Of a stretch of DNA of 40,807 nucleotides, positions 1 to 40,807 are shown one piece after another. The stretch is taken from contig CAJAHH010000075.1 in NCBI GenBank assembly GCA_903939515.1, forward strand, positions 1 through 40,807, read 5' to 3'. Both the position numbers and the translations under genes were made by a program. This DNA comes from an uncultured Verrucomicrobiota bacterium (GTDB lineage: Bacteria > Verrucomicrobiota > Verrucomicrobiia > Limisphaerales > UBA9464). Under the pieces are notes generated by a model that did no database searches, was not told the DNA's origin, and saw only the letters and a program-made list of their open reading frames with translations. Each line of letters begins with the position of its first letter. The first letter of the stretch is position 1.

Positions 1-421
1 TCTGGTTCGGCGTAGGATACAAAAATACCTTCGGCACATTGGTACGCTGAACGTAATACTGCGCAGGTTGCGCCTGCGTGGTCTTATCCGGCACGTTCAA
101 GTACTCCGCACGGCTGATGCGCTCAATGATGATGTCGGTTGCAGGCGTCTGCCCAGTCAAACGAATCACCGCTGACAACACGTTCACCGTATCGGTCGGC
201 AAAGATATTTCTGTATCCCCTTGCGTAAGATTGTAAGTGGCTAACTCAATGGTCCAAAGGTTCAACCCACGGTTCGCCCACTCCAAGAACATCAAGTTCA
301 AGGATCGACGAGCGGTCGAAAGCTGCTTGCCGTTGGTCATTTGCATGCCCAAACGCTCAAACGCCTCTTCGACTAAGTCGTCGATTTGTAGGTCAAATAC
401 GGTTGTACCGGAAGTAGCCAT
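1..421 (-). CDS. P22 gp4-like head-tail connector protein (partial, 3' end missing)
   Basis: The reading frame starts with ATG at 421 and runs off the left edge after 140 codons, so the C-terminus is missing. The visible part has a helical N-terminus with DLVEEAFERLG, then RRSLNLMFLEWANRGLNLW. This pattern of two helices around a tryptophan-containing loop is typical of phage head completion and tail accessory proteins of the P22 gp4 type, which extend the portal ring and seal the packaged head. The start overlaps the stop of the preceding gene as TAATG, so the two are translationally coupled. Assignment rests on pattern recognition only; another virion structural protein is possible. Confidence 0.5.
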   Translation of the reverse strand, partial: MATSGTTVFDLQIDDLVEEAFERLGMQMTNGKQLSTARRSLNLMFLEWANRGLNLWTIELATYNLTQGDTEISLPTDTVNVLSAVIRLTGQTPATDIIIERISRAEYLNVPDKTTQAQPAQYYVQRTNVPKVFLYPTPNQ

Positions 422-1089
422 TACTCTTTGTACAAGTTATCAAACGTCACATCGGGGTCCATGTAAGTATCATCCTGCTCCGCACAGTGAATCCACTGGC
501 TCGGTCTAAAATCAGGAGCGCCGTTTCCAGTCTCCCAATAAGCAGGACTTGTCACACGAACACGGTTATTTGGCAAAGCCACAATGTTCCCGGTCCACTT
601 GCCCGCATCGGTCAGCATCAACACATGACTTTGTTTGTGTTGCGCCGGACAATCGGCAATCTCGCTCTCCGCATAATCCACCGTAAACAAGTAACGCCCC
701 GTGTAAAACTCACCTGCTATCTTGCACAACCACGGACTCGGGCCTGTGCGGGCAAACTTGACTACGGTGTGATGATGCGAAGGGCAGTCCCATGGTTGCG
801 CAAGATGCGTTGGCATCCGTTCGGGCCACTCATCTAACCGAATGTCCCCAACTAACGCCGTGATCGGCATCCTCGCCCACATAGCACCGCCATGCACATT
901 TTCTGATCCATCTGCATCGCTTTCGCACCCTGTAAAAACAAGTTGAAAGCTCAAGCATCGGTCAGGCATGGTGTTTACCGCAATCGCCATTGCATGCAAG
1001 TATTCACCATGGTACTTCTGATGCATGTGAGTAAATTCACGTCTCACCCAGCATTTGAAGTACGGGATGTTGCTTATCAGGTAGGCCAT
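421..1089 (-). CDS. Conserved phage protein of unknown function, 222 aa
   Basis: A 222-residue soluble protein that I cannot assign. It is rich in His, Cys and Trp (for example CPSHHHTVVKFARTG near residue 105 and CPAQHKQSH near 150), so metal binding is conceivable. No signal peptide or membrane segment is visible. It sits between the run of short basic KGG proteins and the connector gene, with TAATG coupling at both ends, which suggests a virion or assembly role. No function should be claimed beyond that. Confidence 0.75.
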   Translation of the reverse strand: MAYLISNIPYFKCWVRREFTHMHQKYHGEYLHAMAIAVNTMPDRCLSFQLVFTGCESDADGSENVHGGAMWARMPITALVGDIRLDEWPERMPTHLAQPWDCPSHHHTVVKFARTGPSPWLCKIAGEFYTGRYLFTVDYAESEIADCPAQHKQSHVLMLTDAGKWTGNIVALPNNRVRVTSPAYWETGNGAPDFRPSQWIHCAEQDDTYMDPDVTFDNLYKE

Positions 1090-1373
1090 TAACAGACCTT
1101 ACCGCCACCTGCCATCATCTTTTTCTTCTTGACCGCGCCGCCTGCAGCGTAGCCTTTCTTCACCATACCACCAGCAGCATAGCCCTTCTTCATCATGCCG
1201 CCACCAGCCATTTTTTCGCCCATTGCCATGCGCTTGTGCTGGTTAACATCGCCGCCCTTTGCCATCATGATTGGACCAGAAGTCTGGCTAGTCTTCGACA
1301 GCATCTTGTTGCGAGGACCGCTCTCTACTGCACCGCCGCCTTTGGTAGCGGCACCCATTCCACGTCCAGCCAT
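1089..1373 (-). CDS. Short Gly/Lys/Met-rich repeat protein (KGG-type)
   Basis: A 94-residue low-complexity basic protein. Its C-terminal half contains near-tandem units of about ten residues, MMKKGYAAGG then MVKKGYAAGG, followed by AVKKKKMMAGG. The units correspond to 30-bp imperfect DNA repeats at 1141-1200. The N-terminus carries GRGMGAATKGGGAV and MMAKGGDV. Several neighbours use the same K-G-G-x-V/A idiom. The protein is probably a minor virion or DNA-associated protein, but function is unknown. It is coupled to the next gene by TAATG at 1089. Confidence 0.7.
   Translation of the reverse strand: MAGRGMGAATKGGGAVESGPRNKMLSKTSQTSGPIMMAKGGDVNQHKRMAMGEKMAGGGMMKKGYAAGGMVKKGYAAGGAVKKKKMMAGGGKVC
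1141..1200 (-). repeat. Two tandem 30-bp repeats inside the Gly/Lys-rich gene
   Basis: Positions 1141-1170 and 1171-1200 are imperfect copies, about 24 of 30 bases alike by eye. They encode the ten-residue unit with KKGYAAGG. Such in-frame units can expand or contract by slippage. Confidence 0.65.
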
Positions 1374-1375
1374 GA

Positions 1376-1444
1376 TTACTTTCCTTTTTTCATAGCGCGG
1401 CCTTTTACGTCCGCAGTTTTGCGCTTAACAGCACGACCCATAGC
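1376..1444 (-). repeat. 69-bp direct repeat, copy 1
   Basis: The 3' end of the 112-aa gene, from its stop codon to position 1444, matches 1777-1845 with a single mismatch (position 1388). It encodes the shared basic C-terminal module. Confidence 0.9.
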
Positions 1445-1714
1445 ACTAGAAGGCTTCTTGACCATACCACCTTTTTTAAGCCCTTTAGCCTCTTTAAGAG
1501 CATCGGCAATGCTTCGACTTACTCTTGCGGTAGGACCAACTACGTTAGCTAACATAGAAAAACCTCTTCTACGACGCCCTGCCGGTGGGGGTGGTGGCGC
1601 GGCTACTTCAGCGGCTTTCGCTGCCCCGATTGCTTTTGCTATAGGACCAGTTGCCCTTGCTGCGGGACCCGCTGTTGCTGTAGCAGTCTTTCTAAAAAGT
1701 TTTTTGAATGGCAT
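1376..1714 (-). CDS. Short basic Ala/Lys-rich protein, paralogue of the 119-aa neighbour
   Basis: A 112-residue basic protein. It has an Ala-rich N-terminal half, a proline stretch (APPPPPAG), an RRRRG patch, and a C-terminal module AMGRAVKRKTADVKGRAMKK that is identical in the gene at 1777-2136. The start is ATG at 1714, behind AGGAGATTGAG. The composition suggests nucleic-acid contact or a structural filler; function is unknown. The upstream spacer holds a decayed piece of the 78-aa gene, which indicates that this copy arose by tandem duplication. Confidence 0.7.
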   Translation of the reverse strand: MPFKKLFRKTATATAGPAARATGPIAKAIGAAKAAEVAAPPPPPAGRRRRGFSMLANVVGPTARVSRSIADALKEAKGLKKGGMVKKPSSAMGRAVKRKTADVKGRAMKKGK

Positions 1715-1737
1715 CTCAATCTCCTATTTGTCGTGTC

Positions 1738-1768
1738 TTCCAGACAATTAAATCGCTGGTCGATACGC
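1738..1768 (-). pseudogene. Remnant of a duplicated copy of the 78-aa membrane/coiled-coil gene
   Basis: Positions 1738-1768 match 2181-2211, inside the 78-aa gene, at 28 of 31 bases. Read on the minus strand, the remnant still encodes IDQRFNCLE against IDQRFNRLE in the intact gene. It has no start codon and lies in the 62-bp spacer between the two paralogous basic proteins. The simplest reading is that a two-gene block was duplicated in tandem and the second copy of the 78-aa gene was then mostly deleted. Confidence 0.7.
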
Positions 1769-1776
1769 TTAGTCGT

Positions 1777-1845
1777 TTACTTTCCTTTCTTCATAGCGCG
1801 GCCTTTTACGTCCGCAGTTTTGCGCTTAACAGCACGACCCATAGC
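1777..1845 (-). repeat. 69-bp direct repeat, copy 2
   Basis: Matches 1376-1444 with one mismatch. It is the 3' end of the 119-aa gene. The two copies lie about 400 bp apart in the same orientation and could recombine. Confidence 0.9.
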
Positions 1846-2136
1846 GTCAGAAGACTTTTTGACTGCGCCGCCTTTTTTCATCCGCAGACCCATCATCGGT
1901 GAAACTGCTTTTTTAGCTAAAGCTTGTGCCGCTGCGGGTCCCATACCACCCCTTGGAGCCGCTGCAACAGGTGCTTTTCGTGCCGCAGCAGCTGCCGCTG
2001 CAGGAATTTTCTTACTGGCTAGTGTCACCACTTCTTGCAACACGCCTGCAAGCCCACGGCCTCTCGGAGCGGCCTTAGTGGCTGCTCCACTAGCAACAGC
2101 TTTTTTGATCATAGGTGCGATTTTTCTTCCAAACAT
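1777..2136 (-). CDS. Short basic Ala/Lys-rich protein with shared C-terminal module
   Basis: A 119-residue basic protein with an alanine-rich centre (KKIPAAAAAAARKAP) and a K-K-G-G-A-V element. Its last 20 or so residues are identical to those of the neighbouring 112-aa protein. The start is ATG at 2136, behind AGGAGGACG. It lies among small late genes downstream of the capsid gene, which fits a virion or assembly role. Function is unknown. Confidence 0.7.
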   Translation of the reverse strand: MFGRKIAPMIKKAVASGAATKAAPRGRGLAGVLQEVVTLASKKIPAAAAAAARKAPVAAAPRGGMGPAAAQALAKKAVSPMMGLRMKKGGAVKKSSDAMGRAVKRKTADVKGRAMKKGK

Positions 2137-2147
2137 GATCCGTCCTC

Positions 2148-2384
2148 CTATCGACGTTCAATTAAACGATCAATCTTCTCTTCCAGACGATTGAATCGCT
2201 GGTCGATATGCTCCGTAATCTTCTCAACTTCTGCCTTCGTCACATTGTCACGAGCAATCTCTTCGCGAGTGCGATTAAGCAAAATTGTGATGCGCGCAAG
2301 CTCACTAAACTTCTCATGCATGATGTAACCCAGTACACCCACAAGAAGCGTTAATGCTGCACTCCAAATCTCTACTAGCTGCAC
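2148..2384 (-). CDS. Small protein with one membrane segment and a coiled coil
   Basis: 78 residues. Residues about 6-22 (IWSAALTLLVGVLGYIM) form a likely transmembrane helix. The rest is charged and helical with heptad-like spacing, ending EEKIDRLIERR. The architecture (N-terminal anchor, cytoplasmic or periplasmic coiled coil) resembles phage holin-like or spanin-like accessory proteins, but no lysin gene lies beside it, so a lysis role is only a possibility. The start is ATG at 2384. Part of its sequence recurs as a remnant at 1738-1768. Confidence 0.7.
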   Translation of the reverse strand: MQLVEIWSAALTLLVGVLGYIMHEKFSELARITILLNRTREEIARDNVTKAEVEKITEHIDQRFNRLEEKIDRLIERR

Positions 2385-2394
2385 CGCATACTCC

Positions 2395-2688
2395 TCAACA
2401 TTTCCACCGACGCCGCGCTTGGCGGATACGGCTGTTTGGGTCCTTTGCTGCCTCTGGGTACATCTTCATCTGCCCCTCAGAACGTGCGCAAAACGACTTA
2501 CGACGCTTCGCGCGCGCCCCCGATGGATTACTTTCAGTCACAGCGGTTTGGAGCTTGCTGCCCGGATTAGCACGACGATAAGCAGCAACACCTTGCTTCG
2601 TCATGCCTGCTCCAGACTTGGTGGATCGAAAATTCCCCGACTTCACCGAAGTAGCAATGCCCATTCCTTTGGACTTTTTCGTCGCCAT
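2395..2688 (-). CDS. DUF6321-like small basic phage protein
   Basis: 97 residues, basic and Cys-containing. The segment GMTKQGVAAYRRANPGSKLQ, then TAVTE, then KRRKSFCAR, and the final RRRWKC are hallmarks of a small family found in many tailed phages that I recognise as DUF6321-like. The biochemical role is unknown. Its place between capsid-associated genes suggests that it is made late. The start is ATG at 2688. Confidence 0.75.
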   Translation of the reverse strand: MATKKSKGMGIATSVKSGNFRSTKSGAGMTKQGVAAYRRANPGSKLQTAVTESNPSGARAKRRKSFCARSEGQMKMYPEAAKDPNSRIRQARRRWKC

Positions 2689-2690
2689 CG

Positions 2691-2996
2691 TTAGACAGCT
2701 GCGCCGCCCACAAACAACAACGTGACGCTTTTTACTTCGGCATCTGCGAGATCAATAAAGACGCCGCTTGAAAAAAGAATACCGTCGTCTGGGAAGATCA
2801 AATCAACTGCACCTGCCGCAGCAGGAGTGTTAATCGTGATCAACGCCGTACCGCCACTTGTGCTTCCGTTCTTTAGCGAAAACGACGACGCAGTGTTACT
2901 GCAGGTGTAGTACACCCCTTGAACACGTGTCCTGCCGCTAATGGCGTCATCCGAAGTTGTCTTCGTTACCGCCGAGATATCACTTGCAAAGCTCAT
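2691..2996 (-). CDS. Putative small virion structural protein
   Basis: 101 residues, rich in Ser, Thr, Gly and Val, with alternating hydrophobic beta-strand patterns and no charge clusters (for example GGTALITINTPAAAGAVDLIF). This composition is typical of small capsid or tail surface proteins. It follows the 113-aa structural-type gene and precedes the DUF6321-like gene, downstream of the capsid gene. The start is ATG at 2996, behind AGGGGGTCTT. Specific role unknown. Confidence 0.65.
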   Translation of the reverse strand: MSFASDISAVTKTTSDDAISGRTRVQGVYYTCSNTASSFSLKNGSTSGGTALITINTPAAAGAVDLIFPDDGILFSSGVFIDLADAEVKSVTLLFVGGAAV

Positions 2997-3007
2997 AAGA
3001 CCCCCTA

Positions 3008-3349
3008 TTAGGCGGTTGCTTTGATCACCGTGACCGTATACGAACCGGAAGCAGGATCAATAGGCGATGCAGTGACGTTAGCCGCACGAACCTTGACAGT
3101 GTTTGCAGCAGAAACGTAACCCGTAATTACCAGTCCTGAAGCAATCGTTGCAGGAACACCAACAAGCACAGGATCGCCTACAGCTGCACCCGTTACAGTA
3201 ATGTCGGAAGAGTCGGCAGTGGTATTAGCCGAAAGGGAGGTGAAATCGATAGTTGCCGAGGTTTTGAGTACTGCGGTGAGCGTCGCACCCGTAGTACCAA
3301 TAAAGCCGTTTTGGGACGCAACTGGCCCGCTGAACGTCGTTCTTGACAT
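3008..3349 (-). CDS. Putative beta-rich virion decoration or structural protein
   Basis: 113 residues with a Ser/Thr/Ala/Val-rich, beta-strand-like sequence. It begins with SRTTFSGPVASQNGF, a type of opening seen in small phage head-surface proteins. It is the first gene after the capsid terminator, so it may be transcribed separately from, or at a lower level than, the capsid gene. The start is ATG at 3349. Exact location in the particle is unknown. Confidence 0.6.
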   Translation of the reverse strand: MSRTTFSGPVASQNGFIGTTGATLTAVLKTSATIDFTSLSANTTADSSDITVTGAAVGDPVLVGVPATIASGLVITGYVSAANTVKVRAANVTASPIDPASGSYTVTVIKATA

Positions 3350-3359
3350 TTTGATATCC

Positions 3360-3420
3360 TCACATGTGAGATTTGCAGCATATCTGTCTACATGTCGTCA
3401 GCCGGGACTGTCAGATATGC
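3360..3420 (-). promoter_or_regulatory. Leader with palindrome and hairpin upstream of the 113-aa structural gene
   Basis: The 110-bp spacer between the capsid terminator and the next start holds a perfect 10-bp palindrome, TCACATGTGA, at 3360-3369. It also holds a 9-bp inverted repeat, GCATATCTG at 3378-3386 and CAGATATGC at 3412-3420, around a 25-nt loop. In the minus-strand RNA this would form a stem-loop just upstream of the gene. It may be a processing site or an operator. I see no convincing -35/-10 pair. Confidence 0.4.
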
Positions 3421-3460
3421 CGGATAACCCCGGAATAATGCCAATATACACGACTGGCTA

Positions 3461-3493
3461 TAAAAGAAAAGGGGAGCCGAAGCTCCCCTTTTT
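3461..3493 (-). terminator. Rho-independent terminator after the major capsid gene
   Basis: GGGGAGC (3471-3477) pairs with GCTCCCC (3482-3488). On the minus strand the loop reads TTCG, a very stable tetraloop, and is followed by TTTTCTTTTA. It begins 3 bases past the capsid stop codon. The plus-strand reading also has a T-run, so it may work in both directions. Confidence 0.85.
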
Positions 3494-3496
3494 CTC

Positions 3497-4405
3497 TTAG
3501 GCCGCGCCGGGCGAGCCGAAGATACCGCGCCAATCGGAGAAGCCGAAGCTGTAACGCTCACGCGCCTTATAGCGCATGTTGCCAGTTTCGAAATCACCTT
3601 CAAAGGCGGTCTTCATGTTTACACGTTCAAACATCTTCATGCCGTTCGGAGCGTCGGTCTTAACGAACCATGCGTCCGGATCGGTCAGGTAGTGGTTGAC
3701 AGTGTAGCCCTGCGGAATCATGCCCATGTTCTTCAGGGCGTTGATGTCGTTGTCGGCAGTGCCAACACGCAGAGTGGACTTCATGATGCGATCCGCAGTG
3801 AACTGAAGCTCTTTCGGGATGATCAGCTTCAGGCCTTGGATTGCGATCTTCAGGTTGCGTTCGTCAACCAACGACTGGATGTCGATGATGGCCTGTTCCA
3901 AAGAAGTCTCGGAAAGGTCAGCAGCGGTTGCCAGTTCGTTTTTCTGGTCTGGGCCACCAATGATCGGGTGATCCGTCGAGCACAGAGCAACGCCGTCGCC
4001 ACCAATCGAGGTGGTGAAAGCGCCGTTCAGGACCGAAGCGGCCTTGATCTGCTTGGTAGTTGCCATCGAACGGGCCAGAGCGAGGGTGTAACGACGAGCC
4101 AAACGGTCGTACAGGTTATCTTCCACCGCTTCTTCCGTCAGAGAGAATGCCAGAGCAATCGTCTCGTGGGTGTAGCGAGCGGTAAAGACTTCCTGAGCGG
4201 TGTCGTATGCCAAGCCAGCACCTTCGGTTTTGACCGGAGCCTCACCGAAGCCTGACAGCATGACTTCCTCTTCAAATGCACGATCTGACGACTCAACGTC
4301 GTAAATCTGCAGATGCTCTTGCTCATAGTTTTTGTACTCAAGGCCGAACAGGGCGTTCAGGCCGGGCTCCAACTCTTTAACTAGTTGTGCGCGTGAAATA
4401 GCCAT
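3497..4405 (-). CDS. Major capsid protein (Mu gpT-like, HK97-fold type)
   Basis: 302 residues, the main head shell subunit. Supporting features are: an N-terminal helical arm (SRAQLVKELEPGLNALFGLEY); the patch GLAYDTAQEVFTARYTHETI near residue 65 followed by a long helix with EEAVEDNLYDRLARRYTLALARSM; the loop with CSTDHPIIGG; and the strand LKLIIPKELQFTADRIMKS near 190. These match the Mu gpT-like capsid family. It lies downstream of the portal, scaffold and decoration-type genes and has a strong terminator directly after it, as expected for a very highly expressed gene. The start is ATG at 4405, behind TAGGAGCTAAATC. Confidence 0.88.
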   Translation of the reverse strand: MAISRAQLVKELEPGLNALFGLEYKNYEQEHLQIYDVESSDRAFEEEVMLSGFGEAPVKTEGAGLAYDTAQEVFTARYTHETIALAFSLTEEAVEDNLYDRLARRYTLALARSMATTKQIKAASVLNGAFTTSIGGDGVALCSTDHPIIGGPDQKNELATAADLSETSLEQAIIDIQSLVDERNLKIAIQGLKLIIPKELQFTADRIMKSTLRVGTADNDINALKNMGMIPQGYTVNHYLTDPDAWFVKTDAPNGMKMFERVNMKTAFEGDFETGNMRYKARERYSFGFSDWRGIFGSPGAA

Positions 4406-4418
4406 GATTTAGCTCCTA

Positions 4419-5000
4419 TTAGGTCAGGCCAGCAACACCAATGCTGCCGTACTGATGCGCATTGATCTTTACGACGACTTGGGTGAAGTTTTCACCTAAG
4501 GAGTTGTTGGGTGCGTTGTACAGACCAACAATCTTTAGGACCAGTGTGTTAGTAGTCAGGATAGTGGACGAATCCAGTTCCATCGCAGACAGACCAGTGA
4601 TGTTGCTGCCTGCCGTAGCAGTAACAGCAGCGTTCTGACCAATATCTGCTTGGACGATGTCTTCATCAGCCTGAACTAGGAACAGTTGATTAGGATCGTC
4701 AAGCACTTCAGCCAGAATCTGGCCTGAAGTGATGTTCACCGAACCCGGATAGTACTGCTTCCAAGTCGGCTTACCGGTGGTTGGATCAATGTAGTTGCAA
4801 CCGTTAAATACGCCAACTGCAGTGGCGTGAGTGCCACTAACGTACTTAACAAGATAGCCACCAACAAGAGTGACTAGGTCACCCTGATAGATAGCGCCTG
4901 CTTGGTTGTCCGCAATGACATAGCTATACTGCTTCTGGGCACCAGTAGCAGATAGATTGCCAAGAGGACGAAGACCAAAGGCTTTATCGACGTTTGCCAT
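4419..5000 (-). CDS. Putative head decoration/cement protein
   Basis: 193 residues, beginning MANVDKAFGLRPLGNLS, an opening shared by many small phage proteins encoded directly upstream of the capsid gene. The sequence is beta-rich with few charged runs (for example YSYVIADNQAGAIYQGDLVTL). Its place immediately before the major capsid gene, with 13 bp between them, suggests a capsid-associated decoration or stabilising protein. It could instead be another abundant head protein. Confidence 0.6.
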   Translation of the reverse strand: MANVDKAFGLRPLGNLSATGAQKQYSYVIADNQAGAIYQGDLVTLVGGYLVKYVSGTHATAVGVFNGCNYIDPTTGKPTWKQYYPGSVNITSGQILAEVLDDPNQLFLVQADEDIVQADIGQNAAVTATAGSNITGLSAMELDSSTILTTNTLVLKIVGLYNAPNNSLGENFTQVVVKINAHQYGSIGVAGLT

Positions 5001-5021
5001 TTGTCTATTCCTTAAAAAAGT

Positions 5022-5504
5022 TTACTCGTCAGACTTCGGACTTCCGAAGACTGTTCGGGACTGACGGGACGGCTTGGTGATACGCATGCTGTCATGCGCA
5101 TTTGATTTCATCAAGTCGTTGTCAACAGCTTGCATTTGGTCTCGGGACCGTGAGCTGTAATACGCATTGCGCTCTGCTACCGTCTCCTCAGGAATTCGTG
5201 CTAAAAGCAAACTTCCCACACCGAGAACCCCGGCGTGTCGGTTGCTATCCATCGGAGTACCAAGAAAATCAGGGTATTCGTCGGCGCGTACCAACTCATA
5301 ACCCTCACGCAGGCGTGAAGCCACGTTGATACGATCATCGTATCCGTTTGCTTCTGCTCTGATCCAACGATGCTTATAGCCCGGAGGAGCAGGAGGCGCA
5401 TCCAACTTTGAAGGAGGGGCCCACGGTTTGCGGCGCGCAGTTGCGGTACGGCTTTCGGCTTCCCGCGACTTACGATTTAATGAAGGCACGTCAATCTTAT
5501 CCAT
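5022..5504 (-). CDS. Conserved phage protein between scaffold and capsid genes
   Basis: 160 residues, unassigned. The N-terminal 50 residues are basic and proline-rich (RRKPWAPPSKLDAPPAPPGY). The middle is folded-looking (HRWIRAEANGYDDRINVASR, then GYELVRADEYPDF). The C-terminus is polar. It has no membrane segment. It lies four bases after the scaffold gene, which points to head assembly. The start is ATG at 5504. Confidence 0.7.
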   Translation of the reverse strand: MDKIDVPSLNRKSREAESRTATARRKPWAPPSKLDAPPAPPGYKHRWIRAEANGYDDRINVASRLREGYELVRADEYPDFLGTPMDSNRHAGVLGVGSLLLARIPEETVAERNAYYSSRSRDQMQAVDNDLMKSNAHDSMRITKPSRQSRTVFGSPKSDE

Positions 5505-5508
5505 GGTC

Positions 5509-6465
5509 TTACTCCTTAACGTATTTGGCGTATTCCTCTAACGGAACACCAAGTTTTTTGGCAATCGCTACCTGACTTGGGGTCAGTTTCACGCTGCGGC
5601 GCGCTGTGTTAACTCCCGACGAGCGGGTTGCAGGAGCAACGGAATGCGCGGACCGTACTCTCTGTTGTTTTTGGGGCGCAGACGACGCATTTCCATCTTG
5701 GAACTTGTGAGGAAACGCTTCGCGGATACGCCTATCCAGTTCATCATAATACTCCTCGCTCTGAGGGTCAAATCGTTCCTTGTTGACCAACTGAGCGTGG
5801 ATGCCAAACACGGCATGTGTCATCGGCACATCTGAACCAAACCATGCGTTCTGCTCTGCCCACTCCTCGGCACGAGGATCAGGCTCGGACGCCTGTTGCT
5901 GCACCGGCTGCTGCTGTTGCAAGGCCTGTCGCTGCTGGGCCTGATATGCCGCAAGCTGTTCCTGCTGTTCACGCTGGGCTGCAGCCTGTTGCACCTGCCG
6001 CTGATCCATCATGATCGCTGTCAAACGCTCTTGCGCCTCAGTCTCCGTGTCAAAATCGCCTTCTTCACGGGCCTGACGGATCACCTGCTTCAACGCAGCG
6101 ATCTGAGTGTCAATCCGACCCTTCGCCTCGTTTAGCCGCTCAGCGTCAGTGTGGCGGAACTGCTGTTCCAGCTGGGTTGCGCGCTGCTGGACGTTCTTGG
6201 CGTACTCAATTGCCGCCTGCTCACGACGCTCCGTCTCTCGTAAACGCGCTGTCAGCTTCTCAATGCGCTTACGAACACCGGAACTGTACTCATCCAAGTC
6301 CTTGGCATGCTGCTTTTGCTCTTGAACCGGCTCCGGTTGCTCAATTTCTACCTCAGGAGCTTGCGGGGCATCCGCCAAGACAGCATCAGAGCCGTCTTCG
6401 TTCATTTCAATCGTGGCTGGACTTTCGTCGTCGCCAATACTGAACTCTAGTTGTTCATTTGACAT
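5509..6465 (-). CDS. Putative capsid scaffolding protein
   Basis: 318 residues. It has an acidic N-terminus (residues 1-55), a long predicted coiled coil from about 60 to 190 with a Gln-rich stretch (QQRQALQQQQPVQQQ), and a more folded part with AEEWAEQNAWFGSDVPMTHA. It ends in a basic, lysine-containing C-terminal helix (LTPSQVAIAKKLGVPLEEY). Acidic head, coiled coil and basic capsid-binding tail are the usual layout of phage scaffolds, which guide shell assembly and then leave. Position between portal and capsid genes agrees. Confidence 0.75.
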   Translation of the reverse strand: MSNEQLEFSIGDDESPATIEMNEDGSDAVLADAPQAPEVEIEQPEPVQEQKQHAKDLDEYSSGVRKRIEKLTARLRETERREQAAIEYAKNVQQRATQLEQQFRHTDAERLNEAKGRIDTQIAALKQVIRQAREEGDFDTETEAQERLTAIMMDQRQVQQAAAQREQQEQLAAYQAQQRQALQQQQPVQQQASEPDPRAEEWAEQNAWFGSDVPMTHAVFGIHAQLVNKERFDPQSEEYYDELDRRIREAFPHKFQDGNASSAPQKQQRVRSAHSVAPATRSSGVNTARRSVKLTPSQVAIAKKLGVPLEEYAKYVKE

Positions 6466-6476
6466 GTGTTTCTCCT

Positions 6477-6956
6477 TTAGAGCATGTGGACAATGTCTTC
6501 GGGATTGGCAATCGTCGCCAAAACCTCGTCATCATTGATAAGGCGTATCTCGCCACCCTCAATCGGGATGCGCGAACCCGCATAGCGACCGAAAACAATC
6601 CAATCCCCCGGCTTGCACCACGGGCCGTCTGGAAACTTGCTCTCGTCGCAGTACGCCAACGGACCTACCTCAAGCACATACGCGCAGGTAGTCGCTAGTT
6701 GCGTCTTTTTCTGCGTCTCCTCCGCTATCGCAATGCCGCCCTTCGTCACTCGGGCCCCGCGATAAGGCAAAAGAGAAATACGCCAGCCCGTCGGACGCGG
6801 GAGATGGTCGCGAACGCTCTCGTTCAGCTTCACCTCATCCAACTGGCCTTCATCGTTGAAGACATCGTCGATGGTTGGGGCCCTATTCTGCTGCTGCTCC
6901 AACCACTTGCGCTCCAAAGCAGTCAAGTTGTCTTGCTTCTCTTCTACGGCTTCCAT
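6477..6956 (-). CDS. GroES-like co-chaperonin
   Basis: 159 residues: an N-terminal extension of about 50 residues followed by a Cpn10/GroES-like domain. Diagnostic parts are PTGWRISLLPY at the domain start, TKGGIAIAEETQKKTQ in the place of the mobile loop, AYVLEVGP, KPGDWIVFGRYAGSRI, and EIRLINDDEVLATI near the end. Such phage co-chaperonins cap the host GroEL ring to fold capsid proteins, as T4 gp31 does. Its location in the head operon, beside scaffold and capsid genes, supports that use. The start is ATG at 6956. Confidence 0.82.
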   Translation of the reverse strand: MEAVEEKQDNLTALERKWLEQQQNRAPTIDDVFNDEGQLDEVKLNESVRDHLPRPTGWRISLLPYRGARVTKGGIAIAEETQKKTQLATTCAYVLEVGPLAYCDESKFPDGPWCKPGDWIVFGRYAGSRIPIEGGEIRLINDDEVLATIANPEDIVHML

Positions 6957-6973
6957 GCAGTCCTCCTTAGGGG

Positions 6974-7162
6974 TTAGTCCATCTCACTAAACTTCTTGAG
7001 GCGTTCTTTCATAACGTCCTCAACCAAGTTCAAGCCTTCCAGACGGCCCATCAGGAAACGATACCGCTCCATAGAAGTCACCGAGCCATTCAACACCATA
7101 GCTTCAGTGTCAGACCTCAATGTTCGCAGGTCCTTTAGAACTGCTTCCGCAAATTCCAGCAT
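6974..7162 (-). CDS. Small helical protein of unknown function
   Basis: 62 residues, entirely helical by pattern (EFAEAVLKDLRTLRSDTEAM, later MERYRFLMGRLEGLNLVEDV). It has no membrane segment or motif that I can name. It is co-transcribed between the DUF6496-like gene and the GroES-like gene. The start is ATG at 7162, behind GGAGATTTACC. A dimeric coiled-coil assembly factor is one possibility. Confidence 0.65.
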   Translation of the reverse strand: MLEFAEAVLKDLRTLRSDTEAMVLNGSVTSMERYRFLMGRLEGLNLVEDVMKERLKKFSEMD

Positions 7163-7180
7163 GGTAAATCTCCATGAGAG

Positions 7181-7204
7181 CAGACGGTTCTAAGCTACCG
7201 TCTG
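7181..7204 (-). other. Hairpin upstream of the 62-aa gene
   Basis: CAGACGGT (7181-7188) pairs with ACCGTCTG (7197-7204) around an 8-nt loop. It lies in the 55-bp gap between the DUF6496-like and 62-aa genes. There is no T-run, so it looks more like an RNA processing or stability element than a terminator. Confidence 0.45.
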
Positions 7205-7217
7205 GAAAGCTTGAAAA

Positions 7218-7478
7218 TCAATAAATCTTAACCGGGTTATTCCCGTCTCTTTTCTTCACAATCATCGCAGGGCCCTGCACACCCTTCATCGCACCGCCCT
7301 TAGCCATCTTCTTCGACTTGCCCGCAGTCGTCAAAGCAATCGCAACCGCTTGTTTGACCGCTGCCTTCTTGCCCTTAGGCTTACTCGTGCCTATCGAGCC
7401 ACTCTTCTTAAATTTGCCAACCATCTCGCTGATATTGCCCGAGATCGTCTTCTGGCTAGAACCTTTTTTAAGAGGCAT
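7218..7478 (-). CDS. DUF6496-like small basic protein
   Basis: 86 residues when started at the ATG at 7478, which follows AGGAGCGAGAA. A longer reading frame begins inside the portal gene, but the [20 protein letters not shown] opening is the family's usual N-terminus. The later [20 protein letters not shown] is also characteristic of DUF6496-type phage proteins. [11 protein letters not shown] segment follows, linking it to the other KGG proteins here. It overlaps the portal stop by 11 bp. Function is unknown. Confidence 0.75.
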
Positions 7479-9834
7479 TTCTCGCTCCTTGCTGTTGACT
7501 GACTTGGTTGAGACGCTCCCGCGCCACATCCGCTCGTAACATCGCAATATTCTCCTGCGACTGCACACGTGCCATGTTAGCGCGCTGCACTTCCGCTGCC
7601 TTTTGCTTCTCTACTTCCAACTTAGCGCCCTCAATCTGGATACGCTGGGTATCTGCCTGCGCACGTTGCTGGATTTCTGCCTCCTTCAACTGCACCACAG
7701 GGTCAGGACCCTCACCCGCCAGCTGCGATTGGATGCCACGCAGCTCCATCATGCCCTTGGCAACCTCCAACGCGATCATGCCCTCCTTCTGGATCGGCGA
7801 AATCATCTTGTCAGGATCAGCACCATACTCCGAGAACAACTGCGCCTCAACAATCTCTTCTGCCTTCTTGCGCACGTGCTCCAAAATATGCTTCTGCAGC
7901 GTCATCGCCGCCTGCGGATTTGCTTGCAGCATCGGCGACATGCCCATGATCAAATGCGACAAGATATGCGCGTCATGCTGCTGACCAGAGAACGCCTTTA
8001 GCTCCATCTGATCCAATACATCCGCGTTTTCCTGCGCCGGGTCCTTCGGCATCTGCGTATTCTGCGGTCTCAAGATGCCATCAATGTCTCTGACGTTCAT
8101 CGCCGCATACACACGGTAGTACGCCTCGTACATGTTGTGCATCATCGGCGCTGTCTGCGCCAATTGCAACTGCGTTTGCGCCAAAGTGATGCGCTGGGCC
8201 ACCGAGAAGATGTTCGGATCAGCCACAGGAAGTACCGCCACCAGCTGATTGAAGTCATGCTTCTTAATTTTTCTCGACGCACCCGGCACCTCATACGGAT
8301 ATTCGTCCGGCAGATACTTACCAAAGCCCTTGGCAAGCAGTTGGAACTCCATCTTCTGCGAATAATGCAGGCGCTTGTGGATCGCCGACATCACCATCGA
8401 GCCTTTTTCCATCAACGCAATGGTCGTACCCACCGCCGCCATCTGATTGCCTTCACCCACCTGCATGTCAGCAATCGATGCCAAGCGTTTGCCCGCATCC
8501 ACCACAAAACCCAGCAGCGCAAACAACGTCTGGCTCGGTTCTTTGTACGGCAGAGGCAACAACGACGCCGTCAACTCCGCACCACCCGCATCAATGTCAC
8601 GCCATTCGCCCGGCTGGATCGGATTATCGCTATCCGCGATCCGTGCACCCTTCGCTTTGAAGCCCGCAGGCAGATTCGAGAGCGTTCCCGCATCCAACAA
8701 CTGCCGCATCGCCATCGTAGCCGTCTTCGACAAGCCACCAATCAGATGCACAAAGCCCAAACCATACGCGCCCAGACCCTCAACCAGCACGTAATGCACA
8801 AACGCAGGAATGCGAAGCTTTAAATCGTCATCTTCTTCCCAATTTCGACGCACACCGACCACGCGACCGCTGACTTCTTCAATCGTAATCAAGAACGGCA
8901 GCTTAATTCCCGTCGGCTCACCATCCTCATCGACATCTTCAAAGCCCGGCACGTCATAATCGACGTGCATCTCAAGCAAAAACATCTCTTCGGCTTCGTC
9001 AGAAGGCGTTAAACCCGTCTGTTTGTCTATCGCCTGCGAAATATCGCTCGCTGTCGGGTCAAAAGCCTCCGGCTGCAAGTCCAAATCAAGGTACTCACCC
9101 GCCAAAACACGCTTCTTGAACTCGTTCGTGGACATCGCCACACGATGCGTGACCCGTGAGCATTGGCTCATGACGCTTGAGCCGTAGTACGGGATGTACA
9201 AATCGTCCGCCAAGACCAACTTGGACACCATCCGACCCAAATAACGGTCGTAATACACCTTCTTGAACACCGATCCACCATAACCAAGGTAGAAAAGCGC
9301 CTGATCAAACTCCGGTGTGTACTCCTCCATCACCGTCGTCAGCTGGTAATTCATGAAATCTTGCACACGCGAGGCCTGCTGCGCCTTGTCCAAGGTCTCC
9401 TTACCCACAATCTGCGTCCTAACAGGACCACTGGACGGCATCAACTCCTTCATCGCCTGTGCTTGGAACTGCACAATCGCCTCAGTCAGCATCGGATGCA
9501 CTGCCCCCGCCGCACCACGGAAAGGCTTGGTCCGCTCTTCAAGCTTCAAGCCCAACAGATCAAGGCCCTTGGAGTACATCGTCTCCCAGTCCGACCTCGA
9601 CGACTTGTCCGCCTCGTACAACGCCTGCAATGTCTGCGACATCTCCGACAGATCGTCCGCGCTAATAACCTCGGCTAAGTTGTCATAGAAGTCCACTTCC
9701 GCAGCTTCGTCCTCGCCCATCTCAACCGTCGCCCCACCATCCTCTTCCAAGATGATTTCGATTTCAGGCATGCCTGCCGCTTCAACCTCCACGGACAAGG
9801 GCTTTTCGTTTTCCCCGAGCTTATCTACTGGCAT
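7468..9834 (-). CDS. Portal protein (P22-like)
   Basis: 788 residues. The portal forms the twelve-subunit ring at one head vertex through which DNA enters and leaves. Supporting features: an acidic N-terminal 70 residues; the core motif with [21 protein letters not shown] near residue 95; a region around residue 195 with [15 protein letters not shown]; a conserved [14 protein letters not shown]; and a long helical, Gln-rich C-terminus from about 600 (barrel/coiled coil). Length and composition fit P22-like portals better than lambda or HK97 types. It lies downstream of the large terminase and the 846-aa gene. The start is ATG at 9834, behind GAGGAATAACC. Confidence 0.85.
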
Positions 9835-9836
9835 GG

Positions 9837-12377
9837 TTATTCCTCACCCTTGTTTTTGTACTGCATGTAGTTTTTGAACTCGTCGCCCCAGTTGACCGTC
9901 ACTTGGTCTTCCTCTTTCAAGGCCTCTCCGGAACGCGTGTTTCTATACTTAGTAGACCTGATGTCCTTTGGACCCAGCGTTTCAAACAGCTGCAACACTG
10001 CGCGCTTTTCCTCCGCTGTAGGCTCACTGTTAAACTTAGAGCGGACTTCATTGATCATCAAACCGTCTTCGTCCGTAAACTTCGTCTCCACCGTCACCTG
10101 TGGTACCCCCTTCTCATTACGCAACGAGAAGATGCGCGCAAGGCCTGATTCAAACGCAGGCCTGCCGCCAAGGTTGTAACTGTTGCTGGTCTTGTAGCCA
10201 CCAATCGAATGCCGCATCGCTGCCCCTTCTAGCTCCACTGCATCAGGCGACATAATACGCACCCACTTCTGATTCTTGTCAATCTCGTAGACAGGCTGGG
10301 TGCCGTCAAAATAAATCTCTTTAGGAACCGTCTTACCGTCGCGCGCCTTCTCCAACATCAACCCGCGATCACGCTTTAGACGGGTGTTCTGCGCCCCCTT
10401 AATTAAGGCTTCGGGGAACGTCATGCGCTCTAGCTCAGCAACCGGAATAGATGCTAGTGCGTCTGCGACGTTATTTGCCCTCATGAAGTCAGCGGAAGGC
10501 GAATTAATGTCGTAAATAGGCTGTTCTTTAGTTGCGGCATAAAGCAGGGACTGTGATCCTTTGTCCGTGTCGCCTACCCCTTGAATAAATGCTTGCCTCA
10601 AATCCGTGTCGTAAGCACTAGGCGCAATATTCTCCATGCCTACTAGCAGCTCCCCTAACTTTCTTCTAGCTGCCGGGTAATAGCCTGACATGTTTTCTGC
10701 CGAACTCACGGTGGGGGCGATCGTATTAATCAACTCTTCTGGTACACCTTCCTCCAGCAACTTCGCCCGCATCTTCTCCTGCATCCGATTGCTTACGGTA
10801 TAGGTGTTGTCAACAGAAGGTGGCTTATACCCGTAAGTTAGCAATCCAGTAGCGGTGTCATAAGCCCGTTCAAGGTCCTCTACTGCTTCAGGATTGCCTG
10901 CGCGCATAGCCTCTAACGCATATCCACGGAAGCGTTCTTTATCCGAGCCGTATAGCGGAAGTCTTCCCTCCAACAAAGCTTGTCGTAAAGGATCGTCTGC
11001 CGTGCCATACGTTGAAGTCAAATACTTACGACCTTTTTCACGAATAAAATCGGCCACCGTCTTCGCGTCTCTACCCGCTAATCCCTCTGCTCGAGACAAG
11101 CCAGACACCACTTTATCAATGTAACTGTCTAACGACGAATCACTACCCGCAGGGAAGAAGGTCCCACCCTTTGGCTTGACCGCGTACATCGGAGCGGCAC
11201 CCGCCTGTGCAAGCAAAGACTCCCAACTACGCCCGGTCCGTGGACCAAGGCGCTCTAACATCTTTGCAGCACCTTTTTCAACGCCTTTGCCTGTCGTCAT
11301 TGCAGCCTTACTCACGGTTCCCGCAGGCACCGGCAACGGCAAATAACTACCCACCTCTTCAAAGCCCTTGGCTTCCTTCGTGGGCTTGGTAGCGCGCTTG
11401 GGCATGTAGTCACGCAAGACCTCTTCCGTCGTCGCAAAGCGACGCGTCTTGTCGCTCTCTCGGAATATCGACTCAATGTCCCCTACCGATCCGGGGATCG
11501 CGGCTACAGAACCACGGACCGCTGACTCAAGATTCGATACGCCCTCGCCCATGATGTTGCGCAACATCCGCGCTGACTCTCCCACCACACTCGAAGCCGA
11601 TGGGCCCTTGGCCTTGAACGCCGCTCTGGTGTCCGCTGTAATCGGTCCGCTGTCAGGAATCTCGCCGTAGATCGGTGAGCCTTGGGCCCTGTTCACTGGA
11701 CCGCCTTTGGCAAAGCCGTCTACCGTGCCCTTGATCGCAGACTCAGGAATAACGTACTCCGCCCAATCGCCCTCGGGCATCTTCTGACGAATTAGATAAC
11801 CGGGCTCATACGGTGTACGCAACACCTTACCGGTAACAGGGTCACGAGACGCTTTTGACGTAGGCGTCTCACGAACAGGCTGATCGCCATACAAACGTTT
11901 GGCTTTGATTTCAAGCGGCGACAGATTCTTCCTCGCCGAGCTCTCCGTAAACACATACTGGCCGGGGCCGTACTTGAATTGCATCGCGTCCATCTGCTGC
12001 TGCATCTTGGCCGCACGTTCACGGATGCTGTCCCCCAACGACGTATGAAAATCCTGCATCGTCGTCAGTTCTTTGCCCGCAACCTTGCTCTCGGCTACGC
12101 CTAAGTCCTTCAACAACTGCGCCGCCTTCTTGGCAAGACCACCCTTGCTAAACTCCTGAGGGACCACGGGCCGCGAAGGGATGTCGCCGATGTCCTCTAC
12201 CTCGTCCTCATCTGGCGACTCATCGTCCACTTCCCCGCCTTCAGAGAAATACTGCATCGCAGGCTGTATCTCGTTTTGCATGCTCTCGCCGACAGGCCCA
12301 CCATACGCAAAATACGATACGTCCTCCTGCCCATAGGGCGACGACAAATCGTCAATGGTGAATTCACGCTCATTCAT
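9837..12377 (-). CDS. Large virion-type protein with FxxGGxV motifs and a PcfJ-like patch
   Basis: 846 residues, unassigned as a whole. The N-terminal 230 residues carry four short motifs of the form F-x-x-G-G-x-V/A: FAYGGPV (23-29), FSEGGEV (44-50), FSKGGLA (76-82) and FAKGGPV (222-228). Near the C-terminus, residues 716-766 read LEGAAMRHSIGGY followed by ARIFSLRNEKGVPQVTVE, which resembles the core of PcfJ-like domains, although the usual HCVGxY cysteine is Ser here. It sits between the terminase and portal genes, so a virion-internal or head-associated role is likely. The start is ATG at 12377; its Shine-Dalgarno lies in a hairpin. Confidence 0.6.
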   Translation of the reverse strand: MNEREFTIDDLSSPYGQEDVSYFAYGGPVGESMQNEIQPAMQYFSEGGEVDDESPDEDEVEDIGDIPSRPVVPQEFSKGGLAKKAAQLLKDLGVAESKVAGKELTTMQDFHTSLGDSIRERAAKMQQQMDAMQFKYGPGQYVFTESSARKNLSPLEIKAKRLYGDQPVRETPTSKASRDPVTGKVLRTPYEPGYLIRQKMPEGDWAEYVIPESAIKGTVDGFAKGGPVNRAQGSPIYGEIPDSGPITADTRAAFKAKGPSASSVVGESARMLRNIMGEGVSNLESAVRGSVAAIPGSVGDIESIFRESDKTRRFATTEEVLRDYMPKRATKPTKEAKGFEEVGSYLPLPVPAGTVSKAAMTTGKGVEKGAAKMLERLGPRTGRSWESLLAQAGAAPMYAVKPKGGTFFPAGSDSSLDSYIDKVVSGLSRAEGLAGRDAKTVADFIREKGRKYLTSTYGTADDPLRQALLEGRLPLYGSDKERFRGYALEAMRAGNPEAVEDLERAYDTATGLLTYGYKPPSVDNTYTVSNRMQEKMRAKLLEEGVPEELINTIAPTVSSAENMSGYYPAARRKLGELLVGMENIAPSAYDTDLRQAFIQGVGDTDKGSQSLLYAATKEQPIYDINSPSADFMRANNVADALASIPVAELERMTFPEALIKGAQNTRLKRDRGLMLEKARDGKTVPKEIYFDGTQPVYEIDKNQKWVRIMSPDAVELEGAAMRHSIGGYKTSNSYNLGGRPAFESGLARIFSLRNEKGVPQVTVETKFTDEDGLMINEVRSKFNSEPTAEEKRAVLQLFETLGPKDIRSTKYRNTRSGEALKEEDQVTVNWGDEFKNYMQYKNKGEE

Positions 12378-12383
12378 GGCGTA

Positions 12384-12408
12384 CCCTCGGCAAGCTTAAA
12401 CTCCGAGG
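12384..12408 (-). promoter_or_regulatory. Hairpin that may hide the ribosome site of the 846-aa gene
   Basis: CCTCGG (12385-12390) pairs with CCGAGG (12403-12408) around a 12-nt loop. On the minus strand the 3' arm overlaps the GAGGG ribosome-binding site of the 846-aa gene, 7 bases before its ATG. This could lower or condition translation of that gene relative to its neighbours. Confidence 0.45.
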
Positions 12409-12417
12409 ATTCTAGAG

Positions 12418-13884
12418 CTAATAATACTCATACACAAGCGCATCGCTTCCCTCTTCCTCGACATCGTCCGTCTCCAAGGTCACAAAGTTGCCCTGCCTAA
12501 AGCGCATCATGGCCTGTGTTGTCGAATCGACCATGTCGTCGTTATCCCCATTCGGGAACGCCGCACACTCCTCAATCAACTCCTCCGCCCACTCCGTCTC
12601 AGGTGCCCAGACCATCCGGCTCTCGAACAACGGAGCCACCGCATGCGCCCGGCTTATCTTGTCCTGACCCGCGCGCCGTCCACCGGGGTTGTACATCGTC
12701 ACCGGTATGCCCACGCGCCGCAGCTCCTGCTGCAAGGTCACGCCCGTGGCCTTGGCCTCGATCAAGACGTTGTCAGGATTCCAATAGCTGTACTGCTCCT
12801 TGGCAATACGCTTCAATTCCGGGAAGTCCCACCGACCCTTCACGACGTCCAACAAAATAATGTTCGGCCCCGAGTCCGCGTTCGGCACAAACACACCCCA
12901 CGTTGTAATCACAGAGAAGTCCGCCGTCTCTTTCTTGCTGTACGCCGTGTCATAACTCTGGATTAAGTACTCACACTTGGGCGGCGAGTTGTGCTCCCAA
13001 CGCTGCCACCACTCGCGCTTTAATATCGCACCCTCTTCCGCCGTCGGCTGCTGCTGCCACTGCGCCTGCCACTTGCGAAGGCCAATCGACATCTTGACCT
13101 TCTCTAACTCCTCAAGCTTCCAATACTCCGGCCATAACGGGGCGTTGTTCGGCAGGATCGCCGGGAACTCCAATATCTCCCACTGGTCCGACTTTAACTG
13201 GCCCTGCTGCTTCAATAACCTCCCCGACAGATCATCGGTCCGCCAACGGGTGTTAATGATGATGATCGCGCCATCTGGCTGCAAACGCTGACGAGGACCC
13301 GACGTATACCACTCCCACGTGCCCTCCATCGCGGTGTCCGACAACGCATCCTGTTCGTCCAAGATGTCGTCCAAAATAACAACATTACCGCCACGGCCCG
13401 TCATCGCGCCGCCCTTACCAATAAAGAAGGCTTCCCCACCAGCGTTCGTGTCCCACCGGCCCGCCGCCTTGCTGTCAGCCGAGAGCATGAACTCAGGGAA
13501 CAACTCCCGGTACTTCTCGTCCGCCACAAGGTTTCGAATCATCCGGCCAAAACGCTGCGCTAACTCCGCCGTGTGCGAACCGACAATGAGTTTCGAATCA
13601 GGCTTCCGGCCCATCAGGTACGCAGGGAACAGATAACTGCCCATCTGCGACTTGCCATGCCGAGGAGGCATCGCGATCATCAAACGCTTGCACTTGCCCG
13701 CGACCACACGGTCCAAGGCCGCAGCGATACGGCGATGGTGCTCACCGACAATCATCTCGGGCCACACGTAGCGACAGAAATCCAAGAAGGAGGACGTTGC
13801 ACGTTCCTGCGCTTCAAGCTGCAAGAGTCGAAGTTCTAGCTTGATACGTTCCGATTCGACATCTTGTTGGTTTGCTAAGTCCAT
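12418..13884 (-). CDS. terL: Terminase large subunit (ATPase and nuclease)
   Basis: 488 residues from the ATG at 13884. The frame also allows TTG at 13902; neither has a clear ribosome site. The motor packages DNA into the head. Residue numbers are from the ATG. The ATPase has Walker A with PPRHGKS at 73-79, Walker B VVILDD at 168-173, and a coupling-type motif INTRW near 210. The RNase H-like nuclease has Asp in QSYDTAY (D312), Glu in LIEAKATG (E376), and Asp in NDDMVDS (D450, D453). It is separated from the small subunit by an unusual 4-kb GC-rich cassette. Confidence 0.93.
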   Translation of the reverse strand: MDLANQQDVESERIKLELRLLQLEAQERATSSFLDFCRYVWPEMIVGEHHRRIAAALDRVVAGKCKRLMIAMPPRHGKSQMGSYLFPAYLMGRKPDSKLIVGSHTAELAQRFGRMIRNLVADEKYRELFPEFMLSADSKAAGRWDTNAGGEAFFIGKGGAMTGRGGNVVILDDILDEQDALSDTAMEGTWEWYTSGPRQRLQPDGAIIIINTRWRTDDLSGRLLKQQGQLKSDQWEILEFPAILPNNAPLWPEYWKLEELEKVKMSIGLRKWQAQWQQQPTAEEGAILKREWWQRWEHNSPPKCEYLIQSYDTAYSKKETADFSVITTWGVFVPNADSGPNIILLDVVKGRWDFPELKRIAKEQYSYWNPDNVLIEAKATGVTLQQELRRVGIPVTMYNPGGRRAGQDKISRAHAVAPLFESRMVWAPETEWAEELIEECAAFPNGDNDDMVDSTTQAMMRFRQGNFVTLETDDVEEEGSDALVYEYY

Positions 13885-14098
13885 AGGTTTTGAATTTTGC
13901 AAAAATTTTTAGGGCTATCGATTTTGCAAACAATAGGGGGTGGTTTCACGTGGAACATACCCTAAAACGATTCCATTGGTAACTGTTTGTGTGAAATCGG
14001 GCCTAGGCGTTCGCCAGCCAGACAGGGGGCCCAAAATCCGGGGTGGGTGCTCACTTACGCGAGATACCGCATGAATAGGTGCCGGGACTCGGCCCCCG

Positions 14099-14130
14099 GT
14101 CCACGGCCCGGGGCGCGCGGTCCACGGCCC
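14099..14130. repeat. GGTCCACGGCCC direct repeat pair
   Basis: Copies at 14099-14110 and 14119-14130, spaced by exactly 20 bp start to start. Shorter CACGGCCC copies follow at several places up to about 14310. Confidence 0.8.
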
Positions 14131-14198
14131 ACGGCCCGGCATGCGCGGCCAGCTGGGCATGCATCACGCGTCACGGCCCCCGGCCAGCTGGGCGCTGG

Positions 14199-14237
14199 GT
14201 GTTTGTGATCCCTCATCACAAACCGGATCACAAACAC
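14199..14237. repeat. Perfect 13-bp inverted repeat with iterated ATCACAAAC
   Basis: GTGTTTGTGATCC (14199-14211) is the exact reverse complement of GGATCACAAACAC (14225-14237). The 13-nt loop holds a further direct copy of ATCACAAAC starting at 14215, so three copies of the nonamer lie within 39 bp. It can form a cruciform or RNA hairpin and looks like a protein-binding site. Confidence 0.8.
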
Positions 14238-14488
14238 AAACACGCGGCCAGCTGGGCGCTACAGCTGGGCGAATCAATCCCGGCCAGCTGGGCACGGCCC
14301 ACGGCCCACGGAGCGGCCAGCGGGGCCCACGGGCCACGCGCTGGGGCCGTACGTTCAGGGATCAGGGACCAAGGCCCGGGTGGCCCGGTTTGGCGGCCGG
14401 GCGCGCTGGGCGTCCGGGGCCAGCTGGGTTATTGCCTTTATAGACACACGATAATGTACAGCGCTGGCCGGGCCCGGTTTACACGGGC

Positions 14489-14516
14489 GAAAAAAAACCG
14501 CCCCGAAGGGCGGTCC
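14489..14516 (-). terminator. Rho-independent terminator after the DUF932-like gene
   Basis: On the minus strand ACCGCCC, loop TTCG, GGGCGGT, then a run of eight T. Plus-strand positions are 14497-14503 and 14508-14514. It lies about 37 bp beyond the DUF932-like stop and would end cassette transcripts before the repeat region. Confidence 0.88.
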
Positions 14517-14552
14517 GCGCGGCCCAGCTGGGCCCCGCTCAGGGAAAACGAA

Positions 14553-15638
14553 TCACGCTACAAGGTCCAACAGCTCGCCCGCTTGCGTCTCGAATTCAAC
14601 GCGGTCAGCGGTCCACTGAATCGAACGGGCATACGCCGTGGCGCCCGTTACAGCGTCCCAGATTGTTTCGATGGGGCGCCCCTCATCAATCACGTGGGCG
14701 TGTTCCACACGCTGGGCCACACGCGGCCCGAAACGATTCGCGAGAAACTTGCTCACGTCCGGGATTCGCTCGCGCTGGGCCGCTTGTAGCACGTTCAGCG
14801 TGTTCGATTCGCTCGCTTGCGAGTAAGCGAGCAACGCGGGCGCTACTTCTTCAATGAAGCGGTCCGGCGCGCTGGCCGTATGCCGAAGCGATATTTCTTC
14901 GAGCTCATGAGCGCCCCATACAATACGATTCGCGCAAACAAAATCGAACAAAAAGGTTTTAACGCGCAGGGCCCCGCCGCCCACTTCGGAATTCGTGACA
15001 AAAAACCCCCGGGCCAGCGTCCCGGTCTCGCCGTCCCGGCGGCCCGGTAGCTCAATGCGGTTTTTCTCATCGGCGAGAAAAACGAACATATCGCGGTCAC
15101 CTGCGTACAGCGTTGTGTTCTCGCGGTCCACTTCCACGGCCCGGCCCCATACGCCCGGGACGCGAAAATCGCCCGTCACGCCGTCCCCAAAGCGGTCAAT
15201 CAACGCGGCAATCACGTCATCATTCCACACGCGCCCGTAGCGCGGGCCCGTCATAGCGCGAATTACTGATTCGCCGTTGCGCGTTAACAGTACGCCCACA
15301 TCCTGCGCGTCCCGTTCGTGTTGCATGCCCCAGTTGATACAGTCCGCCGCTACCGGGGCCGGGAGTGTGCGCAGATACCCAGCGGGCGCGCCGATCAGGC
15401 CCGCCGCTTGGCCGAACGCCCAATGCGAAGGGGCAAACCCGTGCCCGTTCGGACCTTCAATCAAAATGCCGGAATTGTCATCCGTTGGAACGGCCCGCAA
15501 CGCGCGCGAGCTCACCACGGCGGCGCGCGAAATAGCGCGCTGGGCCGCTTGCTGAGCATGCATTTCCGTAAGCGAAATAAACCGCTCTTCGGCGGGACGT
15601 GTAGACCATTGACGCGAAGCTTGCATAAGTGTTGACAT
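14553..15638 (-). CDS. DUF932-like protein
   Basis: 361 residues from the ATG at 15638, chosen because it follows the cassette's ACAGGGAGAAAATT ribosome site; the frame extends further upstream without one. The stretch GFFVTNSEVGGGALRVKTFL, followed by FDFVCANRIVWGA, is typical of DUF932 phage/plasmid-like proteins. The N-terminal 60 residues are basic and helical. The family occurs widely on phages and plasmids, with no established biochemical role. It is the last gene of the GC-rich cassette and is followed by a strong terminator. Base use is more GC-rich than in the replication or early genes. Confidence 0.78.
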   Translation of the reverse strand: MSTLMQASRQWSTRPAEERFISLTEMHAQQAAQRAISRAAVVSSRALRAVPTDDNSGILIEGPNGHGFAPSHWAFGQAAGLIGAPAGYLRTLPAPVAADCINWGMQHERDAQDVGVLLTRNGESVIRAMTGPRYGRVWNDDVIAALIDRFGDGVTGDFRVPGVWGRAVEVDRENTTLYAGDRDMFVFLADEKNRIELPGRRDGETGTLARGFFVTNSEVGGGALRVKTFLFDFVCANRIVWGAHELEEISLRHTASAPDRFIEEVAPALLAYSQASESNTLNVLQAAQRERIPDVSKFLANRFGPRVAQRVEHAHVIDEGRPIETIWDAVTGATAYARSIQWTADRVEFETQAGELLDLVA

Positions 15639-15701
15639 AATTTTCTCCCTGTATTGTGAAAAGTGAAACATTCGCGGGCGGTTTGCCCGCCCGGAAAGTA
15701 T
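15639..15701 (-). promoter_or_regulatory. Cassette leader element, copy A (before the DUF932-like gene)
   Basis: The minus strand reads TTTCCGGGCGGGC, a hairpin (GCGGGC 15674-15679 with GCCCGC 15685-15690), a GTTTCAC box, then ATACAGGGAGAAA directly before the ATG. The same parts recur at three other cassette genes. Confidence 0.7.
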
Positions 15702-15708
15702 AAGCGAA

Positions 15709-16002
15709 TTAATCAGAATTACAAACCAATTTATTCCGGGCCCGCTCCGGGGTATATCGACTGTAATTCCGGACGCGAGAATATCGCTCACGCGCTACGC
15801 GTTCGCGGAAGGTCAACGGGATACCGGCCAGCTGGGCCGCATGCATTAACACGCCCAGATCACAATCTTCTTCAAGATAAGCGAAACCGTCCCGCATATA
15901 ACTGTAATAGCTAATCGAATCGAGCAAATTCAAGCGGTCAAGTAAGCGAATCGAAACTTTCGCCCACGCGTGGCCCGGGTCCGAAATAATGTCAAGCTTC
16001 AT
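15709..16002 (-). CDS. Small conserved phage protein with SDPGHAW motif
   Basis: 97 residues beginning MKLDIISDPGHAWAKVSIRL and continuing with YMRDGFAYLEEDCDLGVLM. This is a recognisable small family in phage and plasmid accessory regions, often near DUF932-like genes, with no known function. No membrane segment. The start is ATG at 16002, with GAGGGC upstream. It overlaps the preceding 62-aa gene by 11 bp, so the two are coupled. A CCAGCTGGGC copy lies within it at 15828. Confidence 0.7.
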   Translation of the reverse strand: MKLDIISDPGHAWAKVSIRLLDRLNLLDSISYYSYMRDGFAYLEEDCDLGVLMHAAQLAGIPLTFRERVARERYSRVRNYSRYTPERARNKLVCNSD

Positions 16003-16180
16003 GAATCAGGCCCTCCGCTGCTGCAAGCTTTTGAACGTCCGCCGCAAGCGAGTGAAAATTCGCTTCGGTCAACGCTTCGATAAAAGCTTCAACGATCAAA
16101 TCGCCGGACCAATGAAGCGACAATGCAACATGCTGGCCGATCAGCTCAGGCGTTGCAACCGGTGCAAATTTGTTTTCCAT
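15992..16180 (-). CDS. Small acidic protein, 62 aa
   Basis: 62 residues from the ATG at 16180, which follows GAGGGGGCCAGC. A longer frame without a ribosome site exists. The sequence is helical and slightly acidic (for example ELIGQHVALSLHWSGDLIVE). I do not recognise it. It lies between the 139-aa gene and the SDPGHAW protein within the cassette. Confidence 0.6.
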   Translation of the reverse strand: MENKFAPVATPELIGQHVALSLHWSGDLIVEAFIEALTEANFHSLAADVQKLAAAEGLIHEA

Positions 16181-16190
16181 GCTGGCCCCC

Positions 16191-16610
16191 TCAGATATCA
16201 ATTGAAATGCTGGCATCTTTCAACACCTCTTTTACCGCTTCCTCAAGGTCGAATTCGTCATCAAAGTATTCTTTGATTTTATGGCCCACGTCGATATGGT
16301 CCTCAATATTCGCGTTGAGATAATCGCCCACGCGTGTGTCGAGCTCAGCGTCCGCCCACTTTTTAATTCGCTGATCGATCAGCTGATCGAGGGCCAGCTG
16401 GGCGGGCGCGGTTTGTTCGGCCCGCTGGGCGTCCGCTTTTTCAATAGCGTTCGCGATGGTGTTCATCACTACGCACAGCGCGGTATAACAATGGGCCTTA
16501 TCTGGGGACGCTGAAAAAACCATGTCGGCATAATTCAACGCGTCCGCGATGTCGTCTCCACGGTCCGCGAATAAATTGTTTCTCAGTGAAGCGATAATTG
16601 ATTGACTCAT
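16191..16610 (-). CDS. Cassette protein of unknown function, 139 aa
   Basis: 139 residues from the ATG at 16610, preceded by the cassette leader ACAGGGAGAAAGTC. Helical and acidic, with a central Ala-rich segment (KADAQRAEQTAPAQLALDQL) and an acidic C-terminus (FDDEFDLEEAVKEVLKDAS). No motif that I can name. Upstream lies copy B of the cassette leader, so it is probably independently regulated. Confidence 0.65.
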   Translation of the reverse strand: MSQSIIASLRNNLFADRGDDIADALNYADMVFSASPDKAHCYTALCVVMNTIANAIEKADAQRAEQTAPAQLALDQLIDQRIKKWADAELDTRVGDYLNANIEDHIDVGHKIKEYFDDEFDLEEAVKEVLKDASISIDI

Positions 16611-16668
16611 GACTTTCTCCCTGTATTGAGTGAAACAACGCGGGACCAAGTGCCCGCCCGGAAATTAT
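16611..16668 (-). promoter_or_regulatory. Cassette leader element, copy B
   Basis: The minus strand reads TAATTTCCGGGCGGGC, where TAA is the stop of the upstream DUF7227-like gene. It then has an inverted pair GCGGG/CCCGC, GTTTCACTC and ATACAGGGAGAAA before the ATG at 16610. Confidence 0.7.
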
Positions 16669-17354
16669 AGGGCCTTACTTTCAAATTGCAAGCTTATTTT
16701 TTCGGCCCGCTTTGATCCCGTCCCGTGCGCGATAAAACCGACAATTGAGGGCCGCTGAGCACGTGAGCACAACTGACAATCCGCGCAGCTGATATCGTCC
16801 CGGAGCTGGGCCGGGCACGTCACCACGGGACGGCCCGCCGGGGTTTTCGTAAGTGAGGGCGCGCCGGGCGGAAGTAGCGTCACCACGGGCCCAGCGTCCA
16901 ATGCCGCCAGCTGGTCCGCGTGTGCGAGATTATTCGCCGATAAATTGATAGTAAATCCGCCCGCGTTCGCTTCACGGATCAACGCTAAATTTTCAGCGCT
17001 GGCCGGTTTGTGCGTATACGTGAAGCCGCGTTTCCCAGCGTTCGCCTTGACTAACATGCGCAACGCGTCCGGATTGATTGTCTCATTCAGGCCCGGCAAG
17101 TCGCCCGCCTGATTATGCCGCCACAGCTGGCCCACTGGTAAAGCTTCGATTGATTCGCAGAACTCGGCCCAGTGCATGCCACGCTGGCCCTCAGTAACAG
17201 CGCGCCAGTGCAACGCAAGCGGCCCGCCGTCCGCATAACATCCGTTTTTCTTAAGCGGGCACGAATCCGGGCATGATTTCGCGCTGGTAGTAGATACCGG
17301 TATCGGGCCGGTTTTCTTATTTGAGCTCTTGATTGTCAAGTGAACGGTTTTCAA
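16665..17354 (-). CDS. DUF7227-like cysteine-rich phage protein
   Basis: 229 residues from a TTG start at 17354, which follows the cassette ribosome site AGGGAGAAAATT. The family is recognised by SAKSCPDSCPLKKNGCYADG near residue 24, GPLALHWRAV, LWRHNQAGDLPG, GFTYTHK, GFTINLSANNLAHADQ and the late CADCQLC. Eight or more cysteines in clusters (CPDSC, GCY, CP, CADCQLC) suggest metal or Fe-S binding, which is an inference. Function is unknown, but the family is common in phages of many hosts. Copy C of the leader precedes it. Confidence 0.75.
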   Translation of the reverse strand: MKTVHLTIKSSNKKTGPIPVSTTSAKSCPDSCPLKKNGCYADGGPLALHWRAVTEGQRGMHWAEFCESIEALPVGQLWRHNQAGDLPGLNETINPDALRMLVKANAGKRGFTYTHKPASAENLALIREANAGGFTINLSANNLAHADQLAALDAGPVVTLLPPGAPSLTKTPAGRPVVTCPAQLRDDISCADCQLCSRAQRPSIVGFIAHGTGSKRAEKISLQFESKAL

Positions 17355-17420
17355 AATTTTCTCCCTGTATAAGCGCGCCGCTTGCGCGCAGTGACTATAT
17401 TAGTCGATTCTATCCGGAAA
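17355..17420 (-). promoter_or_regulatory. Cassette leader element, copy C
   Basis: The minus strand has TTTCCGG (17414-17420 region), then a perfect hairpin GCGCGC (17373-17378) with GCGCGC (17384-17389), then ATACAGGGAGAAA before the TTG start. Spacing matches copies A, B and D in outline, although the hairpin sequence differs. Confidence 0.65.
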
Positions 17421-17425
17421 GCAAG

Positions 17426-17596
17426 TTATTTTTTGCGGCCAAAAAGCGCGCCGAATATTTCGTGCAATAACAGCATGCGCGCAACGCGGAAAATTGACCC
17501 CTTCATTTCCCGCTCCGCTTCGATTTGCTCGGCCCGCCTTAATTGTTTTAATCGCTCGCCCTCCCGCCATCGCCGCATAATTTCGCGTTCTCTCAT
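17426..17596 (-). CDS. Small basic amphipathic protein, 56 aa
   Basis: 56 residues from the ATG at 17596, nine bases after the stop of the 62-aa gene; an upstream in-frame start would overlap that gene and lacks support. The N-terminal 35 residues are highly charged Arg/Glu helix (MREREIMRRWREGERLKQLR). The last 22 are hydrophobic and amphipathic, ending ALFGRKK, which might contact the membrane. Function unknown. Confidence 0.55.
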   Translation of the reverse strand: MREREIMRRWREGERLKQLRRAEQIEAEREMKGSIFRVARMLLLHEIFGALFGRKK

Positions 17597-17604
17597 CTTA
17601 TGTT

Positions 17605-17793
17605 TTAAATTTCTTCTGCGACGTGGTTGTCGGTGTCGCAAATGAAGCGAATAACTTCAACACGAAACGACGATTCGCTGGTGTGCTCGTTCACCATCTC
17701 GTCCAGCTCCTGCCGGGTTTCCGCCGTCCACAAATAACGCTCGTGGTAATTACGCGAATGTGAGTAAAAGCGGACATAGTAAAGTTTGTTCAT
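17605..17793 (-). CDS. Small protein of unknown function, 62 aa
   Basis: 62 residues starting MNKLYYVRFYSHSRNYHERY, a compact alpha/beta-looking domain with Asp/Glu-rich middle (ETRQELDEMVNEHTSE). The start is ATG at 17793, preceded by ACAGGGAGAAATAA, the cassette leader copy D. Not recognised. First gene of the cassette after the nuclease. Confidence 0.65.
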   Translation of the reverse strand: MNKLYYVRFYSHSRNYHERYLWTAETRQELDEMVNEHTSESSFRVEVIRFICDTDNHVAEEI

Positions 17794-17841
17794 TTATTTC
17801 TCCCTGTATGTAATCCGAGCAAATGCCCGTCCGGAAATTAT
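17794..17841 (-). promoter_or_regulatory. Cassette leader element, copy D
   Basis: The minus strand reads TAATTTCCGGACGGGC, with TAA being the stop of the nuclease gene. It then has ATTTGCTCGGATTAC and ATACAGGGAGAAA before the ATG at 17793. It is the shortest copy and has no obvious GC hairpin. Confidence 0.65.
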
Positions 17842-18260
17842 GCACGCTCATTCGGCAATTGCAATACCCTCGCGTGAAATTCTTCCCAGTCTATTTTTGC
17901 GAGGGGCCAGCGCGCGACACAATCCGCCATAATCCCCCGCTTCGATATGTCGAGCACTTGCGCGCCCGTGAACAAAAGTAACTCCGGCGCGCGAACCTTC
18001 GTGTTCACTTCTACCACGACGAAGGTCGGGCATCCCAGCGCCGCATGTTTCATATGAAAGGCGTACTGGTGAGGACTCAGGTTAATCTTCAGGCCCGCGC
18101 TAACTACCTTCAATTCGATTAGAACGAAATGCGAGTTCGGCAGGGCCACCATCAGGTCCGGAATCCCCAAGTTCACCCGCGTCTCGATCCGCGTCATGTG
18201 AACTGTCGTCCAATTCCGCTTTAATCTGTCGAAAAGCCGCTGCTCGCTTTTTCGTGACAA
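17838..18260 (-). CDS. VRR-NUC-like PD-(D/E)XK nuclease
   Basis: 140 residues from a TTG start at 18260, chosen because GAGGAGG lies 8 bases upstream and the domain begins at once (SEQRLFDRLKRNW). The catalytic pattern is visible: RIETRVNLGIPDLMVAL with D35, then FVLIELK with E49 and K51, and SPHQYAFH with Q65. This matches VRR-NUC-type nucleases that cut branched or free-ended DNA. It overlaps the end of the small terminase gene by 161 bp in another frame. It may process DNA for packaging or recombination; that is an inference. Confidence 0.8.
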   Translation of the reverse strand: MSRKSEQRLFDRLKRNWTTVHMTRIETRVNLGIPDLMVALPNSHFVLIELKVVSAGLKINLSPHQYAFHMKHAALGCPTFVVVEVNTKVRAPELLLFTGAQVLDISKRGIMADCVARWPLAKIDWEEFHARVLQLPNERA

Positions 18261-18930
18261 GTGCTGGTTCCTCCTCGCCTAACGGCAAATCGTCCAAAAA
18301 ATCCCCCGGCTCAAATTTTACTTCGGGCTCCACTGGTACGGGCTCTTCCTCGATTTCTTTTATTTCCATCTCTAAAACGGTTGTCGGGGGCGGTCCGCCA
18401 TAAATCTGCTTGATCTCCTGCAGCTTGCGGATCACTTCCTCTTTTGACATCGAGTCAATAGTGCCAATCCGCACTTCCTTGCGATCTACGTAAATCGTGC
18501 CCAGCGCCTGCCCACGGCGGTATTCCGCCTGTACAGCAGCAGACCACGCCCCGGCCTCTATAGCCTTATCACGGATCATCTGCAGGTCACGCATGTGCCG
18601 CTCGAAGGTCGTCCCAAACTTCTCCGCCAGTTCGTTTCTGAGCTCGTTTACGGCTGCGACGACATGCGGACTACGTGCAGGGTCTAAAAGCCGCTTAATG
18701 GCGTCTGTGGCCGCATTTGGCGTGTATCCAGCCCGTATAGCCGCTTCCGTCCGGGTCATGCTCCCATCACGGGTCACATACTCCTGAACAAAGGCCCACT
18801 CTTTTGGACTAAGCATCATCTGCTTGCCGCCTTTCCCCGGTTTAGGGGTGTTGGCTATCCGCTGTAACACATCTTCCGGCAGGCTAGGCATTTGCGCCAC
18901 GGTTCTAGTCTCCACCTTACGCTTAGTCAT
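18100..18930 (-). CDS. terS: Terminase small subunit
   Basis: 276 residues. The N-terminal domain (about 40-105) has SPKEWAFVQEYVTRDGSMTR followed by TEAAIRAGYTPNAATDAIKR, a helix-turn-helix of the kind used by small terminase subunits to bind the packaging site. A helical oligomerisation region follows (to about 160). The acidic Glu/Pro-rich stretch at 175-215 and the polar C-terminal tail are less conserved; the tail overlaps the nuclease gene by 161 bp. The start is ATG at 18930, overlapping the previous stop as ATGA. Confidence 0.8.
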   Translation of the reverse strand: MTKRKVETRTVAQMPSLPEDVLQRIANTPKPGKGGKQMMLSPKEWAFVQEYVTRDGSMTRTEAAIRAGYTPNAATDAIKRLLDPARSPHVVAAVNELRNELAEKFGTTFERHMRDLQMIRDKAIEAGAWSAAVQAEYRRGQALGTIYVDRKEVRIGTIDSMSKEEVIRKLQEIKQIYGGPPPTTVLEMEIKEIEEEPVPVEPEVKFEPGDFLDDLPLGEEEPALVTKKRAAAFRQIKAELDDSSHDADRDAGELGDSGPDGGPAELAFRSNRIEGS

Positions 18931-19187
18931 GCCACTCTCCTAATAACCCACAAACCGTCTACATCGCGCATTTGACGAACAGTAAATTGCTTTCCCGCGT
19001 GGCGTTTACAAAAACCCTTTACCGCGTTTCGAGCCATTTCTGCCTCCGTCATGCTCCTTGCCAAAAAGTAATCGTTCACGATCATTCGCTTAAAAGGGTA
19101 TCGATAGCGCCCGGACGCCGTAAAGCTAACCGCGTGTTGCCGTGGTTTGATGTCCTTGTACAAGGGCCGTTCTTCGTCCTTCAACAT
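18927..19187 (-). CDS. Small protein upstream of the small terminase gene
   Basis: 86 residues from the ATG at 19187, which follows GAGGAAGGC; the frame extends a further 19 codons into the promoter region without support. It contains KPRQHAVSFTASGRYRYPFK and ends in RQMRDVDGLWVIRRVA. It is basic and compact, with no motif that I recognise. It is coupled to the small terminase start by ATGA. It is the first gene downstream of the control region. Confidence 0.65.
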   Translation of the reverse strand: MLKDEERPLYKDIKPRQHAVSFTASGRYRYPFKRMIVNDYFLARSMTEAEMARNAVKGFCKRHAGKQFTVRQMRDVDGLWVIRRVA

Positions 19188-19216
19188 GCCTTCCTCTTTT
19201 CCACCGACTTTCGCCC

Positions 19217-19244
19217 AGTATAAAACATACCCAAGTAAATACAA
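19217..19244 (-). promoter_or_regulatory. Possible sigma70-type promoter for the terminase-side operon
   Basis: Minus-strand TTGTAT (19239-19244) and TATACT (19217-19222) are spaced by 16 bp. The -10 is near consensus and the -35 is weak. Transcription would start about 20 bp before the ATG at 19187. Confidence 0.4.
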
Positions 19245-19271
19245 CCCGTTTTCCGCTCAATGCGCGTTTTC

Positions 19272-19290
19272 CTATACAGGTATGTTGACC
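19272..19290 (-). repeat. 19-bp inverted repeat, left arm
   Basis: On the minus strand reads GGTCAACATACCTGTATAG. It matches 19474-19492 on the plus strand at 18 of 19 bases. It is preceded on its own strand by a T-tract. Confidence 0.85.
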
Positions 19291-19353
19291 ACAAAAAAAA
19301 AAAAAATTCAAAAAAAGTTCCCGCGCGCGCACCCCGTAAATTTCACTACTGTA

Positions 19354-19541
19354 ATTACGTCTTACACTTATCAATTACACAAAAGTAATAATAGACCCGC
19401 ATAAACACTCGCTTATTACGTCATTACGTTTATTACGGTACGTTCATACAAAAAAAAAAAAAAAAAATTTCACGGTCAACATACCTATATAGTACGCACG
19501 GTTTGCCGTAATAATCATGCATATCAAAATAGAAACGTAAT
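19354..19541. repeat. ATTACGT/ATTACGG heptamer cluster
   Basis: ATTACGT starts at 19354, 19415 and 19423, and ATTACGG at 19432. Inverted copies are CCGTAAT at 19506 and ACGTAAT at 19535. Six sites lie in under 190 bp. Confidence 0.6.
19474..19492 (+). repeat. 19-bp inverted repeat, right arm
   Basis: Reads GGTCAACATACCTATATAG. It is preceded on its own strand by an 18-base A-tract and TTTCAC. Together the arms face outward from the A-tract region, like a pair of divergent binding sites or promoters. Confidence 0.85.
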
Positions 19542-19674
19542 GGAAAAAACGTACCCATTACCTTCCTGACAACATCCTTTCTTCTTTCTTTTCTTACAAC
19601 AAAACCCCGGTCCATGGTCCCTGATCCGTGGTCCTTTCTCCTCGAATCCCCCACCCCAAAGATACCCACATAAA

Positions 19675-19697
19675 CCCTGCGCCGAAACGCGGGCTTT
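19675..19697 (-). terminator. Possible terminator of the small-gene operon
   Basis: A hairpin with CCTGCG and CGCGGG (one G-T pair) around CCGAAA lies about 35 bp beyond the stop of the last early gene at 19730. The T-run on the minus strand is poor, so it is only a weak candidate. Confidence 0.35.
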
Positions 19698-19729
19698 CTT
19701 ATCTTTTGACTAACAACCGTAAGGGAAGT

Positions 19730-19990
19730 TTAGTGCGCGGTGAGGTTACTCATCAAGAGTGCGGACATGTGAGAGAAGGTAATGGGGTCGATGGTTTCGC
19801 CCAGTACGAAATCGACGATCTGTTCGTAGTCGTCGTCGGCCAGTGGTGAGCCGAGGAAAATGAGTTGTCGTCCGTCTTGCAGGGTCACGTACATCACTTG
19901 GACCTTGGCCCCTGAGCCACGGAACAGGAGCTGCTGTAAGGCGTCAGAGAGCGCCGTAGGGCTTTCTTTGTCCTCATCCATGGTTCTCAT
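19730..19990 (-). CDS. Small early-region protein, 86 aa
   Basis: 86 residues from the ATG at 19990, which follows AAGGACG. The sequence looks like a compact domain: VQVMYVTLQDGRQLIFLGSP, then DDDYEQIVDFVLGETI. I do not recognise it. It is the last gene of the small-gene operon, coupled to the preceding membrane protein gene through ATGA. Confidence 0.6.
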   Translation of the reverse strand: MRTMDEDKESPTALSDALQQLLFRGSGAKVQVMYVTLQDGRQLIFLGSPLADDDYEQIVDFVLGETIDPITFSHMSALLMSNLTAH

Positions 19991-20232
19991 CGTCCTTTGC
20001 AAAAAAACCGCTTAGCGGCCCGCATATCGTCTGCTGACGTGCCTACCCACCATTGAACGCAGGCGCCGTTCTTTTGCGCTTGACTATAGCCTGCTTGTCG
20101 GCCTCTGGCATAGGCTTGTGTGATGAGCTCGGTGGTGTCGTCGCTGGGTCCTTTGTCCATCATGTAGCCCACGAGAAAGCCCGTGAAGGCCACGTAGATG
20201 AGGCAGAAGAGGGTGGTGGCTTTACTGGGCAT
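19987..20232 (-). CDS. Small single-span membrane protein, 81 aa
   Basis: Residues about 6-26 (TTLFCLIYVAFTGFLVGYMM) form a transmembrane helix or uncleaved signal anchor. The remainder is polar, with CVQWWVG near residue 58. The start is ATG at 20232 and the end is coupled to the next gene by ATGA. Function unknown; membrane location is inferred from hydrophobicity. Confidence 0.6.
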   Translation of the reverse strand: MPSKATTLFCLIYVAFTGFLVGYMMDKGPSDDTTELITQAYARGRQAGYSQAQKNGACVQWWVGTSADDMRAAKRFFCKGR

Positions 20233-20491
20233 GGGAGGCCTCTTGGCGTTCTTTTTCGCGGCGTAGGCGGCGTTCGGCGTCTTCTTTGATCAGGTCTTTG
20301 ATGTTGTCAATCGACAGCCCTGAGCGTTCGTAGATGGCGAGGATTAGGGCGGCGGAGATGGTTTGTGTGCCGTTTCGAATCCGGGAGACGCTGCCGGTGG
20401 AGATGGCGAGTTTATCGGCCAACGAGTTATCTGTTTGGATGCCGTAGATCATCATCAAGGTGTCCAACAGGGCGTGGGGTTGTCGTTGCAT
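20222..20491 (-). CDS. XRE/Cro-like helix-turn-helix protein 1
   Basis: 89 residues from the ATG at 20491, preceded by AAAAAGGGCCAGACC. An upstream in-frame ATG pair lies inside the 43-aa gene and is less likely. Residues about 20-60 include NSLADKLAISTGSVSRIRNG and TQTISAALILAIYE, a Cro-type HTH. It is related to the HTH protein at 23807-24043 (shared I-R-x-G-T-x-x-I-S pattern). Probably a small DNA-binding regulator; target unknown. Confidence 0.7.
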   Translation of the reverse strand: MQRQPHALLDTLMMIYGIQTDNSLADKLAISTGSVSRIRNGTQTISAALILAIYERSGLSIDNIKDLIKEDAERRLRREKERQEASHAQ

Positions 20492-20504
20492 GGTCTGGCC
20501 CTTT

Positions 20505-20636
20505 TTACTTTTTGTTAATCGTCTCATCATCGCCGAATCCTGCCCAGAAAAGGAAGACGAGGGTGAAGAGCGCGGTGATGCTACCTGCGCCGATCAGGAT
20601 GCCGCTGATGACCAATAGGAGGCTGTAGGTGTCCAT
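20505..20636 (-). CDS. Very small membrane protein, 43 aa
   Basis: A short frame with an ATG at 20636 and TAA at 20505-20507. The sequence begins MDTYSLLLVISGILIGAGS and continues ITALFTLVFLFWAG, so most of it is one long or hairpin membrane helix, then a short polar tail DDETINKK. It starts 2 bp after the upstream stop and fills the only gap between two genes, which supports it as real. Confidence 0.55.
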   Translation of the reverse strand: MDTYSLLLVISGILIGAGSITALFTLVFLFWAGFGDDETINKK

Positions 20637-20638
20637 GA

Positions 20639-20821
20639 TTAGGTGAGCAGGATAGCGATTAGAAGGCCGGAGACGGCGGCGGCGAGAAGTAAAGACATGG
20701 TGTCCTCCATAAAATTATCGAAGCGGTGTTGGTCTTGCTGTTCCTTGGTCCATGGATCGGGGTCCTTCATCCTTTCCATGGCGGCTTTGGCTTGTCGTTC
20801 CAGTTCTTCGGGGTCGGTCAT
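20639..20821 (-). CDS. Small C-terminally anchored membrane protein, 60 aa
   Basis: 60 residues: a charged N-terminal part (MTDPEELERQAKAAMERMKD) and a C-terminal hydrophobic segment SLLLAAAVSGLLIAILLT that likely anchors it in the inner membrane. The start is ATG at 20821, behind GAGGAGGACAC, overlapping the previous stop as ATGA. Function unknown. Confidence 0.6.
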   Translation of the reverse strand: MTDPEELERQAKAAMERMKDPDPWTKEQQDQHRFDNFMEDTMSLLLAAAVSGLLIAILLT

Positions 20822-21057
20822 GTGTCCTCCTCAGTCAGGTCAGGGGGTCCGTCGTCGTCCGGAATTTTGCCGGTGCGTTTTAGGTAGGCGATGGCAAAGC
20901 TTTTCGCGGCCATGAGGCTGATGAATTCTTTGTCCTCGAGCCGGTAGGTATGGTTAGCGGTGTCGTAGTTGATGTGGACTAAGACTTCGCCCGAGGGTGC
21001 GACGTAAGAATGTCGCTCATACGTGAGTTCGGTCCAGAAGTAGTCGTCGTAGATCAT
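20818..21057 (-). CDS. Small early-region protein, 79 aa
   Basis: 79 residues, soluble, with a beta-rich opening (FWTELTYERHSYVAPSGEVL) and an acidic C-terminus (DDDGPPDLTEEDT). Not recognised. Coupled to both neighbours by ATGA overlaps (21057 and 20821). Confidence 0.6.
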   Translation of the reverse strand: MIYDDYFWTELTYERHSYVAPSGEVLVHINYDTANHTYRLEDKEFISLMAAKSFAIAYLKRTGKIPDDDGPPDLTEEDT

Positions 21058-21251
21058 GATGTTTGGGTGTCTTTGAGTTGTCGGCGCAGTTTCCTGATCT
21101 CGGCGATCAGTGCCTTGTGGTAGGTGTGCATGCGGTGCAGGTGCCGGGCCACTTCGAGTTCGCCGTCTGACTTTAGTCGCGCGACGATGTCGGGGGTGTC
21201 CTCAAACCACTCAGCCTTTTTGAGTACGTCGATGTCTTTGGGTGTCTTCAT
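21054..21251 (-). CDS. Small helical early-region protein, 65 aa
   Basis: 65 residues, helical and charged (VARLKSDGELEVARHLHRM, then ALIAEIRKLRRQLKDTQ), probably a coiled coil. The start is ATG at 21251 and the end overlaps the next start as ATGA. Function unknown. Confidence 0.6.
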   Translation of the reverse strand: MKTPKDIDVLKKAEWFEDTPDIVARLKSDGELEVARHLHRMHTYHKALIAEIRKLRRQLKDTQTS

Positions 21252-21260
21252 GGTGTGCTC

Positions 21261-21536
21261 CTATCGTTCGCGCATGGTGAAGGCGTTGGCGTTAAAGGTG
21301 CTGCTTTTGATCGTGCCCCCGTCCCAGAGGACGATGACGAGGTCAGCGACGTAGGTCCAGCAGCCGGTGGAGTGCGAGCCGTTGGGCAGCTGGGCGATGA
21401 CGATGAAGCCCTCTTGGTTAGCGCACTTTTGCGTTAAGAGGACGATCTTGCCGCCCCCGGCGTTGGTGGCCTCGAACCACGTCTCGGCATGTGTGAGGGA
21501 CGTGCAAAGGGCCAGTATCAGGAAGAGTTTTTTCAT
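21261..21536 (-). CDS. Secreted small protein with Sec signal peptide
   Basis: 91 residues. A clear signal peptide, MKKLFLILALCTSLTHA, with likely cleavage before ETW. The mature part of about 74 residues has two cysteines (KCANQEG and TGCWTY) that could form one disulfide in the periplasm, and beta-strand-like stretches (DLVIVLWDGG). An exported protein in an early-type operon is unusual and may act on the envelope or against other phages, which is speculation. The start is ATG at 21536. Confidence 0.7.
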   Translation of the reverse strand: MKKLFLILALCTSLTHAETWFEATNAGGGKIVLLTQKCANQEGFIVIAQLPNGSHSTGCWTYVADLVIVLWDGGTIKSSTFNANAFTMRER

Positions 21537-21754
21537 GTGTTCCTCTTTTTCAACAAGGCTTCGATAACACGGGCAACATCAACACCTCGAGAGAAGTACG
21601 GCCCCCAAGCGATGCGGATTTCATCGTCTGTCAGGTTTACCCACTCGCGTTCAGGCTGCGCGAGTCGGGCGCGGAGTGCTTCTGCTGTTTCGTATTCAAG
21701 GACGTGTTTCTCCAGCGCATCCAGCGCCATCTGCATCAGTTCTCGGTCAGTCAT
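21533..21754 (-). CDS. Small phage protein with MTDRELMQMALDALE opening
   Basis: 73 residues from the ATG at 21754, behind AAGGAGAGAACA. The opening MTDRELMQMALDALE, then a glutamate-rich helix and REWVNLTDDEIRIAW, is a frequent small phage protein type seen in accessory regions. Function unknown. Coupled by ATGA to the secreted protein gene. Confidence 0.65.
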   Translation of the reverse strand: MTDRELMQMALDALEKHVLEYETAEALRARLAQPEREWVNLTDDEIRIAWGPYFSRGVDVARVIEALLKKRNT

Positions 21755-21941
21755 TGTTCTCTCCTTGACCAACAGGGTCATCCATCTTTGAGTAAAAATC
21801 CTTTAAATCATTTTTAGTTTTTTGTTCCTTTATGATCAGATCAATTGCGTCCATCGCGATGTCGTATATTTTTTCTTTGCTTTTGCTCTTATAGATAATC
21901 GTCTGAGCATCTCTTAAGATTGAAATTTCATCGTAAGTCAT
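21747..21941 (-). CDS. Small early-region protein, 64 aa
   Basis: 64 residues from the ATG at 21941, overlapping the previous stop as ATGA. Helical and lysine-rich (AQTIIYKSKSKEKIYDIAM, then IKEQKTKNDLKDFYSK). Not recognised. It overlaps the next gene by 8 bp. Confidence 0.55.
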   Translation of the reverse strand: MTYDEISILRDAQTIIYKSKSKEKIYDIAMDAIDLIIKEQKTKNDLKDFYSKMDDPVGQGENND

Positions 21942-22144
21942 GGCGCACCTCTCTCGCGGATAGCATCTATTGCTTTTCCACATCCGTTTTGTCCATATAA
22001 AGCATGACTTACAGCATTTACACACGCTTCACGCTCTTCATTAATTAATTGCTTGACGTACTGTTCTAATTCTTGCCATGCCTCATGAGCATAAAGGGTA
22101 TCTGAGTTGCGGTACTCAAAAGCAATCTTATGCAATTCATTCAC
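21938..22144 (-). CDS. Small EEREAC/AIRERG-type phage protein 1
   Basis: 68 residues with NEEREACVNAVSHAL, GQNGCGKAIDAIRERGAP. The E-R-E-A-C and A-I-R-x-R-G elements are common in small phage accessory proteins. Its 3' end repeats that of the next gene upstream (22145-22168 against 21942-21965, 23 of 24 bases), so the two are likely paralogues. Function unknown; the cysteines may bind metal. Confidence 0.6.
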   Translation of the reverse strand: MNELHKIAFEYRNSDTLYAHEAWQELEQYVKQLINEEREACVNAVSHALYGQNGCGKAIDAIRERGAP

Positions 22145-22374
22145 GGCGCACCCCTCTCGCGGATAGCAAAAGCAGCGTCAAAACATCCGTTGCGCCATGT
22201 TTTGTTCATGTTTCCGTCTATGTTGCCCATATCTTCACACACCTTCGCACACGCCTCGCGCTCCTCTGCTGCGACTAGATCAGCCAATCGATAAATGCCT
22301 TGGTCAAGCACTCTCAAGTGGTACTCACTAAACCCCACCTCCCGCGCCATGCGGATAATGTCCTCTCTGTTCAT
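22141..22374 (-). CDS. Small EEREAC/AIRERG-type phage protein 2
   Basis: 77 residues from the ATG at 22374; the frame extends upstream through another gene without a ribosome site. It contains ADLVAAEEREACAKVCEDMG and ends FAIRERGAP. It is a paralogue of the 68-aa neighbour. The N-terminal part (MNREDIIRMAREVGFSEYHL) resembles many small phage proteins. Coupled by ATGA on both sides. Confidence 0.65.
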   Translation of the reverse strand: MNREDIIRMAREVGFSEYHLRVLDQGIYRLADLVAAEEREACAKVCEDMGNIDGNMNKTWRNGCFDAAFAIRERGAP

Positions 22375-22553
22375 GCTCTCTCCCTCGCCCGAATGGCGTC
22401 TGGTCGGTAACTTTTGTAAATGCTCTCTGACTTGCGGTCGATGCAGGCGCGGCAGACCCAACGCGGGACGCCACGCGTAATCCTGCGCTCACCGCCTTCC
22501 ATGGTCCGTGTCGCTTGACAACTAGTACAAAACTTTGTGTCCTCGCTATTCAT
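22371..22553 (-). CDS. Small zinc-knuckle protein, 60 aa
   Basis: 60 residues with two Cys pairs, CTSC at about 9-12 and CRAC at about 34-37, spaced by 21 residues, separated by a basic stretch (RRITRGVPRW). This is a treble-clef or zinc-ribbon-like pattern, suggesting zinc and nucleic-acid binding. The start is ATG at 22553. Coupled by ATGA to the next gene. Confidence 0.65.
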   Translation of the reverse strand: MNSEDTKFCTSCQATRTMEGGERRITRGVPRWVCRACIDRKSESIYKSYRPDAIRARERA

Positions 22554-22821
22554 CTTGATTCTTCTCCTTCAACTTATTGCCGATCACTTCAGCAAAGGCC
22601 GTGGGCGTCTTGGTCACGTTCCATAGCACTTTGACCTCGGCAGTACTAAGCGGCTTCCAAGGGCGGGGAGGTTCTTTTGCCGTGTCTTCGATCACCAGCT
22701 GGACGAAGGCGAGTAGATCGTCGTTACACGGGAAGACCCAGTACTCCCTTTCGATCAGTGGCCGTGGTTCGCGAAACGCGCCCACTGATTCAGCGAGTTC
22801 GAAGTAGTGTTCAGGGCTCAT
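22546..22821 (-). CDS. Small early-region protein, 91 aa
   Basis: 91 residues, soluble (YFELAESVGAFREPRPLIER, then LLAFVQLVIEDTAKEPP, PWKPLSTAEVKVLWNVTK). Not recognised. The start is ATG at 22821, overlapping the HTH gene by 11 bp and the zinc-knuckle gene by 8 bp. Confidence 0.6.
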   Translation of the reverse strand: MSPEHYFELAESVGAFREPRPLIEREYWVFPCNDDLLAFVQLVIEDTAKEPPRPWKPLSTAEVKVLWNVTKTPTAFAEVIGNKLKEKNQDE

Positions 22822-23140
22822 CTAACTCTCTCCTTGAAAACAAACCTTCCGTTGCGATGAGTGCGCGTTGTTCATTGTCGAAGTTCACGTAAACGGCCAG
22901 TTCGTCGTCCAATCGTGTGCTGAAAGCATAGATCGGGCAGCGTAAGTGTGTAGCGAAGGCCATCGCCGTTTTAAGGTTCAAGATGACTTTGCCGTGTAAG
23001 CACTGCCACACGTAGGACTGGTTGCCCACGTTAAAGGCTTTGCCAAACTCTGCCTGCGTGAGCTTTTTGCGTATGTCCCAGAGCGCCAAGAGGCGTTTGC
23101 TTTCCTCTTGATGTGCCTCGGTGGGTTCGCTTCGTTTCAT
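22811..23140 (-). CDS. XRE-like helix-turn-helix protein 2
   Basis: 109 residues from the ATG at 23140, behind GGAGAGAA. Residues about 22-70 read RLLALWDIRKKLTQAEFGKA, then FNVGNQSYVWQCLHGKVILN, an XRE-type HTH. The C-terminal part (ELAVYVNFDNEQRALIATEG) may be a dimerisation or effector region. A likely transcription regulator of the phage or host. Coupled to the upstream gene by ATGA. Confidence 0.7.
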   Translation of the reverse strand: MKRSEPTEAHQEESKRLLALWDIRKKLTQAEFGKAFNVGNQSYVWQCLHGKVILNLKTAMAFATHLRCPIYAFSTRLDDELAVYVNFDNEQRALIATEGLFSRRELDEP

Positions 23141-23355
23141 TTCTCTCTCCAAGCCAGCTTCAGTAGCGACACGGCGTGAAGGTAGTAGTTGTGTCGTTCC
23201 TTGTCCCGTTCGTGCATCTCGAGCAGCACGTCACAGCAGCGTGTGAAGGCGTGACCTGACACGCGGTCCGCGAAGCTGGCTAAGGCTTCCGGGGTGAGGG
23301 GTTCATGGGCCGTGATCCCTGAGTCTTTCGCCATGCGAAGGAGGTTGTCGTTCAT
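23137..23355 (-). CDS. Small early-region protein, 72 aa
   Basis: 72 residues with EPLTPEALASFADRVSGHAF and TRCCDVLLEMHERDKERHNY. Helical, with two adjacent cysteines. Not recognised. ATGA overlaps at both ends place it in the same tight operon. Confidence 0.6.
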   Translation of the reverse strand: MNDNLLRMAKDSGITAHEPLTPEALASFADRVSGHAFTRCCDVLLEMHERDKERHNYYLHAVSLLKLAWREK

Positions 23356-23609
23356 GCGTTCTCCTCTTCTTGATCTTTTTCAAAGGCGTCGAACAGAGCC
23401 CATGAGGCGGATAAGCGGTCTACCAACGTCTTGAAATCAGCGTCTTCAAATTCGCAACGATGAAGCACGGTGGCTTGCATTAACAGAGCGAAGACAAACG
23501 TCGCTGGATCAAGATCAGGGTATTTTTCAAACTGTTCGTCCTCATGATCGTTAAGATCCTTTAATAGGTTCATAAGTTGTTCATTCTTTTGTTCTTCAGT
23601 AAGCGTCAT
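23352..23609 (-). CDS. Small acidic early-region protein, 85 aa
   Basis: 85 residues, strongly acidic and helical (LLKDLNDHEDEQFEKYPDLD, then SWALFDAFEKDQEEENA). Small acidic proteins of this kind sometimes mimic DNA or bind host enzymes, but I see no specific match. The start is ATG at 23609; the end couples to the next gene by ATGA. Confidence 0.6.
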   Translation of the reverse strand: MTLTEEQKNEQLMNLLKDLNDHEDEQFEKYPDLDPATFVFALLMQATVLHRCEFEDADFKTLVDRLSASWALFDAFEKDQEEENA

Positions 23610-23782
23610 GATCTGTGTCTCCGTAGATCGTCGATGACTTCTTGCAGGCGAGTGATTTCTGCTTGCAAGGCTTTCATGCGGCGTTCGCGCTCGGCGAGTT
23701 TTTGTAGGTAGCTGTTCATGACTTCGATCTGCTGTTCGATGAAGAACAGATCAGCAGCGAAGGTTCCGACATTGTTTTCCAT
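23606..23782 (-). CDS. Small coiled-coil protein, 58 aa
   Basis: A frame with an ATG at 23782, behind AAAGGAGAAAGTT, and a stop at 23606-23608 forming ATGA with the next gene. It translates to MENNVGTFAADLFFIEQQ, then a long heptad-like helix (KALQAEITRLQEVIDDLRR). It fills a gap in an otherwise continuous operon, which supports it as real. A coiled-coil protein of unknown function. Confidence 0.6.
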   Translation of the reverse strand: MENNVGTFAADLFFIEQQIEVMNSYLQKLAERERRMKALQAEITRLQEVIDDLRRHRS

Positions 23783-23806
23783 AACTTTCTCCTTTCTAGT
23801 GGTCGA

Positions 23807-24043
23807 TTAAATATCGATTTCGTCTTTTCGGCAGTAGCTCAAGAGTTCCTTGACGGGGACTTCGGTGAGCAAGTGAATGCGCAGGATGATCAGTGGGCTG
23901 ATCTTGTTTGTGCCGCGACGAATTTTGCTAATCGCCGAGGGTTGGAGACGCAAGATGGTCGCGAGTTCATGATCAGCGGTGACTTCAAAGAATTCTTTGA
24001 CGGCGTCGATGAGTTTGTGTTTGTCGATGTGTGATCGGGGCAT
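23807..24043 (-). CDS. XRE/Cro-like helix-turn-helix protein 3
   Basis: 78 residues from the ATG at 24043, behind AGGAGAACGC. It contains HELATILRLQPSAISKIRRG followed by TNKISPLIILRIHLL. It resembles HTH protein 1 (20222-20491) in the same I-R-x-G-T-x-x-I-S pattern and length, so the two look paralogous. A small DNA-binding regulator. Confidence 0.7.
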   Translation of the reverse strand: MPRSHIDKHKLIDAVKEFFEVTADHELATILRLQPSAISKIRRGTNKISPLIILRIHLLTEVPVKELLSYCRKDEIDI

Positions 24044-24051
24044 GCGTTCTC

Positions 24052-24258
24052 CTAGATTTTTCTTTGGCAAGCGAAGGCTTGATGATCGACGCGGAAGGTC
24101 ATGGCGTACTTGCAGTCGCTGATGATCCGTGATTCGCTATTACTGGCACCTATGTAGAGGCCGATGAAGAGTGCGATGAGCGGCCAGAAGGCGAGGGACC
24201 AAATACGTTTGGCCCATGGTACGAGTTGCTTGGTGTCGAAGAAGGATTCGAAGTTCAT
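24052..24258 (-). CDS. Small membrane protein, 68 aa
   Basis: 68 residues from the ATG at 24258 (an AGGA lies about 10 bases upstream). The segment IWSLAFWPLIALFIGLYIGA is a clear transmembrane helix. The C-terminal 35 residues contain two cysteines and are polar. Function unknown. Confidence 0.55.
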   Translation of the reverse strand: MNFESFFDTKQLVPWAKRIWSLAFWPLIALFIGLYIGASNSESRIISDCKYAMTFRVDHQAFACQRKI

Positions 24259-24259
24259 T

Positions 24260-24472
24260 TTATTGATTCCTGAGGGTGTTGATCTGAGCCAGTAGGGTTT
24301 CATTTTCTTTCTCCAGTGCCGCGCAACGATCTGCCATTTCAGCCCATTTAACTTTGTAGAGGTTTTGGCTTTCGATGTGGTCTGCTGCCGTTAAGAAAAG
24401 GCTAGAGATAGTATCGATGTTATGGTTATCTAAGTTTTTAGCGACATCACGTAGGAGTTCGACGAACCTCAT
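24260..24472 (-). CDS. Small coiled-coil protein, 70 aa
   Basis: 70 residues, with a C-terminal coiled coil (MADRCAALEKENETLLAQIN). The N-terminal part reads VELLRDVAKNLDNHNIDTIS. Not recognised. The start is ATG at 24472, overlapping the next upstream stop as ATGA. Confidence 0.55.
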   Translation of the reverse strand: MRFVELLRDVAKNLDNHNIDTISSLFLTAADHIESQNLYKVKWAEMADRCAALEKENETLLAQINTLRNQ

Positions 24473-24693
24473 GCCAGCACCTTTAAAAGATTTTTAATAC
24501 GTTGAGAGACAGTGGCCGTGGTCCGTGTTGCGCGAATCTGGCGTAGATAGTCTTGACCATCGTTAGCGCAGCCGGTGGCGATGTACAGTTGTTTTTGCAG
24601 CAGTTGGATTTCCCGAACGGCCATATCACGTTGACGACGATAGCGCTCAGAGAGACGTTGCCAGTATTCAATGGTATGAACATTGTTATCCAC
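24469..24693 (-). CDS. Small protein with GTG start, 74 aa
   Basis: 74 residues from a GTG at 24693, which follows GGAGGACTAAGC; the frame is open further upstream but inside another gene. It is basic and helical (EYWQRLSERYRRQRDMAVRE). The GTG overlaps the stop of the preceding gene, so the two are coupled. Function unknown. Confidence 0.55.
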   Translation of the reverse strand: MDNNVHTIEYWQRLSERYRRQRDMAVREIQLLQKQLYIATGCANDGQDYLRQIRATRTTATVSQRIKNLLKVLA

Positions 24694-24949
24694 GCTTAGT
24701 CCTCCACGCTTCGTATCGGAAGTAATCCTGAACAAACTCTGGTGTGAGTATTTCGTCTTCAATGGCTAAGACTTCGGACTCAGATAATGCCGTTAGGATA
24801 TTAACGCGACGCGATTTGTTTTGGGAAGAGGGCACACGGATATACACGCCAGTGATGTCGGCTTGCAAAGGTATATCAGGGCCGTCTAACGGGGGGATAA
24901 TGTCGAATTCAACTTCAACATCAAGGTTTAGGTTGGTTTGATGCTGCAT
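24686..24949 (-). CDS. Small acidic protein, 87 aa
   Basis: 87 residues: an acidic beta-like N-terminal half (LDVEVEFDIIPPLDGPDIPL) and a helical C-terminal half (SEVLAIEDEILTPEFVQDYF). Not recognised. The start is ATG at 24949, inside the end of the RHH-like gene (29-bp overlap). Confidence 0.6.
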   Translation of the reverse strand: MQHQTNLNLDVEVEFDIIPPLDGPDIPLQADITGVYIRVPSSQNKSRRVNILTALSESEVLAIEDEILTPEFVQDYFRYEAWRTKRG

Positions 24950-25274
24950 TTTCTCTCTCCTTTCTACGTGCTGCTACGGCTGCTCTGTACTGTTCTTCAG
25001 CCCAGCGTTCTTCTTTGTCCTTGCGTTCGACTTCGATCAGTGTTTTGTTGAATGCGGCTTCGATCATTCGGTGGACGATATCCAGCATGGAAGTCTTGTA
25101 GTACATCGCCAGTTCTTTGACCATCTGGTAGGTCAGTGGGCGCAGATTCAAGACTTTGTACTGGGTTTTCCGTAACGCAGAGCCGGGGCCGGGGTACTTC
25201 TTCTTGCGGCGTTTTGTGCGCCTGCCCTTGCGCTTGACGGGCCGTCCTACCCGCTTTGGTTTGTATTCCTCCAC
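24921..25274 (-). CDS. Basic RHH-like DNA-binding protein
   Basis: 117 residues. The N-terminal 35 are very basic (RRTKRRKKKYPGPGSALRK). The core KVLNLRPLTYQMVKELAMYY, then KTSMLDIVHRMIEAAF, resembles a ribbon-helix-helix fold (one strand and two helices). The C-terminal part is a charged helix. It is the first gene of the small-gene operon, with its own promoter, and so is a reasonable candidate for its regulator. The start is ATG at 25274. Confidence 0.6.
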   Translation of the reverse strand: MEEYKPKRVGRPVKRKGRRTKRRKKKYPGPGSALRKTQYKVLNLRPLTYQMVKELAMYYKTSMLDIVHRMIEAAFNKTLIEVERKDKEERWAEEQYRAAVAARRKERENAASNQPKP

Positions 25275-25297
25275 GCTTTCTCCTTTCTAGCCTGCAT

Positions 25298-25324
25298 AGT
25301 ATACGACAGCGGTGAAACATGCAA
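25298..25324 (-). promoter_or_regulatory. Promoter candidate for the small-gene operon
   Basis: Minus-strand TTGCAT (25319-25324) and TATACT (25298-25303), spaced by 15 bp, followed by GCAGGCTAGAAAGGAG before the ATG at 25274. Spacing is short, but the -10 equals that of the candidate promoter at 32312. Confidence 0.5.
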
Positions 25325-25339
25325 GACGGAATTTATCAT

Positions 25340-25370
25340 AAAAAAGGGGCCCACATGACGTAGGCCCCAA
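25340..25370 (-). terminator. Rho-independent terminator after the DNA polymerase gene
   Basis: On the minus strand GGGGCC (25363-25368 complement), an 11-nt loop, GGCCCC, then TTTTTT. It lies about 50 bp beyond the polymerase stop and ends the replication operon. Confidence 0.85.
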
Positions 25371-25415
25371 ACCAAACTAAGAGAAAGCGAGACAGAGGGG
25401 ACTGCCTCGCCTTCA

Positions 25416-27272
25416 TCATACTGCTTCTCCCCATGAGCGTCCAATTTCTACGTCTACCCGGCTAGGGACCTCGATGGAGACGGCCTTTTCCATGATGGCA
25501 GCGGCTTCGCGGGCCTCATCTTTTGACTTGACGGACATGGCAACCTCGTCGTGGACCTGCAGCAGGAGGTTAAAGCCTGCCTTGTGGAGCGCGATCATGG
25601 CCGCTTTCGTCTGATCTGCCGCTGATCCTTGGATCAAGCGATTTAATCCTTTGTAAGTGAACGCTCGCTTCACCTGCCGCCCATATTCCACCACGGCCTG
25701 CTCATACGGCAGCGCCTTGTTCACGCCCCATTGCTTGGGCTCCCAGAGCGGGAAGCGGCACTTACGGCCCAAGAGAGTACGGATCGCGCCACCGGACGCT
25801 GGATGGTCAATGCGCTGCATGACGGCGTTCACAGTGCCCTTTAGGTACGGCACCTTCTTGTGGAACACCTCTAAGAGCTCAGACGCATCGTCCATCTCCA
25901 TGTCTAAGGAGGCGGCAAGCTTGCCCTTACCCATGCCGTACATCAGCCCCAGACCAATGGTCTTAGCCTGCTTACGTTTGATCCCGGCCATGTCCGCAAC
26001 CATCTGGTGGAAGTCGGTGTTCGGGTCTTTGTGATACGCCTCAACCATCTTCTCGGCCCCCGGCAGGTCCAAGAGCGATGCGTAATGCACAAGAAGTCGC
26101 GGTTCTTGGGAAGAGAAGTCACAACTTGCCCATAAATCGCCTTCTTCGGGCAGAAAGAGGGAGCGCACAAGTGGGCCGATGACCTCGTGCCGTGCTGGGA
26201 CCTGCTGGAGGTTCGGGTTTGCCATCGACAGACGCCCGGTTACTGTCCCGCCCTCGTCACTGCGTAGCTGGTTGACGTGCGGATGAATGCGCCCGTCCTT
26301 CTTGGAGAACTCAAGGTACGGTTGTAAGAAAGTCCCGTGGGTCTTGTTTAATTCTCTGGCCTCCACGATCTGTTTTGCCACTGGGTGGTCACAGGATTCG
26401 AGGAAGGATCGAGTAAAGCTCGGCAGGCCATTGGCCGTCTTTGGATACGGCACCTTTAGCTTGTCAAAGCCCGTGGCAATCGAGGCTGCTGCCCAGATAT
26501 CCACAGAGCTCCCACAGGTCTCGCGGATGTTCTTGATCAGTTTGGCTTCGCGATCTCGATACTCGGCGATCACCTGCTCTGCTTTGTCTCGGTCAAACCG
26601 AATGCCGCGCAGCGTCAGATTGATCAGGATAGGCAGGAGCTCTGTCTCGACTTCGAAGATGTGCTGAACTTCTTCACGCACGAGCAGAGGCTTAAAGGCT
26701 TGCCAGAGCTTTAGAGTAAGCGCAGCGTCTTGCTCGGCGTACTCGCCCACGTACATAGCGGGGAGCTTCCAGAGTTCTTTCTTAGCATGTACGCCGAAGT
26801 CCCCAGCTGCTTCTTTAAGACCCGCTTCGCTCTTGACCTCTTTAAGGTAATCGAAGCCAAGCGCATTGAGGCTGTAGGAGAAACGATTTTCGTCGAGAAG
26901 CGGCGCGGCGAGCATCGTATCGATGATGCGACCATTGATGGTGAATCCAGAGGATAGTAACCACCCGGCATCATAAGCGGCGTTGTGCATGACTTTGTCT
27001 GCGGGGGTTGCAAGAACCTTTCTAATCCAGCGTTCAACAATGCTGCGATCAAGGTTGCCACCACCGCCATGAGCAACAGGGAAGTAGCCGCTCCAGCCGT
27101 CCACGGCGACAGCATAGCCCACGATATACCCGTCAGCACGAGGCCAACCGGGACCCATACCTTCCATGTGTGGATCACAGGTTTCCAAGTCAATTGCAAT
27201 CTCCTTTGCATCAGATAGATCAGGGAAGTGGGCCGGGGGCACCCATTCGGTCTTCACCGGAAACAACGGCAT
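25416..27272 (-). CDS. polA: DNA polymerase, family A (PolA-type) with 3'-5' exonuclease
   Basis: 618 residues from the ATG at 27272. It copies the phage genome. Exonuclease: IAIDLET (D28, E30), HNAAYDAGW (D101) and YAEQDAALTL (D182). Polymerase: CDFSSQEPRLL (D385), the O-helix at 431-446 and LLQVHDEVAM (H574, D575, E576). In the O-helix, RKQAKTIGLGLMYGM aligns R433 to E. coli Arg754, K437 to Lys758 and Y445 to Tyr766, so Leu441 takes the place of Phe762. There is no 5'-3' exonuclease domain, as is usual for phage PolA. Adjacent to helicase and primase genes. Confidence 0.92.
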   Translation of the reverse strand: MPLFPVKTEWVPPAHFPDLSDAKEIAIDLETCDPHMEGMGPGWPRADGYIVGYAVAVDGWSGYFPVAHGGGGNLDRSIVERWIRKVLATPADKVMHNAAYDAGWLLSSGFTINGRIIDTMLAAPLLDENRFSYSLNALGFDYLKEVKSEAGLKEAAGDFGVHAKKELWKLPAMYVGEYAEQDAALTLKLWQAFKPLLVREEVQHIFEVETELLPILINLTLRGIRFDRDKAEQVIAEYRDREAKLIKNIRETCGSSVDIWAAASIATGFDKLKVPYPKTANGLPSFTRSFLESCDHPVAKQIVEARELNKTHGTFLQPYLEFSKKDGRIHPHVNQLRSDEGGTVTGRLSMANPNLQQVPARHEVIGPLVRSLFLPEEGDLWASCDFSSQEPRLLVHYASLLDLPGAEKMVEAYHKDPNTDFHQMVADMAGIKRKQAKTIGLGLMYGMGKGKLAASLDMEMDDASELLEVFHKKVPYLKGTVNAVMQRIDHPASGGAIRTLLGRKCRFPLWEPKQWGVNKALPYEQAVVEYGRQVKRAFTYKGLNRLIQGSAADQTKAAMIALHKAGFNLLLQVHDEVAMSVKSKDEAREAAAIMEKAVSIEVPSRVDVEIGRSWGEAV

Positions 27273-27276
27273 CGTC

Positions 27277-28779
27277 CTATTCAATTCGAAATCCCCTCTC
27301 AATGTTTTTTGGCTTGATGATGTGCAATGATTCTTTAGCCCTTGTCAGTCCGACGTAGAGCAATCGATTTACGTCGTCTGCGTTGTAGGCGTATTCCTTG
27401 GCAAACTTGGGGGATAGGTCCGTTAAGAGCATCACGTGATCTGCTTCGCCACCTTTTGCTCCGTGGATCGTGGAGAGCTTGATCGGCACTTTGCCCATCA
27501 ACTTTGACCCACGACGCAGGATCGAGATGATGTACTGGCGCTGGGTATCCGAAATCTTCGTCAACACTTTGTGCCAGATATCGTCTGTCAACAAACCGTA
27601 AGAAGCTTTTAGCTCTTCTAATGTGTACTCATTGTTCGGATCGATGTCGCGCAGTGTCTTGAACCCACGCTGGACAAACTCAGTGCCGAGGTGTTTGTAA
27701 ACTGTTTTGACCACAGGCATGGGCATCGCTTTGCCCTTACGCAGCGCCTCCCAGCCGAGTACAGCAGTCAAGATGTTCTCGGAGATGCTCCGTTGTCCGT
27801 GACGCTCGAACATCAGTCCTTGTGACCTTAACCACTCATGTAGGTCATTCAACATGTAGTTGGTGGAGGCCAAGATCAGCCATTCACCGGTGGACACATC
27901 GACATGATCGAACGCTTCGTAATACTGGATCAGGCCCATCTCTTGTCGAGGGTGCCACTCTTTGGGTTGGCGTGAGCGAATGCGGCGCACGACGCGGTTG
28001 GCGAGATCGTGAATCTTTGCTGGGACGCGGTAGGATTGTTCGAGTACCTTGATGTCGCCCTCTAATGAGAGAAAGGTTTTGACATCTGCACCTGCCCATG
28101 TGTACACAGCTTGATCGTCGTCACCTGCGATGAACGTGCGGTTAGCGCGCTGTGCCAAGTGGATCACCATCTCCCACTGTAAACGTGAAAGGTCTTGTGC
28201 TTCATCGACGATGAGTACTTCAAGACGAGGGAGATACTCAGGCTCTTGAACGATCTGTTCCAAGAGGTCTGTGAAGTCCATTAGATTGTTTTCGTACTTG
28301 TAGTGACGATACGCGCGCTCGACATACTCGAAGTGAAACCATTCGATGTTGATCTGTGAGTGGTTGTAATGCGTCTTCAAGTCAATGCCACGAATGCGAG
28401 CGAGGTTGATCTCATTTAGGATAGGGTTGTCTGTATGTACGACGAACTCATCATCGCCTGCACTAACCGTCATATCCAAACCTGCGCTACGTGCAAACTC
28501 TCTGTAGTGCTCGGGCTTCATGATCTCGTTGTTCGATACTTGCAGACAACGATAGGCAAGACTGTGCAGTGTGCGAAACCACGGAAAGTCTGTTTCGGCG
28601 TTGAGTTCGTTGAACTTGGCAATCGCACGATCCTTCGCTTCATTAGCCGCTTTGCGCGTGAACGCAAAGTAGCCAATGGAACGAGAGGGCACAGCGTTTT
28701 CTAACTCCTGTTCTACGAGGTTCAGGAGGTAAGTCGTCTTGCCCGACCCCGGAGGGCCGAAGACTTTATGAATCTTCAT
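27277..28779 (-). CDS. UvrD/Rep-type superfamily 1 DNA helicase
   Basis: 500 residues from the ATG at 28779; the longer frame runs back through the preceding gene. Motifs: Walker A FGPPGSGKTTYLL (7-19), motif Ia YFAFTRKAANEAKDRA, motif II LIVDEAQD (189-196), motif III IAGDDDQAVYTWAG (217-230), motif V STIHGAKGGEADHVMLL and motif VI LLYVGLTRAKESLHI near the C-terminus. It unwinds DNA for replication or repair. It lies between primase and polymerase genes with short overlaps, so the three probably work together. Confidence 0.9.
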   Translation of the reverse strand: MKIHKVFGPPGSGKTTYLLNLVEQELENAVPSRSIGYFAFTRKAANEAKDRAIAKFNELNAETDFPWFRTLHSLAYRCLQVSNNEIMKPEHYREFARSAGLDMTVSAGDDEFVVHTDNPILNEINLARIRGIDLKTHYNHSQINIEWFHFEYVERAYRHYKYENNLMDFTDLLEQIVQEPEYLPRLEVLIVDEAQDLSRLQWEMVIHLAQRANRTFIAGDDDQAVYTWAGADVKTFLSLEGDIKVLEQSYRVPAKIHDLANRVVRRIRSRQPKEWHPRQEMGLIQYYEAFDHVDVSTGEWLILASTNYMLNDLHEWLRSQGLMFERHGQRSISENILTAVLGWEALRKGKAMPMPVVKTVYKHLGTEFVQRGFKTLRDIDPNNEYTLEELKASYGLLTDDIWHKVLTKISDTQRQYIISILRRGSKLMGKVPIKLSTIHGAKGGEADHVMLLTDLSPKFAKEYAYNADDVNRLLYVGLTRAKESLHIIKPKNIERGFRIE

Positions 28780-29011
28780 CGTTGGAGTTTCTCCACAAGA
28801 TGATCGGCTGCGTATCGCCTGCATACTTGAAGACAAACTCACGCTCGATGAACTCTGCGGCTTCGTGCTCACCCATACTGTCTTCTTCGATCAGGATGCG
28901 AACCATTACGAGGGCGTCGTATACCAAACGCTCGACCAACTGTTCGCCATGCCATGTGGTGCAGATACCGAGTTCGGCGTCTTTGAATTTTTGTAGTTCG
29001 AGGATTTCCAT
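28766..29011 (-). CDS. Small acidic protein between primase and helicase, 81 aa
   Basis: 81 residues from the ATG at 29011, overlapping the primase stop as TAATG. Helical and acidic (LVERLVYDALVMVRILIEED, then GEHEAAEFIEREF). Its conserved place between replication genes suggests a replication accessory factor, but I cannot assign a function. It overlaps the helicase start by 14 bp. Confidence 0.65.
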   Translation of the reverse strand: MEILELQKFKDAELGICTTWHGEQLVERLVYDALVMVRILIEEDSMGEHEAAEFIEREFVFKYAGDTQPIILWRNSNDEDS

Positions 29012-30540
29012 TAGAACGGCGCTCCTTTCTGTTGTGGTGTTTCGAAGGGTGTCTCTTGACGCGTGAACCGTGGTACTCGCCACGCGCGTATTGCCCGGCC
29101 TTTCAAGAACAAACTGATCGGCTCACCGCCCATGTCACGAATCTTCTGTGCCATGCGAGGTGCGCTCATGCTGTTAAAGCCACTACGCTTTAGATGTGCT
29201 TCGAGGTCTTTCATGCGGAAGTACACACGTGCTTCGTCTTCGTCTGTCCAAGGACGGCCCATGAGAATCTCTTCGCGGTCCATCGCTTGCTGCAAGTGTG
29301 TGGTGAACTCTTCCAATAGGTCTTGGAAGCGCCCGCTGTAGCTGGTGTCTTCCGGTGCATCTTGTATCTGCTCGAGCTCCACCATCTCACGCAAGAGACC
29401 GTTTAGGAATCCTTCCCAGTCTTGCCGACGTAAGGTGGGCGGTAGTACGTTCAGACGTTCGACGCAAGCCTTTTGGAAAGCGGGTTGGTTGAACAGTTGA
29501 TCGGTGTCGAGTTCGATGCGACGGTTGTTGACATCCAAGAACCACAGGGGTGGCTCGGAGTTGTACTTAGTCAGGCTCGATATTTTGGGTGCGTCAGGAC
29601 CCTCTGCACCGATGCCGTGTTTACGTGTGCGGCACAGGCCTGCGTTGCAGAAGGAGTTAAGTGGTGCGTCCTTGCACTTGTACTTGTAATCTTTTTTGTG
29701 CAGCTGTTTCGTGATCACCTGAAGTTCGTTCATGGGCAGTGGTGGCCCCATGTACTTCAGGTTGTATTCCATCAGCTTATCTTCCCAATTGCTGGGTGTC
29801 GCTTTCTTGAGGTAGACCGCGATGTTAAATAGGCCGTTGTTGCGAGTGCCTTCCGGAAATCCCTGATTGCATAGCGATTGTAGACACGGAGGACCGTCTT
29901 TGATGGGCGCGTCCGCATCTTTCTTTTCCTCTTCCGGATGAACGAGCGGCACATCTTGAACGTATTGTTCGTAAATCCCGCAGAACTGATCAATTGTGGC
30001 AGCCGTGCCATCATCATTGATCGCGTAACGCAGGGTTTCATCGCCCCCGAAATACGGAAGGTTAAGGAAGTTACCCGTGTCACCGCGCTCAACAAGGACT
30101 TCAGTTTGCTTCGGAAAGATTTCACGACCACTTTCTCCCAGTATGCTTGCACACGTATTTAAGTAACGCTGCATCTCTGCAGCAGCGATAGGTTCTTTAG
30201 TAAACAGGAATACATGAGCGCCGCCTGACTTACTGCGGCACACAACCAGCGGCAGTTTTAGCCGACGAATCTTTTCCACCAGTCCCTTATGGTCAAGCGG
30301 ATACTGGTCAATATCAATGCAGCCCCATATGCAGCTGTTGTCAGGACGAATAGGAATGATGCCAAGAGAAGGCTCAACGCCCTGAAGGTGAGCAGCCCAA
30401 AGGTCATCCGTGGGTGGCTTCCGAACGACAACCGCCTTGCCTGCTTGCTTGCCGCTACCTGTCTCGCGTTCGATTTTATAGGTTCCATAGGCAATGTTCG
30501 ACCCCTCGAAGATAGCCTTGAATTTGGCGATATCAGTCAT
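29011..30540 (-). CDS. Archaeo-eukaryotic-type primase (prim-pol)
   Basis: 509 residues. The AEP active-site pattern is visible: WGCIDIDQYP (D76, D78), then SKSGGAHVFLF (H109), then NFLNLPYFGG. Residues about 225-260 have a PriCT-like helical domain (CNQGFPEGTRNNGLFNIAVY), and a four-Cys cluster (YKCKDAPLNSFCNAGLC) near 300 may bind zinc. The C-terminal half is helical and ends in QQKGAPF. It synthesises primers for the phage polymerase. The start is ATG at 30540. Confidence 0.85.
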   Translation of the reverse strand: MTDIAKFKAIFEGSNIAYGTYKIERETGSGKQAGKAVVVRKPPTDDLWAAHLQGVEPSLGIIPIRPDNSCIWGCIDIDQYPLDHKGLVEKIRRLKLPLVVCRSKSGGAHVFLFTKEPIAAAEMQRYLNTCASILGESGREIFPKQTEVLVERGDTGNFLNLPYFGGDETLRYAINDDGTAATIDQFCGIYEQYVQDVPLVHPEEEKKDADAPIKDGPPCLQSLCNQGFPEGTRNNGLFNIAVYLKKATPSNWEDKLMEYNLKYMGPPLPMNELQVITKQLHKKDYKYKCKDAPLNSFCNAGLCRTRKHGIGAEGPDAPKISSLTKYNSEPPLWFLDVNNRRIELDTDQLFNQPAFQKACVERLNVLPPTLRRQDWEGFLNGLLREMVELEQIQDAPEDTSYSGRFQDLLEEFTTHLQQAMDREEILMGRPWTDEDEARVYFRMKDLEAHLKRSGFNSMSAPRMAQKIRDMGGEPISLFLKGRAIRAWRVPRFTRQETPFETPQQKGAPF

Positions 30541-30560
30541 TTCTGCTTTCTATAGAGAAG

Positions 30561-30597
30561 AAAAGGGCCCTACTACCTAATGGGTTCGGGCCCGTGA
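30561..30597 (-). terminator. Terminator-like hairpin between the SSB-like gene and the primase
   Basis: GGGCCC at 30565-30570 pairs with GGGCCC at 30588-30593 around a 17-nt loop that can pair further (ACC with GGT). On the minus strand TTTTCTTC follows. It lies directly after the 258-aa gene's stop (30599) and could lower expression of the primase and downstream genes relative to the SSB-like protein. Confidence 0.65.
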
Positions 30598-30598
30598 A

Positions 30599-31375
30599 TC
30601 AGAAAGGAGTTGCGCCTGCTGGTGCAGCTTGCTCGTCGCTGTGGCTCACTTTCACATCACCTGCGTTGATCGAGTCAGCAAATGACTTCGCTGCAACGTA
30701 GACATCTTCGCTTTCCACGCTACCAATGTGCTCTACTTCCCAACCAAACCACTGACCCTTGTCATTACTTTCCTTGACAGTGCTCAGGCGATAAGTTTGA
30801 GAATACATTGGAGGCGTGTACAGACCGTTCTTGCCCATCAACTTTGCGCTTTGCATCATGCTATTCCACTTGCGTGACTTCTTAAGCTGCGTGGACTTCA
30901 TGACGATCAGTGCAGGGCTAGGGATACCTGTGGCATCCAACACCATGACGTAATGGTTCGCGGTGTTCTCGATGTAATTGCCGTTATCGAGATAGTCTTT
31001 GTTCTCTCCGGCAACCCGATGCGTTTTGGAGAGGATGTCGCTAGTACTGGGGTAATACGCTATAGGTGCGCCAGAGCCGCTGCCACGCGGTGCCCATTCA
31101 ATGTACTGACGTACATAGGCACAGGGGACAACCAGAATACCCTTCTTGCCATCGAAGAGTTCCCCTGTAACGCTGTTATAGATCATACCCGGCATTGCAC
31201 CGTCTAGTGAACCAACTTCTGGCGAGGTGTTGGTTAACAAGCGGAGAAACGGAAGAGCAAAGTCATCCTGATTCATGCCAGCGAAACCGGACTGCGCATC
31301 CTCTTCAAAACGGTTCGTTAATACTGCAATCGCATTAGCGTTTGTCTTGACTTCTGCAACGTCTGCTTTACCCAT
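30599..31375 (-). CDS. Putative single-stranded DNA-binding protein
   Basis: 258 residues. It has no zinc motif and no membrane segment. The core is beta-rich (LFDGKKGILVVPCAYVRQYI, then ANHYVMVLDATGIPSPALIV, then MYSQTYRLSTV and WFGWEVEHIG), and the C-terminus is a flexible tail ending ATPF. Phage SSBs of the gp2.5 type have such tails, and its place next to primase and helicase genes fits. I base the call on architecture and context only. The following hairpin would give it higher expression than the primase. Confidence 0.5.
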   Translation of the reverse strand: MGKADVAEVKTNANAIAVLTNRFEEDAQSGFAGMNQDDFALPFLRLLTNTSPEVGSLDGAMPGMIYNSVTGELFDGKKGILVVPCAYVRQYIEWAPRGSGSGAPIAYYPSTSDILSKTHRVAGENKDYLDNGNYIENTANHYVMVLDATGIPSPALIVMKSTQLKKSRKWNSMMQSAKLMGKNGLYTPPMYSQTYRLSTVKESNDKGQWFGWEVEHIGSVESEDVYVAAKSFADSINAGDVKVSHSDEQAAPAGATPF

Positions 31376-31395
31376 GATTAATGCTCCTTGTGTCG

Positions 31396-31950
31396 TTAAA
31401 CGGATTTAATTGTCGCTTTTTGGCCGATGTAAGCGCCGAACAAATCAGATGGGAATTCGCGACCCTTCTCCACCTGCTCTTTCACCCATGCCTTTAAGGT
31501 CATGGGCTCCACCTTTTCTGCTTGCTCAACGGGATAACCTGCGTCCCGTAGTGTCGCAACGGCTTTAGCACAGAGTGCTTCTTCACCGCGACCAAAGCGA
31601 ACAGAGACTGTGTTCTTGATGATGTCGTCGTAGCCGTGTTCACGCAGCCACTGGAACGCCTCAGAACGCTTCGCTTCTGTGATCGACGCGCTGTAGAACG
31701 CCTTGATCTCAATCGATGAACCATCGTCCATCTTGAAGCTCTTCATACCAAGACTAGTCAGTGCTTCGGGAATGACTTCTTCTGTCAGCTTGCGGTACTG
31801 CTCTTTCCGCTGCTTGAGCTCTGTCTCAAAGTCTTCGATCTCTTTCTCAAGAGACTTTGCACGACGCGCCATCTGTGCCACGCCTTGTAGATCGTTATCT
31901 GCGATCTGCAGGGCATTGGCATCTTGTTCAAACATATTCGTCAAACTCAT
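31396..31950 (-). CDS. Conserved phage protein in the replication operon, 184 aa
   Basis: 184 residues from the ATG at 31950, behind AAAGGAGAAAGTT. The first 65 residues are a coiled coil (AKSLEKEIEDFETELKQRKE). A mixed domain follows (GMKSFKMDDGSSIEIKAFYS, FQWLREHGYDDIIKNTVSV), with PMTLKAWVKEQVEKGREFP near the end. I recognise this as a widespread phage protein found next to SSB-like genes, with no known function. A recombination or replication accessory role is a context guess. Confidence 0.7.
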   Translation of the reverse strand: MSLTNMFEQDANALQIADNDLQGVAQMARRAKSLEKEIEDFETELKQRKEQYRKLTEEVIPEALTSLGMKSFKMDDGSSIEIKAFYSASITEAKRSEAFQWLREHGYDDIIKNTVSVRFGRGEEALCAKAVATLRDAGYPVEQAEKVEPMTLKAWVKEQVEKGREFPSDLFGAYIGQKATIKSV

Positions 31951-32281
31951 AACTTTCTCCTTTCTTGAATGCATTGTTAAAGTCGATCTGGATCGGGATA
32001 TATCGTCGCTCCCGCTTGTCCCACTTCAAACACTTGAATCGTCCGTTGTTACGCTGTGCTGCAACGACGGCGACGATACTCATGGCGGTGGGATCGCCAA
32101 TGAATAAAAGATAATCCTCGTCAGAGAAGTTTTCAAGTACCCGATACGCTCGACGCACTGTCGGTGCAACAGAAAAAGCAACCTGTGCATTTGGCGGCAA
32201 GATGGTAACGATGTCTCCAAAGTCCAAAGCAGACGATATGTTGTGCTGCCCTGTTTCGGAAACGCAATAGACTGTAGGCAC
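31928..32281 (-). CDS. Conserved small phage protein, 117 aa
   Basis: 117 residues with DEDYLLFIGDPTAMSIVAVV, then AAQRNNGRFKCLKWDKRERR and YIPIQIDF. This pattern (LLxxGDP, then a Lys-Trp-Asp block) recurs in many tailed phages near replication genes. The role is unknown. It is the first gene of the replication operon, with its own promoter just upstream; the end overlaps the next gene by 23 bp. Confidence 0.7.
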   Translation of the reverse strand: MPTVYCVSETGQHNISSALDFGDIVTILPPNAQVAFSVAPTVRRAYRVLENFSDEDYLLFIGDPTAMSIVAVVAAQRNNGRFKCLKWDKRERRYIPIQIDFNNAFKKGESYEFDEYV

Positions 32282-32311
32282 TTCATTTCTCCTTTCTAGG
32301 TACGAGCGATT

Positions 32312-32341
32312 AGTATATACTTGCTTTCAGGGATTTTGCAA
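32312..32341 (-). promoter_or_regulatory. Promoter for the replication operon, facing the helicase/nuclease operon
   Basis: On the minus strand TTGCAA (32336-32341) and TATACT (32312-32317) are spaced by 18 bp. The -10 lies in the perfect palindrome AGTATATACT (32312-32321), which also gives a TATACT for the plus-strand operon, though with no good -35. The two divergent operons may share this site. Confidence 0.55.
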
Positions 32342-32365
32342 CCCCTACCAGAAAGGAGAATTGCT

Positions 32366-33817
32366 ATGGACGAATTTTTGCAACGCTACCCGTATAAGAA
32401 CAAGCCTTTCCTGCATCAAGAGGCCTATTTGACTAGGTTTTGGGAGAAGCAAGTGGCCGCTCTCTTTTCAGAGATGGGCACGGGCAAGAGCTTTATGCTG
32501 ATCAATAACTTGGCAATGTTGTATGACCAAGGGCATGTGAATGCTGCGCTGATCATCGCGCCCAAGGGCGTGTATCGTAACTGGATGGATACAGAAATAC
32601 CCAAGCATATGCCAGAACATATTGTTTATCGCATGGCGCTCTGGAGTCCCAGCCCAAAGAAAGCAGAAAGAGAAGCGTTAGATAAGTTGTTCGAGATCAG
32701 TGAGGATTTAAAAATTCTCATCATGAACATCGAGGCATTGTCCACGGATAAAGGCGTTAAGTTCGCTAGTAGGTACTTACTTGCGCACGACGCATTCATG
32801 GCGATTGATGAATCGACCACTATCAAAACGCATACAGCGGCACGGGCAAAGAATTCGGTGAAGATTGGCAAGCAGGCCAAGTACAAGCGGATTATGACGG
32901 GCTCGCCTGTGACGAAGAATCCCTTGGACCTGTTTCAGCAGTGCATGTTCCTTGATCCGCGATGCTTGGGGCATGAGAGTTTCTACACGTTTCAGGCTCG
33001 GTACGCGGTGCTGCAAGAGCGGCAGTTGGCGACGCATAGCTTCAAGCAGATTCTGGGCTTTCGGCATTTGGAGGAGTTGCGGGAGAAGCTGGATCGGTTC
33101 AGTTTCCGTGTGACGAAGGACGAGTGTCTGGACCTGCCGGACAAGCTGTATGCCAAGCGGGAGGTGGACCTAACCGAGGAGCAGGCCAAGGCGTACAAGG
33201 AGATGCGGCTGATGGCGCTGGCCTTGTTCAAGGAGGGCGAGGTCTCTACGGTGAACGCCCTAACCCAGATTATGCGGCTACATCAGATCGTCTGTGGGCA
33301 TGTGAAGCTGGATAACGGGACGGTGTTGGAGTTGCCGAATAACCGGATCAAGGAGCTCATGAACATTGTCGAGGAGTCGGACGGCAAGATGATCATCTGG
33401 GCCAACTACCGGCACGATATCGAGGCCATCAAGCTGGCGCTGTCCTCGGTCTACGGCATGAACTCGGCGGCGGCGTACTACGGGGACACGGAGACGAATA
33501 AGCGGCAGGAGATCGTCAACGACTTCCAAGACCCGAACAATCCCCTACGGTTCTTCATCGGCAACCCTACCACCGGGGGGTATGGTTTGACGCTGACGGC
33601 GGCGAATCTGGTGGTGTACTACAGCAACTCCTTCGATCTGGAGAAGCGCCTGCAGTCAGAAGATCGGGCGCACCGGATCGGCCAGACCAAGAATGTGACC
33701 TATATCGACCTAATCAGCCCCGGCACGGTGGATGAGAAGATCGTCAAATCCCTACGTGACAAAATTAACATCGCCACACAGGTGATGGGAGAGGAACTGA
33801 AATCATGGCTAATTTGA
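32366..33817 (+). CDS. SNF2-type DNA helicase/translocase
   Basis: 483 residues from the ATG at 32366, behind GAAAGGAGAATTGCT; the frame is longer upstream without a ribosome site. Motifs: SEMGTGKSFMLI (Walker A 36-42), ALIIAPKGVYRNW (Ia), AIDESTTIK (DES 148-150), RIMTGSPVTKNP (III), and the C-terminal SEDRAHRIGQ (430-440). It pairs with the downstream nuclease, so together they may process DNA ends or remodel replication intermediates. This is the only gene pair on the plus strand. Confidence 0.9.
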   Translation: MDEFLQRYPYKNKPFLHQEAYLTRFWEKQVAALFSEMGTGKSFMLINNLAMLYDQGHVNAALIIAPKGVYRNWMDTEIPKHMPEHIVYRMALWSPSPKKAEREALDKLFEISEDLKILIMNIEALSTDKGVKFASRYLLAHDAFMAIDESTTIKTHTAARAKNSVKIGKQAKYKRIMTGSPVTKNPLDLFQQCMFLDPRCLGHESFYTFQARYAVLQERQLATHSFKQILGFRHLEELREKLDRFSFRVTKDECLDLPDKLYAKREVDLTEEQAKAYKEMRLMALALFKEGEVSTVNALTQIMRLHQIVCGHVKLDNGTVLELPNNRIKELMNIVEESDGKMIIWANYRHDIEAIKLALSSVYGMNSAAAYYGDTETNKRQEIVNDFQDPNNPLRFFIGNPTTGGYGLTLTAANLVVYYSNSFDLEKRLQSEDRAHRIGQTKNVTYIDLISPGTVDEKIVKSLRDKINIATQVMGEELKSWLI

Positions 33818-34497
33818 TCCCCGTCAAGAATCTCTACACCTACGAACGGCTGGAACGCATTGAAACGCCTAGGGGCCGCACCTACCGCCGGGGTGACGAC
33901 ACGCCTGTTTACAGCGTTACCAACATTCTTGACAAGACGAAAGACAAAACTTCGCTCGAAGCGTGGGCTGCACGGGTTGGTGCCGCTGAGGCAGAAAGAA
34001 TCAAGAACGAAGCCGCGCATGTGGGTACGGCCATGCATTTCGTCATTGAAAGATTCTTGGAGGGAACAGCATTACCTCCAGCGGAGGATTGGCTGCAGAT
34101 GCGGGGCTATGAAATGGGCCACCGATTGATCAACGAGCACTTCAGTTCGCTGGATGAAGTCTGGGGTTCAGAGGTCCCTTTGTACTATCCCGGCAAGTAC
34201 GCGGGGACGACTGACTTGGTGGGCGTGTTCCGTGGGCGACCGGCCATTGTGGACTTCAAACAAAGCCTGAAGCCGAAGCGCTATGAATGGATCACAGACT
34301 ACTTCCACCAGCTCTCGGCCTACGCCTTGGCGCACGACATCGTCTACGGCACGGAGATTAACTTCGGAGTTGTACTGATTGCTGTACAAGACGGCACGAC
34401 CCAAGAGTTCACGACCACGGGCCGGGACTTCGAGCGTCAGAAGAAGGAATGGCTGGAGCGGGTGGAGAAGTTCTTGGCTAAATCTTCCGAAACTTAG
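33805..34497 (+). CDS. PD-(D/E)XK exonuclease (RecB/Cas4-like)
   Basis: 230 residues. Active-site pattern: GTAMHFVIERFL (H78), GSEVPLY (E123), AGTTDLVGVF (D137), AIVDFKQS (D150, K152) and YFHQLSAYA (Q169). This is the RecB/lambda-exonuclease-type core, used for DNA end resection and recombination. It overlaps the helicase gene by 13 bp, so the two are coupled. Its 3' end overlaps the converging small gene by 20 bp. Confidence 0.85.
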   Translation: MANLIPVKNLYTYERLERIETPRGRTYRRGDDTPVYSVTNILDKTKDKTSLEAWAARVGAAEAERIKNEAAHVGTAMHFVIERFLEGTALPPAEDWLQMRGYEMGHRLINEHFSSLDEVWGSEVPLYYPGKYAGTTDLVGVFRGRPAIVDFKQSLKPKRYEWITDYFHQLSAYALAHDIVYGTEINFGVVLIAVQDGTTQEFTTTGRDFERQKKEWLERVEKFLAKSSET

Positions 34498-34717
34498 CGG
34501 TCTTCACGGCAATGCGTTTTGGCTGCTTGACGAACTGCTTGCCAGCTTTCTTGCCTGCCCGCTTTGCCCGTGTCGTAGCGAGATAGTCTTCCGGGCTCAG
34601 GGACTTGATGGCCTTCTCGGGCAGGTATCTCTCTCCGGTGACGGATGAGGGCTTGCCACTTTTCGTGGTCCATTTCTGCTTGCCCCATGCTTTCAGGCTT
34701 AACTGTGGCTTCTTCAC
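34478..34717 (-). CDS. Small basic phage protein with KPSSVTGERYLPEKA motif
   Basis: 79 residues, very basic (TTRAKRAGKKAGKQF). MKKPQLSLKAWGKQKWTTKS, then GKPSSVTGERYLPEKAIKSL, is a well-recognised small family in phages, with no assigned role. It converges with the nuclease gene and overlaps its last 20 bp. Downstream in the operon of small basic proteins next to virion genes. Confidence 0.7.
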   Translation of the reverse strand: MKKPQLSLKAWGKQKWTTKSGKPSSVTGERYLPEKAIKSLSPEDYLATTRAKRAGKKAGKQFVKQPKRIAVKTAKFRKI

Positions 34718-34902
34718 TTATAGCCCCCGCCGCTGGCTTTGTATTTTTTCGCCAGCAGCTGGGCCTTGCGGGCCGACCACTGACCTGCAGCAGTACCCTG
34801 TGTGGCAGAGCCTTTGATCTGCTCAAACAGGCGCTTGCGCATCGTCGGCTTCGTGTAGTTGGCGGACTGGTTGACCTTGGACTTCGTTGGCTTAGTTGCC
34901 AT
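34714..34902 (-). CDS. Small basic phage protein with GQWSARKAQ motif
   Basis: 62 residues, basic. TKPTMRKRLFEQIKGSATQG, then TAAGQWSARKAQLLAKKYKA and GGGYK, is a recognisable phage family, possibly that listed as DUF5872 (name from memory). Function unknown. The start is ATG at 34902, and its end couples to the next gene. Confidence 0.7.
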   Translation of the reverse strand: MATKPTKSKVNQSANYTKPTMRKRLFEQIKGSATQGTAAGQWSARKAQLLAKKYKASGGGYK

Positions 34903-34910
34903 GCCGCCTC

Positions 34911-37900
34911 CTACTGGATAGTGGTGTCAAACGGGAACAGGCGCTTCAATGCTTCACGACTGCTGCTGCCTGCGGGGGCGGGTGCTCCACCACCTGCACC
35001 GGGCTGTGGCCCGAGAGTCGTGGGCCCTCCACCGCCAAGATTCAACCCCGGTACTCCGCGTGTAGGCGCTGTAGCAGGTTGACGGCGTGGTGTGACGCTA
35101 CGAACAGGCTCTGGCGCTTGGACCGTGGGCTCTGGAGCGGGCTCCGTGAAACGCTCGTAGTTCAAGCCTGCAGCACCCAAGTACGAGTGCATTTGCTGGG
35201 CCAGACGTAATTTGTCGCCTTCGGTGACACCCTTACGCAGGAGCAACGCCATCATCTGCGGGTCTTTGGTGGCTTCTTCGATGATGCCGCGAACCATGAT
35301 CATGGGCGACTTATCGAAGATTTGGCGCATGTATTTTGAGCCTGCTGAAGCTGCGATCAGCGAGCCGGGACCGCCACTTGAGACGGTTGTACCAATTCGC
35401 GCACCAACCACACGCAGGGCGAGCTCCGTAGCTGCGTCCGCACCTTGGATGACGCCTTCGAGCAGACGACGATCTCCAATGGCTTTCTCGACGTTCATCA
35501 TCGGATCGATGATGCGCTTTAAGTTCTTGCCTTCGGTCAGTGTCATCAGGCCCTGTGAGCGCATGATGTTGTAAATCGAGGGCTGACCACGGGCAATCGG
35601 CTTGAAGAACGCATCTTGAAACGCTTGTGGGCTAAAGCCTTTGTCGCCACCTGCCTTAGTGAAAGCATAGTCGTAGAGACTCGACTTCAGCCCAGCAGCT
35701 GCATCAGGACCCCCAGCTTTTGCCAGTTGCGTGATCCGTGAGAAGGCCTGCACGGGCGTTTTGCTATTCAATGCATCTGCGAGTGCCATCGTCGGCGACT
35801 CAAACTTCAACACCTGTGCAAAGGCCGTCTGGTCACGCAGGCTCTTTTGCATGAAGCTGTTGCCTGCCATCGTGGCTTTCAGCGCATTCTCTGCCTTAAC
35901 GACATCCGTTAAATCGGAAGTGATCTGGAGCTTGTCCAACAAGGGTCTGCGCTTCTCGACGAAACGGGACAGACGGGAGGCGCTTACCCGACCGGTGTTC
36001 GGATCAATCGTTTCAGCTGCAGCAAGACGGAGAATACGTTCTTGTGCATCACGAATCGACACCACGCGATCCGCAGACAGATCAGCCAAGGGCTTCAAGG
36101 CTTGTGCCTGTGCGCTACGCTTGCCAAACTTATTGGCAGCATCCGTGTATTCCTTGCCCAGCATGCCTACGGCGTCTTCGATGTCGGCCATACGCATTGC
36201 GGCCAAATCGTTGTTGGCACCGAAGGCGCGCTGCACCAGCACTTCAGGCGGATACGCCATTCCACCAGTAGCTTCCTTGCTCAACACTTTGCCTGCGAAG
36301 CTGCGGGTGAAGTAGTCGTTCAAGGTACGCGAGAAGTCACGCGCTTCATCGAGCTTGGTGGATTTGATTCGAGACAAGTCCTGAAGCATGCCCTCTGCGA
36401 GATTGCCGTAGAACCGTGCTTCATTGTTGTCGCCTTTAATCGCGGCATTGCGCGACAACTCCAAAAGATTCGAGCGCAGGTTCACTAAGTTAGGAACCTC
36501 CAACGCAGTCATCTTGGGCATGTTGATGTCCGGGATACGTCCTGTCTCGGCGTACTCGGGGTTGTAGCGACCACGACGATAAGTAGCTATCGCAGTGTCA
36601 TCCACACCCATTTGCTTCATCACGTCTTTGACCAGTTTTGGCACCGTGTTTTTATACACGGCAGGATCAATCTTGACGACCTCATCCAAGAAGTTTCGAA
36701 CCGTGTTCTCAGGCTCGATAGTTCTATAGGTCAGTGGTCCTTTGCCCGTGGTTCGTACTGGCTTTTCAAACTCTTTCGTCGCACGATCCCACAGGAACCG
36801 CTCATGCTTACGTGCGTCGGATAGGGATTCATACGTGGCATCGCGGACGATCTCACCAATCTGCTGACGCGCTTCGGGCGTGTCTTTGGTGATGCCACGA
36901 ACTTTCTGCGCAGCGTTTGCCAAGGCAATGCCCTGACGGTTGTCGAGCATTGAGTTAAATGCTTCTTGACGTAGCTGTGCTGCTGCACGAAGTGCCTCTG
37001 GCGTTCCAACAGCGTCCAGATTTCTTGCTAACAGCTGGTAGGCTTCTAAGGTCTTCTTTGCTTGGTCCGCGATCTCGCCACCATACTTCGCGTTCTCACG
37101 CGCCAGTGTGTTTTCAAGAATACTTAGCGAACGAACGCCCGACTTCTGCGCTGCCGTTGGCGTAGCACCCCTAGGCACGTTGGCTTCCAATGCACGGATG
37201 ACTTTGTCGATATCTTCGCCAGAATCTTGCAAGATGGAGTAAAGCTTGTTGGCAGCACGTGTTTCGCGAGCATCCTTGGAAAAGCCTGAGGCAATGTTGC
37301 CTAGCAAACTTTTGGCGGAACCCATGTGGACAAACAACCGCGAGGGTGCCAACACACCGCCGACAATCTCTGAGGCAAGGCGTGTTCCGGGTTCACCGGG
37401 TGCATATCTTTCTGATACACCGCCGCCAAGTCCTGCACCTGCGCCAGAAGTTACTTCGGCTGCAAGGAAGGACTTTGGATACGCTTGGGCGGTTCTGCCC
37501 ATGCCTGCGATCACATCGGTGAAAAACCGTGAGGCGCTTGCCGCACCCGCCATACCAAACTTTTTAGCTGTCGGTTCAACAAGACGAATAGCGCTAGACA
37601 AACGCTCTGCTTGTGTGACTGGAATGTTGAACGCGATAGGGGCGAGTGCAATCGTGTCACCCCATGTCTTACCACCTTCGCGATACGGCACTAAGTCTTG
37701 ACGAGAGACACCGGGGTATTTGACATCAAACTGATCTGCCAACAAATTGCCGATACCGATACCCGCAACTGTCGCTCCTGCAACACCTAGTGGCGCGAAA
37801 GGACCCATGGCAGGGGACAGCGCCATGCCGGTACGGAAACCAACAATACCCCCAGTTGTTCCGGGAGCCGTGCGCGTCATGCCCTCTAACAAGCCGTAGC

Positions 37901-38123
37901 CGACCTCAGTACCCATTTCGCCTACTGTAGGCTCGCCTGCAGTGGACAAAGTTTCAACCTCTTCCGGAAGCCCCGTAATAGGGTTGATCGCACCTTGTGC
38001 AACACCTCTAGGAGCAACGCCGGGAGGAGCTTTTCCTGTAAGGAGTTCAGCCGCACGGGTTCTGAAACTCCCATCGCTGGGAACAGATAAGGCATCTAAC
38101 TCACGTTGTGTTGGATCGGCCAT
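34911..38123 (-). CDS. Large internal virion (ejection-type) protein
   Basis: 1070 residues. Residues about 95-140 contain hydrophobic Gly/Ala-rich stretches (GPFAPLGVAGATVAGIGIGN), and several similar segments follow (GAGAGLGGGVSER). The middle is a long helical region (about 300-900), and the C-terminus is proline-rich. The layout resembles podophage ejection proteins, which leave the head with the DNA and cross the cell envelope. This is by pattern and position in the late operon, not by identified homology. The start is ATG at 38123, overlapping the preceding stop. Confidence 0.6.
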   Translation of the reverse strand: MADPTQRELDALSVPSDGSFRTRAAELLTGKAPPGVAPRGVAQGAINPITGLPEEVETLSTAGEPTVGEMGTEVGYGLLEGMTRTAPGTTGGIVGFRTGMALSPAMGPFAPLGVAGATVAGIGIGNLLADQFDVKYPGVSRQDLVPYREGGKTWGDTIALAPIAFNIPVTQAERLSSAIRLVEPTAKKFGMAGAASASRFFTDVIAGMGRTAQAYPKSFLAAEVTSGAGAGLGGGVSERYAPGEPGTRLASEIVGGVLAPSRLFVHMGSAKSLLGNIASGFSKDARETRAANKLYSILQDSGEDIDKVIRALEANVPRGATPTAAQKSGVRSLSILENTLARENAKYGGEIADQAKKTLEAYQLLARNLDAVGTPEALRAAAQLRQEAFNSMLDNRQGIALANAAQKVRGITKDTPEARQQIGEIVRDATYESLSDARKHERFLWDRATKEFEKPVRTTGKGPLTYRTIEPENTVRNFLDEVVKIDPAVYKNTVPKLVKDVMKQMGVDDTAIATYRRGRYNPEYAETGRIPDINMPKMTALEVPNLVNLRSNLLELSRNAAIKGDNNEARFYGNLAEGMLQDLSRIKSTKLDEARDFSRTLNDYFTRSFAGKVLSKEATGGMAYPPEVLVQRAFGANNDLAAMRMADIEDAVGMLGKEYTDAANKFGKRSAQAQALKPLADLSADRVVSIRDAQERILRLAAAETIDPNTGRVSASRLSRFVEKRRPLLDKLQITSDLTDVVKAENALKATMAGNSFMQKSLRDQTAFAQVLKFESPTMALADALNSKTPVQAFSRITQLAKAGGPDAAAGLKSSLYDYAFTKAGGDKGFSPQAFQDAFFKPIARGQPSIYNIMRSQGLMTLTEGKNLKRIIDPMMNVEKAIGDRRLLEGVIQGADAATELALRVVGARIGTTVSSGGPGSLIAASAGSKYMRQIFDKSPMIMVRGIIEEATKDPQMMALLLRKGVTEGDKLRLAQQMHSYLGAAGLNYERFTEPAPEPTVQAPEPVRSVTPRRQPATAPTRGVPGLNLGGGGPTTLGPQPGAGGGAPAPAGSSSREALKRLFPFDTTIQ

Positions 38124-40132
38124 TACTGTGCTCCTTTGGTCACCCGTAAGTCAGAACCATTCCACAAGAAAGGTGTTCCCGGAGGATTTGCTGCATTAAA
38201 TCGCTCGAGTTCTTTTGTTGTATAAATCTGCGCAGGAATGCCAAGCTTAGGCAAAAAGTCTTTAATCGTAGTGGCAAACTGAGAATACTCTTGACGCTGT
38301 TTTACCGGTAATGTTTCATTAGTAGCATTAGCTTGTGCATCAACTAATCGCTTATTTAAGTACGTATGCAAACCAATCAGTTTATTACGTAGCTTCGCAG
38401 GATCGTCCATAAAACGGGGATCGAGGTTTAAATCTCGTTTAATGTCTATACGCTCCCCTTGCGCATACACGGGGCTGGTTTGTAGATTCTTAACGAGTTC
38501 GTTAATGTCACCTAAGAAAGTTGTACGTGCTTGGGTCCCCGCTGCATCTACATTACCAAGTCCCGGTATGCTCGAAATAACCTCTTTCGTAGTTGGAACT
38601 GGTCCTGTTATCAGAGAAGACAATTCCCATAGAGTAGGTCGCCTTCCCTTCTTTGCTGCAGGCGCTGGAGCCGTGGTCCCTGCTTCGGGAACCGTCGTCA
38701 CTGGCGCGGGTGCTCCGGGGACCGTGGTTACTGGTGCAGCACCCTCGGGCATTGGCACCGCTTCAGTTACAGGCGCGCCCTTCGCCCCTTTCTTGCCGCC
38801 TTTAGTGGTGGGCATTGGGATACTGTCACGGGCCTTGACTGCATTGGAAACAAAGTCTGGAATCGGTGGACGACGTGTCTCAAGGTTCCCTGTAAAGGGG
38901 TTAGTGATATACGTCGGCTCTGTGATGATCGCATACGAGCTTTGGAATCTGCGATCATTCTCTGGCGTCAACTTACCCGCTGCATAGTCTGGAGCGAAAC
39001 GCGTGACAAAGTTCCACGCCGCGCCTTTGACGCCCGAACCAAAGCCCTGCCCCTTGGCGGCGGCTTTAACGATATCGCCCGATAGCTTACGCTGCGAGTC
39101 GATAAGCTTGTAGTTGTACTCGCGGATGAGCGCGATGTCCTTCTCACCTGCTTGCAATGCCAAGAGCTTCGCTTCACGCTGGCCTTTGGCAAGTTCACCT
39201 GCACGTGCACCGATCAATGCAGGCACATTACGCATACCGGCTGCAAAGCGCCCTACAGGCGAGCTTGCCCCACGAATGCGGTTGCCTTCTGCGTCCACAC
39301 CCGCCGCGACGTTCAGCGCGCCCTGCGCAATGTCAAACAACATCTGCGCTTGGACCGCTTGTTTATCCGTACCCAGCAGGCTTTGATACATGGGCAGACG
39401 ACTCGCCATAGCAGTTTGTAAATCAGGCATCCGTTGTGGCTGGGTGTTCATCAAATCGACGACATCCTTTTGTGCCCGTGTCACCAATTCAGGAGGGTAG
39501 AAAGCCTGTGAGCTTCCTATGTCAACTGGAGTCACGCCCTCCTCACCGGACCCCTCTTGAAAACGCTGCACAATCCCCCCGTCCCTCATGGCAATCGGGG
39601 CTTGTTGTTCAGCAGCCGCAGGCAACGACGCAATACCCCCTGCAGGCATCTCCGGCATAGGTGCAGGAGATGGCATGGTCTGTGGGCCTTGAGCCATGGC
39701 CGCTAAGTTAGCGGCCCCGCCTGCCGGTGCTCCCATCGGGCCGGGTGGCGTAGGACCCGCCATCTGTGGGGGAGGTTGCATCATCGCGCCCTGCTGAGCC
39801 AAGACTGGCTGCAAGAGTGCCAACACTTCTGTGGGCGTTTCCGCTGCTGCACGATAGCCGACCAAGTCCGCGAGTTCTTCCACACGCGCATCTACCGAGC
39901 GCATGTCGCCACGCAGGTTGTTCATGAGAATTTCAGGCGAATCAGGACGACGGTCCATCATCTTGCCCATCTCCATCTCATCGTCTTCTTCTTCCTCGCC
40001 TTCCATCTCGTCCATCATGGACACTTGATCCATGAAGCCTTGCATGATGCCGACGTTGTTCACGTCCTCAGGCGGAACAGGAGGCCCTTTCTTCTTGAAC
40101 ATAGGCCTGTCAATTACTTTTGATTTCATCAT
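38123..40132 (-). CDS. Large virion-type protein with acidic N-terminus, 669 aa
   Basis: 669 residues. Residues 38-60 are strongly acidic and Met-rich (MEGEEEEDDEMEMGKMMDRR). Pro/Ala/Met-rich low complexity follows (110-170), with GGIASLPAAAE and AMRDGGIVQRF carrying the G-G-I motif shared with other late proteins here. A helical core lies at about 215-350. A Pro/Thr-rich linker (PGAPAPVTTVPEAGTTAPAP) joins it to a C-terminal helical domain. Possibly a structural or ejection protein. The start is ATG at 40132, behind GGAGGAATG. Confidence 0.65.
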   Translation of the reverse strand: MMKSKVIDRPMFKKKGPPVPPEDVNNVGIMQGFMDQVSMMDEMEGEEEEDDEMEMGKMMDRRPDSPEILMNNLRGDMRSVDARVEELADLVGYRAAAETPTEVLALLQPVLAQQGAMMQPPPQMAGPTPPGPMGAPAGGAANLAAMAQGPQTMPSPAPMPEMPAGGIASLPAAAEQQAPIAMRDGGIVQRFQEGSGEEGVTPVDIGSSQAFYPPELVTRAQKDVVDLMNTQPQRMPDLQTAMASRLPMYQSLLGTDKQAVQAQMLFDIAQGALNVAAGVDAEGNRIRGASSPVGRFAAGMRNVPALIGARAGELAKGQREAKLLALQAGEKDIALIREYNYKLIDSQRKLSGDIVKAAAKGQGFGSGVKGAAWNFVTRFAPDYAAGKLTPENDRRFQSSYAIITEPTYITNPFTGNLETRRPPIPDFVSNAVKARDSIPMPTTKGGKKGAKGAPVTEAVPMPEGAAPVTTVPGAPAPVTTVPEAGTTAPAPAAKKGRRPTLWELSSLITGPVPTTKEVISSIPGLGNVDAAGTQARTTFLGDINELVKNLQTSPVYAQGERIDIKRDLNLDPRFMDDPAKLRNKLIGLHTYLNKRLVDAQANATNETLPVKQRQEYSQFATTIKDFLPKLGIPAQIYTTKELERFNAANPPGTPFLWNGSDLRVTKGAQ

Positions 40133-40137
40133 TCCTC

Positions 40138-40807
40138 CTAGAACAAGCCTGCTTTCTTAGCCCCTGCCGCAGCAGTAACGCCCGCGATACCCGTAGATAC
40201 TGCCTGCAATAAAGGACTCGGCGACGGTGAGGTAGTCGAAGTAAGCGCAGTTTGGCTACCCGGTGTCTTCGACAAGATATCCGACTGGAACGAGAGCAAC
40301 TGAAAGGGCAGGAAGGCTTCCTGTGTCTTCGTTGCCCGCAGCGCATCCAACTGCGCCTGCTTTGTTGCCTGCTCTTGTGCGCCAAACTGGGACAAAAGAG
40401 CAATATCTCCTTGGCTCAACTGCTGCTGCAAGGCACCCAAGTTAGCGCGCTGCGCACCCTGTTGACCCAACTGACCGCCTAGCGTTGCCAGTGCGGCACC
40501 CTGTTGCAGACCGAACCCACCTTGCTGCAGACCAAGACTGCCGATGCCCTGACCCAGTTGGCCGTAAAGGTTGGCTTGATTGCCCAAGATGTTTGCCTGC
40601 TGACCAGCAATCTGCGAAGGCAAGAGACTCATCTGGCCCAGCGCCTGAGCAGCCGCCAGCTGACGTTGTTGTTGCGACTCAAAGCCCTGTTGCGCGGCCT
40701 GTTGTGCTTGGAGATAGTTCTGAGAGTAATCCTGCAAGACGCGCTGACCCATGATATCCATTAGATTGCGCGCTGTCTCTGCACGTTGCACACCCTCACG
40801 GGTGCCA
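40138..40807 (-). CDS. Gln/Ala-rich helical virion protein (partial, 5' end missing)
   Basis: The frame is open to the right edge, so the N-terminus is missing; a GTG at 40791 is internal and probably not the start. The protein is dominated by Gln/Ala/Leu-rich helices (SQNYLQAQQAAQQGFESQQQ) and Gly/Leu/Gln repeats with the QLGQGIGSLGLQQGGFG pattern. The C-terminal 50 residues are Ser/Thr/Pro-rich and end in an Ala/Gly hydrophobic stretch (GIAGVTAAAGAKKAGLF). It precedes the 669-aa protein and is likely a virion-internal component. Confidence 0.65.
   Translation of the reverse strand, partial: GTREGVQRAETARNLMDIMGQRVLQDYSQNYLQAQQAAQQGFESQQQRQLAAAQALGQMSLLPSQIAGQQANILGNQANLYGQLGQGIGSLGLQQGGFGLQQGAALATLGGQLGQQGAQRANLGALQQQLSQGDIALLSQFGAQEQATKQAQLDALRATKTQEAFLPFQLLSFQSDILSKTPGSQTALTSTTSPSPSPLLQAVSTGIAGVTAAAGAKKAGLF

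Follow-up and report, generated by a model that had tools for sequence, protein, structure and literature searches.

Chromosomal parS, the site of the ParABS system at which ParB (Spo0J) acts, is described as a 16-bp palindrome with a bacterial consensus (PMC10197239); its GTTCCAC or GTTTCAC half-sites are bound by ParB proteins (PMC7022226), and the model of ParB as a clamp is treated as established (PMC12704722). The closest tested precedent for the hijacking of a parS system is SGI1, a mobile element with parS copies that uses the ParB of the parABS system of an IncC plasmid and is reported thereby to stabilize itself and to destabilize the plasmid (PMC10954446). The phage-plasmids P1 and N15 and cyanophage Mic1 also have a parS in the phage genome and, in the account given with Mic1, encode their own ParA and ParB (PMC7156551). 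In cells infected with an engineered lambda-parS phage, CFP-ParB was reported to gather on the infecting phage genomes in foci that grew with replication, and lysis followed normally (PMC13190303). Phages with their own parABS and this one engineered parS phage were described in the literature searched; no description of a natural phage that has a chromosomal-type parS but no parAB was found in this search, which was partial and is not proof of absence. As regards packaging, the pac sites of SPP1 and SF6 are described as direct repeats that lie next to the terminase genes, are not the same in these two relatives and span the start of terS, and the SF6 small terminase can replace that of SPP1 despite the differing pac repeats (PMC4737164).

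The locus described here resembles these systems in part. The window, by which we mean the whole stretch of DNA analysed, is the 40,807-base contig C75 of a MAG and holds terL (terminase large subunit, 12418–13884, minus strand; phrog_38, E 1.3e-111), a word array and a parS-type site on one contig. Between terL and the DUF932 protein gene (14553–15638, minus strand; PF06067 and phrog_1362, found in nine of 13 long records, window included), the two neighbours named in the earlier note, lies a non-coding spacer (13885–14552, minus strand) with a GC content of 0.64, which forms the late-operon leader and is found in the same place in relatives. The term 'sense' is used below for the direction of terL, i.e. 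the minus strand of the window. The gene order is that described for DSL-LC04 of the proposed ‘Dishuiviridae’ (PMC10611076), in which a related terL is also preceded by an array; unlike the window, the DSL-LC04 record is without the parS core. As in SPP1 and SF6, repeats lie by a terminase gene and differ between relatives, but here they precede terL, the terS gene is about 4 kb away and a pac role would be a proposal. The phage site is the same palindrome as chromosomal parS with the same half-sites, whereas it occurs without detectable parA or parB, is usually single and lies beside terL, not oriC. Like SGI1, these phages would use the ParB of another replicon; the plasmid target of SGI1 was established experimentally, whereas that of the phages would be the system of the chromosome. 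The parS sites of P1 and N15 are of different sequence. The Mic1 palindrome, as given in its description, also differs from the phage parS found here, and the present phages have no detectable ParA and ParB of their own, unlike P1, N15 and Mic1 (PMC7156551).

We put it at about even chances that the spacer is a control region of the late operon in which a pac-like array is combined with a loading site for host ParB. Such a region would head the terL–portal–capsid operon of a group of related environmental phages, the clade to which DSL-LC04 is akin.

The GC-rich, fast-evolving word array occupies 14083–14437 (minus strand; borders set by eye). Five exact copies of CCAGCTGGGC start at 14149, 14184, 14248, 14284 and 14524 of the plus strand (the first four at 14149–14158, 14184–14193, 14248–14257 and 14284–14293) and three near copies at 14261, 14317 and 14420; all fall, as had been stated, in less than 400 bp (14149–14533, 385 bp). 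The exact copies lie on the plus strand as stated in the earlier note, but the statement that all point in the plus direction rests on the flanking bases because the CAGCTG core is a palindrome. The last copy is palindromic over 12 bp (GCCCAGCTGGGC, 14522–14533) and lies beside a probable intrinsic terminator of DUF932, a GC stem followed by a T run (14490–14516, minus strand; by eye). The copies reported at 15828 and 16394 are present, in neighbouring genes outside the spacer. Words of the form CGTGGNCC point towards terL at 14098, 14119 and 14126 (14098–14133, minus strand) and at 14296, 14303, 14324 and 14331 (14296–14338, minus strand), and GGTCCACGGCCC starts at 14098 and 14119. An A+T-richer inverted repeat with 13-nt arms, GTGTTTGTGATCC/GGATCACAAACAC, was computed at 14199–14237, and resembling stems were seen by eye in some other lineages. 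Towards terL follow a conserved core (13989–14054, minus strand), which reads GCCTAGGCCCGATTTCACAC in the window and GGCTTTAGCCCGATTTCACAC in its common form among the relatives compared, a possible sigma70-like promoter (TTACCA-N17-TATGTT, 13954–13982, minus strand; by eye) and the parS-type palindrome GGTTTCACGTGGAACA (13942–13957), which the earlier note had missed and which the −10 box of the possible promoter overlaps, again by eye. Elsewhere in the window, promoter-like −10 boxes followed by TTTCCGGGCGGGC were noticed by eye ahead of early genes (15640–15710 and 16640–16690), and TTTCCGGGCGGGC is possibly a shared operator of these genes.

The excess of CCAGCTGGGC over chance was borne out in the window. 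When up to one mismatch was allowed on both strands, it holds 25 matches, several places being counted once per strand, whereas 100 dinucleotide shuffles held 3.27 on average and never more than 10. The word is not enriched in the whole bin of 4.7 Mb, where 26 exact matches compare with 23 of the reversed control; eight of these 26 fall in the window contig. Relatives were collected by terL and DUF932 protein searches of IMG/VR (best 80 loci each); 83 loci, several of which are copies of one contig, contained both genes, and the spacer was usually of higher G+C content than its locus. The earlier note had asked for conservation of the motif in relatives. CAGCTG is frequent in some lineages only, and two relatives with TerL 93–95% identical to that of the window (L015 and L016) have none and carry another word instead; other lineages use ACCWGG, CTCGAG/AGCTCG or CTCCCGG. 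The loci L013 and L015 are 96% identical in TerS and 96% identical in terL DNA, yet between them CAGCTG goes from nine copies to none and CTCCCGG from none to five in the 700 nt ahead of the terL leader motif. Since relatives with near-identical proteins swap words in this way, CCAGCTGGGC is not a conserved signal, and the suggestion of a binding array for this word itself is not supported (L014, L015, L016 and L097 have no CAGCTG there). The idea of a universal 7-nt repeat, suggested by inspection of some alignments by eye, was abandoned, as units of 9, 15, 23 or 27 nt, also counted by eye, occur in other lineages.

The description of the spacer as repeat-dense holds: in the window, 20.3% of its 8-mer positions hold a recurring word, compared with a mean of 3.8% and a maximum of 7.9% in 30 shuffles. 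Across 25 non-redundant spacers (each no longer than 1500 nt), repeated 8-mers make up 10–40%, their shuffles average 2–10% and same-length stretches of the loci average 3–13%. Single stretches outside the spacer reach the same level in some loci (0.209 in the window, about 12 kb beyond the terL start, 0.241 in LC04 and 0.433 in L072). Of the 13 long records, nine have their most repetitive stretch before terL and one (LC04) has its second most repetitive there; in the remaining three (L043, L030 and L081) the terL leader is outside the top four, with more repetitive stretches elsewhere. Sequence identity in the array is lower than that of the flanking genes in most close pairs; between the window and L011, which also has an inserted gene, it is 0.96 for terL, 0.93 for the core and 0.54 for the array with gaps counted (0.85 over aligned positions). 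Array and core precede terL in most relatives examined, though not in all, which agrees with the cis-acting non-coding region that had been proposed. L216 and L245 (TerL 78–79%) and L228 (66%) show no array within 900 nt upstream of terL. In a wider survey of 27 contigs taken from the first parS scan, 25 of which have at least 250 nt upstream of terL, several relatives at TerL 49–57% have arrays in which different words are repeated and CCGTGG is scarce; A+T-rich relatives have none.

What is kept while the words change is a direction. CCGTGG is present in all 25 spacers, 119 times in the sense and seven times in the antisense direction, so that it points towards terL; CGTGGNCC, missing in two of them (L057 and L147), is found 103 times in sense and once in antisense, against 5.8 and 3.3 in dinucleotide shuffles. 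Because the spacers share ancestry and tandem duplication keeps orientation, the ratio of 103 to 1 does not represent 103 independent events. Outside the spacers of the same loci CGTGGNCC is unbiased, with 17 sense and nine antisense copies on the side of terL and 29 and 35 on the opposite side. As regards a host motif of the Chi or KOPS type, the word is not enriched in the co-binned MAG (603/565 against 595/684 for the reversed control), which may not be the host. The array is an example of a DNA element that changes fast while its place stays mostly the same, and in which the constant part is the orientation and not the most visible word.

Oriented repeats near terminase genes are what is expected of a pac site, and we tentatively read the array, somewhat short of even confidence, as a pac mark for the small terminase, with CCAGCTGGGC as merely the filler word of this lineage. 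The gene for the small subunit (18100–18930, minus strand; PF03592) is the better candidate for the array reader because it is found in 12 of the 13 long records, window included; it is missing only in L067, an incomplete contig. The DUF932 protein was rejected as the reader: by tblastn it is missing in four of the 13 long records, which keep upstream repeats or words. An RNA element was not supported either. The window gave no Rfam match at gathering thresholds, and folding showed no sense preference (median z −2.3 for sense and −2.2 for antisense, the sense strand being lower in 14 of 25); both strands of the spacer give somewhat more stable folds than shuffled sequence, as is expected of palindromes. 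Restriction sites were considered as a further explanation: palindromes are avoided in several long relatives, and the array words are not consistently in line with this avoidance. The lineage-specific avoidance is itself strong, e.g. one CAGCTG seen and 30 expected in L079, and suggests past restriction pressure that differed between close phages.

It is quite possible, although we lean against it, that the array is a neutral by-product in which GC-rich words multiply by slippage and recombination where no coding constraint acts, and that only the core and parS matter. The wholesale swaps of words between close relatives (nine CAGCTG against none), the perfect tandem repeats of several periods seen by eye and the other repetitive stretches in these genomes would all fit this explanation, as would the absence of an array in A+T-rich relatives and in L216, L245 and L228. 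The contig L018 closes on itself as a circle of 63,628 bases with a self-overlap of 4,367 bases, and all four mismatches in this overlap are in the spacer. Against neutrality, all 25 spacers retain CCGTGG, mainly in one orientation, although their other words are exchanged, and repeats or words persist upstream in the four records without a found DUF932. Compact phages also seldom retain 400–700 nt of filler.

The parS-type site at 13942–13957 has two mismatches to TGTTTCACGTGAAACA and one to TGTTTCACGTGGAACA, and lies within two mismatches of the palindrome TGTTNCACGTGNAACA, to which many relatives match exactly. By itself the window site is within chance, as matches with three mismatches or fewer turned up in 21 of 100 shuffles, and its weight therefore comes from the relatives. 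In 1.83 Mb of related loci, a redundant set, 65 parS-like 16-mers (CACGTG core, up to two mismatches) were found: 55 at 22–190 nt before terL, six downstream and four without a usable terL. Such a 16-mer is present in 54 of 116 loci that have terL and more than 250 nt upstream, also in the redundant set. The variants have GTTTCAC or GTTCCAC halves and a free edge base. Of the 76 rows ascertained through terL, among them the window, 35 show the 14-mer core in the 400 nt upstream of terL and 41 do not. The core is spread over most deep TerL clades, and a TerL tree (FastTree) requires at least 15 parS changes, at least ten of which are forced by well supported branches. Anywhere in the record, it is carried by eight of 22 long related records, so parS is common but not universal.

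The position of the site varies. All six sites downstream of terL match exactly and fall within long ORFs (L036:3773, L153:13254, L140:8615 and 11522, L142:10183 and 12151); none of these four loci has a parS before terL (393 nt are available in L036), as if parS had left the spacer for a position inside a gene. The terL match of L142 is split into two pieces about 1 kb apart (6061–8535), which suggests an insertion inside terL and is the reason why the parS offsets of this locus differ between two counts. A small HNH-like ORF separates the core from terL in 14 loci, which represent 11 contigs and about six lineages, and none of these loci keeps parS; half-site remnants were seen by eye beside the ORF. 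The label comes from a CxxC and HH pattern, also by eye. A homing nuclease was not confirmed for this ORF, as no Pfam family reached the cutoff (HNH_5, E 0.19).

An exact search for TGTTTCACGTGAAACA in IMG/VR gave at least 120 stretches, compared with one and four for two control palindromes of the same composition; two of the four came from one contig with many copies. TGTTCCACGTGGAACA likewise gave at least 120 stretches. Both parS forms are therefore commoner in viral contigs than chance palindromes, with the reservation that some of the contigs may be bacterial. Among the 120 listed TGTTTCACGTGAAACA stretches, 35 have a terL relative (26–79% identity) and 41 share another gene with the window phage, 46 being related in either way; in 16 of 34 examined the core lies within 400 nt before terL, which is not a frequency because the stretches were chosen for having parS. 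The second scan gave 14 stretches with a terL relative among 118 listed, in six of which a site lies no more than 400 nt ahead of that gene. In phages whose TerL is only about 27% identical to that of the window, three to five exact TGTTTCACGTGAAACA sites, partly at the junctions of small genes, were noticed (L205:10535–11462, L178:2657–3444 and L214:240–961). Many copies of the control palindrome TGTTACACGTGTAACA are present in a single IMG/VR contig, 3300037423_000235 (L326, L329), where it is possibly another phage operator or centromere.

The question arises whether the GTTYCACGTGRAAC palindrome might be the operator of a phage repressor that merely resembles parS. We consider this improbable. 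The overlap of the window site with the possible −10 box would suit an operator, as would the five exact copies before terL, partly at gene junctions, in each of L205 and L178 (TerL near 27%). The variant halves match those described for chromosomal ParB half-sites (PMC7022226), which argues against it, as do the six exact copies inside ORFs; the CI-like gene of the window is found in only four of 13 long records. Also against an operator, the co-binned MAG (G000), which may not be the host, has GTTCCACGTGGAAC twice (contig C49:345 and 1143; L284, L285), just before and inside an mnmG/gidA-like gene named by eye from its translated start. This is a placement as expected near a chromosomal origin.

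Partition genes were searched for in the 22 related records: ParB_N (PF02195) and the ParA-like AAA_31 (PF13614) were found in none, and neither was a tyrosine integrase (PF00589), in searches in which the positive controls gave hits and many of the records were incomplete. Within these 22 records neither the own ParA and ParB genes of a phage-plasmid nor the tyrosine integrase of a temperate integrating phage were therefore seen; since many contigs are incomplete, the absence of ParB is not proven. ParB_N occurs in four of 50 long contigs of the first parS scan, three of them above the cutoff. A terL search of named genomes, aimed at the host, returned no relative. Because the phages seem to be without a ParB of their own, that of the host should load at the site, and we consider it rather probable from sequence comparison that host ParB loads on the phage parS. 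The behaviour of lambda-parS indicates that such loading is feasible and, as lysis followed normally, that it need not matter (PMC13190303).

Of named phages, the cultured pelagiphage HTVC027P has one GTTTCACGTGAAAC at 16413–16426, in the intergenic gap that separates gp31 from gp32, some 4 kb upstream of terL. With up to one mismatch, GTTYCACGTGRAAC was found in one of eight further named records, that of HTVC027P, and not in the other seven; neither of the two named records among the long related set has it. HTVC027P infects Pelagibacter sp. HTCC1062 and is described as obligately lytic (PMC12753301). If parS works there, prophage partition is not its likely use for this reason, and the positioning of DNA or the diversion of ParB would be likelier.

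It is unlikely that the spacer is the replication origin of the phage, with the oriented words as initiator or primase sites. The oriented repeats together with the A+T-richer stem would suit an origin, and a primase is found in 12 of the 13 long records, but the cumulative GC-skew minimum of the window is near 20 kb and no initiator gene was noticed beside the spacer; GC skew does change at terL, although this may follow gene content. The ends of contigs were also considered: among 78 contigs of relatives, 23 break off in the last 1 kb before terL and four in the first 1 kb after it. No end position is shared by these 23 contigs (36 to 976 nt before terL); some ends are in perfect repeats and others in the core, the leader or elsewhere, and we read them as probably assembly breaks in the main, not cos ends. 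A cohesive or terminally redundant genome end is very improbable despite this excess before terL, given the scatter of positions and the long contigs that run through the spacer (L013, L039, L056, L079, L081 and L129) or, in one case, wrap a 63.6-kb circle.

The proposed control region would have two working parts. The array, made of GC-rich words of fast turnover with CCGTGG(N)CC nearly always towards terL, would mark the DNA for packaging, and the small terminase would read it through DNA shape and loosely specified repeats. The chromosomal-type site at 13942–13957, which adjoins the possible terL promoter, would load host ParB, which would then form a closed CTP clamp and move by sliding along the late operon. 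The likeliest use would be to tie the phage DNA to the partition apparatus of the host or, at many copies, to draw ParB off the host origin; alternatively, the late promoter may be silenced or timed.

The wider proposal, to which we give even weight for and against, is that a large group of phages, at least one of which is described as obligately lytic, carries a working chromosome-type centromere, mostly at the start of the late operon. It would recruit host ParB to place or segregate the phage genomes or to strip the host origin, and would have been lost, regained, moved and displaced by the HNH-like gene. The findings suggest that viruses in this group tap the segregation machinery of their hosts. 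If this is true, HTVC027P and Pelagibacter sp. HTCC1062 would be a concrete cultured test system, parS scans of metagenomes will hit viruses, and phages would exploit chromosome segregation directly, a host process that is not usually listed among their targets.
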